A stretch of 64,000 nt of DNA from Mucilaginibacter corticis (lineage in GTDB: Bacteria > Bacteroidota > Bacteroidia > Sphingobacteriales > Sphingobacteriaceae), in contig NZ_VLPK01000001.1 in assembly GCF_007558865.1 (NCBI RefSeq), positions 1,116,001 through 1,180,000 of the forward strand. The letters are read 5' to 3'. Positions 1-64,000 of the stretch are shown piece by piece. Position 1 is the stretch's first letter. Every line of letters starts with the position of its first letter. The notes below the pieces were generated by a model, which worked only from the letters and a program-made list of their open reading frames with translations, was not told the DNA's origin and ran no database searches. Made by a program: the position numbers and the translations under genes.

Positions 1-791
1 CCTTTGGTATAAACTATCAGTTGTTTTTTGGTTAAAAACTCATCAGCAAGCGCTGTTGCAGTATTCAGATACCCGCCGCCGTTGCCACGGATATCAAGCA
101 CCAGTTTTTTCAGGCCGTTTGTTTTTAGTTTGCCTAATGATTTCCTGAAATCGGCATCAGTGGTTGATGCGAATTTGCTTATTTTGATATAACCCGTGGT
201 TGGATTAAGCATATATGCCGCGTCAAGGCTGCTCAGGTCAACGTGGTCGCGTTTTACATTATAAAATTTGGTGATCTTGCTGCCAGCCGGGATAATGGCC
301 ATCAACAATTGCGAATCTTTCGCGCCCCTGAACGCTTTGCCCACCTTTGCGACGGTCAGGTGTGTGCCGGCAAAATTTTGATGGTCCACCCCTATCACCT
401 TATCTCCCGGCCGTATGCCGGCTTTATAAGCCGGTCCGTCATAATTAGCCTGGGTGATAACCAGCGTATCGCGCAGCAAAATATATTCTACACCAATGCC
501 GGTAAAACCACCTTCAAGGCGTTCGTTGATAGATGTTGCCTGTTGCGCAGGCAGGTAAACAGAATGCGGATCAAGGTTTTGCAGCAGGTTGTTAACCGTT
601 GAGCCTTCAATGCTATCTACATTTACCGAGTCGACATAGTTATGCCTAACCAGGTCTAAAACCTTGGATACCTTACTTTGGTCAAAATCGATATGCTCGC
701 CAATATGATCACCACTTATGACCAAGCCAATGGTGATACCTGCCAAAACAAGTATAACAGACCTGAAGATTATAGCCGTCGCTTTTTTCAT
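1..791 (-). CDS. S41 family C-terminal processing peptidase (partial, N-terminal ~263 residues)
   Basis: Secreted or membrane-anchored serine protease of the CtpA family, which trims C-termini of envelope proteins. The reading frame starts at the ATG on the minus strand at 791 and runs off the left edge, so the catalytic Ser/Lys part lies outside the window. Reading from the start, I see an N-terminal signal or anchor helix (IIFRSVILVLAGITIGLVI), a helical cap region ending in NLDPHSVYL, a PDZ domain at roughly residues 80-165 (GGFTGIGVEY, AGIRPGDKVIGV) and the start of the S41 core (YIKISKF, LVLDIRGNGGGYL). The order cap-PDZ-S41 is typical of bacterial CtpA proteases. It is divergent from murQ. 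A second, unrelated-length S41 protease lies at 17.4 kb. Confidence 0.93.
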   Translation of the reverse strand, partial: MKKATAIIFRSVILVLAGITIGLVISGDHIGEHIDFDQSKVSKVLDLVRHNYVDSVNVDSIEGSTVNNLLQNLDPHSVYLPAQQATSINERLEGGFTGIGVEYILLRDTLVITQANYDGPAYKAGIRPGDKVIGVDHQNFAGTHLTVAKVGKAFRGAKDSQLLMAIIPAGSKITKFYNVKRDHVDLSSLDAAYMLNPTTGYIKISKFASTTDADFRKSLGKLKTNGLKKLVLDIRGNGGGYLNTATALADEFLTKKQLIVYTK

Positions 792-805
792 AAATTATGA
801 TCACA

Positions 806-813
806 CAAAGTTA
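806..813 (-). promoter_or_regulatory. candidate -7 box for the S41 peptidase
   Basis: Read on the minus strand this is TAACTTTG, an exact match to the Bacteroidota sigma -7 consensus TAnnTTTG, 15 bases before the ATG at 791. A clear -33 TTG is not visible at the expected distance, so the call rests on the -7 box alone. Confidence 0.45.
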
Positions 814-923
814 CTGATTTGCTGCGAGAGCTTTACGCCATTTTGTAAATGTTGTTAAGAGTAACAACCAATAATTAATCACTCTCAAATATTTTACCGA
901 TTTTTGCCAAAAATTAATTAAAA

Positions 924-1736
924 ATGCAAACCACTACCGAAAAAGAGTCGCATTACAACCACCTGGAGCAGATGAGCGTATTGGAGATCCTTCAAAATAT
1001 TAATAAGGAAGACCAGACGGTTGCGGTATCAGTAAATAAAGCCCTGCCGCAGATAGAAAAGCTGGCCACGGTAGTTGCCGAACGCATGAAAGCCGGCGGG
1101 CGCTTGTTTTACATAGGCGCCGGCACCAGCGGTCGTTTAGGCGTAGTTGACGCCTCAGAATGTCCGCCTACATTTGGTGTGCCGTTTGACTGGGTAGTTG
1201 GCATTATTGCCGGTGGCGATGGGGCTATCCGCAAGGCGGTAGAGTTTGCGGAGGACGATACCGAACAAGCCTGGAAAGACCTTTCGGCATTTGATATTAA
1301 TGATAAAGATGTGGTGGTAGCCATAGCTGCATCGGGCACTACGCCATACGTTATTGGCGGATTAAAGGCAGCCAATCAAAATAAAATAGTTACCGGCTGC
1401 GTTGTTTGTAATAGTGGCAGCCCTGTAGCCGCCGAAGCCAATTATCCCGTAGAAGTAGTTACCGGCCCTGAGTTTTTAACCGGCAGTACCCGTATGAAAG
1501 CCGGTACCGCGCAAAAACTGGTATTGAATATGTTAACCACCGCGGTTATGATCAGGCTGGGCAGGGTTAAGGGTAATAAAATGGTGGACATGCAGCTGTC
1601 AAACAATAAACTGGTTGATCGCGGCACCAAAATGGTAATGGCCGAAATTGGGGTTGACGAAGCTACCGCCGCCGACCTGCTGAAGAAAAACGGCAGCGTA
1701 AGGAAAGCCGTAGATTTTTACAATCAAAATAGATAG
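924..1736 (+). CDS. murQ: N-acetylmuramic acid 6-phosphate etherase
   Basis: Cleaves the lactyl ether of MurNAc-6-phosphate to give GlcNAc-6-phosphate and D-lactate, a cytoplasmic step of peptidoglycan recycling. The protein is a sugar isomerase (SIS) domain enzyme. The sugar-phosphate loop IGAGTSGRLGVVDASECPPT lies at about residues 64-83, with the conserved Glu near residue 79, and the second signature EFLTGSTRMKAGTAQKL follows at about 183-199. At 270 residues it is a little shorter than the E. coli enzyme (about 298) but has the usual C-terminal helical segment. No kinase (amgK/anmK) or transporter sits beside it; the next gene is an unknown protein 46 bases downstream, probably cotranscribed. 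Confidence 0.95.
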   Translation: MQTTTEKESHYNHLEQMSVLEILQNINKEDQTVAVSVNKALPQIEKLATVVAERMKAGGRLFYIGAGTSGRLGVVDASECPPTFGVPFDWVVGIIAGGDGAIRKAVEFAEDDTEQAWKDLSAFDINDKDVVVAIAASGTTPYVIGGLKAANQNKIVTGCVVCNSGSPVAAEANYPVEVVTGPEFLTGSTRMKAGTAQKLVLNMLTTAVMIRLGRVKGNKMVDMQLSNNKLVDRGTKMVMAEIGVDEATAADLLKKNGSVRKAVDFYNQNR

Positions 1737-1745
1737 CCTTAACGG

Positions 1746-1773
1746 CTTTTTAATTTTGACTTTTTAATTTTGA
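1746..1773 (+). repeat. tandem 14-bp direct repeat (two copies)
   Basis: The 14-mer CTTTTTAATTTTGA occurs twice back to back in the short gap between murQ and the next gene. It belongs to the same 'repeated word' style as the larger intergenic elements elsewhere in the window. Confidence 0.6.
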
Positions 1774-1782
1774 ATTGAGAAA

Positions 1783-2349
1783 ATGCACGAAATAGAACCA
1801 TATTATAAGTGGCGGGATGACTACATAGCAGCAGAGGACGAGTACTCGCCTTTTTATGCTACGCAGTACAGTGAGTTTGAATTTGATAAACAGGTTTATA
1901 ATTTTCTGCTGCACCCGCAATGGGATTCGTTCGGCTCAAATACTTTATACATGAAAGTATTGTATGCCGACTACGACCGGTCGTACGCCATTATTGAGTT
2001 TATAGGCGAGTGGAACGACGCGATCAATAATGACATTATGCTGTTAAAGCGCGAGATCATTGAATTGATGGTTGACAACGGGATCACCCAATTTATCCTG
2101 ATAGGTGAAAATGTGCTGAACTTCCACTCATCCGACGATTGTTACTACGAAGAGTGGTTCCAGGATGTAGAGGATGGCTGGATTGCCGGCATTAATTTCA
2201 GGCCGCATGTTATCGAGGAGTTTAAGCGCAACAATATTGATTATTATATCAATTTTGGCGGCGAGCTGGACGATCTGAACTGGCGGGCCTTAAAACCTTT
2301 ACAGCTATTTAAAAAAGTTGAAGAGCAGTTAACAAAGAGGTTGAATTAG
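1783..2349 (+). CDS. conserved hypothetical protein
   Basis: A 188-residue soluble protein with no signal peptide or membrane segment. It is strongly acidic and aromatic: the first 60 residues are rich in Tyr, Asp, Glu and Trp (EPYYKWRDDY, DEYSPFYATQY), then a beta-alpha pattern follows (YAIIEFIGEWNDAI, GITQFILIGENVLNF, WIAGINFRPHVIEEF). I do not recognise a family or catalytic motif. Its position 46 bases after murQ suggests cotranscription, but nothing in the sequence ties it to wall recycling. The full-length frame, ordinary codon use and absence of a competing frame make it a real gene. Confidence 0.75.
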   Translation: MHEIEPYYKWRDDYIAAEDEYSPFYATQYSEFEFDKQVYNFLLHPQWDSFGSNTLYMKVLYADYDRSYAIIEFIGEWNDAINNDIMLLKREIIELMVDNGITQFILIGENVLNFHSSDDCYYEEWFQDVEDGWIAGINFRPHVIEEFKRNNIDYYINFGGELDDLNWRALKPLQLFKKVEEQLTKRLN

Positions 2350-2352
2350 TTT

Positions 2353-2432
2353 TGAGATTCAGGATATAGGTTTGAATTTGTAACATTTAAACTATTTCTC
2401 AAGTCTCATGTCACAAATCTCATATCTATAAA
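2353..2432. repeat. intergenic word-repeat element (GAGATTTG/ATCTCATATCT type)
   Basis: Imperfect inverted repeat. The left half carries GATATAGGTTTGAATTTGTAAC and the right half, read in reverse complement, ATATGAGATTTGTGACATGAG. It is one of the low-complexity hairpin elements that fill intergenic gaps in this window. Confidence 0.5.
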
Positions 2433-2469
2433 GTAAATTCGTATAATTATTAAATTGAATAAATAAAAA

Positions 2470-3201
2470 ATGGAAAATAATAATCCAAACTACGTTTACG
2501 AAAACGTAATACAAATCAATGAGGCCGATTCGTCTCGTAAATTTCTTGCCAATGTATTTTTATGGATGTTTATAGCTTTAGGTGTATCTGCATTTTGCGC
2601 TTATGCTTTTGCTACCACGCCATCATTACTACAACTAATGATTGATACTACCACAAACCAACTTTCTACATTTGCATACGTTGTTATGTTTGCACCACTG
2701 GCGTTTGTGCTTTTAATTCGTTTTGGCCTTAATAAAATATCTTACCCAATTCTTGCGCTGTTATTTGTGGCTTATGCAGCCGTAACAGGTATGAGCTTAA
2801 GCTTTATCCTGTTAATTTACACAGCGGGATCAGTAGTAAGCGTATTCTTAACCGCATCTTTATTATTTGGTGTAATGGCAGTTGCCGGTTATACAACACA
2901 CCAGGACCTTACAAAATTTGGTTCGATCATGGTGATGTTACTGATAGGGATAGTAATTGCCAGCCTGGTGAACATGTTTATGCACAGCAGTGGTTTAGAT
3001 ATGATCATCGCTTATGTAGGTGTGGCGGTATTTGTGGGCCTTACAGCTTATGATGTGCAAAAGCTAAAACGTATTGGCGCCGGTATTGAATACGGAGACG
3101 CGTCATCTAAAAAAATGGCATTAATGGGTGGCTTAACCCTGTACCTTGATTTTATCAACCTGTTCTTAATGTTACTGCGCGTTTTCGGCAGAAGAAGATA
3201 A
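2470..3201 (+). CDS. Bax inhibitor-1 / YccA family membrane protein
   Basis: Integral inner-membrane protein of the BI-1 (UPF0005) family. Characterised members act as pH-sensitive calcium leak channels or, in the YccA branch, modulate FtsH; the substrate here is unknown. The 243 residues contain a short polar N-terminus (about 30 residues) and then about seven hydrophobic helices. The family signature is visible near the end (VGLTAYDVQKLKRIG, followed by GGLTLYLDFINLFLMLLRVFG), including the conserved YDxQ and LDFINLF elements. It is followed immediately by a strong terminator, so it ends its transcription unit. Confidence 0.93.
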   Translation: MENNNPNYVYENVIQINEADSSRKFLANVFLWMFIALGVSAFCAYAFATTPSLLQLMIDTTTNQLSTFAYVVMFAPLAFVLLIRFGLNKISYPILALLFVAYAAVTGMSLSFILLIYTAGSVVSVFLTASLLFGVMAVAGYTTHQDLTKFGSIMVMLLIGIVIASLVNMFMHSSGLDMIIAYVGVAVFVGLTAYDVQKLKRIGAGIEYGDASSKKMALMGGLTLYLDFINLFLMLLRVFGRRR

Positions 3202-3221
3202 TAATCAGATAACTCATTATT

Positions 3222-3253
3222 AAAAGCTGCCTCCAAAAAAGGCAGCTTTTTTT
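3222..3253 (+). terminator. rho-independent terminator after the BI-1 gene
   Basis: Perfect 10-bp stem AAAAGCTGCC/GGCAGCTTTT (3222-3231 with 3241-3250), a 9-base loop and a T7 tract, 20 bases after the stop codon. Confidence 0.9.
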
Positions 3254-3289
3254 ATTACATAAATAGGATATTAGGGCTTACATAAGCTA

Positions 3290-3320
3290 TTGCACTTTAC
3301 AACTTTATTACGCACCTTTG
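3290..3320 (+). promoter_or_regulatory. promoter of the SAM riboswitch-metH transcript
   Basis: TTG at 3290-3292, a 20-base spacer and CACCTTTG at 3313-3320. This fits the Bacteroidota -33/-7 layout with C replacing the first T of TAnnTTTG. The implied start is a few bases downstream, exactly where the riboswitch P1 stem begins, which supports both calls. Confidence 0.65.
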
Positions 3321-3324
3321 CACT

Positions 3325-3434
3325 GCTTATAGAGAAAGACGGAGGGATTAGACCCTGCGATGTCTTAGCAACCTGTTACTTAACAAGGTGCTACATTCTA
3401 CTCGGGCCGCTACAGCCACCCGGGACAGATAAGT
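3325..3434 (+). ncRNA. SAM-I (S-box) riboswitch
   Basis: S-adenosylmethionine-sensing leader RNA that controls methionine genes. The conserved core is clear: AGAG at the P1 junction, GGAGGG, the P2 kink-turn region GCGATGTCTTAGCAACC, then GGTGCTACATTC, a GC-rich P4 hairpin (CTCGGG ... CCCGGG) and the closing strand ATAAGT at about 3429-3434 that pairs with GCTTAT at 3325-3330. It lies directly downstream of a promoter and upstream of metH, as expected. The expression platform is not obvious: a weak GAAAGTC/GACTTTTC hairpin (3435-3461) and a T6 run at 3471-3476 follow, and ATAAGC at 3465-3470 could compete for the 5' strand of P1. Confidence 0.9.
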
Positions 3435-3480
3435 GAAAGTCAATACAACACCCGACTTTTCGAAATAAGCTTTTTTACAG

Positions 3481-3563
3481 TTTGCAGTTTTAAGTACGCA
3501 GTTTGCAGTTTTTTGCTATTTAAAAAGACGGTTGCTGCCAACTGAAAACTGGCTACTGCCAAC
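3481..3563. repeat. word-repeat hairpin element (GCAGTTTGCAG type) in the metH leader
   Basis: Left arm CAGTTTGCAG ... CAGTTTGCAG and right arm CTGCCAACTG ... CTGCCAACTG are imperfect reverse complements, about 31 bases each, so the RNA can fold into a long hairpin ending just before the metH start codon. The same word recurs at 10.5 kb and inside mqnD. Confidence 0.7.
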
Positions 3564-3565
3564 TG

Positions 3566-6500
3566 ATGCAAATGAACATAAAAGAAGAATTAAAAAAACG
3601 CATTCTTATTATTGACGGGGCAATGGGTACCATGATACAGCGGTACCAGTTAACCGAGAAGGATTTTCGTGGAGAGAGATTTAAAGATCATCCGTCAGAC
3701 CTGCAGGGAAATAATGACCTGCTTAACCTGACGCGCCCCGACGTGATCAAGGCCATCCATGCCGAGTACCTTGATGCCGGCGCGGATATTATTGAAACCA
3801 ATACATTCAGCACACAGGTAATTTCATTGGCCGATTACCACATGGAAGAACTGGCTTATGAAATGAGCTACGAAGGCGCGCGCATTGCCCGTGAGGTTGT
3901 AGACGAATATAATTTAAAAACACCTAATAAACCGCGTTTTGTGGCCGGCGCTGTTGGCCCTACTAATCGTACCGCTTCGTTATCGCCTGATGTGAATGAC
4001 CCGGGTTACCGTGCCGTTACGTTTGATGATCTGGCCAATGCTTACTATGACCAGATCCGTGGTTTGGTTGATGGCGGATCTGACTTGTTACTGATCGAAA
4101 CCATTTTTGATACGTTAAACGCCAAAGCAGCCTTGTTTGCTGCCGACAGGTATGCCCAGGAAAGCGGCAAGCACTTACCTATCATGATCTCGGGCACTAT
4201 TACAGATGCATCAGGCCGTACCCTTTCAGGGCAAACGGTTGAAGCATTCTGGAACTCTATCCGTCATGCTAATTTATTGTCGGTAGGTTTAAACTGTGCC
4301 TTGGGTGCGCGCGAAATGCGCCCGCATATCCAGGAGCTTTCTGAAAAAGCCAATGTGTTTATTTCGGCTTACCCTAATGCCGGCTTGCCGAACGAGTTTG
4401 GCCAATACGACGAAACCGCGCACGAAACCGCGCACCAGGTTGACGATTTTATGAAAGCCGGACTGGTAAACATTGTAGGTGGTTGCTGCGGTACTACGCC
4501 TGATCATATCCAGTGTATTGCCGAAAAAGCCGCTAAATATCCGCCGCGCCCTGTCCCTGAAATTGAACCGTACATGCGTTTAAGCGGACTGGAAGCAATA
4601 ACTATTACGCCCGAAAGTATTTTTGTGAACGTGGGTGAGCGTACCAACATTACCGGGTCGCCAAAATTCTCAAAGCTGATACTGGCCGAGAACTATGAAG
4701 AAGCCTTGACCGTTGCACGCCAGCAGGTGGAAGGTGGCGCACAGGTTATCGACATTAACATGGACGAGGGGATGATCGACTCGGAAGCGGTGATGGTGAA
4801 ATTCCTGAACCTGGTAGCATCCGAGCCGGATATTTCAAAACTGCCCATCATGATCGACTCGTCAAAATGGACGGTTATAGAAGCAGGATTGAAATGTATC
4901 CAGGGAAAAGGTATAGTCAACTCCATCTCGTTAAAAGAAGGCGAAGAGAAATTTAAAGAATATGCCCGTAAAATATTAAGCTACGGCGCTGCCACAGTGG
5001 TAATGGCTTTTGACGAAACCGGCCAGGCCGATTCATTGGAACGCCGTAAAGAGATCTGCGAACGCTCCTACAGGATCCTGGTAGATGAAGTTGGTTTCCC
5101 TCCGCAGGATATCATTTTCGATCCGAATATCCTGACTGTAGCAACCGGGCTTGAGGAGCATAACAACTACGCGGTTGATTTTATTGAGGCAACCCGCTGG
5201 ATAAAACAAAACCTGCCTTACGCTAAAGTAAGTGGCGGTGTAAGTAATATATCGTTCTCCTTTAGGGGGAATAATGTTGTTCGCGAAGCGATGCACTCGG
5301 CATTTTTATACCATGCCATTAAAGCAGGTATGGATATGGGTATTGTTAACGCCGGGATGCTGGAGGTTTACCAGGAAATTGACAAGCAACTACTTGAACT
5401 GGTTGAAGACGTATTGCTAAACCGCCGCGACGATGCTACCGAACGGCTGGTTGAATATGCCGATACTGTAAAGAGCAAAGGCAAAGAAATTGTGCGCGAC
5501 GAAGAATGGCGCAAAGGGCCGGTTGCCGATCGTTTATCGCACGCGTTGGTAAAGGGTATCATTGAATACCTTGATGCTGATGTTGAAGAGGCTAGGCAGC
5601 AATACGCCAAACCGCTTGAGGTGATAGAAGGCCCGTTGATGGACGGGATGAACATTGTAGGCGATCTGTTTGGTGCGGGTAAGATGTTTTTGCCACAGGT
5701 GGTAAAATCTGCCCGGGTAATGAAAAAAGCGGTGGCTTACTTACTGCCATTTATCGAGCTGGAGAAACAACGTGTTATTGACGCAGGCGAAGATTCGAGC
5801 GGAAGCCGTGCCAATGCAGGTAAAGTGTTAATGGCGACTGTTAAAGGCGATGTGCATGATATCGGCAAAAATATAGTAGGCGTGGTACTGGCCTGTAACA
5901 ATTTCGAGGTGATAGACCTTGGGGTGATGGTACCCGCGCAACGTATTATTGAAGAAGCAAAGAAACAGGAGGTAGATATCATAGGATTAAGTGGCTTGAT
6001 CACACCATCCTTAGACGAAATGGTGCATTTTGCCAAAGAGATGGAACGCGAAGGTTTTACTATTCCGTTGATTATTGGCGGCGCTACCACGTCACGGATC
6101 CATGCCGCGGTTAAGGTTGCGCCAAACTATTCGGGCGCGGCAATACATGTGCTGGATGCTTCAAGAAGTGTTACCGTTTGCAGTAACCTGATGAACCGCG
6201 ATACCCGCGATAGTTACATACAGGGCATTAAAGACGAATATGAAAGAGCCCGCGAGGCTCATGCCAATAAAAAATCAGATAAAAGATTTGTAACATTAGA
6301 GCAGGCCCGTGCTGATAAGTTTAAGATAGACCTGGATAAGATAGCGCAAAAACCTGCTTTTACCGGCACTAAGGTTTTTGAGGCCTATCCGCTAGCAGAA
6401 TTGGTTCCATATATCGACTGGACACCTTTCTTCCACACTTGGGAACTGCGCGGCAGCTTTCCAAAAATATTTGACGATAAATTTGTAGGTGTTGAGGCTA

Positions 6501-7258
6501 AGAAGCTGTATGACGACGCGCAGGTACTGTTAAAAGAGATTGTAGATAATAACCTGTTGCAGGCAAACGGCGTTATCGGTTTCTGGCCGGCAAATGCGGT
6601 TGGCGATGATATTGAGTTATATACTGACGAGAGTCGCACGCAATTATTATCCCGCATTCATACCCTGCGCCAGCAATCAGAAAAAGTAAAAGGCGAGCCC
6701 TATTACGCTTTATCTGATTTTGTTGCTGATAAAGAAAGCGGCAAGGCTGATTATTTCGGCGGATTTGCCGTAACCACAGGCATTGGCTGCGATGAACTGG
6801 TTGCCCGGTTTGAAAAAGATTACGACGACTATAACAGCATTATGGCCAAAGCTTTAGCAGACAGGTTAGCCGAAGCATTCGCCGAAAAAATGCACGAACT
6901 GGTACGTAAAGAATACTGGGGATATTCAAGCAACGAAGCCTTAACGGTTGAAGAATTGGTGAAAGAAGAATACCAGGGCATCCGTCCGGCACCGGGTTAT
7001 CCGGCTTGCCCTGAGCATACTGAGAAGATCACACTGTTTGACTTGTTGAAAGCCGAAGATAACGCGCATATGCACTTAACAGAAAGCCTGGCCATGACAC
7101 CGGCAGCATCTGTTAGCGGGTTCTATTTCGCGCATCCCCAGGCAAGGTATTTCGGCCTGAACAAGATCAGCAAAGACCAGATAGAAGATTACGCGCACCG
7201 CAAGAGCATGAGTGTAGAAACAGTTGAGAGATGGTTGGGGCCAAATTTGAATTATTAG
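3566..7258 (+). CDS. metH: cobalamin-dependent methionine synthase
   Basis: Transfers the methyl group of 5-methyltetrahydrofolate to homocysteine through cobalamin. At 1230 residues it has the full four-module layout: homocysteine domain with zinc cysteines (LNCALGA near 244; GGCCGTTP near 306), pterin domain ([11 protein letters not shown], then [10 protein letters not shown]), cobalamin domain with the cobalt-ligand motif DVHDIGKN near 763, and the C-terminal reactivation domain with [15 protein letters not shown] near 1140, which binds SAM. The start could also be the second ATG at 3572, giving MNIKEEL, which looks more like family members. It sits under a SAM riboswitch and is followed by metF, which makes its methyl donor. 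Confidence 0.97.
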
Positions 7259-7350
7259 CCCTCGACCCCCTAAAGGGGGAGAAAAAGATCAAAAATTTTA
7301 TAATATTTAACCATTAAACCAAAAATTCCCCCTTTAGGGGGTTAGGGGGC
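7258..7350. repeat. CCCCCTAAAGGGGG-type element between metH and metF
   Basis: Two facing palindromic halves, CCCCCTAAAGGGGG near the metH stop codon and CCCCCTTTAGGGGGTTAGGGGGC ending exactly at the base before the metF ATG, separated by an AT-rich spacer. The halves are reverse complements of each other. The element fills the whole gene gap, so the metF ribosome binding region is the repeat itself. Confidence 0.85.
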
Positions 7351-8304
7351 ATGAAGATTACCGAACATATAGCAAACGCCAAAGGAAAACCTCTTTTCTC
7401 GTTTGAGTTATTACCACCAATTAAAGGCCAGGGCATCCAGGGGATTTATAACGCCATTGACCCATTGATGGAGTTTAAACCGCCGTTTATTGACGTTACC
7501 TCGTCGCGCGAGGAACCTGTTTATAAAGAGCATGCCAACGGTTTGCTTGAGAAAGTGAGCTACCGCAAGCGCCCCGGCACTGTTGCCCTTTGCGCCGCCA
7601 TTATGAATAAGTATGGGGTCGACGCCGTACCGCATTTAATTTGCGGTGGCTTTACCAGGGAAGAAACAGAATATGCTTTAATAGACCTGCAGTTTTTAGG
7701 TATTGAAAATGTGTTAGTGCTACGTGGCGATGCCCGTAAAACAGAATCGTCTTTTGTGCCTACCCCCGGCGGCCATAGTTATGCAACAGACCTGTTAGAA
7801 CAGGTAACCAACATGAACAAAGGTAAATACCTGCATGAAGACCATGAGGCTGTAAAGTCTGATTTTTGTATCGGTGTTGCGGGTTACCCCGAAAAACATT
7901 TTGAGGCGCCAAACCTGAAAACAGATTTTAAATACCTGAAACAGAAGATCGACAACGGTGCGGACTTTATTGTAACCCAAATGTTTTACGATAACAGCAA
8001 GTACATAGAGTTTGTTAAAAATTGCCGCGATAACGGCATCAACGTACCTATCATACCGGGACTTAAACCTATTACGTCATCAAAGCAATTGATCAACTTG
8101 CCGAAGATCTTCCACATAGATATTCCTGATGCTTTAAGCGATGCGGTGCATGCCTGCAAATCAGAAGCGGACGTAAAAGAGGTTGGTATTGAGTGGATGA
8201 TCAGCCAATGCAAGGAACTGATCCAAGCCGGTGCACCGGTAATGCACTTTTACACCATGGGTAATCCCGGCCCGACGAAACGGATAGCAGAAGCGATATT
8301 TTAA
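7351..8304 (+). CDS. metF: methylenetetrahydrofolate reductase
   Basis: FAD enzyme that reduces 5,10-methylene-THF to 5-methyl-THF, the methyl donor of MetH. It is a 317-residue TIM barrel of normal length for the short bacterial form. It shows FSFELLPP at the N-terminus with the catalytic-type Glu, then PHLICGG, NVLVLRGDA, IGVAGYPEKH, DFIVTQMFYDN, IPIIPGLKPI and a C-terminal GAPVMHFYTMG, all conserved family blocks. It is downstream of metH in the same orientation and probably shares the SAM-responsive transcript. No separate promoter is visible in the repeat-filled gap. Confidence 0.96.
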   Translation: MKITEHIANAKGKPLFSFELLPPIKGQGIQGIYNAIDPLMEFKPPFIDVTSSREEPVYKEHANGLLEKVSYRKRPGTVALCAAIMNKYGVDAVPHLICGGFTREETEYALIDLQFLGIENVLVLRGDARKTESSFVPTPGGHSYATDLLEQVTNMNKGKYLHEDHEAVKSDFCIGVAGYPEKHFEAPNLKTDFKYLKQKIDNGADFIVTQMFYDNSKYIEFVKNCRDNGINVPIIPGLKPITSSKQLINLPKIFHIDIPDALSDAVHACKSEADVKEVGIEWMISQCKELIQAGAPVMHFYTMGNPGPTKRIAEAIF

Positions 8305-8320
8305 AAAACAGTTATTTTGG

Positions 8321-8395
8321 GGTGTCACCCTGAGGCCCTCGAAGGGTAAGCGTAAAGGCCGGCGCACATACTTCGACAAAGCTCAGTATGACACC
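8321..8395. repeat. TGTCAnCCTGAG hairpin element, copy 1
   Basis: A 75-base element with arms GGTGTCACCCTGAG and CTCAGTATGACACC and a conserved inner block (CTCGAAGGGT, GCGTAAAGGCC, ACTTCGA). Related copies lie at 33106, 44696 and 46169. It lies between the convergent metF and a lipoprotein gene, where it could also act as a terminator. Confidence 0.85.
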
Positions 8396-8410
8396 CTTTT
8401 CTTTGCGCCT

Positions 8411-8776
8411 CTACTTTTTATCGGTATGCTCGTAGATCTCAAACTTTGTAACCACTGAGTCTTTGCTGAAATATACGATCAGGCTTTTCTTGTGAGCCGG
8501 TTTCTTACGGTTAAAGTCAAAGCTGTCATCCAGGATCTGGTAGGTAAACTGTAGTGAATCCCGTCTTTGCGGTCTGCCCAACGAATCGATCACCTGCCTG
8601 TAAGTAAGCCCTTTGATATGATGGTTTTTCATTAGATCGTCTACAATATCATCGCGCAGCGGGTAAGTAAGGCCATCGCCATAACTCCATTTCTGGCGGT
8701 CAAACTTACTCCCGCTTAAACTGCAGCCGGCTAAGGCTATAAACAACAGAAATAGTAAATATGGCTTCTTCATCAT
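8411..8776 (-). CDS. small lipoprotein, possibly BamE/SmpA-like
   Basis: A 121-residue predicted lipoprotein. The N-terminus is a type II signal peptide with lipobox LAGC (KPYLLFLLFIALAGC), so the mature protein would be lipidated near residue 18. The segment IKGLTYRQVIDSLGRPQRRD resembles the 'GMT..QV...LG.P' helix of BamE/SmpA-type outer membrane lipoproteins, and the strands after it (FTYQILDD, SLIVYFSKDSVVTKFEIY) fit that small fold. The fold assignment is inference from this pattern only. It has its own good promoter and stands alone. Confidence 0.75.
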   Translation of the reverse strand: MMKKPYLLFLLFIALAGCSLSGSKFDRQKWSYGDGLTYPLRDDIVDDLMKNHHIKGLTYRQVIDSLGRPQRRDSLQFTYQILDDSFDFNRKKPAHKKSLIVYFSKDSVVTKFEIYEHTDKK

Positions 8777-8791
8777 GGCGCTAATTTAAGC

Positions 8792-8822
8792 CAAAACTAA
8801 CAAAGCCTTTTGGATGGCTCAA
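8792..8822 (-). promoter_or_regulatory. promoter of the lipoprotein gene
   Basis: On the minus strand: TTG (8822-8820), a 20-base spacer, then TAGTTTTG (8799-8792). Both elements and the spacing match the Bacteroidota consensus, 16 bases before the start codon. Confidence 0.65.
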
Positions 8823-8878
8823 AAATTAATTTTGAATCACCTTGTTGTACTGTTTATGGGACTTTGTGCTTAGAGGGA

Positions 8879-9730
8879 TTAAAGCGCAAGAAAGATCTCA
8901 TTTTTAATTTCCGGTATTATCCTCTTCTCCAAAGCGGTGTCAAATAATAGCTGTATAGCTTTCCGGCCCTCGTCGCCTAAGTCAACCGAGTATTTGTTTA
9001 CATACAACTCAATGTGTTTATACATCACTTCTTCGCTCATTTCCTGCGCATGCTGACGGATAAAGTCGAGGCCTGATTTAGGGTTGGCAAAGGCAAATTC
9101 TACAGATCTGCGTAATACCCGGTTGATCTTATGCTGAATATCCAACGGTAAATTACGATTGGCTACGATACCACCCAGCGGGATGGCGCAGCCGGTTTCT
9201 TTCTCCCAGTAATCGCCCAGGTCGATGATCTTCTTCAGGCCCTTATCCTGGTAAGTGAAACGGTTTTCGTGGATGATGAGCCCTACATCCACCCTGCCCT
9301 CTAAAACCGCGTTCTCAATATCAGAGAACATAAGCTCTACCTTGTTGGTAGCGTTAGGGAATGCCAGTCCCAGTAAAAAATTGGCTGTAGTGTATTTGCC
9401 GGGGATACCGATCTTCAGCTTGCAGTTTTCAGTTTTTAGTTGTTCCTGTAATTTTTCGGGATCGTCCTTGCAGATCAGCATCGGACCCACACCGAAGCCC
9501 AGCGCGCTGCCGGCACCCAGTAAAACATATTTATCTACAATGTAGGCAAAGGCGTGATAGCTTAGCTTGGTAATATCCAGTTCGCCGCGAAATGCCTTTT
9601 GATTAAGCGTTTCCACATCATCATAAAACACCTCGAAATCCAGTCCTTCGGTATCAATTTTATGGTGAATTAAAGCGTCGAAAATAAAGGTATCATTAGG
9701 GCATGGCGAAAAGCCGAGGGTTAGTTTCAT
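8879..9730 (-). CDS. mqnD: 1,4-dihydroxy-6-naphthoate synthase
   Basis: Late enzyme of the futalosine menaquinone pathway, converting cyclic dehypoxanthine futalosine to 1,4-dihydroxy-6-naphthoate. The protein has the periplasmic-binding-protein-like fold: LGFSPCPNDTFIFDAL at the N-terminus, then DVETLNQKAFRGELDITKLSYHAF, IGIPGKYTTANFLL and VDVGLIIHENRFTY, all typical of MqnD. At about residues 96-104 a stretch reading QLKTENCKLK interrupts the family sequence. Its DNA is the same GCAGTTTTCAGTTTTTAG word that forms intergenic hairpins elsewhere, so it looks like an in-frame repeat insertion. mqnB lies 74 bases upstream on the same strand. Confidence 0.94.
   Translation of the reverse strand: MKLTLGFSPCPNDTFIFDALIHHKIDTEGLDFEVFYDDVETLNQKAFRGELDITKLSYHAFAYIVDKYVLLGAGSALGFGVGPMLICKDDPEKLQEQLKTENCKLKIGIPGKYTTANFLLGLAFPNATNKVELMFSDIENAVLEGRVDVGLIIHENRFTYQDKGLKKIIDLGDYWEKETGCAIPLGGIVANRNLPLDIQHKINRVLRRSVEFAFANPKSGLDFIRQHAQEMSEEVMYKHIELYVNKYSVDLGDEGRKAIQLLFDTALEKRIIPEIKNEIFLAL
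9410..9452. repeat. GCAGTTTTCAG word repeat inside mqnD
   Basis: Within the mqnD reading frame, plus-strand bases CTTGCAGTTTTCAGTTTTTA repeat the word of the intergenic elements at 3.5 and 10.5 kb. The frame is kept, adding roughly 10-12 residues between two conserved blocks of the enzyme. Confidence 0.7.
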
Positions 9731-9732
9731 TG

Positions 9733-9798
9733 GGTCAGAGATTAGTGGCTGGTTGATCAGAGATTAGGCTTAAACATTCACTAATTCGCTCATTAATA
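9733..9798. repeat. word-repeat element (CAGAGATTAG / CATTCACTAATTCG type)
   Basis: Short low-complexity element in the mqnB-mqnD gap, with two copies of TCAGAGATTAG followed by CATTCACTAATTCGCTCATTAA. It matches the words used by the elements at 27.5, 46.2 and 60.2 kb. Confidence 0.5.
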
Positions 9799-9804
9799 AA
9801 CGAC

Positions 9805-10470
9805 CTATAACTCCCTGATCAGTTCCTGCGCAAATGTATTCAGATTTTTAACAGCAAGCCCTATCTGCCAGTTATCGCGGTTGCGTTTTTCTACATAATT
9901 TGACACTGCCCTGATCTGCACACAAGGCACTTTAAGGGTATGGCAGGCATAAAAGAAAGCCGCGCCTTCCATACTTTCCAATTGCGGATTAAGGCGGTTG
10001 GTAATTGCCGCTATATTGGCCTCATTGCCATGCACTGTATTTACAGTAATGGCTGATACCTTATTCAAATTTATTTTTCTGGTAAAATGTGCAAGGCTGC
10101 CGGTGGGTGCAAAGATCCCTGCGCCTAAACCTAATTGTTCAATGCTGATAAAACGGGTATCGTCTTCGGCCCCAAGTTCGGCAAAGGTGTCTTTGGTTAT
10201 CTCTACCACGTCGCCCAGTTTGATATTATGGTCAAAACTGCCAGCAATACCCAGGTTGATCACCAGGTTATACACGTTATGCGGTAAATGCCTGCCCAAG
10301 GCGAAAGCCGTAGGTACCATTCCTGCCCCGGTTATCAAGACCGAGCAGTTAGCTACCGACGCATGCCGCGGTACAAACAGGTTATCGTCTTCGTCAGACT
10401 TTTGCATACCCAACGCATCCATTAAAGGCTGTACTTCGGGCTGGGTAGCGGCAACAATTAGTATGCGCAT
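9805..10470 (-). CDS. mqnB: futalosine hydrolase
   Basis: Nucleosidase of the futalosine menaquinone pathway that removes hypoxanthine (or adenine from the amino form) from futalosine. The 221-residue protein has the phosphorylase/nucleosidase fold: ILIVAATQPEVQPL, VLITGAGMVPTAFALG, NLGIAGSFD, VHGNEA and the ribose-binding ESMEGAAFFYAC with its catalytic-type Glu, then VPCVQIRAVSNYVEKRNRDNW, the segment that separates futalosine hydrolases from MTA/SAH nucleosidases. It is upstream of mqnD in the same direction. The other pathway genes (mqnA, mqnC, mqnE) are not in the window. Confidence 0.93.
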   Translation of the reverse strand: MRILIVAATQPEVQPLMDALGMQKSDEDDNLFVPRHASVANCSVLITGAGMVPTAFALGRHLPHNVYNLVINLGIAGSFDHNIKLGDVVEITKDTFAELGAEDDTRFISIEQLGLGAGIFAPTGSLAHFTRKINLNKVSAITVNTVHGNEANIAAITNRLNPQLESMEGAAFFYACHTLKVPCVQIRAVSNYVEKRNRDNWQIGLAVKNLNTFAQELIREL

Positions 10471-10502
10471 GTCATTTTTTGTTTAGGCTAATATACTATT
10501 TT

Positions 10503-10612
10503 AAGTTTGCAGTGGGCAGTTTGCAGTTTACAGCAATGTTAACATTCAATCCTGCAAACTGTTTATTACCTTCTGCAAACTGATCCCTGCCAACTATTAA
10601 CTGCAAACTTAA
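10503..10612. repeat. word-repeat hairpin element (GCAGTTTGCAG type)
   Basis: Imperfect inverted repeat of about 110 bases between divergent mqnB and the pterin synthase gene. The left arm AAGTTTGCAGTGGGCAGTTT faces a right arm ending in ACTGCAAACTT; CTGCAAACTG and CTGCCAACT recur inside. It ends where the promoter of the next gene begins. Confidence 0.75.
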
Positions 10613-10618
10613 AATAAG

Positions 10619-10626
10619 TATATTTG
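10619..10626 (+). promoter_or_regulatory. -7 box of the pterin-folE-fabD operon
   Basis: TATATTTG is an exact TAnnTTTG match, 15 bases before the ATG at 10642. It also marks the upstream TTG codon at 10624 as promoter sequence rather than a start. Confidence 0.6.
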
Positions 10627-10641
10627 CATCCATTAAATATT

Positions 10642-11061
10642 ATGATGATACACATTACGCGCAAGGAACATTTTAATGCAGCCCATAAAATGTACCGTGA
10701 TGAATGGAGCGCAGAGAAAAACGCCGAAGTATTTGGCAAATGCGCCAACCCCAATTGGCATGGCCATAACTATAACCTGTTTGTAACCGTAAAGGGCGAG
10801 GTTACACATGCCACCGGCTATTTGATCGATTTAAAAGAACTGAAAATTATCATAAACGATTACGTGATACAAAAGCTTGATCATAAAAACATTAACCTTG
10901 ATGTTGAATTTATGAAAGGTAAAATGGCATCGACAGAACTGCTTTGTATTGAGATTTTTAACCAGCTAAAAGCACCTATTGAAGCCTATGAGGGCGTGTT
11001 TTTACACTCGGTAAGATTACATGAAACTGAAAACAACTCGGCAGAGTATTTTGGTGATTAA
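10642..11061 (+). CDS. 6-pyruvoyl-tetrahydropterin synthase family protein (PTPS/QueD)
   Basis: Acts on 7,8-dihydroneopterin triphosphate, the product of the FolE enzyme encoded next to it. Residues from the ATG at 10642: zinc ligands His15, His40 and His42, and the catalytic-type Cys34 in FGKCANPNWHGHNY. The spacing C-x5-HGH, together with LIDLKELK and LDHKNINLD, resembles animal and tetrahydropterin-making PTPS more than QueD, which usually has C-x3-HGH. So the product may be a tetrahydropterin rather than the queuosine precursor; both remain possible. The protein is 139 residues, normal for the family. An upstream in-frame TTG at 10624 overlaps the promoter and is rejected as start. Confidence 0.88.
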   Translation: MMIHITRKEHFNAAHKMYRDEWSAEKNAEVFGKCANPNWHGHNYNLFVTVKGEVTHATGYLIDLKELKIIINDYVIQKLDHKNINLDVEFMKGKMASTELLCIEIFNQLKAPIEAYEGVFLHSVRLHETENNSAEYFGD

Positions 11062-11070
11062 ACCTGCACA

Positions 11071-11715
11071 ATGATCTACGACGACGACGACAACATTCCG
11101 GACAGGAATGAAGACATTAACGGTTACGAAAAAGTTGACCGATACAATCCACAGCTTATTGAAAATCTGTCGGGACATTATAAAGAGGTACTGAAGCAAC
11201 TAGGCGAAAATCCGGAACGCGAAGGTTTGTTAAAAACCCCCGAGCGTATTGCCAAAGCTATGTTGTACTTAACGCATGGTTATGACCTTAATCCCAAGGA
11301 AATATTAAACTCGGCTTTATTTAAAGAAGAATACAGCCAGATGGTGGTGGTTAAGGATATAGAGGTATATTCTATGTGCGAGCACCATATGCTGCCGTTT
11401 TTTGGCAAGGCGCACATTGCATACATCCCTAACGGGCATGTGGTTGGGCTAAGCAAGATCCCACGAGTAGTTGATGCTTACGCACGCCGTTTACAGGTTC
11501 AGGAACGTTTGACCAATGAGATCCGTGATTGTATCCAGGATGCACTGCAGCCCGTTGGCGTTGGTGTGGTAATTGAATGCAGGCACCTTTGCATGTGCAT
11601 GCGTGGCGTACAAAAACAAAATTCGGTAACCACAACGTCCGCATTTTCGGGTGGGTTTTACCATGAAAAAACAAGAGCTGAGTTTTTACATTTAATTTCT
11701 TCGAAATTAAGTTAG
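11071..11715 (+). CDS. folE: GTP cyclohydrolase I
   Basis: Converts GTP to 7,8-dihydroneopterin triphosphate, the first step towards folate and pterins. It is a 214-residue protein with an acidic, variable N-terminus of about 25 residues and then the conserved core: zinc ligands Cys103 and His106 in [12 protein letters not shown] and Cys174 in [15 protein letters not shown], plus [20 protein letters not shown]. It begins 10 bases after the pterin synthase stop, so the two are translated from one message and form a substrate-product pair. Confidence 0.97.
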
Positions 11716-11804
11716 GCCCCCCGGCCCCCTAAAGGGGGAGTAATGGTGGCTAAAAATATTTGATTATAAACTTTAAAAATTCCCCCTTTAGGGGGTTAGG
11801 GGGC
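11715..11804. repeat. CCCCCTAAAGGGGG-type element between folE and fabD
   Basis: Nearly the same as the element before metF: CCCCCTAAAGGGGGAGTAAT at the folE stop, an AT-rich middle, and CCCCCTTTAGGGGGTTAGG running to three bases before the fabD ATG. It fills the gene gap. Confidence 0.85.
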
Positions 11805-11807
11805 AAC

Positions 11808-12692
11808 ATGAAAGCATACATTTTTCCAGGACAAGGCGCGCAGTTTGTAGGTATGGGTAAAGACCTGTACGAACAGTCTGACAAAGCACGCCAATTATTT
11901 GAGCAGGCAAATGATATTTTAGGTTTCCGTATTACCGACATAATGTTTAACGGTACCGACGAAGATCTTAAGCAAACCAACGTAACCCAACCGGCTATTT
12001 TTTTACACTCGGTTATATTGGCTAAAGTACTGCCTGATTTTGCGCCGGATATGGCGGCAGGCCATTCTTTAGGCGAGTTTTCGGCTTTAACAGCTGCAGG
12101 TGCTTTATCTTTTGAGGATGGTTTACGCCTGGTTGCGGCGCGTGCCAATGCTATGCAAAAAGCCTGCGAGATCCAACCGTCAACTATGGCTGCAATTTTA
12201 GGTTTGGATGATTTTACTGTCGAGGATATTTGTCACCGCATAAGCGACGTAGTAGTACCTGCAAATTACAACTGTCCGGGGCAACTGGTTATCTCGGGTA
12301 CCATATCAGGTATCGATCAAGCCTGCGAATTAATGACTGCGGCCGGCGCTAAAAGAGCCTTAAAGCTGAATGTTGGCGGCGCGTTCCATTCTCCTTTAAT
12401 GGAGTCGGCCCGTGTTGAGCTTGAGCATGCCATTGTGCATACCACCATTAACCAGCCTGTTTGCCGCATTTACCAGAATATTGATGCCAAACCTTATACA
12501 GATCCTGAGCAGATAAAACACAACCTGATAGCGCAGCTTACAGGCCCGGTAAGGTGGACCCAAACCGTGATGCATATGTTAGAAGATGGTGCTACATCAT
12601 TCACCGAAGTTGGCCCGGGTAATGTTTTACAGGGGCTAGTTAAAAAGGTAGACCGGGCAATGCCCACGGCGAGCGCCTCACTACAACAATAA
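11808..12692 (+). CDS. fabD: malonyl-CoA:ACP transacylase
   Basis: Loads malonyl groups onto acyl carrier protein for fatty acid synthesis. The 294-residue protein shows FPGQGAQFVGMG at the N-terminus, the nucleophile Ser87 in AGHSLGEFSAL, NCPGQLVISG and the GGAFHSPLM block carrying the second catalytic-type His. The ATG at 11808 is chosen because the in-frame extension upstream (from a TTG at 11760) would translate the repeat element. It follows folE on the same strand and ends at a clear terminator. No other fab gene is beside it. Confidence 0.96.
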   Translation: MKAYIFPGQGAQFVGMGKDLYEQSDKARQLFEQANDILGFRITDIMFNGTDEDLKQTNVTQPAIFLHSVILAKVLPDFAPDMAAGHSLGEFSALTAAGALSFEDGLRLVAARANAMQKACEIQPSTMAAILGLDDFTVEDICHRISDVVVPANYNCPGQLVISGTISGIDQACELMTAAGAKRALKLNVGGAFHSPLMESARVELEHAIVHTTINQPVCRIYQNIDAKPYTDPEQIKHNLIAQLTGPVRWTQTVMHMLEDGATSFTEVGPGNVLQGLVKKVDRAMPTASASLQQ

Positions 12693-12698
12693 TTTTTA

Positions 12699-12726
12699 AA
12701 GCCGCAAACTAAAGCGGCTTTTTTTT
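12699..12726 (+). terminator. rho-independent terminator after fabD
   Basis: Stem AAGCCGC/GCGGCTT (12699-12705 with 12714-12720) followed by a T8 tract. Confidence 0.88.
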
Positions 12727-12758
12727 ATTGTAAGTTTACATAAGTCTATTATACACAT

Positions 12759-15700
12759 TTGAGTTACGCAGGAAAAATACGTATAATGCTGGCGTTACTG
12801 GGCGCCAGTTTATTATTAACGGCAATAATTGTACGTTCAACTTACACACCTGCTAACAACCTGGCCCAAACTGCAAAAATCCTCGAAGACAATCTTCAAA
12901 AAAAAGAAAGCTACGTTGGCCGTGCCATCGGTACCCCTGAGGGCCTTTACCGTTTCAGAAGCCTGGATAATAATGATGAAGAGGCGCTAAAGTGCATTGA
13001 AGAATTTACGGTTGACCATAACATTAAGGTATTAACCTATAAAAAGGATACCCTTAAATTTTGGAGCGACATATCTTATATCCCTGATAACCCCAAAGCA
13101 ATAAAGCTTGGGTATTCATTTATTAGAGGCAACAATGGCTATTATGAGGCTATCAAGCAGGTAAAGGATAACTTCTGTGTGATCTTTCTCATCCCGGTAA
13201 AGATCAATTACAGCGTCAAAAACCAATACCTGCAAAACACTTTTGCCAAGGACCTGCTTGAGGATAACAATATTGAGATAGCAGACTTTACCGATAAAAA
13301 TACCTACGCTGTTCACAGCGTTGCAGATACCTATCTTTTTTCTGTTAAGGTAAAGTATAATGAGGTTAATTTTCGGTTCTTTTATTTCGAGCTTGTTTTA
13401 TGGATCTTAACGCTGATAGTTACCTGTACCCTGGTACAAAACATATCCAACTATTTAGCCAATAAGGGGCAAATAGTTTTGTCACTCCTTTTACTTGCTT
13501 TTTTTATAGTAGGTGTACGGTTTGTTAACCTGTATTATAACTGGCCCAATTTTACTTACAAGCTGGCTGTTTTTAAACCAGAGATCTATAAAGCAAGTGA
13601 TGTATTTCCGTCATTAGGAGATCTTTGCATCAACATACTGGCGGTAAGTTGGTTTGTGGCATGTCTTTACCGGCAGCGTTTTAAGCTGCTTAAATATGCG
13701 CCGGGCCGGGTTGCAAGCTATACTATTGTTATTTCTTGCATAGTGATGCTTATTGCTACATCAACAGCCTTGCTAAATGTGTTTTACGGGCTTGTGGTTA
13801 AGTCGCAGATCAATTTTGATGTAAATAATGTTTTAAACCTGTCGGGCTACAGCTTATGCGGCATTTTAATGCTCTGTTTTAGCTTCCTGATATTCTATTT
13901 ACTTGACGAGGTTTTTTTAACCTTTTGCAGTAAGCTGGCAGTATCCGCCAGGCACCAGTTTTTATTACTGGGCGCTGGTGTTTTACTGGCAACAGTTTAT
14001 TACACCTTTTATCGTGGCGAACTTATCCTTTTTTATATATTGTGGTTTTTCATAGTCCTGATTAGAGGGTATGCTTATTTTTACACCAACGCCCGCATCA
14101 CCACATTAAAATTTGCTGCCATCCTTTTTATTTGCTCGGTGATATCTTCAGTAAATCTCAATCACTTTGAGGATATTAAAGAGCGAAAGATCCGCAAATT
14201 GCTGATAACCAAACTGGAAAAGCCTGACGATAAAACGGCTGATAGCTTATTTAGAGAACTGGAAGACCAGATTGCTAAAGACCCGCTTGCTATCAGGTAC
14301 TTTAATGATACTGTACACAATGATGATTACCTGAAAAACCATTTCCAAAAGCTTTATTTTGATGGTTACTTGTCTAAATACAATTTAACGATCCATGAGT
14401 TTAACAGCTTCGGAAAGTCCATCTCAAACGATAAAAATGACTTGTTGGACAACTTTAAAGCCATGGTGCTTTTTAGCTCCATCAAAGTATCCAAATACTT
14501 TTACCGGGAAAATGAATCTTTTGGTTTCCAGAATTATTTCGCCATCCTTCCTGTTGTAGACGGCAATCAGCTCCGAGGTTCAATTGTTATCGAGTTAAAG
14601 TCAAAAACACTTCAAATTGCCAGTCATTTCCCTGAATTATTGATGGATGGCGAGATAAAAAATGATGACGAGTTAAAAAACTATTCGTATGCCTTTTACT
14701 CTGACGATAAATTAGTGGCACAAAGCGGCAGTTTTGTCTACAAAATAGTAAGGGATAAAGACACTACAAAAAAGTTTTTGCCTAAAACCTACAAGTTTAA
14801 AATAATACCCGTAACTAATGCCCCCTGGTACCACCCTTTTCAAACTTATAGTCATTTAATTTATAAACAAAGCAGCCGTAACATCATTGTTATCAGTAAA
14901 GAAGAGAATACCGTTTTTTACAGTGTAACTTCTGTTACTTTCTTTTTTGTAATACTGCTTGCATTTAGCTTGCTCACTTTAGCAGGCAGTTGGGCGTGGC
15001 TGCGCATTAAAATATTAACCATTACAAACAATAAAATTAAGTGGGGTTTTAAAATAACGCTTGATAAGATCCTTTATAAAACCCGTATCCAGTTTTCAAT
15101 GGTTTTTGCTGTTGTGATCACATTGATATTGGTGGGTATAATCACCTATATATCAATAAGTACACAATACCAGACACAGCAGGAAAGAGGAATCCGTGAA
15201 AAGCTGATCAAGATTACCGACGCTTTTGAAAGCAGTCTTTTTGATAAATACATGGTCCACATAAACGAGCAAAGCCTGGTTACATTTGATGCGTTAGCGG
15301 CCTCTTCATCGTCAGACCTGGTATTATTTGACCGCGAAGGCAATTTACTGATCACCACACAGCCTCGGATCTATGGTTATGGCCTTATTGCCAGGCGTAT
15401 GAATCCCAAAGCGTTTGTTACCCTGCATAGCCAGCTACGTTCAGAATACGTTAACGATGAAACCATAGGCAGTCTTAATTATAAAACCGTTTATGCGCCT
15501 ATAAGGATCAAAGGCCAAACAGTAGCCTTTTTGCAGCTTCCCTATTTCTCGAACGAAACGGATTACCGCGAGCAGATTGGATCATTGCTTAACATCATGA
15601 TCAATATTTATGCACTGATATTTATAGCAATTGGCCTGTTTGCAGTGGTAATTGCCCGCCAGATCACCTATCCTTTAAACTTTATCCAGGAAAGCCTGAG

Positions 15701-16505
15701 TAACACCATTTACGGTAAAAAGAATGAGCCAATAACTTGGGATAGGGACGATGAAATTGGTTCGCTGGTAAAAGAGTATAACAAAATGATAGCCGCCCTG
15801 GAAGACAGCGCGACCCGCTTGGCCCAATCAGAACGTGAAAGCGCATGGCGTGAAATGGCCAAGCAGGTAGCCCATGAAATTAAAAATCCGCTTACACCGT
15901 TAAAGCTTGGTTTGCAGTTGCTTGAAAAATCATGGCGGGAAAAAGACCCACGGTTTGACCAGAAATTTGAGCGCTTTAGCAAGTCATTTGTCGAGCAGAT
16001 TGAAAGTTTATCGTCCATCGCGTCTGAGTTTTCGGCTTTCGCTAAAATGCCGGACACCCGCATGGAACGTTTTAACATTTTTGACGTGATCGACCAGGCG
16101 GTGATCATATTTAAGCAAACAGACAACTTTAATATCATCTATAAAACACCCGGCCGGGCATTTTTTGTCAATGCCGACAGGGACCAGTTATTACGGTGCT
16201 TTAACAATCTCTTAAAAAATGCAATTGAGGCTACCCCGCCGGATAGGTTTGGTCTATTAGAGATAAAAAATGAGGAAACTTACAATAACATACTGCTTAC
16301 AGTTAAGGACAACGGTAACGGCATACCTGAAAATATGCGCGAAAAAATATTCGAGCCCAATTTCACCACCAAAAGTTCTGGCACCGGGCTTGGCTTGGCC
16401 TTTGTGAAAAACTCTATTGAAAATGCCGGCGGCAAAGTCTGGTTTGAAACGGAGATAGGCCGGGGAACTACATTTTTTCTTAGCCTGCCTGCTGCTAATA
16501 GTTAG
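12759..16505 (+). CDS. very large membrane sensor histidine kinase (NtrY-like C-terminus)
   Basis: Autophosphorylating sensor of a two-component system. It is 1248 residues from a TTG at 12759, or 1239 from the ATG at 12786; the TTG overlaps a possible -7 box (CACATTTG), so the ATG may be the true start. An N-terminal helix is followed by an extracytoplasmic stretch, a cluster of about seven to eight membrane helices (roughly residues 210-480), a second large outside region, two more helices near 725-790, another outside domain and a helix near 950. Then come a HAMP domain (RQITYPLNFIQESL), the H box AHEIKNPLTPLK with His1039, the N box LLKNAIEA and the G boxes DNGNGIPENM and GTGLGLAFVKN. No response regulator is adjacent, so the partner is unknown. 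The sensory part is not a family I recognise. Confidence 0.9.
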   Translation: MSYAGKIRIMLALLGASLLLTAIIVRSTYTPANNLAQTAKILEDNLQKKESYVGRAIGTPEGLYRFRSLDNNDEEALKCIEEFTVDHNIKVLTYKKDTLKFWSDISYIPDNPKAIKLGYSFIRGNNGYYEAIKQVKDNFCVIFLIPVKINYSVKNQYLQNTFAKDLLEDNNIEIADFTDKNTYAVHSVADTYLFSVKVKYNEVNFRFFYFELVLWILTLIVTCTLVQNISNYLANKGQIVLSLLLLAFFIVGVRFVNLYYNWPNFTYKLAVFKPEIYKASDVFPSLGDLCINILAVSWFVACLYRQRFKLLKYAPGRVASYTIVISCIVMLIATSTALLNVFYGLVVKSQINFDVNNVLNLSGYSLCGILMLCFSFLIFYLLDEVFLTFCSKLAVSARHQFLLLGAGVLLATVYYTFYRGELILFYILWFFIVLIRGYAYFYTNARITTLKFAAILFICSVISSVNLNHFEDIKERKIRKLLITKLEKPDDKTADSLFRELEDQIAKDPLAIRYFNDTVHNDDYLKNHFQKLYFDGYLSKYNLTIHEFNSFGKSISNDKNDLLDNFKAMVLFSSIKVSKYFYRENESFGFQNYFAILPVVDGNQLRGSIVIELKSKTLQIASHFPELLMDGEIKNDDELKNYSYAFYSDDKLVAQSGSFVYKIVRDKDTTKKFLPKTYKFKIIPVTNAPWYHPFQTYSHLIYKQSSRNIIVISKEENTVFYSVTSVTFFFVILLAFSLLTLAGSWAWLRIKILTITNNKIKWGFKITLDKILYKTRIQFSMVFAVVITLILVGIITYISISTQYQTQQERGIREKLIKITDAFESSLFDKYMVHINEQSLVTFDALAASSSSDLVLFDREGNLLITTQPRIYGYGLIARRMNPKAFVTLHSQLRSEYVNDETIGSLNYKTVYAPIRIKGQTVAFLQLPYFSNETDYREQIGSLLNIMINIYALIFIAIGLFAVVIARQITYPLNFIQESLSNTIYGKKNEPITWDRDDEIGSLVKEYNKMIAALEDSATRLAQSERESAWREMAKQVAHEIKNPLTPLKLGLQLLEKSWREKDPRFDQKFERFSKSFVEQIESLSSIASEFSAFAKMPDTRMERFNIFDVIDQAVIIFKQTDNFNIIYKTPGRAFFVNADRDQLLRCFNNLLKNAIEATPPDRFGLLEIKNEETYNNILLTVKDNGNGIPENMREKIFEPNFTTKSSGTGLGLAFVKNSIENAGGKVWFETEIGRGTTFFLSLPAANS

Positions 16506-16569
16506 ATTAATTTTTTAACTTGCAGATAATTACCTAAACATACACATACTATTCGTTAAAATATATCGT

Positions 16570-16577
16570 TATATTTG
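16570..16577 (+). promoter_or_regulatory. -7 box of the small secreted protein gene
   Basis: TATATTTG, an exact TAnnTTTG match, 28 bases before the ATG at 16606. No convincing -33 TTG. Confidence 0.5.
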
Positions 16578-16605
16578 ACTTAATTAAAAAAAATAAAAAA
16601 TCTTG

Positions 16606-17235
16606 ATGAGATTTACCCTGCTTTTTATTTTGTGCTTTGTAGGATTGACAGCATCTGCACAATTGCAATTACAATTCTGGAAACGCAAACCGAAGCAACC
16701 TGTGGTTTTAACGGCAGTACAAGCCCTTCCCTCACAAATAAATATAGGCACCACAAAATTACCTAATACGTTACCCGCTCAAAATTTAGCTTATTCTTTT
16801 TTTTCCATAGAAATTGCCGAGGACGCGCTTTTGGCAGAAGCAAAACATAATATGCGTTTCAGGATCTACAATATGGCCAGTTATAATTTTAGTGACCTGG
16901 CTGCTTTGTATCTGAAACAAAACAGATTTTCTGAAGCTAAATGGTACCTGCTGCAAAGCAATACCATAGCACGCGAGGCAGGCAACTACAGGCATTTGTT
17001 AGATAACTTGTACATTCTGGCGGATATAAAAAGCAAAATAGGCGAAGTGCCTTTGGCGCTTGCCGACCTGCAGGAGGCACATGACGCTGCCGTTGATAAG
17101 GGCATGCTGTCAGACCTGACCATCATCAACAAAAAAATAAAGTATCTGCAAACCAATAAGACCCTAACTACTAAAGCCGAACTGCGTTATGCCGACGCGG
17201 TAGAGGCAGCTAATAGTAAAACCGCAGTAAATTAG
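16606..17235 (+). CDS. secreted TPR-like protein of unknown function
   Basis: A 209-residue protein with a clear signal peptide (RFTLLFILCFVGLTASAQ, cleavage after AQ expected). The mature part contains helical repeat-like segments, for example YNFSDLAALYLKQNRFSEAKWYLLQSNTIAREAG and NLYILADIKSKIGEVPLALADLQEAHDAA, whose spacing fits two tetratricopeptide repeats. The ATG at 16606 is preferred over the TTG at 16603. It follows the histidine kinase by 100 bases but has its own -7 box, so it may be independent. TPR proteins usually mediate protein contacts; no partner is evident. Confidence 0.75.
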   Translation: MRFTLLFILCFVGLTASAQLQLQFWKRKPKQPVVLTAVQALPSQINIGTTKLPNTLPAQNLAYSFFSIEIAEDALLAEAKHNMRFRIYNMASYNFSDLAALYLKQNRFSEAKWYLLQSNTIAREAGNYRHLLDNLYILADIKSKIGEVPLALADLQEAHDAAVDKGMLSDLTIINKKIKYLQTNKTLTTKAELRYADAVEAANSKTAVN

Positions 17236-17397
17236 CCTCTGTTTATAACAATTACGTAAAATACTTGGTGTATTAACAAAACAGTAAAACATTATTGTAA
17301 TATTGTTACTTGTTATTAGTCTTACAGTATAAGCGACAGATATTTTGCTGTCGCTGATTTTTTTATATTAGCAATTTACAATAAGGCACAAGTATTG

Positions 17398-19584
17398 ATG
17401 TACCCAATAAAAACACCCGAATTAACGTTAGTAAAAGATATGTTTAAAAGATTTTATTTTGTGTTGGCTGTTGGCGCAGCACTTGCGTGTAAAGCCGCCC
17501 CTTCAAAACCGATAAAAGTACCCGGCTCAAACGACCTGCAGCCTACCGAGCAGCAAAGTACCGTTTGCAAAACCGTAGCTAAGTTTATATCTCAATACAA
17601 CTATAAAAAAGTTGATCTGAACGATTCGTTGTCGGCAGTGATATTTAACCGTTACATTAAAAGCCTGGACGAAGGCCATAATTATTTATTGGCAACCGAC
17701 ATACAGGATTTTGATAAATATAAAAGCGCGTTGAGCGACGATATCAAAAACGGAAACCTTAATGATGTTTATTACATGTTCAATGTGTTTCAAAAAAGGT
17801 ACGAAGAGCGTGTAAAATATTCTATTGCGCAATTGGATAAAACATTTGATTTCACACAAAAAGAGTCTTTCACTTATGACCGTTCTGACCTGCCATGGGT
17901 CGCCAATGAAACAGCGATGAATAATGAGTGGACCAAGCGTGTAAAATACGACCTGCTTAACTTAACGCTGGCCAGCAATGACGTAGCCAAAAATAAAGAA
18001 AAGCTTAAAAAACGTTACGAAGATCTGTTATCACAAAATTCAAAATTGAACACTAACGATGTTTTCCAGATCTTCATGGATGATTTTACCGAGGCTATTG
18101 ACCCGCACACCAATTATTTTGATCCGTTCCATGCGGCACAATTCAATATGGAAATGTCAAGGTCATTGCAAGGTATCGGTGCTACGCTTGAAAGCAAGAA
18201 CGAATACATCTCTATATCCTCGCTGGTTGCCGGCGGCCCTGCCGACAAAAGCCACCAGGTTAACAATGGCGACAGGATCCTGGCAGTAGCGCAAGGCAAA
18301 GACGGCGAGTTCCAGGATATTATAGGCTGGAGGATAGATAATGCTATCAAATTGATCCGTGGTACAAAAGGCACGGTAGTAAAACTTAAAATATTGCCGC
18401 AAGGCAAAGCGGTTTCTGATCAGCCTAAAATAGTTGAACTGGTACGTGAAAAAATTGTATTGAAAGATCAATTGGTTAAACAGGAAGTAAAAACATATAA
18501 AAACAATGGCAAAACCTATAAAATAGGGGTAGTTAACGTACCTGCTTTTTATGCTGATTTTGCAGCTTACCGTGCCGGCGATGCCAACTATCAAAGCACT
18601 ACGCGCGATATGAAACTGGCTATTGATACGCTTAAAAAAGCCAACGTTGATGGTATTGTTATCGACCTGCGCGAGAATGGTGGTGGTTCATTGAACGAAG
18701 CTATATCATTAACCGGCCTGTTCATTAAAACCGGCCCTGTTGTTCAGGTTAGAGATACCCAGGACCAGATAGATGTTAATAAAGATGAAGACCCGTCGGT
18801 AGCTTATGCCGGGCCGCTTGCCGTATTGGTTGATCGTTTCAGTGCTTCGGCATCTGAGATCTTCGCAGGTGCTATACAGGATTATGGCCGCGGATTGATC
18901 ATCGGTACGCAAACTTACGGTAAAGGTACTGTACAAAGCGAGATCGACCTGGATAAAGTGATCACGCCGTCAATTGCAGAGAAGTTAGGTATAACTTCAA
19001 GCGGTGATAAAACTAAGCAGGTATCAACCGGCAGTGAAAACCAGTTTGGCCAGTTAAACCTGACTATTGCTAAGTTTTATCGCATCAGCGGTAACTCAAC
19101 CCAGCATAAAGGTGTAATTCCGGATATTCAGTTCCCGTCATTGATCCCATTGGATAAATATGGTGAAGATACAGACCCGTCTGCATTGCCGTTTGATATT
19201 ATTCCAAAAAGCGATTACGTAAAAGCCGGCGACTTTGCAGCCGTTATACCGCAATTAACCAAATTGCATGAACAGCGCATGGCCACCAGCCCAAGCAATA
19301 AAGCCTTTATGGAAACCATCGCTGATTACAAAAAGAGTGAAAAAGAGAAATCGGTGACGCTTAACGAACAGCAGCTTAAAAAACAACGTGATGAAGACGA
19401 GTTAAAAACGCTTAACCGCGATAACGAACTACGGGTTGCTATGGGCTATAAACCTTTAAAGAAAGGCGAGACAAAACCTAAGAAAGAAGATCTTGATCCG
19501 CTGAAATTGGAAGCTGGCCAGATCCTGATAGATTATATTAATTTGGATAGCAAGGTTAGCCGCGTAGGCACAACTATTAAATAA
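17398..19584 (+). CDS. prc: tail-specific protease (S41, Prc/Tsp type)
   Basis: Periplasmic serine protease that degrades or trims proteins by their C-termini. The layout is that of Prc rather than short CtpA: a long N-terminal helical domain (residues about 40-230, ending FTEAIDPHTNYFDP), PDZ domain (GIGATLESKNEYISI, VNNGDRILAV), S41 core (GIVIDLRENGGGSLNEA, nucleophile Ser in FSASASEIFAG near 483, Lys in TYGKGTVQ near 508) and a charged C-terminal helical domain of about 150 residues. ATG codons at 17398 and 17440 are both possible; the second gives MFKRFYFVLAVGAALACKA, a signal peptide with a possible lipobox, and may be correct. A terminator follows. Confidence 0.92.
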   Translation: MYPIKTPELTLVKDMFKRFYFVLAVGAALACKAAPSKPIKVPGSNDLQPTEQQSTVCKTVAKFISQYNYKKVDLNDSLSAVIFNRYIKSLDEGHNYLLATDIQDFDKYKSALSDDIKNGNLNDVYYMFNVFQKRYEERVKYSIAQLDKTFDFTQKESFTYDRSDLPWVANETAMNNEWTKRVKYDLLNLTLASNDVAKNKEKLKKRYEDLLSQNSKLNTNDVFQIFMDDFTEAIDPHTNYFDPFHAAQFNMEMSRSLQGIGATLESKNEYISISSLVAGGPADKSHQVNNGDRILAVAQGKDGEFQDIIGWRIDNAIKLIRGTKGTVVKLKILPQGKAVSDQPKIVELVREKIVLKDQLVKQEVKTYKNNGKTYKIGVVNVPAFYADFAAYRAGDANYQSTTRDMKLAIDTLKKANVDGIVIDLRENGGGSLNEAISLTGLFIKTGPVVQVRDTQDQIDVNKDEDPSVAYAGPLAVLVDRFSASASEIFAGAIQDYGRGLIIGTQTYGKGTVQSEIDLDKVITPSIAEKLGITSSGDKTKQVSTGSENQFGQLNLTIAKFYRISGNSTQHKGVIPDIQFPSLIPLDKYGEDTDPSALPFDIIPKSDYVKAGDFAAVIPQLTKLHEQRMATSPSNKAFMETIADYKKSEKEKSVTLNEQQLKKQRDEDELKTLNRDNELRVAMGYKPLKKGETKPKKEDLDPLKLEAGQILIDYINLDSKVSRVGTTIK

Positions 19585-19604
19585 ACTATTTATATAAAGA
19601 TTAA

Positions 19605-19640
19605 CAAAAGATCCCGGTTACAGCCGGGATCTTTTGGTTT
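19605..19640 (+). terminator. rho-independent terminator after prc
   Basis: Perfect 13-bp stem CAAAAGATCCCGG/CCGGGATCTTTTG (19605-19617 with 19624-19636) and a 6-base loop. Confidence 0.88.
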
Positions 19641-19673
19641 AAAACCAATTTGGGTTATAAAGGTTTATCTATC

Positions 19674-20753
19674 ATGGCTAAGAAACCGTTGCTTGAATTT
19701 ACCGACAGGGGCATCTATTGCGATAAGGGCAAATTTTATATTGATCCCTGGAAACCGGTTGACTATGCCGTAATCACCCATGCCCATGCCGACCATGCTT
19801 ACTGGGGGCACAAGCATTACCTGGCACACCATTTATCTAAAGAAGTTTTACTGTACCGTCTGGGCGAGATCCAGTTGCAAACGGTTGAGTACGGCGAAAC
19901 CGTGATGAAAAACGGCGTGGAAATTTCGCTTTACCCTGCCGGGCATGTTATTGGTTCGGCGCAGATCCGGGTTGCTTACCAGGGCGAGGTTTGGGTAGTA
20001 TCAGGCGATTACAAAACGGAAGACGATGGCATCTCAACCCCGTTTGAGCCGGTAAAATGCCATCACTTTATATCTGAATGTACCTTTGGGATGCCTGTTT
20101 ACCAATGGAAGCCGCAGGTACAGATTTTTGACGAGGTAAATAACTGGTGGCGCAATAATGTAAACAACGGTTTGGCTACCGTTATTGTGGGTTACTCGTT
20201 GGGTAAGGCGCAGCGCATCCTGCAAAATTTAGATCTGTCTATCGGCAAGGTTTATACCCATGGTGTAATTGAAAACACCAATGAGGCGCTACGCCGTAAC
20301 GGGGTTATTCTTAATCCCACTGAAAGGATCACCCAGGACACCCCAAAAGACGAGGTGCGTAAGGGCATTATCATAGCGCCGCCTTCGTCTGTAGGTACGC
20401 CGTGGATGCGCAAGTTTCAGCCTTATAGTTTCGGGTACTGTTCAGGATGGATGGCTATCCGCGGAGCGAAAAGAAGGCGAGCCGCAGACCGCGGATTTAT
20501 ATTATCAGACCACGCCGACTGGGACGGGCTGATCAGCGCCATAGATGCTACCGGGTGCGAGAAAGTGTACCTTACCCACGGCTACACAGCCAGCTTTACC
20601 CGCTATTTAAATGAAATAGGGTTTGACGCGCACGAGGTGCATACTTTATATGGGGATGATGAGGCATTGGAAACAGTTCCAACTGAAGGACCTGATGGCC
20701 AAAAAGTCTCCCCCTTGGGGGGAGATTTAGAGGGGGTGGAGGCCACATCATGA
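19674..20753 (+). CDS. ligase-associated DNA exonuclease (metallo-beta-lactamase fold)
   Basis: Member of the beta-CASP-like family found beside ATP-dependent ligases and presumed to process DNA ends. From the ATG at 19674 the protein has 359 residues. It shows the metal motif THAHADHAYWGHKHY (HxHxDH), AGHVIGSAQI, VVSGDYKT, GYSLGKAQRI and the late LSDHADWDGL and YLTHGYTASF blocks. The last ~20 residues (after TVPTEGPDGQK) come from a CTCCCCCTTGGGGGGAG-type repeat and are probably not family sequence. Its stop codon overlaps the ligase start (ATGA), so the two are translationally coupled. The helicase and metallophosphatase that often complete this cluster are absent here. Confidence 0.9.
   Translation: MAKKPLLEFTDRGIYCDKGKFYIDPWKPVDYAVITHAHADHAYWGHKHYLAHHLSKEVLLYRLGEIQLQTVEYGETVMKNGVEISLYPAGHVIGSAQIRVAYQGEVWVVSGDYKTEDDGISTPFEPVKCHHFISECTFGMPVYQWKPQVQIFDEVNNWWRNNVNNGLATVIVGYSLGKAQRILQNLDLSIGKVYTHGVIENTNEALRRNGVILNPTERITQDTPKDEVRKGIIIAPPSSVGTPWMRKFQPYSFGYCSGWMAIRGAKRRRAADRGFILSDHADWDGLISAIDATGCEKVYLTHGYTASFTRYLNEIGFDAHEVHTLYGDDEALETVPTEGPDGQKVSPLGGDLEGVEATS
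20705..20745. repeat. G/C-run repeat in the exonuclease 3' end
   Basis: CTCCCCCTTGGGGGGAG followed by AGAGGGGGTGGAGG, a palindromic element of the CCCCCTAAAGGGGG style lying inside the last exonuclease codons and just upstream of the ligase ATG, where it also supplies a GGAGG-like sequence. Confidence 0.65.
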
Positions 20754-22369
20754 AAGCTTTCGCCCAACTATTCCTCTCGCTCGACGAGACCAACAAAACC
20801 AATGAAAAGGTTAGGGTCTTAAAGGACTATTTTAATAGCGTACCCGATACCGATAAGATGCACATGTTGGCACTGTTTACCGGGCGTAAACCTAAAAGGG
20901 TGATCAATGCCACGCAGATCCGCACCTGGGCTACAGAGATAACCAATATACCGATATGGCTGTTTGAAGAAAGCTACCATGTAGTTGGCGACCTTGCTGA
21001 AACTATGGCATTATTGATGCCTCAAAATACCAGCTCGACCACCAATAAAACTTTAACCGACTGGATCGGCGAACTCAACAGCTTAAATGATAAAACCGAA
21101 GAAGAACGTAAACTTTGGCTCATTGAATCATGGGCGATGCTGGATACGCAGGAACGCTTTGTATTCAACAAGCTGCTTACAGGGAGCTTCCGTGTGGGTG
21201 TGTCGCAAAGCTTGGTTATTAAGGCGCTTGCCGATATTACTAAGCTGGACGCGCCTACCTTAACCCACCGGATTATGGGTAACTGGATGCCCGAAACCTA
21301 TACGTATGAGCAGTTGGTGCAAGAACAGGGAGCGTCTGATGATATCTCGCGGCCTTACCCTTTCTTCCTGGCTTACCCTATACAAGAGACGTCAGAAAAA
21401 CAAAAATCGGCAGACGACCTGAAAAGCGCCTTGGGTGATGCAGGCGAATGGCAGGCCGAATGGAAATGGGACGGCATCCGCGCGCAGCTGATCAAACGTG
21501 ATGGCAAGATCTTTATCTGGAGCCGGGGTGAGGACCTGGCTACCGAGAAGTTCCCCGAGTTGCACCCGTTTTTAAATGCGCTGCCTGATGGTACCGTGCT
21601 TGATGGCGAGATACTAAGCTTCCAAAACGGTTTACCTATGCCCTTTAACGTTTTGCAAACCCGCATAGGCCGCAAGAACTTAAGTAAAAAGATATTGGAA
21701 GAAAGCCCGGTAGCACTGATAGCCTACGATTGCCTGGAATACGCCGGCGAGGATATCCGCGCCAAAACACAAAGCGAAAGGCGGGTGATATTAGAACAGT
21801 TGCAGACGGGAACAGCATTTCCTGAGATCTTCCGCATTTCAGAGTTAATAAAGTTTGATAACTGGGATAAGTTGGCCGGTATCCGCGAACAATCAAGAGC
21901 TATGGTAGCCGAGGGCATTATGCTTAAACGCAAAAGCGCCACTTACCAGGTGGGCCGTAAGCGCGGCGACTGGTGGAAATGGAAGATAGACCCGCTATCG
22001 GTCGACGCGGTGATGATCTACGCGCAGAAGGGCCACGGCCGGCGCGCCGACCTGTACACAGATTACACCTTTGCCGTTTGGGATGGCGATAAGCTGGTGC
22101 CGTTTGCCAAAGCTTACTCGGGCCTTACCGATGCCGAGATCAATAAGGTGGATTATTTTATTAAACGCAACACGCTCGAAAAATTCGGGCCGGTACGCAC
22201 CGTAAAACCCGAACTGGTTTTTGAAATAGGGTTTGAAGGGATCAACCGTTCTACACGCCATAAATCGGGCATAGCGTTGCGGTTTCCGCGCATACTGCGC
22301 TGGCGGCATGACAAGCCTAAAGAAGAGGCAGATACATTGGATAATTTGAAGGCTTTATTGGGTGATTAA
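20750..22369 (+). CDS. ATP-dependent DNA ligase
   Basis: Seals DNA nicks using ATP; this family is a repair-type ligase additional to the NAD-dependent LigA. The 539-residue protein has an N-terminal helical domain (residues 1-215), the nucleotidyltransferase core with the adenylated Lys239 in EWKWDGIRAQ, then GEILSFQNGLPMPF, EGIMLKRKSATYQVGRKRGDWWKWK (motifs IV-V), and a C-terminal OB-fold domain starting near DAVMIYAQKGHG and ending GIALRFPRILRWRHDKP. It overlaps the exonuclease gene by four bases, pointing to a shared end-processing and sealing role. A bidirectional terminator lies downstream. Confidence 0.94.
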   Translation: MKAFAQLFLSLDETNKTNEKVRVLKDYFNSVPDTDKMHMLALFTGRKPKRVINATQIRTWATEITNIPIWLFEESYHVVGDLAETMALLMPQNTSSTTNKTLTDWIGELNSLNDKTEEERKLWLIESWAMLDTQERFVFNKLLTGSFRVGVSQSLVIKALADITKLDAPTLTHRIMGNWMPETYTYEQLVQEQGASDDISRPYPFFLAYPIQETSEKQKSADDLKSALGDAGEWQAEWKWDGIRAQLIKRDGKIFIWSRGEDLATEKFPELHPFLNALPDGTVLDGEILSFQNGLPMPFNVLQTRIGRKNLSKKILEESPVALIAYDCLEYAGEDIRAKTQSERRVILEQLQTGTAFPEIFRISELIKFDNWDKLAGIREQSRAMVAEGIMLKRKSATYQVGRKRGDWWKWKIDPLSVDAVMIYAQKGHGRRADLYTDYTFAVWDGDKLVPFAKAYSGLTDAEINKVDYFIKRNTLEKFGPVRTVKPELVFEIGFEGINRSTRHKSGIALRFPRILRWRHDKPKEEADTLDNLKALLGD

Positions 22370-22375
22370 GTGTGC

Positions 22376-22592
22376 AGGTGATCCACTTAAGAATATGGAT
22401 CACCTGGATCACCATTTTTATCTAAGCTACTGTAAATAAACGTTTTGGCAAAATGAGTGAATCACTTTTGGATCACCATAAAAGTCAGTGTGCTTGTGTG
22501 TGAAATTGAGCTATCATTTTGATAATCAATTCATTAGAAACCGATCTTTTTTGGATCTCTTTTTAGCGAGTGGATCACCAAATTGAATCACC
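22376..22592. repeat. cluster of GGATCACC words
   Basis: Within about 215 bases of non-coding sequence, GGATCACC occurs four times (near 22395, 22403, 22469, 22571), its reverse complement GGTGATCC once (22378), and near matches GAATCACT and GAATCACCC twice. It is another word-repeat intergenic region, between the convergent ligase and oxidoreductase genes. Confidence 0.65.
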
Positions 22593-22600
22593 CCTAAAAT

Positions 22601-22634
22601 AAAAAGGAGGCTACTTTTTGAGTGCCTCCTTTTT
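22601..22634. terminator. bidirectional terminator between ligase and oxidoreductase
   Basis: Perfect 11-bp stem AAAAAGGAGGC/GCCTCCTTTTT (22601-22611 with 22624-22634), 12-base loop, with T tracts on either strand. It serves both convergent genes. Confidence 0.88.
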
Positions 22635-22655
22635 GTTATCAGAATTAACGGTCAA

Positions 22656-24158
22656 TTAAATGCCGCTAAGTTTCCATGGTGCTCTGTACTCGCGTTTAAC
22701 ATACTGGTTGATCTCATCAACGTTTGTAACTTTCATATTAGCAGCGTCATAGATCAGGTCGATGTATGCAGCAGGATTTGTATTACGTGTATGTTTATTA
22801 CCGTCTCTGCCTGTTACTTCCTTGCTGGTGGTTAAATTAACGCCCCTGATAGCCAGGTTACACATCAGCATAGCTTCGGTTAATAAAGCAGCTTCCTCAA
22901 ATGGCGAGCTGGTTTTCATATTACCGTAGCCTGCTAAACAAGCCTCAACCCATTGTGCATAGTGGTTCTCGTCTTTAACACGTGCGTATTTTTCAGGAAC
23001 GTTTACATCGTCCATTCTTGATACAGGTAATAAACGAGCACGTGATGCGTAGCAACCGGCAGTCATTTTACCTTTTGTACCAATAAACAACATACCGCCG
23101 TCACCTTCTCCCCAATGTTCAGACGGATCCAGTTCTTCAGGACGAGGAGGGATCATACCGCCATCAAGCCAATGTACTTTTACCGGGCCGCTGGTTTTAT
23201 CAGTTTTAGGGAATGTCATGGTAGTGAAGCTTGATGCAGGGCCTGTTTCCAATGTGCCGCCCTGGCCAACGCTTGTTGATACTTTCTCAACATATTTAAG
23301 GTTCAGCACTTTCATTGGGCCATGCAAAATATGCGCACCCATGTCGCCTAATACACCGGTTCCGTAATCCCACCAGCCTCTCCAGTTAAACGGCAATACT
23401 TTTATGCCACCCGGGGTGTCTGTTGTTGCAGGGAACGGTTTTTCTTTAGCGGTACCTTGCCATAAGTCCCAGTTAAGGGTGCTTGGCGGGGTAGCGGTTT
23501 CTTTTGGCCAGCGTAACCCGTTAGGTGTGTTAGCACCGTACCAGCCTTGCGGCCATACCGGGCGGTTGGTCCAGCACCAAACCTCGGTAACGTCACCAAT
23601 AACACCGGCATCATACCATTCCATCATCTTTCTAACGCCATCGCTTGATGATCCCTGGTTACCCATTTGGGTTTGTACTTTATATTTATTACCCATGTTG
23701 GCCATCATACGTGCTTCATACACATCATGCGCCATTGGTTTTTGTACGTAAACGTGTTTTTTAAGAGACATTGCAGCCGTAGCAACTACCGCGTGGGTAT
23801 GGTCAGGCGTGGCGCAATGCACGGCGTCAAAGTTTTTATGCTCTTTATCCAGCATCTCTCTCCAATCCACATACTTTTTAGCATCCGGATAAGTGTTGAA
23901 AACGTGAGCCGCGTAATCCTGGTCAACATCACATAAAAATGCAGATTTTGCTTTTCCGCTTTTCACAAATGCCTCAATATCGCTTGTTCCTTTTCCTCCC
24001 AGTCCCACACTCGCAATATATAAGGTATCGCTTGGCGCGCGGTAACCTTTACCTAATACAAACCGGGGTACTATGGTAAATCCGGCAGCAGCAAGGGCAC
24101 TCGTTTTCACAAAATCTCTGCGTGAAGGAGCGCTTGCCTTTTCTTCATTTTCTTTCAT
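22656..24158 (-). CDS. Tat-exported Gfo/Idh/MocA family oxidoreductase
   Basis: NAD(P)-dependent oxidoreductase, probably acting on a sugar or sugar derivative in the periplasm. The N-terminus is a twin-arginine signal (SRRDFVKTSALAAAGFTIVPR), so it is exported folded, probably with bound cofactor. The Rossmann part reads IASVGLGGKGTSDIEAF, FLCDVDQDYA, FDAVHCATPDHTHAVVATAAM and HVYVQKPMAHDVYEARMM, with the EKP-like Lys as QKP. The C-terminal beta-sheet domain includes WDLWQGTAKEKPF and GGWWDYGTGVLGDMGAHILH-type segments (here WRGWWDYGTGVLGDMGAH). It is 500 residues and stands alone between a terminator and a long gap. The substrate cannot be read from the sequence. Confidence 0.9.
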   Translation of the reverse strand: MKENEEKASAPSRRDFVKTSALAAAGFTIVPRFVLGKGYRAPSDTLYIASVGLGGKGTSDIEAFVKSGKAKSAFLCDVDQDYAAHVFNTYPDAKKYVDWREMLDKEHKNFDAVHCATPDHTHAVVATAAMSLKKHVYVQKPMAHDVYEARMMANMGNKYKVQTQMGNQGSSSDGVRKMMEWYDAGVIGDVTEVWCWTNRPVWPQGWYGANTPNGLRWPKETATPPSTLNWDLWQGTAKEKPFPATTDTPGGIKVLPFNWRGWWDYGTGVLGDMGAHILHGPMKVLNLKYVEKVSTSVGQGGTLETGPASSFTTMTFPKTDKTSGPVKVHWLDGGMIPPRPEELDPSEHWGEGDGGMLFIGTKGKMTAGCYASRARLLPVSRMDDVNVPEKYARVKDENHYAQWVEACLAGYGNMKTSSPFEEAALLTEAMLMCNLAIRGVNLTTSKEVTGRDGNKHTRNTNPAAYIDLIYDAANMKVTNVDEINQYVKREYRAPWKLSGI

Positions 24159-24640
24159 GTTAATAGTTTTATTGTTTGGTTTTATAGTTTTTTATTCAGT
24201 ATCTCTTGCTATGGCGTATCGGTCAGATCTCTAACTTAATGGAACGCGTTTTATGCAGTGGTAAAATTGGCTTTATATTTCCTGCTATTGTTCGATCACG
24301 ATCAGACAAAGGTTGAAATTATAAAATTAAATACGAATAACTAAAAAAAATCAGCTAATAAATCGTAACATTTTTAATATATATTTACAACACGTATATA
24401 CAAGCAGGTTTTTGCCCGAGCTTGTTTTTGTAATTGATCAATGCTGTAAATCAGCATCAGACCGGGAATGAGTGGCAGGGCCTTGTTTATTATAGGTAGA
24501 TATGTTAACAAATTATGATTTTTTCGTGTCGGTTTAACACTTAAAGGTCAAAAAATGCCCCATTATGCAGTATTAAAGCCTTTTAGTCTACATTGCCTGT
24601 CAACTATCTGTTGAAATACCTTATATATTGACCAAAAGAT
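24159..24640. other. long non-coding gap upstream of the glucokinase operon
   Basis: AT-rich region of about 480 bases between divergent genes with no credible reading frame. The only distinct structures are a small hairpin ACAAGC/GCTTGT (24400-24425) followed by a T5 run, which could end a short plus-strand RNA, and several weak palindromes (ATGCTGTAAATCAGCAT near 24443). The glucokinase promoter lies at its right edge. Confidence 0.5.
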
Positions 24641-24673
24641 TGTTATATATTACAAAATACATATTACTTTTGC
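24641..24673 (+). promoter_or_regulatory. promoter of the glucokinase/pentose phosphate operon
   Basis: TTG (24641-24643), a 22-base spacer and TACTTTTG (24666-24673), an exact TAnnTTTG box 15 bases before the ATG at 24689. Confidence 0.6.
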
Positions 24674-24688
24674 CGTCCATAACAATTT

Positions 24689-25462
24689 ATGAGCAAAGCA
24701 TCTCCACAACTTAAAGTCCTTTCTATTGACATAGGCGGATCGCATATAAAGGCCACAGTTTTAGATAATAATGGTGCGCTTTTAGTGCCTTATTCTAAAG
24801 TAGAAACCCCGCAGCCGGCTAATCCTGATAATATTGTAAAGGCAATAAAAAAACTTGCTGCAACACTTACCGACTTTAATAAGATCTCGGTTGGTTTTCC
24901 CGGATATGTGCGCGACAGTATTGTTAAAACCGCGCCAAACCTGGATAATGCCGCATGGGCTAATTTTAACCTGGGCCAAAAACTGGAAGAAGAGTTAGGC
25001 CAGCCTGCACGTGTTGTAAATGATGCCGATATGCAGGGCTTAGGCGTGGTAAACGGCAAGGGACTTGAACTGGTACTGACATTAGGTACAGGATTTGGTA
25101 CTGCTGTATTGCTTGATGGTAAGCTATTGCCCCATTTAGAAATTGGCCAAAGCCCTATTACCCGCCACAACAGTTATGATGCCTATGTAGGTGACAAAGC
25201 CTTTGACCAGGCTGGTAAAAAGAAGTGGAATGAGCGCATGGAAAAAGTTTTGCAAGTTTTAAAAACACTATTCAATTACGACTATTTGTATATAGGCGGC
25301 GGCAACGCCCGCGAGCTTACTTTTAAGCTTGACAGTAATGTGAAATTAGTAACCAATCAAGACGGTATAAAAGGTGGTGCAAGGCTATGGTCAACAGACC
25401 CGGCACCTGAATCAGATATGCCATCATCATCAAAAAAAAGTAAATCATCTAAACATTCATAA
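24689..25462 (+). CDS. ROK-family glucokinase, polyphosphate glucokinase-like
   Basis: Phosphorylates glucose to glucose-6-phosphate, the entry substrate of the operon it heads. The 257-residue protein has the ROK/ASKHA blocks VLSIDIGGSHIKATVLD (phosphate 1), VGFPGYVRDSIVKTAPNL, VVNDADMQGLG with the catalytic-type Asp, and LTLGTGFGTAVLLDGKLLPHLEIG. The short length and the absence of the Cys-rich zinc motif of typical ROK kinases place it nearer to polyphosphate/ATP glucokinases. The phosphoryl donor cannot be settled from sequence. The C-terminal tail is Ser/Lys rich (SSSKKSKSSKHS). Transketolase begins 12 bases downstream. Confidence 0.88.
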   Translation: MSKASPQLKVLSIDIGGSHIKATVLDNNGALLVPYSKVETPQPANPDNIVKAIKKLAATLTDFNKISVGFPGYVRDSIVKTAPNLDNAAWANFNLGQKLEEELGQPARVVNDADMQGLGVVNGKGLELVLTLGTGFGTAVLLDGKLLPHLEIGQSPITRHNSYDAYVGDKAFDQAGKKKWNERMEKVLQVLKTLFNYDYLYIGGGNARELTFKLDSNVKLVTNQDGIKGGARLWSTDPAPESDMPSSSKKSKSSKHS

Positions 25463-25474
25463 AAAAAGAGGAAA

Positions 25475-27481
25475 ATGGATTCAAATAGTAAAAACATCGA
25501 AGAATTAGCAATTGATACGGTAAGAATATTGTCGGCCGACGCTGTGCAAAAAGCTAACTCGGGCCACCCGGGTACTGCCATGGCGCTTGCGCCTGTGGGC
25601 CACGTACTTTGGAAAGACTTTATTAACTTTAATCCTAAAAATCCTGACTGGGCAAACCGCGACAGGTTTATTCTTTCTGCAGGCCACGCTTGTATCTTAC
25701 AATACAGTTTCCTGCACCTTTTAGGTTATGATCTTTCTTTAGATGATATTAAAAACTTCCGCCAGCTGCACAGCAAAACCGCAGGTCACCCTGAGTACGG
25801 TTTGGCACCGGGCGTTGACGTTACCACCGGTCCGTTAGGCCAGGGTTTCGCTAACGGTGTAGGTTTCGCTATCGCGCAAAAACATTTGGCAGGCTATTAT
25901 AACAAACCTGGTTTCGACCTGTTTAATTACCATATCTACGCTATCTGCAGCGATGGTGATATGATGGAAGGCGTAACTTCAGAAGCTGCTTCATTAGCAG
26001 GCCACTTAGAGCTGGGTAACATCATTTATTTATATGACGATAACAAGATCTCTATTGAAGGCAGCACCGATATCGCCTTTAATGAGAATGTTGACGAGCG
26101 TTTTAAAGCATACGGATGGCATGTACAATCTGTTGACGATGCCAACGACATCCATGCTTTACACCAGGCATTAGTTAACGCGAAAGCCGAAACTCAAAAA
26201 CCATCATTGATCCGCGTACGCTCATTAATTGCTTACGGCAGCCCTAATAAATCAGGTACCGCAGGTTCACACGGCTCACCACTTGGTGCAGATGAGATCA
26301 AACTGGTTAAAAAATTCTTTGGATTTGATGAGGATAAATCATTTTACATACCTGCCGAGGTTGAAAAATATTACCATGAAATTGGCTCAAGAGGTATAGC
26401 TTATGAGCAAAAATGGAATGAGCTATTTGATAAATACAAAGCTGAATTCCCTGAACTGGCTGCCGAGTATGAAGCTGCTATTAAAGATGAATTACCGGCA
26501 GGCTGGTTAGATAAGATCCCTACATTTAAGGCATCTGATCCTAAAATGGCTACCCGCCAGGCATCTGGTAAGGTATTAAATGCTATCGCTGATAGCTTCC
26601 CTCACCTGATAGGTGGTGCTGCGGATTTGGCCCCATCAACAGAAACTAACCTGAAAAAATACGGTTCATTTACTTCAGAAGATCGTAACGGCCGTAACTT
26701 CCACTTCGGTATCCGCGAGCATGCTATGGGTTCTGCCCTGAATGGTATGGCTTTGACCAAAGGTATCAAACCTTTTGGTGCAACATTCCTGATGTTCTCT
26801 GAGTACATGCGCCCGCCAATCCGTTTGGCTGCTATCATGAAAGTGAGCCCGATATTTGTTTACACTCATGATAGTATAGGTTTAGGTGAGGACGGTACTA
26901 CCCACCAGCCTGTTGAGCAACTGATCTCTTTACGTTCTATTCCTAACATCACTGTTATCCGCCCCGCTGATGCTAACGAAACAGCACATGCATGGCGCGT
27001 AGCTATCGAGAAAAAAGGCGGCCCTACTGTATTGGTATTTACCCGCCAGGGCTTACCTATCCTTGACCAGGATACTTTGGGCAGCGCAAGCCAGTTAGAG
27101 AAAGGTGCTTATATCTTATCCGACTCAAAAGGCACGCCTGATGTTATCCTGATGGCGACAGGTTCTGAAGTTGCTTTGATCATGGATGCAAAAGCTAAAC
27201 TGGAGGCAGAGGGTGTTAACGTACGCGTGGTAAGCTTCCCGTCATGGGAGTTGTTTGAGAAACAAGACGCTGCCTACAAAGAAAGCGTGTTGCCTAAGGC
27301 GGTTAAAAAACGTTTAGCTGTTGAAATGGCATCGCCACTGGGCTGGCATAAATATACTACTGACGAAGGTGATACTTTATGTATGACTACTTTCGGCGAA
27401 TCTGCTCCGGCTGATGAGCTGTATAAATACTTTGGCTTTACTGTTGATAACGTAGTTAACAAAGCGAAAGCCTTGTTATAG
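25475..27481 (+). CDS. tkt: transketolase
   Basis: Thiamine diphosphate enzyme moving two-carbon units between sugar phosphates in the non-oxidative pentose phosphate pathway. It is 668 residues, the standard bacterial length. Visible are AVQKANSGHPGTAM at the N-terminus, GPLGQGFANGVGFA, the ThDP motif GDGDMMEGVTSEAA...LYDDNKI, the pyrimidine-domain segment FHFGIREHAMGSALNGMA, HDSIGLGEDGTTHQPVEQL and FTRQGLP. The sequence AAAGAGGAAAATGG at the start is one of the few Shine-Dalgarno-like sites in the window. It is followed by a word-repeat element and then rpiA. Confidence 0.97.
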   Translation: MDSNSKNIEELAIDTVRILSADAVQKANSGHPGTAMALAPVGHVLWKDFINFNPKNPDWANRDRFILSAGHACILQYSFLHLLGYDLSLDDIKNFRQLHSKTAGHPEYGLAPGVDVTTGPLGQGFANGVGFAIAQKHLAGYYNKPGFDLFNYHIYAICSDGDMMEGVTSEAASLAGHLELGNIIYLYDDNKISIEGSTDIAFNENVDERFKAYGWHVQSVDDANDIHALHQALVNAKAETQKPSLIRVRSLIAYGSPNKSGTAGSHGSPLGADEIKLVKKFFGFDEDKSFYIPAEVEKYYHEIGSRGIAYEQKWNELFDKYKAEFPELAAEYEAAIKDELPAGWLDKIPTFKASDPKMATRQASGKVLNAIADSFPHLIGGAADLAPSTETNLKKYGSFTSEDRNGRNFHFGIREHAMGSALNGMALTKGIKPFGATFLMFSEYMRPPIRLAAIMKVSPIFVYTHDSIGLGEDGTTHQPVEQLISLRSIPNITVIRPADANETAHAWRVAIEKKGGPTVLVFTRQGLPILDQDTLGSASQLEKGAYILSDSKGTPDVILMATGSEVALIMDAKAKLEAEGVNVRVVSFPSWELFEKQDAAYKESVLPKAVKKRLAVEMASPLGWHKYTTDEGDTLCMTTFGESAPADELYKYFGFTVDNVVNKAKALL

Positions 27482-27572
27482 AGACCAGTGGTTGGAGAAT
27501 AGTGATTAGTTGTCTATTCATTATTCTCCAATCTTTAAACTGATCTCTAATCACTGATCACCAACCACTACC
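27482..27572. repeat. word-repeat hairpin element (GATCTCTAATCAC type) between tkt and rpiA
   Basis: Left arm AGTGGTTGGAGAATAGTGAT and right arm ATCACTGATCACCAACCACT are near-perfect reverse complements around a repetitive centre. It fills a gap inside an otherwise tightly packed operon; the same words appear at 60.2 kb. Confidence 0.8.
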
Positions 27573-27577
27573 TCACA

Positions 27578-28288
27578 ATGAACTGGAACAGCGACATCAT
27601 CAAAAACCTTAGTTGGGCGGGCAACATCAGTAATGTAGCCGGCAAGCAAAAGGTGGCCGATCAAATTGTTGCCAAACTGAAAGATGGCGATGTGATAGGC
27701 GTAGGCTCGGGCAGTACTGTTTTTTTAACACTGTTTGCCATTGCCGAGCGCATTAAAGCCGAGCGACTAAATATCGCTGCTATTCCGACGTCTATCGAAA
27801 TATCGCTATTCTGTACCAAGCTGGGTATCCCATTAACAACTTTATTTGAGCATAAACCTGATTGGTGCTTTGATGGTGCCGACGAGGTTGACCCCAATAA
27901 AAGCCTGATAAAAGGCCGCGGCGGCGCGCTGTTTAAAGAAAAGCTTTTAATAAGCAGCAGCCCGGTAAGCTATATTATTGTAGACGATAGTAAACTGGTT
28001 GACCGCCTGGGCTCAAAGTTCCCGGTGCCGGTTGAGGTGTTTCCGCAGGCATTAACGCATGTTGAACAGGAATTAAGCCTTTTAGGCGCTACATCCATTC
28101 AATTGCGCCCGGCGGGCGGTAAAGACGGGCCGGTGATCACCGAGAATAATAACTTGCTGCTTGATGTTAAATTTGACAGGATAGACCTTGATATGGAACG
28201 CAAAATAAAGTCGATAACCGGTGTAATTGAAAGCGGCCTGTTTATAAACTATAATATAGAAGTTTTAGTAGCGGCAAACATTGTTTAA
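27578..28288 (+). CDS. rpiA: ribose-5-phosphate isomerase A
   Basis: Interconverts ribose-5-phosphate and ribulose-5-phosphate. The 236-residue protein carries the RpiA signatures IGVGSGSTV (phosphate loop), PTSIEISLFCTKLGIPL, WCFDGADEVDPNKSLIKGRGGALFKEKLL with the catalytic-type Asp/Glu/Lys residues, and a C-terminal GLFINYNIEVLVA. It lies between tkt and tal in the pentose phosphate operon. The start at 27578 follows directly on the repeat element, leaving no visible ribosome binding site. Confidence 0.95.
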   Translation: MNWNSDIIKNLSWAGNISNVAGKQKVADQIVAKLKDGDVIGVGSGSTVFLTLFAIAERIKAERLNIAAIPTSIEISLFCTKLGIPLTTLFEHKPDWCFDGADEVDPNKSLIKGRGGALFKEKLLISSSPVSYIIVDDSKLVDRLGSKFPVPVEVFPQALTHVEQELSLLGATSIQLRPAGGKDGPVITENNNLLLDVKFDRIDLDMERKIKSITGVIESGLFINYNIEVLVAANIV

Positions 28289-28390
28289 TAGTAATATTGT
28301 ATGACAATTATAGCAATAGGTGGTACACTTATTGCCGACAAAAAGATAACCAACTCACAATAATAAAATTGATATTAAAAATTAATTATA

Positions 28391-29482
28391 ATGGAAACTA
28401 ATAAAGTAAAACAAATACACAGCTTCGGTCAAAGCATCTGGCTTGATTTTATTGATCGCGCGTTTATTGGCAATGGTAAATTAAAAGCACTTATTGATGA
28501 TGACGGTGTTAGAGGTGTAACTTCAAACCCTGCTATTTTTGAAAAAGCTATTAGCAGCAGCGATATGTATGATGCTGATATTGCAGCATTGTCTGACGGT
28601 AAAAGAACCACAGAGGAAGTGTTTTTTGGTTTAGCTATAAAAGATATCCAGGATGCTTGCGATCTGTTTAAAGATCTTTATACCGAAAGCGAAAAAGGCG
28701 ACGGCTATGTAAGTTTAGAAGTTTCTCCGTTTTTGGCTTTGAAAGGTGAAGAAACTTTTGAGCAGGCAAAATTACTTTGGAAACAAGTTGATCGCGAAAA
28801 CGTAATGATCAAAATCCCGGGTACACAACCTGGTTTAGATGCTATTCGCAAATCTATCGCGCAGGGCATTAACATCAACGTTACTTTATTATTCGGCTTG
28901 CCACGTTATGAAGAAGTTGCTTTGGCATACATTGCAGGTTTAGAAGACCACCTGGCAGCAGGACACGAAATTGCGCACATTTCATCAGTAGCAAGTTTCT
29001 TCCTGAGCCGTATCGATGTTTTGATCGACCCGATATTAGAAGAAAAAGGTTTAGGCGAATACAAAGGCGAAGTAGCTATCGCGTCAGCTAAAAAAGCTTA
29101 CGAGATTTATAAAAGAGTATTCAGCGGTGAGCGTTGGGAAAAATTAGCAGCTAAAGGCGCTAAACCACAACGTTTATTATGGGCAAGCACCAGCAGCAAA
29201 AATCCTGCGTTTAAAGACACTAAATATGTTGAAGCATTAATTGGTCCGGATACTGTTGATACCGTTCCGTTAGAAACTATCGTAGCATTCCGTGATCATG
29301 GTATCGCTGCCAATACTTTAGAGCAGGATACTGACAAAGCAACCGAGATATTGGATAAAGTTAAAGCTGCCGGCATTGATATCGATGCGTTGACTCAGCA
29401 ATTAGAAGACGAAGGCATTGAGAAATTCAACCAGCCTTTTGAAAAATTATTACAATCTATCGAAGCAAACAAGGTAAAATAA
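28391..29482 (+). CDS. tal: transaldolase
   Basis: Transfers a dihydroxyacetone unit between sugar phosphates through a lysine Schiff base. The 363-residue protein belongs to the longer class found with mycobacterial-type Tal: GNGKLKALIDDDGVRGVTSNPAIFEKAI, YVSLEVSPFLALKGEETFEQA, the Schiff-base Lys in NVMIKIPGTQPGL, GININVTLLFGLPRYEEVA and SVASFFLSRIDVLID, then QRLLWASTSSKNPAFKDTKYVE. A gap of about 100 bases separates it from rpiA without a terminator. A HAD phosphatase gene follows 9 bases later. Confidence 0.95.
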   Translation: METNKVKQIHSFGQSIWLDFIDRAFIGNGKLKALIDDDGVRGVTSNPAIFEKAISSSDMYDADIAALSDGKRTTEEVFFGLAIKDIQDACDLFKDLYTESEKGDGYVSLEVSPFLALKGEETFEQAKLLWKQVDRENVMIKIPGTQPGLDAIRKSIAQGININVTLLFGLPRYEEVALAYIAGLEDHLAAGHEIAHISSVASFFLSRIDVLIDPILEEKGLGEYKGEVAIASAKKAYEIYKRVFSGERWEKLAAKGAKPQRLLWASTSSKNPAFKDTKYVEALIGPDTVDTVPLETIVAFRDHGIAANTLEQDTDKATEILDKVKAAGIDIDALTQQLEDEGIEKFNQPFEKLLQSIEANKVK

Positions 29483-29491
29483 TTCCGGACG

Positions 29492-30115
29492 ATGGAAGCT
29501 AACAACCTTAAGATCCTTTTCTTCGATATTGGCGGTGTGATGCTCAGCAATGGCTGGGGTCATGAAAGCCGTGAAGAAGCAGCCAGAAAATTCGGCCTCG
29601 ACTATGAGGAAGTAAATGGCCTGCACAATTTCATATTTAACGTTTATGAGATAGGTGGCGTTACGTTAGACGACTACCTGGACACGGTGATCTTTAATCA
29701 CCCGCGTGATTTTACACGAGAGGATTTTAAGGAGTTTGTTTACCAGCAGTCGGTTGAGTTGCCCACTTTAGAGTGGTTAAAAGAATGGAAAAAAGATTGC
29801 GGCTTCCGCATCATTTCTGTTAACAACGAGGGTAAGGAACTGAATGATTACCGTGTAAAAAAATTCAAACTGCACGAGTTTTTTGATGCCTTCGTATCGT
29901 CGTGCGAGGTTGGTTTGCGTAAACCCGACCCGGCTATCTGGAAACTGGCTATGGGTATAGCCCAGGCACAGCCAAACCAGTGCGTGTATTTTGACGACCG
30001 TATTATGTTTGTTAACGCGGCACAAAACTTGGGTATCAGAGCATTTCAGCACAAAGACCTTGAATCGACCAAAAAAATATTACAACAACTAAAAGAGGAA
30101 AACCACAACAAATAA
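29492..30115 (+). CDS. HAD-superfamily sugar phosphatase, YihX-like
   Basis: Predicted haloacid dehalogenase-type phosphatase, 207 residues. Motif I is FFDIGGVML, where the second acidic residue of the usual DxD is Gly. This is the DxG form of YihX-type phosphatases, which act on sugar phosphates such as glucose-1-phosphate. Motif III and IV regions read VGLRKPDPAIWKLAM and CVYFDDRIMFVNAAQNLGIRA. The cap is a small helical insertion (residues about 16-80). It is packed between tal and gnd with gaps of 9 and 2 bases, so it is surely part of the operon and may recycle or protect a pathway intermediate; the substrate is inference. Confidence 0.85.
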   Translation: MEANNLKILFFDIGGVMLSNGWGHESREEAARKFGLDYEEVNGLHNFIFNVYEIGGVTLDDYLDTVIFNHPRDFTREDFKEFVYQQSVELPTLEWLKEWKKDCGFRIISVNNEGKELNDYRVKKFKLHEFFDAFVSSCEVGLRKPDPAIWKLAMGIAQAQPNQCVYFDDRIMFVNAAQNLGIRAFQHKDLESTKKILQQLKEENHNK

Positions 30116-30117
30116 CT

Positions 30118-31539
30118 ATGAGCACACCAACTAAATATGATTTCGGCATGATAGGCCTTGGCGTAATGGGTCGCAGCCTTTTGTTAAACATGGGCGACCA
30201 TGGCGTAAAAGGTGCCGGATTTGATAAAGATGCCGAAAAAGTTAAGGCATTGGGCGACGAAAGCACGACCGGAAACCTTAAAGGGTTTAGCGATGTAAAG
30301 GAATTTGTAGACAGCCTGAACAAGCCGCGTGCCATTATGATGTTGGTGCCTGCCGGTAAAATTGTTGATGATGTTATTGAAGAGCTGTTACCACTGATTG
30401 ACAAGGGCGACCTGATCATTGACGGTGGTAACACTTATTATACCGATACCAATCGCCGTTTTGATTACCTGAACAGCAAAGGGGTTCACTTTTTTGGTAT
30501 GGGTGTATCAGGCGGTGAAGAAGGTGCGCGCCGCGGCCCAAGCATGATGCCGGGCGGCGACGAAAAAGCCTATGAAGTTGTAAAACCAATCTTTGAAGCT
30601 ATCGCGGCTAAAGTTGATGGCGAGCCTTGTGTTACTTATTGCGGTACCGGATCGGCCGGTAACTTTGTTAAAATGGTGCACAACGGTATCGAATATGGTG
30701 TAATGCAGTTAATTGCAGAAACCTATGAGATCCTGAAAAAAGGTTTAGGCCTGAATAACGAAGAAGCAGGCAAGGTATTTACCGACTGGAACAACGGTCG
30801 CCTTAAATCATTTTTGTTAGAGGTTACCAGCGATATTTTTCAATACAAAGCACCGGGTACAGATCATTTATTATTAGATGATATTAAAGACGAAGCCCGT
30901 GCTAAAGGTACCGGTAAGTGGACATCGCAAGTGGCTATGGATCTTCAGGCACCTATCCCAACGGTAGACTCATCGGTTGCTATGCGCGATTTGTCAAAAT
31001 ACAAAGAAATGCGTGTTAAAGCCGAAGGTATTTATGGTGGTGTTGCCGCGCAGCTTGATGTAAATAAAGAAGAGTTTTTGGCCGCTTTAGAAAATGCCTT
31101 CTACTTCAACATGATCATCAGTTACGCGCAGGGTATCCATATGTTAACCCGTGCGTCTGTCGAGTTTAATTACGGCTTAAAGCTTGCAGAGATCGCTAAG
31201 ATCTGGAGAGGCGGCTGTATCATCCGCTCACTATTCTTACAGAATATTTACGAAGCATTTACCGCTAACCCGGCCTTAGAGCACCTGTTGTTAGACGGTG
31301 GCGTAGCCAATGAGGTTAAAGGCTCTATAGGCGGCGCACGTACTGTAGTATCAGCAGTTACTGCTGCCGGTATTGCTGCGCCATGCTATGCTGCTTCATT
31401 AAGCTATTTTGATGCTTTCCGCAGCGGCCGTATGCCATCAAACCTGATCCAGGCACAACGCGATTATTTTGGCGCGCATACTTATGAGCTGATAGGTAAA
31501 GAAGGAACCTTCCACACCCAATGGTCAGCTAAAAATTAA
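30118..31539 (+). CDS. gnd: 6-phosphogluconate dehydrogenase (decarboxylating)
   Basis: Oxidatively decarboxylates 6-phosphogluconate to ribulose-5-phosphate. The 473-residue length is typical of the dimeric form. The N-terminal Rossmann motif is MIGLGVMGRSLLLNMGDHG, followed by MGVSGGEEGARRGPSMMPGG, the catalytic-type Lys in GNFVKMVHNGIEYG, and IWRGGCIIRSLFL and RDYFGAHTYE near the C-terminus. NADP versus NAD preference cannot be called with confidence from the loop. It follows the HAD gene by two bases and precedes zwf. Confidence 0.97.
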   Translation: MSTPTKYDFGMIGLGVMGRSLLLNMGDHGVKGAGFDKDAEKVKALGDESTTGNLKGFSDVKEFVDSLNKPRAIMMLVPAGKIVDDVIEELLPLIDKGDLIIDGGNTYYTDTNRRFDYLNSKGVHFFGMGVSGGEEGARRGPSMMPGGDEKAYEVVKPIFEAIAAKVDGEPCVTYCGTGSAGNFVKMVHNGIEYGVMQLIAETYEILKKGLGLNNEEAGKVFTDWNNGRLKSFLLEVTSDIFQYKAPGTDHLLLDDIKDEARAKGTGKWTSQVAMDLQAPIPTVDSSVAMRDLSKYKEMRVKAEGIYGGVAAQLDVNKEEFLAALENAFYFNMIISYAQGIHMLTRASVEFNYGLKLAEIAKIWRGGCIIRSLFLQNIYEAFTANPALEHLLLDGGVANEVKGSIGGARTVVSAVTAAGIAAPCYAASLSYFDAFRSGRMPSNLIQAQRDYFGAHTYELIGKEGTFHTQWSAKN

Positions 31540-31571
31540 AACTTAAACAAGAAAGTTTAACATAATAAATT

Positions 31572-33086
31572 ATGTCAACAATAAAATCAGAGCCTACCGT
31601 ATTTGTTATATTCGGTGGCACAGGCGACTTGAACGCGCGCAAACTTGCGCCCGCGTTATATAACTTATTCCTTGACGGATGGTTGCCAAAACAGTTCTCT
31701 ATCATTGGTACAGGCCGTACCCAGCTTACAGACGAACAATTCAGAAAAAACCTGAACGAGGACATCAACAATTTTTCACGCAGCGGAAAAGCTGATAAAG
31801 AGAAATGGGCAGAGTTTCAAAAGAATGTGTATTACCAGGTGTCGGATGCAAAAGATGCTGAAACTTATAAAGAATTTGGTAAACGTGTAGAGGCCCATGC
31901 TGCCGAATGGAAAGTTAGACCTAACGTTATTTACTACCTGGCGGTATCACCTACCTTCTTCCCTATCATTACTTCTAACCTGGCTAAGGCTAAATTAACA
32001 GATGATGTTGAACACGTACGTGTGGTAATTGAAAAACCATTTGGTCATGATCTTGAATCTGCTAAAGAATTGAACAAATTACTGGCAGGTTTATTTGACG
32101 ACAAACAGATCTACCATATTGACCATTACCTGGGTAAAGAAACCGTACAGAATATTATGGCGTTCCGTTTTGCCAACTCTATTTTAGAGCCGATATGGAA
32201 CCGGAATTACATAGAGCACGTACAGATCTCTGTTACCGAGCAATTGGGCGTTGAAGATCGCGGCGACTATTATGACGGATCAGGCGCTATGCGCGATATG
32301 ATCCAGAACCACTTGCTGCAATTGTTATGCCTTGTGGCTATGGAAACCCCGGTTAGTTTTAACGCCGATGAGATCCGTAATCGTAAAGTTGATGTATTAC
32401 ATGCCATGCGCAGGTTCTCACCTGAGGATGTGCGTATGTCGGCTGTAAGGGGCCAATATGCTAAAGGCTGGATGGAAGGTAAAGAAGTACCGGGCTACCG
32501 CGAGGAAGCTAAGGTTGACCCTAACTCAAATACGGAAACTTTTGCCGCCATAAAATTCTTTGTAGATAATTGGCGTTGGCAAGGTGTGCCGTTTTACGTA
32601 CGTACAGGTAAAAGGCTGCACCAGTCATCATCAGTGATCACTATCCAATTTAAGGATGTGCCGCATAAAATCTTCCCTACCGAAGCGGCAGAAAGCTGGC
32701 AGCAAAATAGGCTGATCATCAGTATTCAGCCGGAAATGAGTATCCGTTTACAAGTTCAGGCAAAACGCCCGGGATTAGATATGATCCTAAACACCGTTGA
32801 TATGGTGTTTGACTACAAAGGCACTTACACTAACCAGGCACCAGAGGCTTATGAAACCTTATTGCTGGATACCATGCTGGGTGATCAAACCCTGTTTATG
32901 CGTGGTGACCAGATAGAAGCTGCATGGGATCTGATCATGCCAATACTAAGCACCTGGACCAACAAAAAGAGCTTAAACTTCCCTAATTATTCTGCATACT
33001 CATGGGGCCCTGAAAGCGCCGAGGCATTAATTGCCCGCGATGGCTTTACCTGGTTCTCATTACCGTTGAAGAATACAAAGAAGTAA
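31572..33086 (+). CDS. zwf: glucose-6-phosphate 1-dehydrogenase
   Basis: First oxidative step of the pentose phosphate pathway, producing 6-phosphogluconolactone and NAD(P)H. The 504-residue protein has IFGGTGDLNARKLAPALYNL (dinucleotide fold), VIEKPFGHDLESA and the substrate signature YHIDHYLGKETVQN with its catalytic-type His and Lys, then EHVQISVTEQLGVEDRGDYYDGSGAMRDMIQNHLLQL. It ends with a normal C-terminal sheet domain. Its product is hydrolysed by pgl, which follows after a repeat-filled gap of 114 bases. Confidence 0.97.
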   Translation: MSTIKSEPTVFVIFGGTGDLNARKLAPALYNLFLDGWLPKQFSIIGTGRTQLTDEQFRKNLNEDINNFSRSGKADKEKWAEFQKNVYYQVSDAKDAETYKEFGKRVEAHAAEWKVRPNVIYYLAVSPTFFPIITSNLAKAKLTDDVEHVRVVIEKPFGHDLESAKELNKLLAGLFDDKQIYHIDHYLGKETVQNIMAFRFANSILEPIWNRNYIEHVQISVTEQLGVEDRGDYYDGSGAMRDMIQNHLLQLLCLVAMETPVSFNADEIRNRKVDVLHAMRRFSPEDVRMSAVRGQYAKGWMEGKEVPGYREEAKVDPNSNTETFAAIKFFVDNWRWQGVPFYVRTGKRLHQSSSVITIQFKDVPHKIFPTEAAESWQQNRLIISIQPEMSIRLQVQAKRPGLDMILNTVDMVFDYKGTYTNQAPEAYETLLLDTMLGDQTLFMRGDQIEAAWDLIMPILSTWTNKKSLNFPNYSAYSWGPESAEALIARDGFTWFSLPLKNTKK

Positions 33087-33105
33087 ATATTAAATAACAA
33101 ACAGG

Positions 33106-33179
33106 GGTGTCGCCCTGAGGCACTCGAAGGGTGAGCGTAAAGGCCCAACCGCATGCTTCGAGAACCTCAGCATGACACC
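33106..33179. repeat. TGTCAnCCTGAG hairpin element, copy 2
   Basis: Nearly identical in layout to the copy at 8321: GGTGTCGCCCTGAGGCACTC ... GCTTCGAGAACCTCAGCATG followed by ACACC. It lies between zwf and pgl inside the operon, 21 bases before the pgl start, so a simple terminator role is unlikely here. Confidence 0.85.
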
Positions 33180-33200
33180 CTTTGTTAAAACACGTTACCC

Positions 33201-33932
33201 ATGACATTAAACATTTTTGACACCCCAGACGAAGTAGTTGACGGGCTGGCCCAATACTTTGTTAAAATAGCTAATGAAAGCATCGCGGCGCACGGTAAAT
33301 TCTCTGTCGCGTTATCAGGTGGCAGTTCTCCTAAAAAGTTATATGAACTATTGGCTTCAACCATTTATGCCGACAGCATAGACTGGACCAAAGTTTATTT
33401 CTTTTTTGGCGATGAGCGTAACGTACCGCAAACAGACAGCCAGAGCAATTACCTGATGGCTAAGAAAGCTTTGTTTGAGCCATTGTATATTGATGCCGCT
33501 AATATTTACCCGGTAGATACTACGTTAACACCCAAAGAAGCCGCGCAAAAGTATGCTGAAACCATTGCCGAGTTTTTTGATGATGATGAAATGAGCTTTG
33601 ACCTGGTGTTGTTAGGTCTGGGCGATAACTCGCATACCGCGTCTCTATTTCCATATACACCGGTGCTGCATGATGTAACACCATCTGTTAAAGAAGTTTG
33701 GCTGGAAGACCAGCAGGTGTATCGTATTACCCTTAACGCCCCATTAATTAACGAAGCTAAAAATATAGCGTTCTTGGTATACGGCGAAGGCAAGGCAGAA
33801 GCTGTGCATCATGTTTTAGAGGACGATGAGGATATTGAAAACTATCCAGCCCAGCTTATTGATTCAATTACGGGCGATGTGCAATGGTTCCTGGATGAAC
33901 CGGCAGCGGCTAACCTGGAAGAAGAATATTAA
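33201..33932 (+). CDS. pgl: 6-phosphogluconolactonase
   Basis: Hydrolyses 6-phosphogluconolactone to 6-phosphogluconate. The 243-residue protein is of the DevB/Pgl type, related to glucosamine-6-phosphate isomerases: FSVALSGGSSPKKLYELL, WTKVYFFFGDERNVPQTDSQSNYLMAKKAL, FDLVLLGLGDNSHTASLFPYTP and YRITLNAPLINEAKNIAFLVYG. It completes the oxidative branch with zwf and gnd and ends the operon at a terminator. Confidence 0.95.
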   Translation: MTLNIFDTPDEVVDGLAQYFVKIANESIAAHGKFSVALSGGSSPKKLYELLASTIYADSIDWTKVYFFFGDERNVPQTDSQSNYLMAKKALFEPLYIDAANIYPVDTTLTPKEAAQKYAETIAEFFDDDEMSFDLVLLGLGDNSHTASLFPYTPVLHDVTPSVKEVWLEDQQVYRITLNAPLINEAKNIAFLVYGEGKAEAVHHVLEDDEDIENYPAQLIDSITGDVQWFLDEPAAANLEEEY

Positions 33933-33955
33933 GAGATACAATTAGTATTGTAAAT

Positions 33956-33982
33956 AAAAAGGCTTCATCAGAGGCCTTTTTT
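33956..33982. terminator. terminator after pgl
   Basis: Stem AAAAAGGC/GCCTTTTT (33956-33963 with 33974-33981), 10-base loop and T6. The A-rich left side makes it usable on both strands, between convergent genes. Confidence 0.85.
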
Positions 33983-34008
33983 CGTTTATAGGGGTATCAG
34001 TACAGGAA

Positions 34009-34572
34009 TTAATAACCCGTTTGTTCTACAGGCGGCATATAGGCTAATCTGCGCTGAAAGTAAACATCCCAGCTATGCTGTTGTGCAACATCAAGCATAT
34101 GCCGGGTATCGGCATCATAATTGGCATTTAGTACCTGGTATTTGGCGTGGATTCGGTTAAACATGGCGCTGGCCTCTGCCTGGTAATTGTAGTCAAAGCG
34201 GGTACGGGCGGCGACACGCAATATTTCCTGTTGCTCCATGTAGGCTATATTATAATGACCCTGTTCATGTTTCAATACTTCGGCCAGCATTTTTTGCGAT
34301 GTGATGCGGCTTTTATCCATCCATGACCTGTCGCGGTTCATAGTTAGCGGCACATCAAAAACAAGGCGGTACACTCCATTTTCATGATACGCCTGGTAAC
34401 GAAAATGAATAGAGCAGTTGGTGTAAGCAATGGCATTATCCCCATTAACATGAGGTGTCCCCATAAAGTCATCAGCAGTAAGCCGGCGATAATTTCCATC
34501 TTGGGCCAAAGCAAAATTGCTGCATAGCCATAAGCAGGCAGCGGCCATCCCTCTCACAAAACTTACCTTCAT
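34009..34572 (-). CDS. secreted DUF922-type predicted metalloprotease
   Basis: A 187-residue protein with a signal peptide (VSFVRGMAAACLWLCSNFALAQ). The mature part carries LKHEQGHYNIAYMEQQEI, an HExxH-like motif (HEQGH) that marks the DUF922 family of predicted secreted zinc proteases, preceded by a DxD/W-rich strand region (WMDKSRITSQKMLAEVLKHEQ). Family activity is largely predicted, so the enzyme role is inference. It starts 14 bases after the SPFH gene stop and is probably cotranscribed with it. Confidence 0.8.
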   Translation of the reverse strand: MKVSFVRGMAAACLWLCSNFALAQDGNYRRLTADDFMGTPHVNGDNAIAYTNCSIHFRYQAYHENGVYRLVFDVPLTMNRDRSWMDKSRITSQKMLAEVLKHEQGHYNIAYMEQQEILRVAARTRFDYNYQAEASAMFNRIHAKYQVLNANYDADTRHMLDVAQQHSWDVYFQRRLAYMPPVEQTGY

Positions 34573-34586
34573 TTCATATTAATGGT

Positions 34587-35534
34587 TTAATCCTTTTTGC
34601 CTTTGACTTTGTCAGATTGCAAAAGGTTTAAACTCATCATTTCTTTCATGGTTTGGTGCATGGCGTCGGTTGATCCATCAAGGAAGATCACGTTGCCTTC
34701 AGAGTTTTCGGCGAAGTGTTTTATAGATTCTGTCCACATGGTAAACAATATTACCGATGTATCCATATGTGCGGTTTCCATTTCTTTAGCAGCTACGGTC
34801 ATACCCTTGGCCACCTCCTGCCTGAACAGTGCCACACCCTGCCCGCGTAACTGCGATGCCTGGCGCTCGGCCTCGGCAGAAATTTTGATCGCGTTACCTT
34901 CGGCTTCGGCAGCCTTTGTTTTGGTGATCAGTAAGGCCTGGCCTTCGTTCTCGGCAGCGGCTTTTAAGTTATTTGATGCCACAACCTGGCTCATTGATTT
35001 CATGATCACATCGTCAAACGTAATGTCATTCAGTTGCAGGTCCTGCAGGTGATAGCCCCAGGTTTCCAGGATCTGGTCAAGCTGCTCTTTTACATGCTCA
35101 ACAATATCTCGCCTTAATATCAATACCTCTGATTGCCTTTTGGTGGCCACAAAGGCGCGAATAGAGCCCTCTACCGTACGAATAAGCGCTTGCATAAGGT
35201 TACGTTCATCAACAAATTTAAAGGCCACGTTCTTGATGGTTTCTTCCTGCTGATCTAATACCGAGTACAACAGCATGGCCTTAAAATACACGTTGGCCTG
35301 GTCGAACGTTACAGCCTGGAACTCCAGTTCGACAGAACGGTTCTGGATAGATATTTTAGAATAGATGGATTCAACAAGCGGGATCTTGAAATTCAAGCCC
35401 GGGGTTAAAATGCGACGGTATTTACCAAATACGGTAATTACAGCAATAGTGCCTTGTTTAACCGTCACAAATGACGATAAAACAACTACTAATAAAATGA
35501 AAACTATTAAGAATGTAACTACCTGAGCTGCCAT
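34587..35534 (-). CDS. SPFH/band 7 domain membrane protein
   Basis: Membrane-anchored scaffold of the stomatin/prohibitin/flotillin family; such proteins form large rings and often regulate membrane proteases. The 315 residues comprise one N-terminal helix (VVTFLIVFILLVVVLSSFV), the band 7 domain (TVKQGTIAVITVFGKYRRIL, then GLNFKIPLVESIYSKISIQ and LQLNDITFDD) and an Ala/Glu-rich coiled coil (AAENEGQALLITKTKAAEAEGNAIKISAEAERQ) before a variable tail. A damaged copy of its first codons is found at 36069-36188. The DUF922 gene follows 14 bases downstream. Confidence 0.92.
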   Translation of the reverse strand: MAAQVVTFLIVFILLVVVLSSFVTVKQGTIAVITVFGKYRRILTPGLNFKIPLVESIYSKISIQNRSVELEFQAVTFDQANVYFKAMLLYSVLDQQEETIKNVAFKFVDERNLMQALIRTVEGSIRAFVATKRQSEVLILRRDIVEHVKEQLDQILETWGYHLQDLQLNDITFDDVIMKSMSQVVASNNLKAAAENEGQALLITKTKAAEAEGNAIKISAEAERQASQLRGQGVALFRQEVAKGMTVAAKEMETAHMDTSVILFTMWTESIKHFAENSEGNVIFLDGSTDAMHQTMKEMMSLNLLQSDKVKGKKD

Positions 35535-35617
35535 GAATGGTGATGTTTATATGTTGATAAGATTTAATAAATATAGGGCTATTTTTTTGGCGGGAATATT
35601 TGTTTTGCTAAAAACTA

Positions 35618-35639
35618 ATTGTAACTTCCCCGTTACAAT
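35618..35639. other. 8-bp perfect inverted repeat upstream of the SPFH gene
   Basis: ATTGTAAC/GTTACAAT with a 6-base centre, in the 266-base divergent region between the SPFH gene and a small membrane protein gene. It could be an operator or a small hairpin; nothing else in this gap is recognisable. Confidence 0.4.
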
Positions 35640-35800
35640 TATGCCCCACCCGGTGTGGATTTATGGGGACGTTTTACACAGTAAACGTTTCTTTTTATAA
35701 CCTATTTATACACGTTTTTGAACTTAAATTAAGCTTATACACGCAATGGTGTGCTATTTGTATATATGATATTAACTAATTAAAAACTATTAAACTAAAG

Positions 35801-35986
35801 ATGAACACAAAATCAAATTCTGGGCTTTCATTAACCGTTATCGGTATTAACGGTGTAACTTTTTCTACAGCAGGTTTATTAACACACGCAATAACTAAAG
35901 GCTTGTTTGAGGGGATAATATTGGCAAGTGTGGTTGTACTTGTTGCGGGTATAGCTATTTTACGCGGAGAAACAGCACATTCCTAA
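35801..35986 (+). CDS. small membrane protein (61 residues)
   Basis: Short hydrophobic protein with two predicted membrane helices (GLSLTVIGINGVTFSTAGLLT and GIILASVVVLVAGIAIL) joined by a short loop, and a short polar C-terminus. No family is recognised. It has its own strong terminator 26 bases downstream, which supports a real gene. It stands divergent from the SPFH gene; the same arrangement, SPFH start facing a 61-residue membrane protein, is repeated 600 bases further on. Confidence 0.6.
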   Translation: MNTKSNSGLSLTVIGINGVTFSTAGLLTHAITKGLFEGIILASVVVLVAGIAILRGETAHS

Positions 35987-36011
35987 TTTATAATTGATTA
36001 ATATAGTTTTT

Positions 36012-36044
36012 AAGTATCCGTTCCTCTAAGACGGATACTTTTTT
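36012..36044 (+). terminator. terminator after the small membrane protein
   Basis: Perfect 10-bp stem AAGTATCCGT/ACGGATACTT (36012-36021 with 36031-36040), 9-base loop, T6. Confidence 0.88.
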
Positions 36045-36068
36045 ATTGCCCTGTTTTTTCTGCGGATA

Positions 36069-36188
36069 TTATACCGGCCAGGTATAAGGTGATATTGCAA
36101 TAGTGCCCTGTTTTACAGTCATAAATGCTGAGAAAAGTATTATTAATACTATGAATAATAATATTAAAGTAGTTATCTGGCCTTGCAT
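36069..36188 (-). pseudogene. fossil N-terminus of a second SPFH gene
   Basis: Reading the minus strand from the ATG at 36188 gives 39 codons that match the start of the neighbouring SPFH protein: a hydrophobic helix (ITTLILLFIVLIILFSAFM) followed by TVKQGTIAI, then sequence unlike the family and a TAA at 36069. DNA similarity to 35440-35530 is also plain (GCAATAGTGCC, TGTTT, GTCA, AAATG). It is too short to be functional and is best explained as the remnant of a duplicated and deleted gene. Confidence 0.75.
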
Positions 36189-36279
36189 TTATATATAATT
36201 TAAGTTATAGGTTAGTTGTTAAGGTTAATTGGATTGTTATTTGTTCTAAAACTAACGGATAACTTTTTAGAAATAACCT

Positions 36280-36465
36280 ATGAATGTAAAACGAATATTT
36301 GGTACAATACTTACAATTTTGGGCATTATTGGCCTTATTTATACCGGCATAGTAATTATACAGCGCGAAGGCAATGCGATAAATCTTACTGTGATAGGCG
36401 CAATAAGCCTTATCTTTTTTTTAACGGGGATTAGCCTGGTGCGTAACACCAAGGACGAGGCTTAG
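36280..36465 (+). CDS. small membrane protein (61 residues)
   Basis: Hydrophobic protein with two predicted helices (IFGTILTILGIIGLIYTGIVI and LTVIGAISLIFFLTGISLV) and a charged end (RNTKDEA). It resembles widespread small Bacteroidota membrane proteins of unknown role; apart from the shared block LTVIG it is not clearly related to the 61-residue protein at 35801. Its TAG stop abuts the CapA-like gene's stop codon on the other strand with no base between them. Confidence 0.65.
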   Translation: MNVKRIFGTILTILGIIGLIYTGIVIIQREGNAINLTVIGAISLIFFLTGISLVRNTKDEA

Positions 36466-37590
36466 CTAGTTTATAAAGGTAAGCATTCCGGTCTCTGAAA
36501 TAGACAACTTATTATCCGGAAAATCAGTTTCGGTAAGCAATTTTATTCTTGCTGCCGCCCTGTCAAGGCTGTCTATCAGTAATCCCGTTTCATGCGATTG
36601 TTTAACAGATATGATCTGTGCTTTCAAGAACTCTCCTTTCCGGTTAACATGCACCTTTAATAAAGGCGCTATACCGCATATGCTGGCAATGCTTACACAT
36701 TTATAGGTGCAAAAGTTCCCCAAACTGTAGGCTATCAGCCGGTTTTTGTATAATTCCATAGCCCGGCTAACATGCGGCCCGTTCCCGAAGATCAGATCTG
36801 CACCATTATCAACAGCATTGTGGGCAAATGCGTAAACATTGCCCCGTTTTTCGCCGATGTATGATTCATGTGCTTTTGTAACATGCTCAAAAGCGGGTCC
36901 CTCGCCGCCGCCATGAAATGAAACGATCACAATATCGCATTGCTGCTTCAGGTCGCTGATGATCCGCCCTGCTCCGCGCAGGTCAAAGATGGATACGGTA
37001 TTACTGTTGGGCGCAAATGCGCAGAAGCCATATTTAATTCCTTTTACCGTAAATATCACAGATGGGTGATCCAGCAATCCGGCGTAGTGTATGCCGCAGC
37101 TATCTAAAGTAGCGGTGGTACTTATGCGCCCTGTTTTGTCAAAATCGTTGATATGATTATTGGCCAGGCTCAAAACATTAAAACCGGCATCCTTTAATAC
37201 CCGGCCGTTATCTACCGGCATTCTGAATAAGTATGATTTGGATCTCTGATGTAATTTAAAATTGGCGGGTAATCCATTATTGAGCAATACACCCTCTAGA
37301 TTACCAAAGGTAACGTCTGCGCTTTGCAGGTATTTAACCACATATGTAAAGCTGTTTTTACCGCTGTCGGGTTGTAAGGTACTATTGGTAGGATAAGAAG
37401 TCCCCAGCATAATGTCACCAACAGCCGCTATGCAAATAGAATCGGGCACTACTGGCTTGTAGGGTATCTCAATATATTTTTTAGGAAGTTGTTTTTTAGG
37501 AACCTGGTTTATAGCCCCGGTCTCGTTTTGCTGACATGACTGCGATGCAAACAGTAATGTTATTATAAATGCAGCAAAACGTATTTTCAT
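36466..37590 (-). CDS. CapA-family lipoprotein (poly-gamma-glutamate biosynthesis-like)
   Basis: Predicted calcineurin-fold protein of the PGA_cap family; relatives act in poly-glutamate capsule anchoring, but many Bacteroidota members have no known substrate. From the ATG at 37590 (374 residues) there is a lipoprotein signal FIITLLFASQSC. The metal-binding blocks are AAVGDIMLGTSYP, VTFGNLEGVLL, NVLSLANNHINDFDKTG, IVSFHGGGEGP and LIFGNGPHVSRAMELY. A longer frame from 37611 is rejected because its first codons (RGFFFA) are encoded by the terminator of the upstream gene. It lies downstream of the NlpC/P60 gene. Confidence 0.85.
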   Translation of the reverse strand: MKIRFAAFIITLLFASQSCQQNETGAINQVPKKQLPKKYIEIPYKPVVPDSICIAAVGDIMLGTSYPTNSTLQPDSGKNSFTYVVKYLQSADVTFGNLEGVLLNNGLPANFKLHQRSKSYLFRMPVDNGRVLKDAGFNVLSLANNHINDFDKTGRISTTATLDSCGIHYAGLLDHPSVIFTVKGIKYGFCAFAPNSNTVSIFDLRGAGRIISDLKQQCDIVIVSFHGGGEGPAFEHVTKAHESYIGEKRGNVYAFAHNAVDNGADLIFGNGPHVSRAMELYKNRLIAYSLGNFCTYKCVSIASICGIAPLLKVHVNRKGEFLKAQIISVKQSHETGLLIDSLDRAAARIKLLTETDFPDNKLSISETGMLTFIN

Positions 37591-37593
37591 AGC

Positions 37594-37624
37594 AAAAAAA
37601 AATCCTCTCATAAAATGAAAGGAT
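37594..37624 (-). terminator. terminator between the NlpC/P60 and CapA-like genes
   Basis: On the minus strand: ATCCTTTCAT/ATGAGAGGAT stem (37624-37615 with 37611-37602; nine pairs plus one G-T), 3-base loop and a run of T immediately after. It lies between the two genes and shows where the CapA-like gene must start. Confidence 0.8.
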
Positions 37625-37637
37625 CTGTTTAAATTCT

Positions 37638-38225
37638 TTATTCTGCCGGTGGCGTGTCTCCATTGTCGGCCGTCGTCGGCAGGTCTTTCTTAAAGGCTTC
37701 CAATACGCGGCCGCCTTTGTAAAAATACCTGCTATAATAAGCGTCGTCAAGGTTGCTGATGGCAACACCTCTTAAAGAGGCATGTGCAAACCTGCCATCG
37801 CCTAAATAAATACCAATGTGCGATATGCTGCGGCTATGGATCTTAAAGAAAACCAAATCACCTTCTTTCAGGTCGTCTTTACTAACCGGGCTAACCATGC
37901 TGAAAATATCGCGCGAGTTACGTTTGATATCAAGGTTAAAAACCTGGTCATATAGCTGTTTTGTAAATGCAGAGCAATCAACACCTTTTTTTGAATTACC
38001 GCCGAAACGATAAGGGGTGCCTATCCAGTCATAAACAAAACTAAAAAGTTTCATGTTTGATGTTGCCGATACAGCAACGTGCATAATTTGCGAGAGGTAA
38101 TCTTTTGCTAAGCTTTCTTCTTCGTCCGGTGCCTTGTCAGTAGCTTGACTTGGAACGGTTTTTGTTTGTGCCTGTACGGCTAAAACGCTGAAAAATAAGG
38201 CTATTGCCAGTATTGTTTTCTTCAT
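37638..38225 (-). CDS. NlpC/P60 family peptidoglycan hydrolase
   Basis: Secreted cysteine peptidase that probably cuts stem peptides in the cell wall. The 195 residues begin with a signal peptide (KKTILAIALFFSVLAVQAQ). The NlpC/P60 domain shows YDWIGTPYRFGGNSKKGVDCSAFTKQL-type sequence with the catalytic Cys in GVDCSAF, the His in SHIGIYLGDGRFAHAS and a third polar residue after it. No cell-wall binding domain is attached. The tail is acidic and low complexity. It has a well-formed promoter and its own terminator. Confidence 0.93.
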   Translation of the reverse strand: MKKTILAIALFFSVLAVQAQTKTVPSQATDKAPDEEESLAKDYLSQIMHVAVSATSNMKLFSFVYDWIGTPYRFGGNSKKGVDCSAFTKQLYDQVFNLDIKRNSRDIFSMVSPVSKDDLKEGDLVFFKIHSRSISHIGIYLGDGRFAHASLRGVAISNLDDAYYSRYFYKGGRVLEAFKKDLPTTADNGDTPPAE

Positions 38226-38297
38226 CTAATCCTTGTTTCGTTCTCGTTTAACGGACAAACTGTCCATTATGTTACACATATTCGATAAGGCTGGTCA

Positions 38298-38327
38298 CAA
38301 AACTATCCATTTTTTTGGGAAACACAA
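38298..38327 (-). promoter_or_regulatory. promoter of the NlpC/P60 gene
   Basis: Minus strand TTG (38327-38325), 19-base spacer, TAGTTTTG (38305-38298); consensus match in both boxes, about 72 bases before the start codon. Confidence 0.6.
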
Positions 38328-38560
38328 ATAAATGTCATTTTTTTATTGCAAAAGTAATTCTCCACTGTTGATAACAAAATTGTAGCGCAATGATTAAAGA
38401 TTTGTATAACAGCTTAAGTTTAAACGTTGAAAATCAGGCGCGAAGTGTAATGCCCACTATCCAAAACTAATGCATTTAATCAGTTATTCTAACCAATCAT
38501 CAACCTTTGATCACTAATCTTTAAACACTAAATAAAACTTTAGCAACAAATCCGTTCATG
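38328..38560. other. non-coding part of the NlpC-pdhA divergent region
   Basis: No reading frame, RNA or strong palindrome was found. The right part (near 38495-38535) contains CCAATCATCAAC and GATCACTAATCTTTAAAC, which are words of the intergenic element family, possibly a degraded copy. Confidence 0.4.
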
Positions 38561-38592
38561 TTTCGATAATTTGCAAGATATAATTAGATTTG
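38561..38592 (+). promoter_or_regulatory. promoter of pdhA
   Basis: TAGATTTG (38585-38592) is an exact TAnnTTTG box, with TTT at 38561-38563 in the -33 position (21-base spacer), 30 bases before the ATG. Confidence 0.55.
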
Positions 38593-38622
38593 CGCATTCT
38601 ACATAAAAAGATTGTTTGACAA

Positions 38623-39618
38623 ATGAGTTCAATCGAAATAAATAAAGACACCTACTTAATGTGGTACGAGTCTATGCTTTTGATGCGCAAGTTCGAGGAA
38701 AAAGCAGGACAATTATACGGTCAGCAAAAAATAAGGGGCTTTTGCCACTTATACATTGGCCAGGAAGCCGTATTGGCCGGCGCTATGTCTGTGTTAAAGC
38801 AGGAAGATAGTATGATCACTGCTTATCGTGATCACGCCCATGCCATCGCCAAAGGCGTAACCTCAAAATCGATCATGGCCGAGCTTTATGGCAAGGCGAC
38901 TGGTTGCTCAAAAGGTAAAGGCGGTTCCATGCACATGTTTAGCAAAGAGAAACACTTTTACGGTGGCCATGGTATAGTAGGCGGCCAGATCCCTTTGGGT
39001 GCTGGTATTGCCTTTGCAGAAAAATTTAAAGGTACCGAGTTTGTTAACGTTGCCTACATGGGCGATGGTGCTGTACGCCAGGGTGCATTGAACGAAACCT
39101 TTAACATGGCCGCGTTATGGAAATTGCCGGTAATATTTATTTGCGAGAACAATGGCTACGCTATGGGTACCTCGGTTGAGCGTACTACCATACAAACTGA
39201 TATTTATAAACTGGGCTTGCCTTATGGTATCCCTTCATCAGCTGTTGACGGTATGGACCCGGTAGCGGTACACAACGCGATGGACGAGGCGGTACAACGC
39301 GCACGTAAAGGCGAAGGCCCTACCTTCCTTGAAATGCGTACTTACCGTTACAAAGGCCACTCGATGTCCGATCCGCAGAAGTACCGTACAAAAGAAGAGC
39401 TGGAAAGCTATAAAGCCAAAGACCCTATTGAAGCCATTAAATTAGCTATCGAAAAAAATAAGTATGCTGATGAGAAATGGTTTGAAGAGATCGAAGCTAA
39501 AATAAAAGCCGAGGTTGACGAAGCAGTTCAATTTGCAGAGGAATCACCATGGCCGGAAGCATCAGAATTATATACTGATGTTTATGTACAAAAAGATTAC
39601 CCGTATATCAGGGACTAA
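38623..39618 (+). CDS. pdhA: pyruvate dehydrogenase E1 component, alpha subunit
   Basis: Thiamine diphosphate-binding subunit of the E1 decarboxylase of the pyruvate dehydrogenase complex. The 331-residue protein is the heterotetrameric type: MLLMRKFEEKAGQLYGQQKIRGFCHLYIGQEA, YRDHAHAIAKG, GKGGSMHMFS, the ThDP motif MGDGAVRQGALNETFNMAALW...CENN, and RTYRYKGHSMSDPQKYR. The beta subunit gene, usually next door, is not here: the following gene is the E2 subunit. pdhB must be elsewhere in the genome if the complex is complete. Confidence 0.95.
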   Translation: MSSIEINKDTYLMWYESMLLMRKFEEKAGQLYGQQKIRGFCHLYIGQEAVLAGAMSVLKQEDSMITAYRDHAHAIAKGVTSKSIMAELYGKATGCSKGKGGSMHMFSKEKHFYGGHGIVGGQIPLGAGIAFAEKFKGTEFVNVAYMGDGAVRQGALNETFNMAALWKLPVIFICENNGYAMGTSVERTTIQTDIYKLGLPYGIPSSAVDGMDPVAVHNAMDEAVQRARKGEGPTFLEMRTYRYKGHSMSDPQKYRTKEELESYKAKDPIEAIKLAIEKNKYADEKWFEEIEAKIKAEVDEAVQFAEESPWPEASELYTDVYVQKDYPYIRD

Positions 39619-39625
39619 TTTTAGC

Positions 39626-39757
39626 CAATTATTGAATTAATGAATTGTTGATTTATTGAATTAAATCACGGAAACCAGGAAAACATCCCAAAGCATCATT
39701 ATTCAATAATAGTTTAATTAATCAATAACTCAATAATTAGATAATTCAATAACTAAT
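39626..39757. repeat. word-repeat element (AATTCAATAATTC type) between pdhA and pdhC
   Basis: Left half ATTATTGAATTAATGAATTG and right half AATCAATAACTCAATAATTA are imperfect reverse complements built from TTGAATTA / CAATAATT words, filling the gap between the two genes. A related element is at 59.45 kb. Confidence 0.75.
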
Positions 39758-39760
39758 ATA

Positions 39761-41404
39761 ATGGCCGAAGTAGTTAAAATGCCAAAAATGAGCGATACCA
39801 TGACTGATGGTGTAGTAGCGAAATGGCATAAAAAAGTTGGGGATAAAGTAAAATCAGGCGATGTGCTGGCCGAGATCGAGACAGACAAAGCCACCATGGA
39901 TTTTGAATCGTACCAGGATGGTGTATTGCTATACATCGGCGTGGAAGAAGGAAAATCTGTACCTGTTGATGAAGTAATTGCTGTTTTAGGTAAAGAAGGC
40001 GAAGATTATAAAACTGCTTTAAGCGCTACAGCTGCGCCTGCAGCAGCCGAAGAAAAAGCGGCGGCACCTGTTGCTGATAAAGCACCTGCTGCAACGCCTG
40101 CTCCTGCTGCCAAAGTTGATACATCAAACATCCCTGCAACAGTGATCCGTATGCCGGCACTGAGCGATACCATGACCGAGGGTATCATTAACAAATGGAA
40201 CTTTAAAGTTGGCGATAAAGTAAAATCAGACGACTCGTTAGCTGACGTAGAAACCGACAAAGCTACCATGGAAGTGGTAGGTTACGAAGCCGGTACACTA
40301 TTATATATTGGCCCTAAAGAAGGCGAAGCCGCTCCTGTTAACGGAATTATTGCTATTGTAGGTAAAGAAGGAACTGATATTACCCCTTTATTGCAAGACG
40401 CCCCTGCCGCGACAGAAGCTAAACCTGCTGAAGCAGCAACATCTGCACCTGCCGCCGCAAGCGCTCCTGTCGAAGAGGAAGCAGAAGTGAGCCACAGTGA
40501 TGGCCGCGTAAAGGCATCGCCGCTGGCACGTAAAATAGCCAAAGAAAAAGGAATAGATATCAATGCGGTTAAAGGCAGCGCCGAAGGTGGCCGTATTGTT
40601 AAAAAAGATATTGAAGACTTTAAGCCGGGCGAAGCAAAACCTGCTGCAGCTGCCGAAAGCGCTCCTGCATCAGCACCGTCTAAAGCGGCTGCCCCGGTAA
40701 CTTTGCCAACCTTTATAGGCGAAGAGAAATTTACCGAGAAACCGGTTACCCAGATGCGCAAGGTTATTGCCAAGCGTTTATCTGAAAGCTTGTTTACCGC
40801 GCCGCATTTCTATGTTACCATGTCTATAGATATGGACCAGGCTATTGCTGCCCGTAACAAGATCAACGAGGTTGCCCCGGTTAAGATCTCATTTAATGAT
40901 TTCGTATTAAAGGCTTGTGCTATCGCATTAAAACAACACCCTACCATTAACTCATCATGGCTTGGCGATAAGATCCGCACTAACGAGCATATTCATATTG
41001 GTGTTGCTGTTGCAGTTGACGAAGGCTTGCTGGTACCAGTTATCCGCTTTGCTGACGGTAAATCATTAAGCCATATCTCTGTAGAGGTTAAAGATTTTGC
41101 ACAACGTGCAAAAGCCAAAAAACTGCAGCCTGCAGATTGGGAAGGTTCAACCTTCACCATATCAAACTTAGGTATGTTTGGTGTTGACGAATTTACCGCT
41201 ATCATTAACCCGCCTGATGCATGTATCCTGGCCGTTAGCGGTATCCAGGCTGTGCCTGTAGTTAAAAACGGTGCGGTTGTGCCGGGCAATATCATGAAGG
41301 TAACCTTAAGCTGTGATCACCGCGTGGTTGACGGCGCATCAGGTGCAGCCTTCCTGCAAACCCTTAAATCATTATTAGAAGAGCCGGTAAGGCTGTTGAT
41401 ATAA
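39761..41404 (+). CDS. pdhC: pyruvate dehydrogenase E2 (dihydrolipoamide acetyltransferase), two lipoyl domains
   Basis: Core of the pyruvate dehydrogenase complex; carries acetyl groups on lipoyl lysines and passes them to CoA. The 547 residues comprise lipoyl domain 1 (Lys43 in ETDKATMDFE), an Ala/Pro-rich linker, lipoyl domain 2 (Lys167 in ETDKATMEVV), another Ala/Pro linker, a peripheral subunit-binding domain (VKASPLARKIAKEKGIDI) and the catalytic domain with VTMSIDMDQAIAARNKINE and DHRVVDGASGAAFL near the end. The strong resemblance of the two lipoyl domains indicates internal duplication. Tail VRLLI matches E2 proteins. It follows pdhA directly; E3 and E1-beta are absent from the window. 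Confidence 0.96.
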   Translation: MAEVVKMPKMSDTMTDGVVAKWHKKVGDKVKSGDVLAEIETDKATMDFESYQDGVLLYIGVEEGKSVPVDEVIAVLGKEGEDYKTALSATAAPAAAEEKAAAPVADKAPAATPAPAAKVDTSNIPATVIRMPALSDTMTEGIINKWNFKVGDKVKSDDSLADVETDKATMEVVGYEAGTLLYIGPKEGEAAPVNGIIAIVGKEGTDITPLLQDAPAATEAKPAEAATSAPAAASAPVEEEAEVSHSDGRVKASPLARKIAKEKGIDINAVKGSAEGGRIVKKDIEDFKPGEAKPAAAAESAPASAPSKAAAPVTLPTFIGEEKFTEKPVTQMRKVIAKRLSESLFTAPHFYVTMSIDMDQAIAARNKINEVAPVKISFNDFVLKACAIALKQHPTINSSWLGDKIRTNEHIHIGVAVAVDEGLLVPVIRFADGKSLSHISVEVKDFAQRAKAKKLQPADWEGSTFTISNLGMFGVDEFTAIINPPDACILAVSGIQAVPVVKNGAVVPGNIMKVTLSCDHRVVDGASGAAFLQTLKSLLEEPVRLLI

Positions 41405-41430
41405 TTTGGATTTCGGATATCGAATTTTCA

Positions 41431-41448
41431 TCCCGATAGCTATCGGGA
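41431..41448. repeat. 18-bp perfect palindrome
   Basis: TCCCGATAGCTATCGGGA is fully self-complementary and sits in a short ATTTCGGATATCGAATTTT context 26 bases after the pdhC stop. It may be part of a dispersed palindrome family. Confidence 0.7.
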
Positions 41449-41450
41449 TC

Positions 41451-41490
41451 GAATTTAAAGAGCGATGGGTTTATACTTATCGCTTTTTTT
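41451..41490 (+). terminator. terminator after pdhC
   Basis: Stem AGCGAT/ATCGCT (41461-41466 with 41479-41484), extendable through A/T pairs, followed by a T tract to 41490. Confidence 0.75.
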
Positions 41491-41507
41491 GTTTCTGTTA
41501 GGCTATT

Positions 41508-41537
41508 TTGGGCAATAGTTCAAAATTCTTATCTTTG
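41508..41537 (+). promoter_or_regulatory. promoter of the hflX leader
   Basis: TTG (41508-41510), a 19-base spacer and TATCTTTG (41530-41537): complete consensus match. The start codon is almost 200 bases away, so the transcript has a long leader. Confidence 0.7.
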
Positions 41538-41539
41538 CA

Positions 41540-41700
41540 GTCTAAATATTTCAATACCACACACTATGTGATTCTGACAGATAGACTATAGCTTATTTCA
41601 AATCGAAAACAATTCCGCTATATTCATCCCCGCATTATAGAGTTAATTAAAGCTGCTGCATTTAAATGGCAGACCTGTTACAACAGCTTATTGCTTTTTG
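41540..41700 (+). ncRNA. structured leader RNA or small RNA upstream of hflX (candidate)
   Basis: About 160 transcribed bases with several complementary segments: CACA...TGTG near 41560-41570 inside AGTCTA/TAGACT (41539-41544 with 41582-41587), ATAGC/GCTAT (around 41587-41620) and AAGCTG/CAGCTT (41650-41655 with 41684-41689), the last followed by a T5 run at 41694-41699 like a terminator. No reading frame fits. It may be a separate small RNA, a cis-regulator of hflX, or merely a leader; the family is not recognised. Confidence 0.35.
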
Positions 41701-41733
41701 TAACTTGGCATTCTGATTGATAAATCAACATTA

Positions 41734-42918
41734 ATGAAACAAAAATTTTATGATACTGCTGTGAAGCAGGAACGTGCTGTTTTGGTTGGCGTTATTACCG
41801 CTAACGAAACTGATGAACGCGCAAAAGAATATTTAGAAGAACTGCAATTTTTAGTAGATACCGCCGGTGCGAAAACCGAAAAGATCTTTACCCAAAAACT
41901 ATCCAAACCTGACCGTGCTACGTTCGTTGGCTCAGGCCGCTTAGAGGATATTAAAGCTTATGTAAAAGAAGAAGAAATTGATATTGTTGTGTTTGACGAT
42001 GAGCTTACGCCATCGCAACTGCGCAATATCGAAAATGAACTGCAGGTTAAGATATTGGACCGTAACAACCTGATCCTGGATATTTTTGCCAACCGTGCGC
42101 AAACAGCTCAGGCCAAAACCCAGGTTGAGCTGGCACAGCTGCAATATCTGTTGCCACGCCTTACCAGGCTTTGGACGCACTTAGAGCGCCAAAAAGGTGG
42201 TATCGGTATGCGTGGACCTGGTGAGAGCCAGATCGAAACCGACCGTCGTTTGATCCTGAATAAGATCTCCTTATTAAAAGAAAGACTCAAGCTGATAGAT
42301 CGCCAGAACGAAACGCAGCGTAAAAACCGTACACAAATGGTTAGGGCAGCGCTGGTAGGTTATACCAACGTGGGTAAATCAACAATCATGAACATGATCT
42401 CTAAATCAGATGTATTTGCCGAGAATAAGCTGTTTGCCACGCTGGATACTACAGTGCGCAAAGTGGTATTGGAAAATGTGCCTTTCTTATTGTCAGACAC
42501 TGTTGGGTTTATCCGTAAACTACCGCATGATCTGGTGGAGTGTTTTAAATCTACGCTGGACGAAGTACGTGAGGCAGACTTGCTGATCCATGTGGTGGAC
42601 GTATCGCATCCAAGTTTTGAGGATCATATCCGTGCGGTTAATGACACTTTAAAAGATATCGGCGCAAGCGACAAGCAAACCATCACGGTATTTAATAAGA
42701 TAGACGCGTTTAAGCCTATCCAAATGAACCCGGATGAGGAAGTTGAACCTGTTACGCTTGAAGATTTTAAGCATAGCTGGATGGCGAAAAACAATAGCCC
42801 TGCCATATTTATATCAGCCACTAAAAAAGAGAATATCGACGAATTTAGAAACCTGATCTATAAATATGTAATGGAACTGCATGTTGACAGGTACCCGTAT
42901 GACAATTTATTGTATTAA
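41734..42918 (+). CDS. hflX: ribosome-associated GTPase HflX
   Basis: GTPase that splits stalled or stressed 70S/100S ribosomes. The 394-residue protein has the N-terminal HflX domain (VGVITANETDERAKEYLEEL, FVGSGRLEDIKAYV), the coiled linker with RLTRLWTHLERQKGGIGMRGPGE-type sequence (GGIGMRGPGESQIETDRR) and the GTPase domain: G1 GYTNVGKST near 209, G3 DTVGFI, G4 NKID and G5 ISATKKENI. It is preceded by a long structured leader and followed by a half copy of the CCCCCTAAAGGGGG repeat. Confidence 0.96.
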   Translation: MKQKFYDTAVKQERAVLVGVITANETDERAKEYLEELQFLVDTAGAKTEKIFTQKLSKPDRATFVGSGRLEDIKAYVKEEEIDIVVFDDELTPSQLRNIENELQVKILDRNNLILDIFANRAQTAQAKTQVELAQLQYLLPRLTRLWTHLERQKGGIGMRGPGESQIETDRRLILNKISLLKERLKLIDRQNETQRKNRTQMVRAALVGYTNVGKSTIMNMISKSDVFAENKLFATLDTTVRKVVLENVPFLLSDTVGFIRKLPHDLVECFKSTLDEVREADLLIHVVDVSHPSFEDHIRAVNDTLKDIGASDKQTITVFNKIDAFKPIQMNPDEEVEPVTLEDFKHSWMAKNNSPAIFISATKKENIDEFRNLIYKYVMELHVDRYPYDNLLY

Positions 42919-42951
42919 CCCCCCCCCAACCCCCTAAAGGGGGAGTAATTG
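42919..42951. repeat. half copy of the CCCCCTAAAGGGGG element after hflX
   Basis: A run of C followed by AACCCCCTAAAGGGGGAGTA immediately after the hflX stop codon; the facing second half seen at 7.3 and 11.7 kb is absent. Confidence 0.75.
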
Positions 42952-42963
42952 GCTAATGTTAGG

Positions 42964-42994
42964 TTGTGAAGCAGCGTTTACATTGCTATATTCG
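42964..42994 (+). promoter_or_regulatory. promoter of the M28 peptidase gene
   Basis: TTG (42964-42966), 20-base spacer, TATATTCG (42987-42994), one mismatch from TAnnTTTG, 17 bases before the ATG. Confidence 0.5.
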
Positions 42995-43011
42995 TTTAAA
43001 TTAAAATTAAC

Positions 43012-44655
43012 ATGATCAGATTTATTCAGGGCTTGCTATTGGCCGGTACGGCTGTAATGGTAGTTTCATGCAATCACAATAATACTATTGACGATAAAGA
43101 CGGCTTATCCGCTTTCAATAAAGACAGCTTGGTCAATCATATCAAGGTTCTCTCATCTGATGAATATAAGGGTCGTCGCCCATTTACCGAAGGCGAGGTA
43201 AAAACGATAGCCTATCTGCAAAAAACATATAAAGACATGGGCTTACAACCCGGCAATGGCGATAGCTATTTGCAGGATGTGCCGATGGTCGAGATCTCGC
43301 CTAAGTCGGTATCTCCGCTTAAAGTACAGGCTGCAAAGGGGAGCTTCGAGCTTAAAAATATAGAGGATTTTGTACTATGGACAGAACGCACCGACACGGT
43401 ACAAACTTTAAACAATGATGACTTGGTATTTGCCGGTTTTGGCGTTGTAGCACCCGAATATAACTGGAACGATTATGCCGGGCTTAATGTAAAAGGAAAG
43501 GTAGTAATGGTAATGGTAAATGATCCCGGCTTTGAAACCGGCGACACCACGATGTTTAAAGGTAAAACCATGACCTACTATGGCCGCTGGACCTATAAGT
43601 TTGAAGAGGCTGCCCGCCAGGGTGCAAAAGGTTGTATCATTGTTCATAATACTGCCGCGGCTTCATATCCGTTCCAGGTGGTGCAAACCTCAAACGGTGG
43701 TGTTAAACTGCATTTGGATAAGCGTGCAAACCATGCCTATCAATTGGCCTTACAAGGCTGGATGACGCATGAAAGTGCTGTTAAAATATTACATGCGGCC
43801 GGTAAAGACACCAGCGTACTACACACTGCCAATAATCGCGGTTTTAAAGGTTTTGATACCGGCGTTAAATTATCTGAAAAATTAACCGCTAAGGTTGTAT
43901 TCAATAAATCGCACAACGTAATTGCCAAAATTACCGGCACAAAGCGCCCGGACGAATATATTATTTATACCGCCCATTGGGACCACCTCGGCGTAGGTAA
44001 ACCCGATGCCAAAGGCGATACTATTTATAACGGCGCCCTCGACAATGCCAGTGGCACAGCCGCAATTTTAGAAATTGCCCGCGCATTTAAAAGCCTGAAA
44101 ACTCCGCCCGAAAGGACCGTAGTTTTTCTTTCGGTAACCGCGGAAGAGCAGGGTTTGTTGGGATCTGAATATTATGGTGAGAACCCGGTATATCCATTAG
44201 ATAAGACGGTAGCTAATATTAATATCGACGGTATAAACAATGTTGGTAAAACGCGGGATGTAACTATATCAGGCAGCGGGCAATCACAGCTGGAAGATTA
44301 TTTAAAAGATCAGCTTAAAAAGGATGGCCGCTATTTAGCGCCCGAGGCTCACCCTGAAGCAGGGCATTATTTCCGGTCGGACCATTTTAGTTTCGCGAAG
44401 GTGGGCGTGCCATCAATTACTATCGGTGGCGGTATTGATAACGTTGAAAAAGGGAAGGAATACGGAAAGAGAATGGATGACCAATATACTGCCGTACGCT
44501 ATCATCAACCGGCAGATCAGTATGATTCGACCTGGAACCTGGATGGCGGTTTAGAAGATATCCAATTGATCTTTAAAATAGGTAAGCGCCTGGCATTTGA
44601 AGGCACTTTCCCGCACTGGAATGACAATTCTGAGTTTAAGAAGTTGAGAAAGTAG
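43012..44655 (+). CDS. M28 family zinc aminopeptidase lipoprotein
   Basis: Exported peptidase probably acting on peptides at the cell surface or in the periplasm. The 547 residues begin with a lipoprotein signal (QGLLLAGTAVMVVSC). A protease-associated (PA) domain is inserted at about residues 110-300 (WNDYAGLNVKGKVVMVMVNDPGF, AARQGAKGCIIVHNT). The M28 core has the two-zinc ligands: YTAHWDHLG, GALDNASGTAAILEIAR, TAEEQGLLGSEYYG, INIDGINN and RSDHFSFAKVGVPSIT. It is followed by a strong terminator and has its own promoter. Confidence 0.93.
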   Translation: MIRFIQGLLLAGTAVMVVSCNHNNTIDDKDGLSAFNKDSLVNHIKVLSSDEYKGRRPFTEGEVKTIAYLQKTYKDMGLQPGNGDSYLQDVPMVEISPKSVSPLKVQAAKGSFELKNIEDFVLWTERTDTVQTLNNDDLVFAGFGVVAPEYNWNDYAGLNVKGKVVMVMVNDPGFETGDTTMFKGKTMTYYGRWTYKFEEAARQGAKGCIIVHNTAAASYPFQVVQTSNGGVKLHLDKRANHAYQLALQGWMTHESAVKILHAAGKDTSVLHTANNRGFKGFDTGVKLSEKLTAKVVFNKSHNVIAKITGTKRPDEYIIYTAHWDHLGVGKPDAKGDTIYNGALDNASGTAAILEIARAFKSLKTPPERTVVFLSVTAEEQGLLGSEYYGENPVYPLDKTVANINIDGINNVGKTRDVTISGSGQSQLEDYLKDQLKKDGRYLAPEAHPEAGHYFRSDHFSFAKVGVPSITIGGGIDNVEKGKEYGKRMDDQYTAVRYHQPADQYDSTWNLDGGLEDIQLIFKIGKRLAFEGTFPHWNDNSEFKKLRK

Positions 44656-44662
44656 GAGTTTT

Positions 44663-44694
44663 AAAAAAGGTCACTCTTGAGAGTGACCTTTTTT
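44663..44694 (+). terminator. terminator after the M28 peptidase
   Basis: Perfect 14-bp stem AAAAAAGGTCACTC/GAGTGACCTTTTTT (44663-44676 with 44681-44694), loop TTGA. Suitable on both strands, between convergent genes. Confidence 0.9.
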
Positions 44695-44695
44695 A

Positions 44696-44775
44696 TGTAC
44701 CGCTGTCTGTGTCCTCACAGACAGCTTGCTATGCAATTGCCGCCCGGCAGATGCTTCGTTCCTCAGCATGACAAT
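44696..44775. repeat. degraded TGTCAnCCTGAG element, copy 3
   Basis: Only the right half is conserved (GCAGATGCTTCGTTCCTCAG followed by CATGACA); the left half is replaced by a CTGTCTGTG/CACAGACAG hairpin. Lies between the M28 gene and thrC, at the end of the thr operon. Confidence 0.6.
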
Positions 44776-44783
44776 CGGCTCTT

Positions 44784-46094
44784 TCAGGCATTCTTCAATA
44801 AATAATCCTTAAATCCTTCAAAATCTATCCCTAATTCAACCGATTGTTTATCTTTTGCCTGCAGGTCTTTCACTTGTGCGGGTACTTCAATATGGTCGGC
44901 AATTTTCTGCGGAAAAACGTCAGGGAATTTACAAGGGTGTGCAGTCGATAAAAAGATGCCGACTGTATCGTCAATGTGTATATCTTGCTGGTAATCTTTT
45001 AAAGCCTGCCAGGCAATAGCGGTATGCGGGCAAACCACATATTTGTAATGGTCGTAAACTGCGTTAATAGCGGCTAAAGTCTCGTCGTCATTAAAGCTGT
45101 AGCCGGTTATCAGTTTATTTAGCTGGCCTGCATCGTCTTTAAACAGATCAGCAATGCGTACCCAATTACTCGGGTTACCAACATCCATGGCGTTTGATAG
45201 GGTAGCTACCGATGGCTTAGGCTCATATACGCCATGCTTTAAAAACTGTGGTACGGTATCATTAGCATTAGTGGCTGCAATGAATTGACCTACGGGTAAA
45301 CCCATCTTCCAGGCCAGTAGGCCCGCGCCGATGTTACCGAAATTACCGCTCGGAACAGAAAACACTACCTGGCTTTTGCCCTGTTTAAGCGCTTGTGCAT
45401 AGGCATTAAAGTAATAAAAGGTCTGCGGGATCAATCGGGCTATATTGATAGAATTAGCTGACGTTAAACGGTATTTAGCGTTCAGTTCCGGGTCGGTAAA
45501 AGCCTGTTTAACCAATGCCTGGCAATCATCAAAAGTGCCATCGATCTCTAACGCGCGGATGTTTTGGCCGTTGGTGGTTAACTGCAACTCCTGTATATCG
45601 CTTACCTTTCCTTTTGGGTATAATATAGTAACACGGGTATTCGGTACACCCAAGAATCCCAATGCTACCGCGCCGCCCGTATCGCCTGATGTGGCTACCA
45701 ATACATCCAGTTGCTTTTCTCCGGCCTCTAAAAAGTAGCTCATTATGCGGCTCATAAACCTTGCACCAAAATCTTTAAAAGCTAAAGACGGGCCATGAAA
45801 AAGCTCGAGTACGTAAACATCTTCCTCCAGCTTAACAATGGGCGCATAAAAGTTAATGGCATCTTTAATTATCGCTTTCAGGTCATCTGCCGGGATATCA
45901 TCGCCTAAAAGATTCTGCGCGACATGAGATGCTATTTCGGGCAGGGTATAACTATCCAGGTTGTTGATGAACTTATCATCCAGGCGCGGGATCGTTACCG
46001 GCATGTACAAGCCTTTATCCTGCGGCATGCTGTTAAATACCGCCTCTTTAAAACTTACTCTTGATGATGTATTGTTGGTACTGTAGAATTTCAT
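44784..46094 (-). CDS. thrC: threonine synthase
   Basis: PLP enzyme that converts phosphohomoserine to threonine, the last step of the pathway. The 436-residue protein is of the fungal/enteric type with an N-terminal YSTNNTSSRVSFKEAVF block, QDKGLYMPVTIP, the PLP-binding Lys in GPSLAFKDFGARFMSR, DVLVATSGDTGGAVALGF, FSVPSGNFGNIGAGLLA and TAHPCKFPDVF. It is the last gene of the thrA-thrB-thrC operon, 187 bases after thrB across two intergenic repeats. Confidence 0.96.
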   Translation of the reverse strand: MKFYSTNNTSSRVSFKEAVFNSMPQDKGLYMPVTIPRLDDKFINNLDSYTLPEIASHVAQNLLGDDIPADDLKAIIKDAINFYAPIVKLEEDVYVLELFHGPSLAFKDFGARFMSRIMSYFLEAGEKQLDVLVATSGDTGGAVALGFLGVPNTRVTILYPKGKVSDIQELQLTTNGQNIRALEIDGTFDDCQALVKQAFTDPELNAKYRLTSANSINIARLIPQTFYYFNAYAQALKQGKSQVVFSVPSGNFGNIGAGLLAWKMGLPVGQFIAATNANDTVPQFLKHGVYEPKPSVATLSNAMDVGNPSNWVRIADLFKDDAGQLNKLITGYSFNDDETLAAINAVYDHYKYVVCPHTAIAWQALKDYQQDIHIDDTVGIFLSTAHPCKFPDVFPQKIADHIEVPAQVKDLQAKDKQSVELGIDFEGFKDYLLKNA

Positions 46095-46096
46095 TT

Positions 46097-46140
46097 CTTT
46101 ATTTCGGATTTCGAATGTTCGATTTCGAATTTATTTAATT
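46097..46140. repeat. short word repeat (TTTCGGATTTCGAA type) upstream of thrC
   Basis: TTTCGGATTTCGAATGTTCG then ATTTCGAATTT: repeats of one word in the thrB-thrC gap. The same word flanks the palindrome at 41.4 kb. Confidence 0.45.
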
Positions 46141-46168
46141 ATAGTAGTTACTCTTTTTGAGCGTTAGG

Positions 46169-46240
46169 TTGTCATCCTGAGGCACTCGAAGGGTGGGCTT
46201 AAAGGCCATCCCGCATACTTCGAGGACCTCAGGATGGCCC
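46169..46240. repeat. TGTCAnCCTGAG hairpin element, copy 4
   Basis: TTGTCATCCTGAGGCACTCG ... ACTTCGAGGACCTCAGGATG, with the same inner block as copies 1 and 2. It lies between thrB and thrC inside the operon; a CATTCACTCATTCAC word repeat follows at 46247-46282. Confidence 0.85.
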
Positions 46241-46281
46241 CTCCTTCTCATTCACTCATTCACAACTCACTCATTCACTAA

Positions 46282-47283
46282 TTATACCACCCTTGGCCCT
46301 GCATCATTGATCGGTGACACATAACCGTTTGACCCTATTTTAATACCCGTTAAATGCTGCTGCAGTTTTTGAGTGATGGCATGTGCGGTTGCTTCATCGC
46401 GCGTAAACGCGAATACGGAAGGGCCTGAGCCTGAAATGCCGAAACTTACCGCGCCAAGCTCCATGGCCATATCGCGCATTTTGTAAAAATCGGGTATCAG
46501 CATAGAACGGACCGGCTCAACCAGTACATCCTGCATACTGCGGCCTATCAGGTCAATATCGTTCATAAACAAACCGCTTACCAAGCCGGCAATATTGCCC
46601 CATTGGGTAACGGCATCCTTCATATTTATTTTTGTGCGGATGATCTGTCGGGCTTCGCGGGTGGGCACGTCAACATCCGGGAAAACAATGGCGCAATACA
46701 GGTCTTTTGGATGTGGCAGTCGCACTACATCAAGCGGCTCATAACTACGGATCAGTACAAATCCGCCAAACAGGGCCGGAGCTACGTTGTCCGCATGGCC
46801 ATGCCCGCAGGCCATCTCCTCGCCTTTCATGGCAAAAGGTAATTGATGTATCGGGTCGCTGGTATCGCCCAATAAAGTCTTGGCGGCAAACAAACCCGCA
46901 ACCGTACTTGCCGAACTGGAGCCTAACCCGCTGCCAATCGGCATTTTTTTATGCAGCTCGATATCTAAACCAAGGTCGGTACGGCCTATGCTTTCCAAGT
47001 AATGCTTAACGCTTACACTTACAGTGTTTTTAGCTGGGTCCATTGGCAGGCGGCCATCATCGCCGGTAATTTTACTGATGGTAATGCCAGGTTTGTTGGT
47101 TACCCGCATCACTACCTCATCGCCGGGCGCGTTAACTGCGAAACCCAGTACGTCAAACCCGCATACTACGTTGGCAACGGTTGCAGGGGCAAACACTGAA
47201 ACGGACGAACCAACGCCCCCCCCGCCCCCTAAAGGGGGTGCTAAATGTTGGGTGGGCTTTAAATCTTGTATATTATTTTCCAT
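46282..47283 (-). CDS. thrB: homoserine kinase
   Basis: GHMP-family kinase that makes O-phosphohomoserine for ThrC. Core motifs are SVFAPATVANVVCGFDVLGFA at the N-terminus (the family normally starts a few residues before this), the ATP loop MPIGSGLGSSSASTVAGLFA and the C-terminal GAVSFGISGSGPSVFAF. As annotated from the ATG at 47283 it is 333 residues, about 20 longer than expected: residues 10-25 (PTQHLAPPLGGGGGVG) are encoded by a CCCCCTAAAGGGGG repeat that has extended the N-terminus. thrA ends 44 bases upstream. Confidence 0.94.
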   Translation of the reverse strand: MENNIQDLKPTQHLAPPLGGGGGVGSSVSVFAPATVANVVCGFDVLGFAVNAPGDEVVMRVTNKPGITISKITGDDGRLPMDPAKNTVSVSVKHYLESIGRTDLGLDIELHKKMPIGSGLGSSSASTVAGLFAAKTLLGDTSDPIHQLPFAMKGEEMACGHGHADNVAPALFGGFVLIRSYEPLDVVRLPHPKDLYCAIVFPDVDVPTREARQIIRTKINMKDAVTQWGNIAGLVSGLFMNDIDLIGRSMQDVLVEPVRSMLIPDFYKMRDMAMELGAVSFGISGSGPSVFAFTRDEATAHAITQKLQQHLTGIKIGSNGYVSPINDAGPRVV

Positions 47284-47327
47284 ATAAATTTCAAACTATT
47301 GTTCCCCCTTTAGAGGGCGGAGGGGGC
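47214..47327. repeat. CCCCCTAAAGGGGG element spanning the thrA-thrB junction
   Basis: Two facing halves: GCCCCCTAAAGGGGG-type sequence at 47214-47240, inside the thrB reading frame, and TTCCCCCTTTAGAGGGCGGAG up to the last base before the thrA stop codon. It occupies the entire intergenic gap plus the first thrB codons. Confidence 0.8.
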
Positions 47328-49781
47328 TTAGTTTGCCCCTACATTTATTAAATCAGCAAATACACCCGCGGCGGTAACCTCGGCGCCTGCGCCGGGGCCT
47401 TTAATAACCAGTGGGCGTTCTTTATAACGATCGGTAGTGAATGATATGATATTGTCGCTACCCGATAACATATAAAAAGGATGGCTTTCATCTACCATTT
47501 CTAATGTGATGGATGCCTTACCATTTTCAAGCTTACCAATGTATCTTAAAACTTTACCTTCAGATTCGGCTTTGTTTTTCAAGTTGGCAAAGTGCGCGTC
47601 TTCAGCTATTAAGCTCTTATAAAAATCATCTACGCTTGCTGCATCCAAACATGCCTGTGGCAACATACTTTCAATAGATACGTCTGACGTTTCTAAGGCA
47701 TAACCTGCATCGCGGGCAAGGATCAGCATTTTACGCATAAAGTCTGTACCGCGTAAGTCGTCTCTCGGGTCGGGTTCGGTATAGCCTTTTTCCTGTGCCA
47801 GCTTTACAGTATCGTGGAAATTGGCATCGCCTTTAAAATTATTGAACAAGAAGGATATGGTGCCCGACAGGATAGCCTCAATTTTCTGCACCCTGTCGCC
47901 GCTGTTCATCAGGTCCTTTAATGTACGGATGATAGGCAGCCCTGCACCCACGTTGGTTTCGTAAAAGAAATCAACCCCGTGCTGGCGGGCGCTGTCCCTG
48001 AATGTTTTGTATTGCTGATAAGGTCCCGAATTGCCGATCTTATTACAGGTAACTATAGATATGGTCGACTTTAAAACCTGCTCATAAAAAGCTGTCGGCA
48101 CCGGGCTGGCGGTATTATCAATAAATACGCAGTTAGGCAGGTTCATGCTTTTCATTTTAGCGATGAATGCCGGCAGGTCGGCCTGGTCAGGCGCCTGGTC
48201 GAGCGTTTCTTCCCAGTTGTCTAAGGAAATACCATCGGCATTGAAAGCCATTTTACGGGTATTGCTGATGCCCGCAATTTTAACCTGGATGCCATTGTTT
48301 TCCTGCAAAAACGCGGCATGCCCGTTTAATTGCCTGAACAAAGTTTTACCGATATTGCCGGTGCCCAAACAAAATGCGTGCAGGGTTTTGGTAAGCTGCA
48401 CAAAAAAGGCATCGTGTACAGCGTTCAAGGCTTTTGCCAGATCGGTTGACGAAATGATAACCGAGATGTTATATTCTGACGACCCTTGTGCAATAGCCCT
48501 TACGTTAACACCGTTACGGCCTAACGAATGGAACAGTTTGCCGGATACGCCAGGAGTTTCCTTCATGTTCTCGCCCACCACGGCAAGGATGGCCAGATCT
48601 TTTTCTATTTCAACATGCTCCAATTTTTTGGCCAACAGTTCCAATTCAAACTCATGCTCTATTACCTGGCGGGCACGTTCGGTATCGCCGGGCTGTACGG
48701 CAAAGGTTATGCTATGTTCTGACGATGATTGTGTAATCAGTATCACGTTGATCTGCTCGCGGGCCAGTAAAGAGAACAGCCTACCGCTAAAGCCCGATTT
48801 ACCCACCATGCCGCTGCCTTCAACATTTAATATGCTGATATTATTGATAGACGAAATGCCTTTGATAGCTAGGTTTGACGGTTTACAATCATGCTGAATG
48901 ACCGTCCCCACAAATTCAGGCTCGAAAGTATTCTTGATAACGATAGGGATCTTCTTTAAAAACGCCGGGATCATAGTTGGCGGATAGATCACCTTGGCGC
49001 CAAAGTAAGATAGCTCCATGGCTTCTGTGTAAGTAAGCTCTGACAGGGAGAAGGCCTTTTTAACCATGCGCGGGTCGGCAGTCATCATGCCGTTAACATC
49101 GGTCCAGATCTGGATCTCTGACGCGTTAAGCGCCGCTCCGAATATGGCAGCGGTATAATCGCTGCCGCCACGACCCAAAGTAGTTATTTGCCCTGAATCA
49201 TTACTGCCGATAAAACCGGTAACAAACAGGATCTGATCTTTATTTTCATGATAAAGACCACAGATCAATTGCTCGGTCAGTTCGGTATTAACCTTAGCCT
49301 GGCCAAATGTGCTATCGGTCTTTATAACTTCAGATGCGTCGACAAAAACTGACGGAAAATATTGAGCCGCTATTTTACTGATCATCAGGGTTGAGCAGCG
49401 TTCGCCGTAACTGATCACCAGGTCGCGGGTTTTTTGAGTAAGCTCACGCAGTGTTAAAATACCCTGTAACAATTCTTCCAGGTGATTGAAGTTGATCTTT
49501 AAGCGGGTAAGGGCAGGGTTTTGATCGCGGATCTCGAGCAGGGTCTTTACCGTGTCGAAGTGGCGTTTCTCCAATTCGGCCAGTTGAGCGGCAAAATCAT
49601 TGCCTTTTGCGGCCTCTTCGGCCATCGCTATCAGCAGGTTAGTTACACCGCTCATGGCCGACAGCACCACTACAGGTTTATCAGCAGCGGATTGTTTTAC
49701 TTCATCTTTTAAGATGTTTAACAGGGTTTTAATACTTTGAGCCGAACCTACGGATGTCCCGCCAAATTTTAGAATCTTCAT
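47328..49781 (-). CDS. thrA: bifunctional aspartokinase / homoserine dehydrogenase I
   Basis: Catalyses the first and third steps of threonine synthesis from aspartate. The 817-residue protein has the N-terminal kinase domain (KILKFGGTSVGSAQSIKTL, SYGERCSTLMISKIA, LGRGGSDYTAAIFGAAL), two ACT regulatory regions (SILNVEGSGMVGKSGFSGRLF and LAILAVVGENMKETPGVSGKLF), and the dehydrogenase domain from about residue 465 (AFCLGTGNIGKTLFRQL, IVTCNKIGNSG, YETNVGAGLPIIRTL, GAGAEVTAAGVFADLI). Length and order match E. coli ThrA. It heads the thrABC operon and is controlled by the attenuator upstream. Confidence 0.97.
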   Translation of the reverse strand: MKILKFGGTSVGSAQSIKTLLNILKDEVKQSAADKPVVVLSAMSGVTNLLIAMAEEAAKGNDFAAQLAELEKRHFDTVKTLLEIRDQNPALTRLKINFNHLEELLQGILTLRELTQKTRDLVISYGERCSTLMISKIAAQYFPSVFVDASEVIKTDSTFGQAKVNTELTEQLICGLYHENKDQILFVTGFIGSNDSGQITTLGRGGSDYTAAIFGAALNASEIQIWTDVNGMMTADPRMVKKAFSLSELTYTEAMELSYFGAKVIYPPTMIPAFLKKIPIVIKNTFEPEFVGTVIQHDCKPSNLAIKGISSINNISILNVEGSGMVGKSGFSGRLFSLLAREQINVILITQSSSEHSITFAVQPGDTERARQVIEHEFELELLAKKLEHVEIEKDLAILAVVGENMKETPGVSGKLFHSLGRNGVNVRAIAQGSSEYNISVIISSTDLAKALNAVHDAFFVQLTKTLHAFCLGTGNIGKTLFRQLNGHAAFLQENNGIQVKIAGISNTRKMAFNADGISLDNWEETLDQAPDQADLPAFIAKMKSMNLPNCVFIDNTASPVPTAFYEQVLKSTISIVTCNKIGNSGPYQQYKTFRDSARQHGVDFFYETNVGAGLPIIRTLKDLMNSGDRVQKIEAILSGTISFLFNNFKGDANFHDTVKLAQEKGYTEPDPRDDLRGTDFMRKMLILARDAGYALETSDVSIESMLPQACLDAASVDDFYKSLIAEDAHFANLKNKAESEGKVLRYIGKLENGKASITLEMVDESHPFYMLSGSDNIISFTTDRYKERPLVIKGPGAGAEVTAAGVFADLINVGAN

Positions 49782-49796
49782 TAGTAAGTATATTTA

Positions 49797-49832
49797 AAAC
49801 AAAACGCCTTCCTCTTTGTGGAGGAAGGCGTT
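49797..49832 (-). terminator. attenuator terminator upstream of thrA
   Basis: On the minus strand a perfect 12-bp stem AACGCCTTCCTC/GAGGAAGGCGTT (49832-49821 with 49814-49803), 6-base loop, followed by TTGTTTT. It lies 16 bases upstream of the thrA start, after the leader peptide. Its 5' arm includes CTTCCTCC (49827-49820), which is complementary to the end of the leader reading frame. Confidence 0.92.
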
Positions 49833-49867
49833 CATGTGGGTTTTCTTTATGTTTTTATACCATACGA

Positions 49868-49933
49868 CTATCTTCCTCCGCGGCTTTTGCCGGTGGTTGT
49901 AATCGTTGTGGTGGTTGTGTTTATCAGTTTCAT
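49868..49933 (-). CDS. thrL: thr operon leader peptide
   Basis: A 21-codon reading frame starting MKLINTTTTTITTTGKS and ending Arg-Gly-Gly-Arg-stop, with eight Thr codons and two Ile codons. It lies between a possible promoter and the attenuator hairpin of thrA, so its job is to be translated, not to make a useful protein. Its last codons (GGAGGAAG, 49879-49872) can pair perfectly with the 5' arm of the terminator. Stalling at Thr codons when threonyl-tRNA is scarce would leave this segment free to form the antiterminator; reaching the stop codon would cover it and let the terminator form. The design parallels the E. coli thr leader, which also combines Thr and Ile codons. Confidence 0.88.
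   Translation of the reverse strand: MKLINTTTTTITTTGKSRGGR
49872..49879 (-). promoter_or_regulatory. antiterminator strand of the thr attenuator
   Basis: GGAGGAAG in the last leader codons pairs over all 8 bases with CTTCCTCC at 49827-49820, in the terminator's 5' arm. Pairing here excludes the terminator. Confidence 0.75.
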
Positions 49934-49977
49934 ATAATGTCTGTAAAGTAAGTAGATATATTTTTAATAAGCAAGTA

Positions 49978-49985
49978 CAAAATAA
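49978..49985 (-). promoter_or_regulatory. possible -7 box of the thr operon
   Basis: TTATTTTG on the minus strand, one mismatch from TAnnTTTG, about 45 bases before the leader peptide ATG. No good -33 TTG is seen, so this is weak. Confidence 0.35.
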
Positions 49986-50023
49986 AAAAAATGATATTTG
50001 GCTAAAAGCGCTATACCCAAAAC

Positions 50024-51088
50024 CTAATGTTGTACTACTGCAATGCCTACTCCCGTCGAAATTTTTGAGGATAGCTGGGTAAGCGTGTTATTTTTCCAAT
50101 ACACGGCGTATGTGTCCGAATAGCCTTTTGTGCCGGCTATATAGATGTTATTGTTATTTATAGTAAGCGCCGTCGCAGTAAATTGCTGCGTACCGTCGGT
50201 TATTTTATTAGCGATACCGTTTTTCCAGTATATGGCAAAGTAATCATAATAGCCTGTGGCGTATACATCAGATCCATTAATGGTTATGCTATTTGCTTCA
50301 GACGATAAGTTTTGATCGGTCATTAACGGAATACTCGCGCCATTTTTCCAATAAGTAGCCATTACCTGGTCGCCGGCCTTGTTTTGAATATTACCGGTAA
50401 TATAAACGTCGGTGCCTGCTACGCCGATAGCAACATTACGCGGATAATACGGAACAGGGCTGCCGGGTAAATTTGACGCAACGGATACCGGTACTTTATT
50501 TTTCCAATAAGTAGCCGTTTGGAAACCGCCGGCCAAGCCAACATTGCCTGACAGGTATACGTCAGTCCCTGAAACTGCTATGCCGCTTATATAATTACAT
50601 GATTGATCAGTAAATATCACCGGCGTTCCGTTTTTCCAATAAGCGGGATGATATAATGAGACATCGTAATTCATGCCGCCAATATAAATATCTTGCCCAC
50701 TAATGGTAATGGCATTTGCCTCGGTACAATTGGGTAAGTGATTGGGTACCCCGTTTTTCCAGTAAGTGGCAACATTGTCAACCATGCCTACTATGTAAAC
50801 ATCAGTATCCTTAACGGCTATGGCATTGGTAAACGAATATAAGGTGCTATCCGCCAGTAAATGAACAACCCCATTTTTCCAATAAGCGGCAACAGTTACA
50901 CTCTTGGTGGTAGTGATGGTGCCGGCTACATAGATATCTGTACCCGTTGGTGTAACTACGGGTGGCGTAACAACAGGTGGTGTAACTACCGGCGGGGTAG
51001 CGGTTGTATTTTGCTTGTTATCGGTTTTTTTGCAAGCTGTAAGGGCCGCAATAGCAATAATAAAAATCAGGGGCTTTTTAAAATGCAT
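50024..51088 (-). CDS. lipoprotein with seven YWKNG repeats, probable seven-bladed beta-propeller
   Basis: From the ATG at 51088 (354 residues) there is a lipoprotein signal (HFKKPLIFIIAIAALTAC), a linker with three copies of PPVVT, and then seven repeats of 40-52 residues. Each repeat has a (D/N)-(I/V)-Y-x-x-G strand and a strand ending in YWKNG or YWKNx; counting from 51097, the YWKN positions are 72, 112, 153, 197, 249, 290 and 333. The last residues (TGVGIAVVQH) resemble the strand that precedes the DVY motif, so the ring could close by a shared final blade. I do not recognise a named function; a surface binding role is inference. It faces the divergent OMPLA-like gene. Confidence 0.82.
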   Translation of the reverse strand: MHFKKPLIFIIAIAALTACKKTDNKQNTTATPPVVTPPVVTPPVVTPTGTDIYVAGTITTTKSVTVAAYWKNGVVHLLADSTLYSFTNAIAVKDTDVYIVGMVDNVATYWKNGVPNHLPNCTEANAITISGQDIYIGGMNYDVSLYHPAYWKNGTPVIFTDQSCNYISGIAVSGTDVYLSGNVGLAGGFQTATYWKNKVPVSVASNLPGSPVPYYPRNVAIGVAGTDVYITGNIQNKAGDQVMATYWKNGASIPLMTDQNLSSEANSITINGSDVYATGYYDYFAIYWKNGIANKITDGTQQFTATALTINNNNIYIAGTKGYSDTYAVYWKNNTLTQLSSKISTGVGIAVVQH

Positions 51089-51280
51089 GGTACTCAAATG
51101 AAATTGTGATAATATACTACCGCAAATATCTGCTAACTATTTGGTTATAAGCTAAAATAAAAAATATTTACCGCTTGGGCATTAAACCTGTGCTCAGATA
51201 ATATCTTCCGCATTCCTGTCAACTGTTGTCAAAACCACATGCAGGCTATTCCCGTAAATGCTGAAACACTATCGACACTA

Positions 51281-52234
51281 ATGCACACCACTAAACTTCT
51301 TTGTCTTTTTATTTTCTGCGGATTTTTAACCAATGCTCAGGGGCAAAGTTTAGATACGGCAACCCTACATAAACGTACCATTAACCGTGACTTTAATGAT
51401 ATCTACACCCAGAATCTGAAACCGGCTACGTTTGGCAATGATTATGGCGGACCAAACAAAACCATGCTAACGTCCGACCTGATCGGCAATTTTGTATTGG
51501 TTAACTCACCCAAGCTGCCATTTTTTGTGGTGGCAACGCCCGAGATCAGCATCCGACTTTTTTCGGCCTATGGTTCGCCGGTAAAATCACCAAGTTATAC
51601 GCCGGGGTTTGCCATATACTTCAGGGCTAACAATGACCAATATCACCCAAAATTCTTTTCAGTTGGCTATAACCACCACTCTAACGGCATTGAAGGCCCG
51701 ACAGCTAACCCAAACGGAACTATTAATGTCGACAGCGGAAAATTCACTACTAACTTTTACACGTTTTTATACCATACCGGTACACGCACAGATAAAGAAA
51801 ACCTGATCATCAACAGTTATATCACAGCGGGTACCGAGTTGCACGCGGCATTGATAGGGCTGGGTTATGCACATGCCTTACAGGGCAGATACGGTTGGGT
51901 GCGTGCAAAGGGCAGCTGGCTATATAGCCTGGCGAAAGGAAACAACGACCCGCTCGATCCGAATAAAAAGGTTTTTAACGACTGGATGCGTGTTCAGCTT
52001 GACCTGCAATACATTATGGACAAGTACAATAACTACAGCTTTGGCAATGTTAAAAAGCGCCTGAACGTAGGGCTTAAATATTATTACCAATTGCCTTTTA
52101 TGCAAAACGTAGCCTTTACCGTTGGTGGTGGCTATCGCGGACAGGACGAGTACAATATTTATTTCCAGGACAGTTACGCTTACATGAATGTAGGCATAGC
52201 CGCAGGGCTATCCTTTGGTACGCGGAAAAAATAA
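51281..52234 (+). CDS. outer membrane phospholipase A-like protein
   Basis: Predicted outer-membrane beta-barrel. From the ATG at 51281 (317 residues) there is a signal peptide (TTKLLCLFIFCGFLTNAQGQ); an upstream ATG at 51239 is possible but would put 14 polar residues before it. The block VGYNHHSNGIEGP matches the catalytic H-x-S-N-G pattern of OMPLA, and the rest alternates short strands (GFAIYFRANN, INSYITAGTELHAALIGLGYAH, RLNVGLKYYYQLP, AFTVGGGYRGQDEYNIYF) ending in a strand-like tail with Phe. The third catalytic Asn is not obvious, so activity is uncertain. Confidence 0.7.
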   Translation: MHTTKLLCLFIFCGFLTNAQGQSLDTATLHKRTINRDFNDIYTQNLKPATFGNDYGGPNKTMLTSDLIGNFVLVNSPKLPFFVVATPEISIRLFSAYGSPVKSPSYTPGFAIYFRANNDQYHPKFFSVGYNHHSNGIEGPTANPNGTINVDSGKFTTNFYTFLYHTGTRTDKENLIINSYITAGTELHAALIGLGYAHALQGRYGWVRAKGSWLYSLAKGNNDPLDPNKKVFNDWMRVQLDLQYIMDKYNNYSFGNVKKRLNVGLKYYYQLPFMQNVAFTVGGGYRGQDEYNIYFQDSYAYMNVGIAAGLSFGTRKK

Positions 52235-52246
52235 TCCGGTCGTTTT

Positions 52247-52675
52247 CTACGACTGGATATAATTTTTCAATTGCTCTATCGTATCTTCATGCGACAGGAT
52301 TGTTTCTGTTACCACATCGCTCATGGAGATAATGCCCGATAATTTATTGTGGCTAAAAACCGGAAGATAGCGCAATTTGCTCTCCGTCATGATATGCATA
52401 CAATGGTCTATCGTGTTATCCGGCAATAAAACCGGCAATGAAGTGCCCATAATTTCGCCAACGGTGGTATGGTCTGACGACCGGCCCTCTAAAATCACCT
52501 TACGTGCATAATCCCTTTCGGTAAGTATGCCGGCATATTCGCCATTTTTAGTAACAACTACAGATCCGATATTTTTATCGGCCATTAACCTTAGGGCATC
52601 CAAAACTAATGTATCGGCATCAATAGCAAAAACACTGCTGCCCTTACGGGCAAGGATATCTGAAACTTTACGCAT
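52247..52675 (-). CDS. CBS domain protein
   Basis: A 142-residue soluble protein made almost wholly of a CBS pair (KVSDILARKGSSVFAIDADTLVLDALRLMADKNIGSVVV and TVGEIMGTSLPVLLPDNTIDHCMHIMTESKLRYLPVF), ending with a short charged helix. Such proteins bind adenine nucleotides and act as energy sensors; the partner is unknown. It is convergent with the OMPLA-like gene, with a 12-base gap and no clear terminator. Confidence 0.92.
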   Translation of the reverse strand: MRKVSDILARKGSSVFAIDADTLVLDALRLMADKNIGSVVVTKNGEYAGILTERDYARKVILEGRSSDHTTVGEIMGTSLPVLLPDNTIDHCMHIMTESKLRYLPVFSHNKLSGIISMSDVVTETILSHEDTIEQLKNYIQS

Positions 52676-52705
52676 AACATTTTGGGTTTAATAAACGGGT
52701 TATTC

Positions 52706-52713
52706 CAAATATA
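52706..52713 (-). promoter_or_regulatory. -7 box of the CBS gene
   Basis: TATATTTG on the minus strand, an exact consensus match 31 bases before the start codon. No -33 at the expected distance. Confidence 0.45.
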
Positions 52714-52945
52714 ACGATATGAAAAACAAAAAAAGCCTCAATAACAGCCTTTTATATTAACATTTGTGAAATTCTTTTGTTTATATCGATATTTTTCGTG
52801 CGATCTGCGGCCTAAACCCTTACTAAGATGAGGCTATTTTATCCGGATAATTAATTACTCCTTTAGCTGCCCGGGCAACCAAACCCAGTATAGCGCCGTA
52901 ATCCCTTTATCGGGATTAACCTGTTTAGCGGCCCCATTTAAGTAA

Positions 52946-54601
52946 ATGACTCAACAACTACCGGCTTTAAAATTTAAAACCCTAAAACAATACGCCGACT
53001 GGAAATTACTGTTGCTTTTATTGCTGTTTTTAAATGTAAAGCTGGCCATAAAGATCCCCGCGATAGCGCTGATCTACCTGTTACAATTTGATTTCCGGTT
53101 TGGGTTCCGGTTTAAAGATCCAAGACTGCCGCTATTTTATCCGCTGATCATTGTTATAGCTATTGCAGGTTTTATTATTAACGGTAAGTATACTGATGCC
53201 GATTACAATTTGGTTTTTATAACCGGCATTGGCTTTTGGTTGTTGTGTATTTTGGCAGTACACCAAGTTAAATTATCTGTCGAACGTAATACTACTGCGG
53301 TGGTCCATCAGACCATCCTCGTGTTTTTCATCATTAACATTATCGCATCGCTGCTTAACCTGGCTTTTATTGTGTTGGAGACACACGCCTTTAACCCCTA
53401 TACTTACCAGGGTCAATATCAGAAATACTTTATCAGCACCGGCGATTTTGTGAAGGGCATTACTTTTGATACCTCGACCACCAACGCGGTACTGAATGCT
53501 TTCGGCGTTATTTATTTCCTCATCAAAAAAAACATGGGGATGACGCTGGCCTGCATGGCTATATTACTGCTTACCGGCAGCAATTTTACCAATGTTTTTA
53601 TACTGGCTGTGCTGGCATTCCTGTTTGTATTTAATAGCACGCGCGACCAAAAAAGCGTGATCATTATTTGCGTTTGTTTCCTGGTGCTGTTTATGGCCAA
53701 GATCTCGCCGCAGAATAATAATTATGTGATGAACACCGTCAAAACTGCTTTTTATGGGCGCGAGATCATTTCGCCATGGCCTAAAAGCCAGATCCCGGTA
53801 ACACAAAGGCCTGATAGCACGCTTAACCCCGAAGAAAAGAGAGAAAAAATAGCGACTCTTTATTTAGACAGTATTGCCGCTTTACCTATTAACCAGGTAC
53901 AGCGTGAAAAACTACCGCCGGGTGTGCCTGTAACGGCTACCGGCAGGGTGGTTTTGCCCCAGGCCGATGTTAATTCGCCGTCTTACCAATGGCTCAGAAC
54001 AACCCCGCCCGAGCAAAAGCAACTGGTTGACTTTGTTAATACCCACGAGGCCGATCTGCCCGTTTCGCGAACCAGAAAATTAAGCCTGGTGCCGGGCAAG
54101 GTGATGGGGCTATTGCAAACATTTAACTTTTACAAGCACCATCCTGCAAAGATCTTAACGGGCGATGGCGTTGGTAATTTTTCGTCAAAGCTGGCTTTCA
54201 GGGCTACGGGGTTAAAGTTTACCGGAGGGTACCCGCAAAAGTATATTTATATCAATCCTGATTTTTTGAGTAATCACCTGGATGTTTATTTAAGTTTCTT
54301 CAGCCAGTCGGCGGCAACACACTCATTAACTAACAGCCCTTTTTCTGTGTATGATCAGCTGCTGGCAGAATACGGATTGTTGGGCCTTTTGGCCTTATTT
54401 ATTTTTTACCTGGGCTTTTTTGCAAAGCATTATGCAACTCTTACCTATGGTATCCCGGCGATATTATTGGTGATGTTCCTGTTTTTTATTGATTACTGGT
54501 TTGAACAGTTATCGATCATCATATTTTTTGAACTGCTGCTCTTTTTAAATATCAAAGAGGGCAAAGAATTACTTACCGCAAAATCAACTACCGCTAAATG
54601 A
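52946..54601 (+). CDS. polytopic membrane protein, O-antigen polymerase/ligase-like
   Basis: First gene of the polysaccharide cluster. The 551 residues include about ten membrane helices (for example WKLLLLLLLFLNVKLAI, ILVFFIINIIASLLNLAFIVL, GLLALFIFYLGFFAKHYA) and one long extracytoplasmic loop at roughly residues 265-430 containing KILTGDGVGNFSSKLAF. The layout of many helices with a large late loop fits Wzy polymerases or WaaL-type ligases. The specific reaction is inference. It overlaps the next gene by four bases (ATGA), so translation is coupled. Confidence 0.75.
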   Translation: MTQQLPALKFKTLKQYADWKLLLLLLLFLNVKLAIKIPAIALIYLLQFDFRFGFRFKDPRLPLFYPLIIVIAIAGFIINGKYTDADYNLVFITGIGFWLLCILAVHQVKLSVERNTTAVVHQTILVFFIINIIASLLNLAFIVLETHAFNPYTYQGQYQKYFISTGDFVKGITFDTSTTNAVLNAFGVIYFLIKKNMGMTLACMAILLLTGSNFTNVFILAVLAFLFVFNSTRDQKSVIIICVCFLVLFMAKISPQNNNYVMNTVKTAFYGREIISPWPKSQIPVTQRPDSTLNPEEKREKIATLYLDSIAALPINQVQREKLPPGVPVTATGRVVLPQADVNSPSYQWLRTTPPEQKQLVDFVNTHEADLPVSRTRKLSLVPGKVMGLLQTFNFYKHHPAKILTGDGVGNFSSKLAFRATGLKFTGGYPQKYIYINPDFLSNHLDVYLSFFSQSAATHSLTNSPFSVYDQLLAEYGLLGLLALFIFYLGFFAKHYATLTYGIPAILLVMFLFFIDYWFEQLSIIIFFELLLFLNIKEGKELLTAKSTTAK

Positions 54602-55557
54602 ACGCTAACCCCAGCATAACCGTTTTAATGCCTGCCTATAATGCCGAGAGGTATATCAGCGAGGCTATTACCTCTGTTTTGCAGCAAACTTATACTGATT
54701 TTGAACTGCTTATTGTAAACGACGGATCTACCGATAACACGGTGAATATTGTCCAGAGTTTTAAGGATGAACGCATTGTATTGATCAACCAACCCAACAG
54801 GGGTGTAGCCGATGCCTTGAACACCGGCTTACAACACGCCCGTGCACCGTACATTGCCCGGTTTGACGCGGACGATGTTTGTTACCCTTACCGGTTGGAA
54901 AAACAGATCCGCTTTTTGCAGGACAACCCCGAATATATTTTAGTGGGCAGCGAGGCCAAGTATATTTTAGAGAACGGCGACTTTTTGTTCGACTTTCATT
55001 GCATAGCCTACTCGCATGAGCAGGTAATGGATAAGCTATATTTTTATTGCCCCTTTGTGCACCCCAGCGTGATGTATAAAAAGCAACCGGTGCTTGATGC
55101 CGGTGGCTACCCAACCCATGCCCATAATTTTGAAGACTATTTACTGTGGACCAACCTTGCCGGGGCCGGACGGCTTTGTAACCTTACCGAGCCTTTGATA
55201 AAATACCGGCTTAACTCGACATCAGTAACTATTGACGAAAAATGGCGCGGCAGGCGTTTCAGAGAGTTAAAGCGCGAGATCGTATTGCGCGGATCAATCA
55301 CAGCAGCAGAGGGGAATGAATTACTTGCCATCATCAAAGACCAGGACATCCGCAAAATAAAAGAGGGGGCCTACAACTCACTATGCGGTAAAAAATACCT
55401 GACGGATAACCATCAGCCCGAAAAGGCCCGGGATTATTTTAACAAAGCTATTAAGATCTATCCTTTACGGTTGGAGAACTATCTATTGTACACCCTAAGC
55501 TATTTCCCCGAAGGGCTAATTAACTGGCTGCATAAATTAAGCCCTAACCGGTTATGA
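54598..55557 (+). CDS. family 2 glycosyltransferase
   Basis: Inverting GT-A transferase of polysaccharide assembly. The 319-residue protein shows SITVLMPAYNAERYISEAI, LIVNDGSTDNTVNIV and the metal/nucleotide-sugar DxD region ARFDADDVCYPYRLEKQ; then HPSVMYKKQPVLDAGGY and EDYLLWTNLA, where ED acts as the catalytic-type pair in this group. No membrane helix. It overlaps the previous and following genes by four bases each. Confidence 0.93.
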   Translation: MNANPSITVLMPAYNAERYISEAITSVLQQTYTDFELLIVNDGSTDNTVNIVQSFKDERIVLINQPNRGVADALNTGLQHARAPYIARFDADDVCYPYRLEKQIRFLQDNPEYILVGSEAKYILENGDFLFDFHCIAYSHEQVMDKLYFYCPFVHPSVMYKKQPVLDAGGYPTHAHNFEDYLLWTNLAGAGRLCNLTEPLIKYRLNSTSVTIDEKWRGRRFRELKREIVLRGSITAAEGNELLAIIKDQDIRKIKEGAYNSLCGKKYLTDNHQPEKARDYFNKAIKIYPLRLENYLLYTLSYFPEGLINWLHKLSPNRL

Positions 55558-56633
55558 TAAAGATAGCTATCATAGCGCGGTCTACTTTGTTTACGGTGCC
55601 CGGTGGCGATACCGTGCAAGCCGTGCAAACGGCCAGGCATTTAGCGGATATGGACGTTTGGGCGGATATTAAGCTATCCAACGAGACGATCGACTATGAG
55701 CTATACGACTTACTGCACTTTTTCAATATAATCCGCCCTGCGGATATTTTATACCATAGCAGGCAAGCTAAAAAGCCTTACGTAGTATCAACCATATTGG
55801 TTGATTATAGCGAATACGACAAGCATCATCGCAAAGGCTTGGGCGCTTTGTTTAGTTACCTGCCGGCTAATGGTATTGAATACATAAAAACCATGGCCCG
55901 CTGGCTGCTGGGCCGCGATCATTTATCAAGCCGTGATTATATCTGGAAAGGTCAGCGGCGAAGCATCATGGAGATCATGCAAAAGACCAAAATGATCCTG
56001 CCGAATTCGACGTCAGAATACCTGCGGGTTTTTAAGGCATATTCGGTACCCGTAAAATATCAAGTGGTACCTAACGGTATCGACCCACAATTATTTAAAT
56101 ATACTGATACAGATCGTGATGCTAACCTGGTTTTATGCGTGGCAAGGATCGAGGGGATAAAGAACCAGCTAAATCTGATCAAAGCTTTAAATAATACCCG
56201 GTTCAATTTATTACTTATAGGCAATCACAGCCCTAATCAGCAGGCTTATTACGATGAATGCAAAAGTATCGCCGCAGCAAACATCAGGTTTATTGACCAT
56301 TTACCCCAAGCCAAACTGGTGGCTTATTACCAAAAGGCCAAAGTGCATGTATTACCCAGCTGGTTTGAAACAACGGGACTCAGCTCGTTAGAAGCCGGTG
56401 CAATGGGCTGCAACCTGGTTATAACCGACAAAGGCGATACCCGCGAGTATTTTGAGGATGATGCGTTTTACTGCGACCCGGCGAGCCCAGCCGGTATTCT
56501 GGCAGCTGTTGAGCAGGCAAGCCTGGCACAAGAAAGCAGGCACTTACGCGAAAAAATATTAAAAAAATATACGTGGCAGCAGGCAGCCAATTGCACACTT
56601 GCAGCGTATCAATTAATAATAGCCACAGCATGA
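55554..56633 (+). CDS. glycosyltransferase family 4 (group 1)
   Basis: Retaining GT-B transferase. The 359-residue protein has the N-terminal Rossmann part (IAIIARSTLFTVPGGDTVQAVQTA), then VVPNGIDPQLF, LVLCVARIEGIKNQLNLIKAL and the nucleotide-sugar motif HVLPSWFETTGLSSLEAGAMG, where the two Glu residues are the E-x7-E pair. Overlaps its neighbours by four bases on each side. The sugar donor and acceptor are not readable. Confidence 0.93.
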   Translation: MIKIAIIARSTLFTVPGGDTVQAVQTARHLADMDVWADIKLSNETIDYELYDLLHFFNIIRPADILYHSRQAKKPYVVSTILVDYSEYDKHHRKGLGALFSYLPANGIEYIKTMARWLLGRDHLSSRDYIWKGQRRSIMEIMQKTKMILPNSTSEYLRVFKAYSVPVKYQVVPNGIDPQLFKYTDTDRDANLVLCVARIEGIKNQLNLIKALNNTRFNLLLIGNHSPNQQAYYDECKSIAAANIRFIDHLPQAKLVAYYQKAKVHVLPSWFETTGLSSLEAGAMGCNLVITDKGDTREYFEDDAFYCDPASPAGILAAVEQASLAQESRHLREKILKKYTWQQAANCTLAAYQLIIATA

Positions 56634-57754
56634 AACTTAAAATAGCCATTTTAGGAACCCGGGGCATCCCCAATCACTACGGTGGGTTTGAACATATTTC
56701 AGAATATGTTTCGGCCGGTTTGGTTGAACGCGGACATACCGTTACGGTGTATAATTCGCATAACCATCCTTACACTAAGGACACCTGGAATGGCGTGAAT
56801 ATTATTCATTGCTATGATCCTGAATACCTGATCGGCTCGGCCGGGCAATTTGTGTACGACTTGAATTGTATCCTCGATGCACGCAAAAGAGATTTTGATG
56901 TGATATTGATCATGGGTTATACCAGCAGCTCTGTTTGGGGCAGACTGTACCCTAAGCAAAGCGCTATTGTAACCAATATGGATGGGCTGGAGTGGAAACG
57001 GTCAAAATATTCAAAACCGGTACAAAACTTTTTAAAATATGCCGAAAAACTGGCGGTTAAACATAGCCAGTATTATGTGTCCGATTCGATAGTGATCAAA
57101 CAGTACCTGGCACGTAAATATGATATTAACAGCCGTTATATCCCTTACGGCGCTGATATGATTACCCCGGTTGAACGCGAGCAGATCACTCCTGCCGAGG
57201 CAGCTAAAGAGGATTACTTTTTGCTGATGGCTCGCATGGAGCCTGAGAATAATATTGAAACCATATTGGATGGCTACAACCTGAGCAATTCTGCTAAACC
57301 TTTTAAGGTTTTAGGTGATACTGGCAACCGGTTTGGCAAATTCATCACCCATAAATTTCAAAACGACAGCCGGATTGAATTTAAGGGATCTATTTTTGAC
57401 ACCGCCAAAGTACGCGCGCTGCAAAATAATTCATACCTGTATTTTCATGGCCATAGTGTTGGCGGTACTAACCCGTCGCTGTTAGAAGCCATGGCCAGCG
57501 AGGCGCTGATAGCCGCCCATAACAACCCGTTCAACCAGGCGGTTTTGAATACTGATGCCTTCTATTTTTCAAACCCGGCAGACGTAAAACAGCTGGTTGA
57601 AAACGTACAAAGGCAGGAAACCGAAAAACTTATGGTTAACAATAACTTGCAAAAAATAAAACACCTGTTTAACTGGGAAAGTGTAGTTGACGGTTATGAG
57701 CAGTATGCCATAGAATGTTACCTGAACTATAATAATGGACGGATTATTTCTTAA
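56630..57754 (+). CDS. glycosyltransferase with DUF1972 domain (rhamnosyltransferase-like)
   Basis: GT-B transferase of the DUF1972 type, often annotated as rhamnosyltransferase. It shows LKIAILGTRGIPNHYGGFE at the N-terminus, VTVYNSHNHPYTKDTWNGV, IVTNMDGLEWKRSKYS and PYGADMI, then HSVGGTNPSLLEAMASEALI. The ATG at 56630 is chosen because it overlaps the stop of the previous gene (ATGA) like the others in the cluster; an in-frame upstream start inside the previous gene is rejected. 374 residues. It overlaps the next gene by 20 bases. Confidence 0.92.
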   Translation: MKLKIAILGTRGIPNHYGGFEHISEYVSAGLVERGHTVTVYNSHNHPYTKDTWNGVNIIHCYDPEYLIGSAGQFVYDLNCILDARKRDFDVILIMGYTSSSVWGRLYPKQSAIVTNMDGLEWKRSKYSKPVQNFLKYAEKLAVKHSQYYVSDSIVIKQYLARKYDINSRYIPYGADMITPVEREQITPAEAAKEDYFLLMARMEPENNIETILDGYNLSNSAKPFKVLGDTGNRFGKFITHKFQNDSRIEFKGSIFDTAKVRALQNNSYLYFHGHSVGGTNPSLLEAMASEALIAAHNNPFNQAVLNTDAFYFSNPADVKQLVENVQRQETEKLMVNNNLQKIKHLFNWESVVDGYEQYAIECYLNYNNGRIIS

Positions 57755-58985
57755 AGAAGGCACAACGGCTACCAAAATAAGCTACTACCATTTACTGCTT
57801 TTTTTGGCCAGCCTGCCGTTTGATTTTTTTTACAGCCATATAATCCTCATCAGCTTTTGTGTACATACCCTTATCCAACTAAATAAAAAAGATATACAGC
57901 CGGTTTTCACATTCCGTAACCTGGTTTTGCAATCGGTATTTTTTATTACGCTGTTCAGTACTATCTATACTGTTAACCGCCCCGGGGCTTTTGCCGAATG
58001 GGGTAACCATATTACCATCCTGCTCTTCCCGGTATTGTTTTGCCTGACATCTTTTGATATTCGTAAATATCGCCCGCAATTGTTAATGGGTTTTGCCATG
58101 GTTTGTACCGGCACTATTGCCTATCTGTACATTGATGCCTTGCGCGCCATCAGGTTTTACGGTTTGCCATATTCGTCTATTATCAGTTCGGCATTTACCA
58201 ATCATAACTTTGCGCTGCCAATTAATATGCATGCTACGTTTTTGTCATTACAGATCGTTATCGCGCTGATCTACCTCATCTCAGTGATATTAAAGGAACA
58301 GCAAAAAAAATTGCGCTTGTTTTATGTGACTTGCGCTTGTGTTCTCCTGGCGGGATTAGTACAATTGTCTTCAAAGTCGGTTTTTGTACCGGTATTTTTC
58401 ATTATCAATATCGGGGTTCCTTATTACCTGCTGCAGGGTAAAAAACGATCGAAGTTTATCATGATCACAGCATCGTTATCTGTATTGGCCCTTGCCGGGA
58501 TCTTTACCTTAAAGATCATGAAAACAAGGTATGTAACCAACTTAAAATACGACCTGGCATTAACCTCAAAAGACCAACGGTTTGACTCAAGACTCGACCG
58601 CTGGAGTACCGCTGCAGAACTGATCAAAAACAGGCCAATTACAGGCTATGGTGCAGGATCGGAAATAGGTTTACTGCATGAAAGTTTCTACGCGAAAAAA
58701 TACTACAATTCATTCCTTAACCATCTGAATACCCATAACCAGTATTTAAGCTTCTGGTTAAAGTCGGGCATTATCGGGCTGCTAATTTACCTGGGAACAC
58801 TTTGGTTTGGCTTTAAACAGGCCATAAGGCAAAAGGACTTGCTGTTTTTAACCTTTATGTTGCTGATAGCATTTGTATCATGCTCAGAAAACCTGCTGGA
58901 TGTAGATAAAGGCGTAATGTTTTACGCTTTCTTTTTCTCTTTCTTTATTTTTTCGGGGGGATGGGAAACAGAAAACTCCTGTTAA
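57735..58985 (+). CDS. O-antigen ligase/polymerase family membrane protein
   Basis: Last gene of the polysaccharide cluster, 416 residues and about ten to eleven helices. The Wzy_C-type signature is visible: SRLDRWSTAAELIKNRPITGYGAGSE, then NTHNQYLSFWLKSGIIGLLIYLG, the R...W...PitGyG...HNqyL pattern shared by WaaL ligases and Wzy polymerases. With two such proteins in the cluster (this one and the first gene), one may polymerise and the other ligate; which is which cannot be told. It ends without a clear terminator. Confidence 0.87.
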   Translation: MDGLFLKEGTTATKISYYHLLLFLASLPFDFFYSHIILISFCVHTLIQLNKKDIQPVFTFRNLVLQSVFFITLFSTIYTVNRPGAFAEWGNHITILLFPVLFCLTSFDIRKYRPQLLMGFAMVCTGTIAYLYIDALRAIRFYGLPYSSIISSAFTNHNFALPINMHATFLSLQIVIALIYLISVILKEQQKKLRLFYVTCACVLLAGLVQLSSKSVFVPVFFIINIGVPYYLLQGKKRSKFIMITASLSVLALAGIFTLKIMKTRYVTNLKYDLALTSKDQRFDSRLDRWSTAAELIKNRPITGYGAGSEIGLLHESFYAKKYYNSFLNHLNTHNQYLSFWLKSGIIGLLIYLGTLWFGFKQAIRQKDLLFLTFMLLIAFVSCSENLLDVDKGVMFYAFFFSFFIFSGGWETENSC

Positions 58986-59004
58986 GGAATAATCATCTTA
59001 GTTA

Positions 59005-59050
59005 ATAACGATCACCTGCACATCCACATATTTGCATATCTGCACATCAA
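59005..59050. repeat. short word repeat (GCACATCTGCACAT type)
   Basis: CCTGCACATCCACATATTTG then CATATCTGCACATC between convergent genes; another low-complexity intergenic word element. Confidence 0.4.
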
Positions 59051-59439
59051 AGCGCTGCTTTGATCTTATCTGCAGTAGCCTGGAACTCTTCGGGAGTAAA
59101 TTTTAATTTGAGCTTGGTAAAGTTCATGTCGTTAACGCCGTTTATCGGGATAAGGTGTACATGCGCGTGCGGTACTTCAAGGCCGATAACTGTAACACCT
59201 ATACGATTGCAGGGGATAGCTTTTTCCATAGCCGCGGCAACAGTTTTTGCAAACTGCATCAGGCTGGTGTAGGTGGCATCATCCAGGTCGAACAGCTTAT
59301 CAACTTCCTTCTTGGGGATAACAAGCAGATGTCCCTCGGCCAATGGCGCAATATCCAAAAATGCCAGGAAACCCTCATTCTCGGCCACTTTATATGACGG
59401 GATATCCCCGGCTATGATCTTTGAAAATATGCTTGACAT
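59047..59439 (-). CDS. HIT family nucleotide hydrolase/transferase
   Basis: Small cytoplasmic enzyme of the histidine triad family, acting on nucleoside phosphoramidates or dinucleotide polyphosphates. The 130 residues contain SSIFSKIIAGDIPSYKVAE, FLDIAPLAEGHLLVIPKKEV and the triad VPHAHVHLIPI. It is closest to Hint/HinT-like proteins in length and layout. An intergenic word repeat separates it from greA on the same strand. Confidence 0.94.
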   Translation of the reverse strand: MSSIFSKIIAGDIPSYKVAENEGFLAFLDIAPLAEGHLLVIPKKEVDKLFDLDDATYTSLMQFAKTVAAAMEKAIPCNRIGVTVIGLEVPHAHVHLIPINGVNDMNFTKLKLKFTPEEFQATADKIKAAL

Positions 59440-59443
59440 GTGT

Positions 59444-59523
59444 TAATTATTGAATTAGTGATTTGTTGAATTAATGAATAGTATTGCATAAATCAATAAT
59501 TCATTAATTCAATAAATCTATAA
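59444..59523. repeat. word-repeat element (AATTCAATAATTC type)
   Basis: ATTATTGAATTAGTGATTTG ... CAATAATTCATTAATTCAAT: imperfect inverted halves made of TTGAATTA words, matching the element between pdhA and pdhC. It fills the greA-HIT gap. Confidence 0.75.
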
Positions 59524-59526
59524 TTG

Positions 59527-60000
59527 CTATCTGCTTACTTCAAGTATCTCAAATTCCATTTTACCTGCGGGTACGCTAATTTCGGCTATTTCGCCTACTT
59601 TTTTGCCCAGCAAACCTTTAGCAATTGGCGAGCTTACTGATATTTTGCCTGATTTCATATCGGCTTCACTTTCGGCTACCAGTTGGTAGCTCATGGTGGC
59701 ACCGTTCTTCACGTTTTTTATTTTAACAATTGACAGCGCCAGCACTTTCGACGTATCTAATTTAGATTCGTCAAGCAGGCGGGCATTAGCAAGGGTTTCC
59801 TGCATTTGGGCAATTTTAGCCTCGTGCAGGCCCTGTGCTTCTTTAGCTGCATCGTACTCGGCATTTTCAGAAAGATCGCCCTTATCGCGCGCCTCGGCTA
59901 TTGCCTTTGATATATTTGCCCGGCCTGTTGTTTTTAATTCCTGTAACTCTTGTTTTAATTTCTCTAAACCGTCTTTGGTAAAATATGCTACCTCTGCCAT
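59527..60000 (-). CDS. greA: transcript cleavage factor GreA
   Basis: Binds RNA polymerase and stimulates cleavage of backtracked RNA. 157 residues, normal length: N-terminal coiled-coil domain (TKDGLEKLKQELQELKTT, ARDKGDLSENAEYDAAKEAQ, where the acidic tip Asp and Glu lie in DLSENAEYD) and the C-terminal FKBP-like domain (YQLVAESEADMKSGKISVSSPIAKGLLGKKVGE-type blocks). Stands alone upstream of the HIT gene. Confidence 0.96.
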   Translation of the reverse strand: MAEVAYFTKDGLEKLKQELQELKTTGRANISKAIAEARDKGDLSENAEYDAAKEAQGLHEAKIAQMQETLANARLLDESKLDTSKVLALSIVKIKNVKNGATMSYQLVAESEADMKSGKISVSSPIAKGLLGKKVGEIAEISVPAGKMEFEILEVSR

Positions 60001-60096
60001 AACTCACTATTTAATTTCTTTATTATTTTATCTTAATTGAGCGCCAAAAAAAACCGCCCTCCCTTTTATAGAAGGACGCAATGACTTTAAAAACAA

Positions 60097-60130
60097 ACAA
60101 GACTATAAAGGCGTGCCCGTATAGTCTTGT
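60097..60130. other. perfect 11-bp hairpin upstream of greA
   Basis: ACAAGACTATA/TATAGTCTTGT (60097-60107 with 60120-60130), 12-base loop, T-rich on both strands, so it may terminate the dehydrogenase transcript reading towards greA. Confidence 0.6.
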
Positions 60131-60159
60131 TTTATGTAAAACGAAGATAAGTCTTTTCC

Positions 60160-60211
60160 GTTTGAAAAAACAAATTTTTATTGCTGCGTTGCAAAAATTT
60201 GTTTTTCAAAC
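60160..60211. other. long AT-rich inverted repeat
   Basis: GTTTGAAAAAACAAATTTTT (60160-60179) faces AAAAATTTGTTTTTCAAAC (60193-60211); the arms match over 19 bases with one extra A, around a 13-base loop. Purpose unknown; terminator or structural element. Confidence 0.7.
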
Positions 60212-60292
60212 TGGGTGATTAGTGGTTAGAGATCGGTGATTAGTTAAGCTTAGAAGCCCCTGATCTCTAATCAACTAATTACTAATTTCCCC
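60212..60292. repeat. word-repeat hairpin element (GATCTCTAATCA type)
   Basis: GGGTGATTAGTGGTTAGAGA on the left faces GATCTCTAATCAACTAATTA on the right, overlapping the 3' end of the dehydrogenase gene. Shares words with the element at 27.5 kb. Confidence 0.7.
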
Positions 60293-61213
60293 AAGCTCTT
60301 TGAGCTTGGCAGCCATCACTTCACTTATCCTGCGGTATGAATCAAATGTCCACCCGGCTACGTGGGGGGTCAAAATTACTTTGCCTGAAGCTTTCAGATC
60401 GTTAAACCATTCTTGTTCGTCAAGGGCGGGGAATTTTTCTGTTTCGAGCACATCCAGTCCAGCGCCCAGGATCTTGCCTTCTTTTATCGCGTTCAGCACT
60501 GCTCTTACTTTTGCAACCTTACCGCGCGAGGTATTGATAAAGAATATCGGCTTTTTAAAGTGGAACAACAGTTCATCATTGATCATGCCATTGGTTTCTT
60601 TTGTCAACGGGACATGCACACTTAAAACGTCGCTGTATTTAACAATTTCTTCCATGCTTACTTCGCGGGCATAACGGTCAGAGAAACCGGTTTTATATTT
60701 ATCATAGGCGATAACCTCAACCTCAAATCCCGACAACTTTTTGGCGAAACTTTTACCCATGAAACCATAACCTATAATGCCCACGGTTTTGCCTTTAAGC
60801 TCAAAACCGCGGTTGGCTTCGCGTTTCCATTCGCCATTGCGTATTTCTGCATCGGCGGTATTAAAATGGTTCATCAGGGCCAGTAATAGCCCAACGGCAT
60901 GTTCGCCCACAGCATCCATATTACCTTCTGACGCGTTGATCAGCACCAGCTTTTTTTCGGCAGCGTAGGCTTCATCTATATTGTCCATACCCGCCCCTGC
61001 CCGGCAAACAAAACGCAAATCTTTAGCTGCATCAATAACCTGTTTATCTACATTAAATTTTGAGCGAATAACCAGCCCGGCATAATCGCCGATGATTTGC
61101 AATGCGGCATCCAGTTTTATAGTAGGCAGGTAATCGCATTTGTAACCCAGGGCCTCAACCTGTTCAATAAATATGGGGTGGATATCGTCTACGATAAGAA
61201 TTTTGTTGTTCAA
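60275..61213 (-). CDS. D-2-hydroxyacid dehydrogenase (3-phosphoglycerate dehydrogenase-like)
   Basis: NAD-dependent dehydrogenase of the SerA family, 312 residues, lacking the C-terminal ACT domain. Visible are LVIRSKFNVDKQVIDAA, CRAGAGMDNIDEAYA, the NAD loop VGIIGYGFMGKSFAKKL (Phe replaces the usual residue in GxGxxG), INTSRGKVAKV, GAGLDVLETEKFP and the C-terminal TPHVAGWT with the catalytic-type His. It may make 3-phosphohydroxypyruvate for serine, or act on another hydroxyacid. Its last codons overlap a word-repeat element. Confidence 0.88.
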   Translation of the reverse strand: MNNKILIVDDIHPIFIEQVEALGYKCDYLPTIKLDAALQIIGDYAGLVIRSKFNVDKQVIDAAKDLRFVCRAGAGMDNIDEAYAAEKKLVLINASEGNMDAVGEHAVGLLLALMNHFNTADAEIRNGEWKREANRGFELKGKTVGIIGYGFMGKSFAKKLSGFEVEVIAYDKYKTGFSDRYAREVSMEEIVKYSDVLSVHVPLTKETNGMINDELLFHFKKPIFFINTSRGKVAKVRAVLNAIKEGKILGAGLDVLETEKFPALDEQEWFNDLKASGKVILTPHVAGWTFDSYRRISEVMAAKLKELGEISN

Positions 61214-61236
61214 CGTAATATTATTAGTATTTAATA

Positions 61237-61620
61237 TTAAGCCTGCTGATGCAGACTGTATTCTTTAAGTAATGCGGATGCCGGCAAGTGCAGCAATTCG
61301 CTAAATTTCCTGATCATTGTTAATGATAAAGGTTGCTTGTAGTTAAGTACTTTACTAATTGTGCCTTTATCGCCATAAACTGCTGCAAGGTCGGCTGCTT
61401 TATAACCAAAATCATCCATACGGATTTTGATCATCTCAACCGGGTTTACTTCAGGAAGATCCCAAAGGGTATTTTCATAATTTTCAATCAAATGCACCAG
61501 CAACAGCTTTTCTTTATGTTCAGCACCAGTTGTTGTGTCCTTGATTTGTTCGTACCTTTCAATAGCTTTATTATACTCTTGTTCGGTTTCAATTAAAAAC
61601 CATTGTGGCTTTTGATTCAT
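61237..61620 (-). CDS. higA: antitoxin HigA-like transcriptional regulator
   Basis: Antitoxin partner of the adjacent HigB toxin and probable autorepressor. The 127-residue protein has an N-terminal segment (about 60 residues, EQEYNKAIERYEQIKDTTTG) of the COG5499 type and a C-terminal helix-turn-helix: MIKIRMDDFGYKAADLAAVYGDKGTISKVLNYKQPLSLTMIRKFSELL. It starts 22 bases after the toxin stop. Toxin-first order is typical of higBA. Inverted repeats upstream of the toxin gene are candidate operators. Confidence 0.88.
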   Translation of the reverse strand: MNQKPQWFLIETEQEYNKAIERYEQIKDTTTGAEHKEKLLLVHLIENYENTLWDLPEVNPVEMIKIRMDDFGYKAADLAAVYGDKGTISKVLNYKQPLSLTMIRKFSELLHLPASALLKEYSLHQQA

Positions 61621-61642
61621 AATTTTAAAAATTTAGCCTTCG

Positions 61643-61936
61643 CTAAACAGACGCTGCGTCAATCTTATCGTATTCAGAGTGGGTTCCAATAAACCTGATC
61701 TCTACGATTCCGTCGGCGTAATCAACTTCAATGATAAGCCGATATTTATTACCGACGATTTTAAAGCGCGCTCTTTTTGAAGGTATAAGTTTTGCCTTAG
61801 GAAAATCGATCAGGATATCTGTTCCTTTTTTCCAATTGGCTTCTTGGACAATTTTTCGCCATGTACTTATGCTGCTGCTTGAATCAGCATGCTTCTTTGC
61901 AAAATCCTGCAATTTCTTTTGAAAGATAATATGCAT
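61643..61936 (-). CDS. higB: HigB-type mRNA interferase toxin
   Basis: RelE-superfamily ribosome-dependent mRNA endonuclease. The 97-residue protein shows [42 protein letters not shown] and the C-terminal [16 protein letters not shown], the HigB_toxin family end with its basic and His/Tyr residues. It is the first gene of a two-gene operon with higA. Codon use and length look intact, so the module is presumably functional. Confidence 0.9.
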
Positions 61937-61989
61937 TACTTCCTTGTATTTGTGTCATAATTCTGCTTCCTGATTGATTTTATACGCCG

Positions 61990-62014
61990 GTTCGAATTGA
62001 TTGCCCATTCGAAC
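61990..62014. promoter_or_regulatory. candidate HigA operator (inverted repeat)
   Basis: GTTCGAAT (61990-61997) and ATTCGAAC (62007-62014) are perfect reverse complements 9 bases apart, placed between the higB promoter and start codon, where an autorepressor would bind. Confidence 0.6.
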
Positions 62015-62039
62015 AAGATGGGGCTTTCCCATGCTGAAA

Positions 62040-62071
62040 CAAAAATAAGCAAAAAGTTGGTTGTTTGCCAA
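62040..62071 (-). promoter_or_regulatory. promoter of higBA
   Basis: Minus strand TTG (62071-62069), 21-base spacer, TATTTTTG (62047-62040): exact -7 box. It overlaps the inverted repeat at 62051-62077. Confidence 0.6.
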
Positions 62072-62077
62072 CTTTTT
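62051..62077 (-). terminator. terminator of ksgA, overlapping the higBA promoter
   Basis: Perfect 10-bp stem AAAAAGTTGG/CCAACTTTTT with a 7-base loop, 29 bases after the ksgA stop codon. It overlaps the -33 element of higBA, so it could alternatively be a second HigA site. Confidence 0.7.
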
Positions 62078-62105
62078 CTGTAAATATTACATAAAAGATG
62101 AATGA

Positions 62106-62891
62106 CTATGATCTACTAGCACTGATCAACTGCGTTATCTTCACAAAATCTGCAACCGTTAGTCGCTCTGCCCGCAGTTCAAGTAAAGGCTCTTCGCCCA
62201 TTTTTTCTTTATTAATGAGCGATGATAACGCATTACGCAAAGTTTTTCTGCGTTGGTTAAACCCTGCTTTTACTACCTGCCAGAAAAGTTTTTCGTCGCA
62301 ATCCAATTGCGCTACTTCATTACGGGTTAGCCTGATCACTGCCGATAGCACCTTAGGCGGAGGGTTAAATACGCCAGCCTTTACGGTAAACAAATATTCA
62401 ACCTTGTAATACGCCTGTAAAAACACACTTAGTATGCCATACTCTTTACTGCCGGCTTTGGCGGCGCAGCGCTCGGCTACTTCTTTTTGAAACATGCCCA
62501 CCACCTCAACCACCTGCTGCCGGTTATCCAAAACCTTAAAAAGTATTTGCGATGATATGTTATAGGGGAAATTACCAATGATGGCCATCGGCCCGGTGAA
62601 CCTTACAGCAAAATCCAGTTCCAAAAAATCGGCATTGATCAGTTTGCTGCCCAGCTTGGGATATTTCTTCTGTAAAAACTCGTACGATTCGGTGTCAATA
62701 TCTATTAATGACACTTCATACACATCTGTACGCTCTAACAAAACGTCAGACAGGATACCCATACCCGGGCCTACCTCAAGCACTTGTTGGTACCGGTTTT
62801 CGGGGTGCAGGCTATCAACTATTTTGGTAGCGATATTTTTATCGGTAAGAAAGTGCTGACCTAAATGTTTTTTTGCCCTTACTAATGTCAT
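62106..62891 (-). CDS. rsmA: 16S rRNA dimethyltransferase A
   Basis: Also known as KsgA; dimethylates two adenines near the 3' end of 16S rRNA during small-subunit maturation. The 261-residue protein shows KKHLGQHFLTDKNIATKIVDSL, VLEVGPGMGILSDVL (SAM-binding), SLIDIDTESYEFLQKKY, INADFLELDF and the catalytic NFPYNISSQILF, then VGMFQKEVAERCAAKAGSKEYGILSVF. All are diagnostic. It is divergent from pdxA, as in many Bacteroidota where ksgA and pdxA are neighbours. Confidence 0.96.
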   Translation of the reverse strand: MTLVRAKKHLGQHFLTDKNIATKIVDSLHPENRYQQVLEVGPGMGILSDVLLERTDVYEVSLIDIDTESYEFLQKKYPKLGSKLINADFLELDFAVRFTGPMAIIGNFPYNISSQILFKVLDNRQQVVEVVGMFQKEVAERCAAKAGSKEYGILSVFLQAYYKVEYLFTVKAGVFNPPPKVLSAVIRLTRNEVAQLDCDEKLFWQVVKAGFNQRRKTLRNALSSLINKEKMGEEPLLELRAERLTVADFVKITQLISASRS

Positions 62892-63065
62892 TATTAATCA
62901 AATATTTGAGCAAATTAAGGCATATTTGTGCTTTTATCATGAATTATACGCTTAAAATCTTTTCTTTGCTTGTTGGTCTTTAAGGATAAAGACAAAAGCT
63001 GAAAGGTAAAAGGTTGCGGTAAGCTATCGGTGAAGTCACAACCAAACCAGTGAAATCATAAAAAT

Positions 63066-64000
63066 ATGAACAAACTAAAATTAGGCATCAGCATAGGCGA
63101 CGTAAACGGGATAGGGCTGGAGATCATTATTAAAACGCTTGCCGACAGCATGATATTTAACTACTGTACGCCTATTGTTTACGGGCATACCAAAGTAGCG
63201 TCGTTTTATCGCAGGATAACCGAAGCAGGCGAACTGAACTTTAACGTGATTGATCATCCGTCGAAAGCGCAGCATAAGCGTGCCAATATGATCAACTGCT
63301 GGGAAGAGGACGTGAAGATTGAACCCGGCGTTGCTAATAAAGAGGTAGGCAGATTTGCATTTGCTTCATTAGAACGCGCAACCGCCGACTTGGTTAATGG
63401 TGACATTGATGCCCTTGTTACCGCACCTATTAATAAAGATACCATACAAAGCGAAGATTTTAATTTCCCCGGCCATACCGAATATTTGCAGGACCGTGAT
63501 GGCGCAGCCGAATCATTGATGTTTTTGGTGAGCGATACCCTGCGTGTAGGCGTTGTTACCGGCCATATCCCGGTTTCAAAGGTGTCTGAAAGTATCACTA
63601 CCGAAAAGATCCTGGCTAAATTAAAGCTGATGAATAACAGCCTGCGCGATGATTTCTGGATCCGCAAGCCTAAGATTGCGGTGCTTGGCCTTAACCCGCA
63701 TGCCAGTGATAACGGGTTGATAGGCACAGAAGAGCAAACCACCATTATCCCTGCTATTGAGGAAGCAAGAGCAAACGATATCCTGGCTTTTGGCCCATAT
63801 GCTGCCGACGGCTTTTTTGCGAACGCCACCTACATGCAGTTTGACGCTGTATTGGCTATGTACCACGACCAGGGGCTGATCCCGTTTAAACAGATCGCTT
63901 TTGAATCGGGGGTTAATTTTACCGCGGGCCTGAAATTTGTTCGTACTTCGCCTGATCACGGAACGGCTTATGATATCGCAGGGAAAAACCAGGCATCAGA
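63066..64000 (+). CDS. pdxA: 4-hydroxythreonine-4-phosphate dehydrogenase (partial, C-terminus missing)
   Basis: NAD-dependent enzyme of the pyridoxal phosphate pathway. The frame opens at the ATG at 63066 and runs off the right edge after about 311 codons. It reads KLGISIGDVNGIGLEIIIK, ALVTAPINKDTIQ, the metal/substrate block FPGHTEYLQDRD, VGVVTGHIPVSKV, VLGLNPHASDNGLIGTEE, MYHDQGLIPFKQIAFESG and SPDHGTAYDIAGK, all PdxA signatures. PdxA proteins are usually around 330-360 residues, so only a short end is missing. It is divergent from ksgA. Confidence 0.95.
   Translation, partial: MNKLKLGISIGDVNGIGLEIIIKTLADSMIFNYCTPIVYGHTKVASFYRRITEAGELNFNVIDHPSKAQHKRANMINCWEEDVKIEPGVANKEVGRFAFASLERATADLVNGDIDALVTAPINKDTIQSEDFNFPGHTEYLQDRDGAAESLMFLVSDTLRVGVVTGHIPVSKVSESITTEKILAKLKLMNNSLRDDFWIRKPKIAVLGLNPHASDNGLIGTEEQTTIIPAIEEARANDILAFGPYAADGFFANATYMQFDAVLAMYHDQGLIPFKQIAFESGVNFTAGLKFVRTSPDHGTAYDIAGKNQAS

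What the first reader, a model, noticed from the sequence alone, without database searches (positions are those of the whole stretch)
49797..49985. Ribosome-controlled attenuator with a threonine leader peptide before thrA
Between a weak promoter and thrA, the minus strand encodes a 21-codon peptide with eight Thr and two Ile codons (starting MKLINTTTTTITTTG). A perfect 12-bp terminator with a T tract lies just before thrA. The final leader codons (GGAGGAAG) pair over all 8 bases with CTTCCTCC in the terminator's 5' arm, so a ribosome stalled on Thr codons would permit the antiterminator and one reaching the stop codon would block it. Such leaders are well described in enteric bacteria; in a Bacteroidota genome this one would be missed by gene callers because of its length.
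Basis: partly seen in the sequence, partly recalled or inferred. Interest (0 to 1): 0.82.

Follow-up and report, generated by a model that had tools for sequence, protein, structure and literature searches.

The report
Threonine-sensing attenuator before Mucilaginibacter thrABC
In front of the threonine-making genes of a Mucilaginibacter-like bacterium lies a short reading frame packed with threonine codons, followed by a terminator-like repeat and two rival predicted hairpins that recur in nearly all relatives examined in its family; together they likely let a ribosome short of threonine switch the genes on, the same principle as in E. coli but in a distant phylum.

Summary
On the minus strand, 49868-49933 encodes MKLINTTTTTITTTGKSRGGR (8 Thr, 2 Ile); a 12-bp inverted repeat with a T tract (49832-49796) ends 14 nt before thrA of a thrA-thrB-thrC cluster; GGAGGAAG (49879-49872) is complementary to CTTCCTCC (49827-49820). 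So the 1:2, 2:3 and 3:4 structures of a classical attenuator can all be drawn, each more stable than any of 200 shuffles.

A matching leader and terminator precede thrA in 92 of 95 loci taken from the family by a lenient, partly by-eye rule (74 of 90 by an automatic one). The terminator covaries strongly. In the clearest case, a clade with a GTCCCGA arm, the leader strand has changed to match; smaller classes are less clear. The G-rich strand occurs in all three reading frames, most often 12 nt after the last Thr codon. It is a new member of a known kind (thrL-type attenuation), below Rfam's Thr_leader cut-off. No expression data. In passing: seven other families show another Thr-leader design, a small hairpin at the leader stop codon, nearly always without an intrinsic terminator.

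The parts
49943..49974 (-). Putative promoter: TTG (49974-49972) and TTACTTTAC (49951-49943), Bacteroidota -33/-7 type
   Evidence: Sequence. A TAN1-2TTT[GA] box ends 5-25 nt before the leader start in 57 of 90 family loci, against 9.4 from shuffles. The -33/-7 reading is recalled knowledge; no transcription start was measured.
49868..49933 (-). Leader ORF MKLINTTTTTITTTGKSRGGR*, 8 Thr and 2 Ile codons; its Thr run is segment 1
   Evidence: Sequence. Thr/Ile-rich ORF plus terminator in 74 of 90 family loci by automatic rule; Thr/Ile ORF in 78 of 79 named-record loci (many are the same genomes).
49859..49879 (-). Segment 2: GGAGGAAG (last leader codons) plus TCGTATGGT just after the stop codon
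   Evidence: Antiterminator fold -18.5 kcal/mol, z -5.3. In 90 loci the segment has mean z -4.4, 83 of 90 below -2.
49859..49912 (-). Predicted 1:2 (protector) hairpin between the Thr codons and segment 2
   Evidence: Leader up to the terminator: -18.9 kcal/mol, z -3.6. Mean z -2.4 in 91 loci, 57 of 91 below -2.
49820..49839 (-). Segment 3: CCACATGA (49839-49832) plus CTTCCTCC (49827-49820), partner of segment 2 and 5' arm of the terminator
   Evidence: Sequence, folds, swap test.
49796..49833 (-). Intrinsic terminator (3:4): 12-13 bp stem, loop CACAAA, T tract
   Evidence: -21.9 kcal/mol, z -6.2. In 69 aligned loci 96.6% of cells paired, 8 of 12 pairs with changes on both sides.
47328..49781 (-). 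thrA, bifunctional aspartate kinase/homoserine dehydrogenase
   Evidence: NCBIfam NF006959, 1047 bits, cut-off 726
46282..47283 (-). thrB, homoserine kinase
   Evidence: NCBIfam NF002288 and TIGR00191 above cut-off
44784..46094 (-). thrC, threonine synthase
   Evidence: NCBIfam TIGR00260 above cut-off

Best explanation
The stretch 49796-49974 is most likely a ribosome-controlled transcription attenuator, in which translation of a threonine-rich leader peptide is predicted to decide whether RNA polymerase stops at a terminator or goes on into thrA, thrB and thrC. Shown in the sequence: leader ORF, inverted repeats, T tract, gene order and their recurrence in relatives. Predicted from folding: three exclusive structures, 1:2 (Thr codons with segment 2), 2:3 (GGAGGAAG...TCGTATGG with CCACATGA...CTTCCTCC, the antiterminator) and 3:4 (terminator). 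Inferred: when charged Thr-tRNA is scarce, a ribosome stalled on the Thr run keeps segment 1 from pairing but leaves segment 2 free, 2:3 forms while segment 3 is being made, and transcription continues. When threonine is ample the ribosome reaches the stop codon and covers segment 2, so 3:4 forms and transcription ends. Without translation 1:2 would tie up segment 2 and favour termination; since 2:3 is computed to be the better fold once segment 3 exists, this step is the least certain. Ile codons (two here, more in relatives) would add isoleucine sensitivity. All steps in the cell are untested.
For: Leader plus terminator before thrA in 92 of 95 family loci by a lenient rule, 74 of 90 by an automatic one; strict terminator rule 85 of 92. 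Named records: of 79 of 80 loci with enough upstream DNA, 78 Thr/Ile ORF, 77 G-rich strand, 73 terminator with a CCTTCC or GTCCC arm (overlaps the loci). Terminator covariation: 77 cells with both sides changed against 23.2 in shuffles. Swap test: leaders of the 71 CCTTCCTC loci score 21.5 on their own arms and 11.8 on GTCCCGA arms; leaders of the 6 GTCCCGA loci score 15.9 on their own and 12.3 on CCTTCCTC. Tail plus arm fold with at least 6 arm bases paired to the tail in 91 of 92 loci, against 46% of shuffled tails. G-rich strand in frames 0, 1, 2 in 51, 22 and 18 of 91 loci; 7-16 nt after the last Thr codon in 76 of 91, exactly 12 in 41. Modelled stalls at codons 8, 12 and 14 give 2:3 in RNA made as far as the loop; at the stop codon none. 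Upstream gene has a homologue in 4 of 76 loci.
Against: No transcript, ribosome-profiling or starvation data. In the window alone the 8-bp pairing has p 0.028. On the alignment the antiterminator is weak: 82.8% of cells paired against 79.0 shuffled (0/500), 11 cells changed on both sides against 5.9 (5/500), but only 2 of 8 pairs with such changes, fewer than shuffles (3.2; 487/500); the G-rich block is out of register in some genera there. In the swap table the own arm scores best in only 2 of 7 named classes, the two largest; CCTTCCG (4 loci), CCTTCCCC (2), GCCCCC (2), CTTCTCTC (2) and CTTCCCTC (1) score higher on some other class, and the 6 GTCCCGA loci are one genus. The second helix of 2:3 passes a 5% shuffle test in 21 of 90 loci. 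Thr-run to segment-2 pairing: 90 of 90 loci, but 70.2 of 90 with shuffled tails; codon-order shuffles: 14 of 91 at or below 5%. With the whole terminator made, 3:4 is the best fold in the stalled states too, so control would have to be kinetic. RF00506 scores 26.2 bits (cut-off 55).
Confidence: 0.88

Rival explanations
1. The hairpin is an ordinary terminator, of the upstream gene or of stray transcription, and the Thr-rich ORF has no part in controlling it.
For: An ORF on the same strand ends at 50024, about 190 nt upstream; the terminator is strong by itself.
Against: The upstream gene has a homologue in only 4 of 76 related loci while ORF, G-rich strand and terminator stay together in most; in the two largest classes leader strand and terminator arm match each other best.
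Confidence: 0.05
2. The leader RNA binds threonine or a regulatory protein directly (riboswitch-like), and the reading frame is incidental.
For: Stable recurrent RNA structures.
Against: The Thr/Ile codon run is the common feature of the leaders while the G-rich strand shifts frame and sequence; no Rfam family reaches its cut-off here.
Confidence: 0.03
3. The leader works at translation: ribosome stalling or re-initiation, perhaps through the small ATG GTA TAA after the stop codon, changes thrA translation rather than transcription.
For: ATGGTNTAA follows the leader stop in many relatives; leader genes close to structural genes in Bacteroidetes are discussed as re-initiation sites (PMC4833913, passages seen).
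Against: The mini-ORF is not kept (ATGTTGTAA, TTGTATAG in other genera) and may be explained by pairing (modest support); a strong intrinsic terminator lies between it and thrA.
Confidence: 0.04

Closest known systems
E. coli/enteric thr operon attenuator (thrL; Rfam RF00506 Thr_leader)
   Same: Thr- and Ile-rich short leader ORF, terminator just before thrA of thrABC, exclusive 1:2, 2:3 and 3:4 pairings (E. coli details recalled; one search shows the RF00506 consensus aligned to the window).
   Different: 26.2 bits, below the RF00506 cut-off of 55; other terminator and antiterminator sequences, Bacteroidota-type promoter-like box. Common descent was not tested.
Attenuators predicted for amino acid operons in Bacteroidetes/Chlorobi by comparative genomics (Vitreschak et al. 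2004; Lopatovskaya et al. 2010)
   Same: Same mechanism class in the same phylum, as I recall the 2004 abstract; the 2010 title was seen in a reference list.
   Different: Neither text is held (identifiers of the 2004 paper recalled); which genes and species they list could not be checked.
Bacteroid-trp motif (RF01692) and leader-peptide candidates in Flavobacterium psychrophilum and Bacteroides thetaiotaomicron
   Same: Cis-regulatory RNA or leader-peptide attenuation proposed in Bacteroidota (PMC2864571, table row; PMC9723704, section 19; PMC7366714, passage).
   Different: The passages seen name other genes or none; none mentions a Thr leader at thrA. Their supplements were not seen.

Membership tests
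Ribosome-mediated transcription attenuator of an amino acid operon (thrL type) | Short leader ORF with a run of codons for the operon's product | tested here: met
   8 of 21 codons Thr; recurrent
Ribosome-mediated transcription attenuator of an amino acid operon (thrL type) | Intrinsic terminator between leader and the first gene of the cognate operon | tested here: met
Ribosome-mediated transcription attenuator of an amino acid operon (thrL type) | Antiterminator strand that excludes the terminator | tested here: met
   Exact 8-base complement; z -5.3 in the window, mean -4.4 in 90 loci
Ribosome-mediated transcription attenuator of an amino acid operon (thrL type) | Antiterminator kept by compensatory change | tested here: inconclusive
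   For: two largest swap classes. Against: five smaller classes do not follow; alignment count weak
Ribosome-mediated transcription attenuator of an amino acid operon (thrL type) | Protector (1:2) hairpin between control codons and the antiterminator strand | tested here: inconclusive
   z -3.6 in window, mean -2.4 in 91 loci, but pair counts little above shuffles
Ribosome-mediated transcription attenuator of an amino acid operon (thrL type) | Spacing such that a ribosome stalled on control codons frees, and one at the stop covers, the antiterminator strand | tested here: met
Ribosome-mediated transcription attenuator of an amino acid operon (thrL type) | Leader translated; termination relieved by starvation for the amino acid | not testable with these tools
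Rfam RF00506 Thr_leader | Score at or above the gathering cut-off (55 bits) | tested here: not met
   26.2 bits, E 0.0035 in a 211-base search; not listed in the whole-window search at cut-off

The most novel reading that the evidence does not exclude
Bacteroidota hold two unrelated Thr-leader designs in front of thrA. The window's family uses a classical four-segment attenuator. At least seven other families use a second kind of ribosome sensor: the Thr/Ile run ends inside a small conserved hairpin (ACCCC-loop-GGGGT, or ACGGG-loop-CCCGT) that holds the leader stop codon in or next to it, usually followed by CATAT and by no intrinsic terminator. Leader ribosomes there would control thrA by a route without an intrinsic terminator, for instance Rho or a pause that the stalled ribosome prevents.
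Probability: 0.4. Interest if true: 0.7.

Novelty: new member of a known kind. Interest (0 to 1): 0.42.

Why it matters
It gives a family-wide, sequence-supported case of classical ribosome-mediated attenuation in Bacteroidota, with named Mucilaginibacter species in which it can be tested. Such control needs transcription and translation to be coupled closely enough for a leader ribosome to steer RNA polymerase (established knowledge), and these leaders make that testable in this phylum with a simple reporter. The G-rich strand moving through all three reading frames while Thr codons and spacing are kept points to selection on RNA rather than on the peptide's end. The contrast with a Thr leader that mostly lacks a terminator in other families raises the question of how one input, uncharged Thr-tRNA, is read out in two ways.

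Tried and rejected
Tried, little gained: Rfam at gathering cut-off on the window and at relaxed cut-off on 20 loci: nothing at cut-off for these leaders; RF00506 weak in some class-1 loci. RF00506 in the own genome (150 of 931 candidates scored) gave four sub-threshold places, none at the window's leader; not examined. Covariation of the antiterminator on the 69-row alignment was weak; the swap test does not use that alignment; both are reported. RNAalifold on all 69 nascent leaders gave no structure (energy 0), probably because the G-rich block is out of register between genera; within three subsets it gives the antiterminator. RNAalifold on 27 class-2 leaders gave almost nothing, so class 2 rests on the stem test with mononucleotide shuffles.

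Rejected: terminator of the upstream gene; riboswitch; a mini-ORF ATGGTATAA (not kept). Resemblance of the peptide to E. coli thrL is recalled and was not tested for common descent.

Rows dropped or chosen: of 95 family loci, L139 and L141 (no leader seen) and L140 (class 2) were left out of class-1 counts, leaving 92. One search looked at 90 of the 95 (five were not yet oriented): 74 passed the automatic rule, 15 had no accepted ORF and were read by eye (most show a Thr/Ile run, some with few Thr codons or no ATG start), and L124 had no hairpin by the rule (seen). The terminator words were written after seeing the sequences; six family loci that failed the T-run rule were added back by eye. 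The Thr run is the best 12-codon window and so always returns something; the G-rich strand was found by a list of alternative motifs, which can shift its start by a base. One search aligned 69 of the 86 regions. Not all family hits were fetched. Some gene starts outside the family are doubtful (for example L077).

Literature: ten searches. In the listings seen, which were cut, no paper is about a Thr leader in Bacteroidota; most subscription papers are not held, so this is no proof of absence.

Full report
What is there. The minus strand of 49796-49974 carries, in order, a Bacteroidota-type promoter-like pair (TTG 49974-49972, TTACTTTAC 49951-49943), a 21-codon ORF at 49933-49868 (MKLINTTTTTITTTGKSRGGR, 8 Thr, 2 Ile), and an inverted repeat of 12 perfect pairs with a T tract (49832-49796) ending 14 nt before the thrA start at 49781. 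thrA, thrB and thrC follow on the same strand and pass NCBIfam cut-offs. GGAGGAAG in the last codons is exactly complementary to CTTCCTCC in the terminator's 5' arm.

Chance. The terminator (-21.9 kcal/mol) has z -6.2, the segment from GGAGGAAG to the terminator loop (-18.5) z -5.3, and the leader before the terminator (-18.9) z -3.6; no shuffle of 200 did as well in any case. The 8-base match alone is reached by 0.028 of 500 shuffled tails, so by itself it would not convince.

Three structures. Folding RNA only as far as the terminator loop gives the antiterminator as the best structure, and it can be longer than described: inside GGAGGAAG/CTTCCTCC a second helix TCGTATGG/CCACATGA forms. Before segment 3 exists, the best fold pairs the Thr codons with segment 2, like the 1:2 hairpin of classical attenuators. 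I modelled a ribosome by blocking all RNA up to 11 nt past the A-site codon. With Thr codon 8, 12 or 14 (the last) in the A site, GGAGGAAG is free and RNA made to the loop folds as antiterminator; with the stop codon there it is covered and only the terminator can form. Once the whole terminator is made it is the best fold in the stalled states too, so control must be kinetic, as in known attenuators (recalled).

Comparison in the family. 95 thrA loci of the family were taken: 31 from the window's genus and 64 from other genera. By a lenient rule, partly by eye, 92 carry the element; L139 and L141 show no such leader and L140 has another kind. An automatic rule accepted 74 of 90; a strict terminator rule accepts 85 of 92. 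Names come from one scan of named records: the best hit is Mucilaginibacter sp. UR6-11 at 92% thrA identity, the same stretch as L006 of the window's genus. Of 79 of these 80 loci with enough upstream DNA, 78 have a Thr/Ile ORF (29 with TTG, 4 with GTG start), 77 a G-rich strand and 73 a terminator with a CCTTCC or GTCCC arm; many are the same genomes as. The gene upstream of the leader is not shared: 4 of 76 loci have a homologue, at 35-36% identity. A promoter-like box ends 5-25 nt before the leader start in 57 of 90 loci (9.4 in shuffles).

Covariation. On 69 aligned loci the terminator keeps 96.6% of cells paired, with 77 cells changed on both sides (23.2 in shuffles) and 8 of 12 pairs with such changes (5.0). 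The antiterminator on the same alignment is weaker: 82.8% of cells paired against 79.0 (0/500 shuffles), 11 cells changed on both sides against 5.9 (5/500), but 2 of 8 pairs with such changes against 3.2; the G-rich block is out of register in some genera there. The swap test does not use that alignment. Leaders of 71 CCTTCCTC loci score 21.5 on their own arms and 11.8 on GTCCCGA arms; leaders of 6 GTCCCGA loci, all one genus, carry CGGGGC or CGGGAC and score 15.9 on their own arms and 12.3 on CCTTCCTC. The other five named classes do not put their own arm first: CTTCTCTC (2 loci) 19.0 own, 21.5 on CTTCCCTC, 14.7 on CCTTCCTC; GCCCCC (2) 16.0 own, 18.2 on CCTTCCCC; CCTTCCG (4) 16.9 own, 19.4 on CCTTCCTC; CCTTCCCC (2) 15.5 own, 21.4 on CCTTCCTC; CTTCCCTC (1) 14.5 own, 16.4 on GTCCCGA. 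So matched change is well supported for one switch and suggestive elsewhere. Folding supports the pairing more widely: tail plus arm pair in 91 of 92 loci (46% of shuffled tails), and the segment has mean z -4.4 in 90 loci, 83 below -2. The second helix is weaker: 21 of 90 loci pass a 5% shuffle test.

What recurs hints at the mechanism. The G-rich strand lies in frame 0, 1 or 2 of the leader in 51, 22 and 18 of 91 loci, so peptide ends differ (GGR, RRK, EEG) while RNA stays. It begins 7-16 nt after the last Thr codon in 76 of 91 and exactly 12 nt after it in 41, about the distance from the A site to a ribosome's front edge (recalled). From the best 12-codon window to the stop, leaders average 6.0 Thr and 4.0 Ile; 81 of 92 have at least two Ile. 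Support for the 1:2 hairpin is moderate: mean z -2.4 in 91 loci, but pair counts are 90 of 90 against 70.2 of 90 in shuffled tails, and codon-order shuffles give 14 of 91 at or below 5%.

What it is. A ribosome-mediated attenuator of the thrL type: codon run, terminator, antiterminator strand and spacing are met; matched change of the antiterminator and the 1:2 hairpin are inconclusive; behaviour in the cell is untested. It is not a member of Rfam RF00506 by score (26.2 against 55). Attenuation in Bacteroidetes was, as I recall the abstract, predicted by Vitreschak et al. in 2004 (not held). Naville and Gautheret (PMC2965389, passages; [quoted passage not shown] A flavobacterial transcriptome paper reports strong clues for leader-peptide attenuation before amino acid operons (PMC9723704, section 19), and a Bacteroides map notes sORFs reminiscent of leader peptides (PMC7366714, passage).

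A second design. Among 82 loci outside the family plus L140, 28 of 83 pass a rule for a Thr/Ile run ending inside a small hairpin (0.41 expected from shuffles, at most 3 in 100); the same rule is met by 1 of 92 class-1 loci. They fall in seven other families and one genus of the window's own. The stem is ACCCC/GGGGT in 21, the inverted ACGGG/CCCGT in 4, ACCCG/AGGGT in 2; in L156 the rule picked another hairpin. CATAT follows within 24 nt in 20 of 28, and a strict intrinsic terminator is found in 1 of 28, against 85 of 92 in the window's family. The stop codon lies in or next to the hairpin. A plain pattern search hit 14 of 99 genomes of the phylum, 8 of them at thrA by coordinates; the other 6 were not examined, and the reversed control pattern hit 3. 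A covariance model of 23 loci matches 14 of 295 genomes of the class, once each. Thirteen of the 14 lie just upstream of an aspartate kinase gene, ten by the coordinates and three by the start of the downstream ORF read by eye; the weakest (G208) does not. Nine of the 14 were in the model; of the five others, four lie at such a gene. How this design works is open; it is put forward as the novel case, not as the finding.

Noticed in passing
L047, L050, L058-L060, L070, L075, L079, L081, L140, L151-L154, L157-L160, L164-L166, L168, L170 (upstream of thrA): Second Thr-leader design: Thr/Ile run ending in a small ACCCC-GGGGT type hairpin around the leader stop codon, usually then CATAT, no strict intrinsic terminator in these; no Rfam match at cut-off in those scanned.
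   Followed up: partly
L046, L055, L056, L074: Same position but with the stem turned round (ACGGG...CCCGT, stop codon in the loop), a swap of the whole stem.
   Followed up: partly
L040 (G168, family f36): thrA 63% identical to the window's, while the other listed genomes outside the family give 52% or less; a CCTTCCTCC terminator of the window's type but a degenerate Thr run; possible horizontal transfer of the operon.
   Followed up: no
window 3324-3435 (+): SAM riboswitch (RF00162, 68.2 bits, cut-off 44.4).
   Followed up: no
window 46282-47283 (-): thrB starts with an unusual APPLGGGGGVGSS stretch before the homoserine kinase domain begins near residue 28-30; perhaps an inserted repeat, or a wrongly placed start.
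   Followed up: no
L001-L004 (own genome): Four sub-threshold RF00506 matches (32-36 bits) elsewhere in the genome; not examined, may be chance.
   Followed up: no
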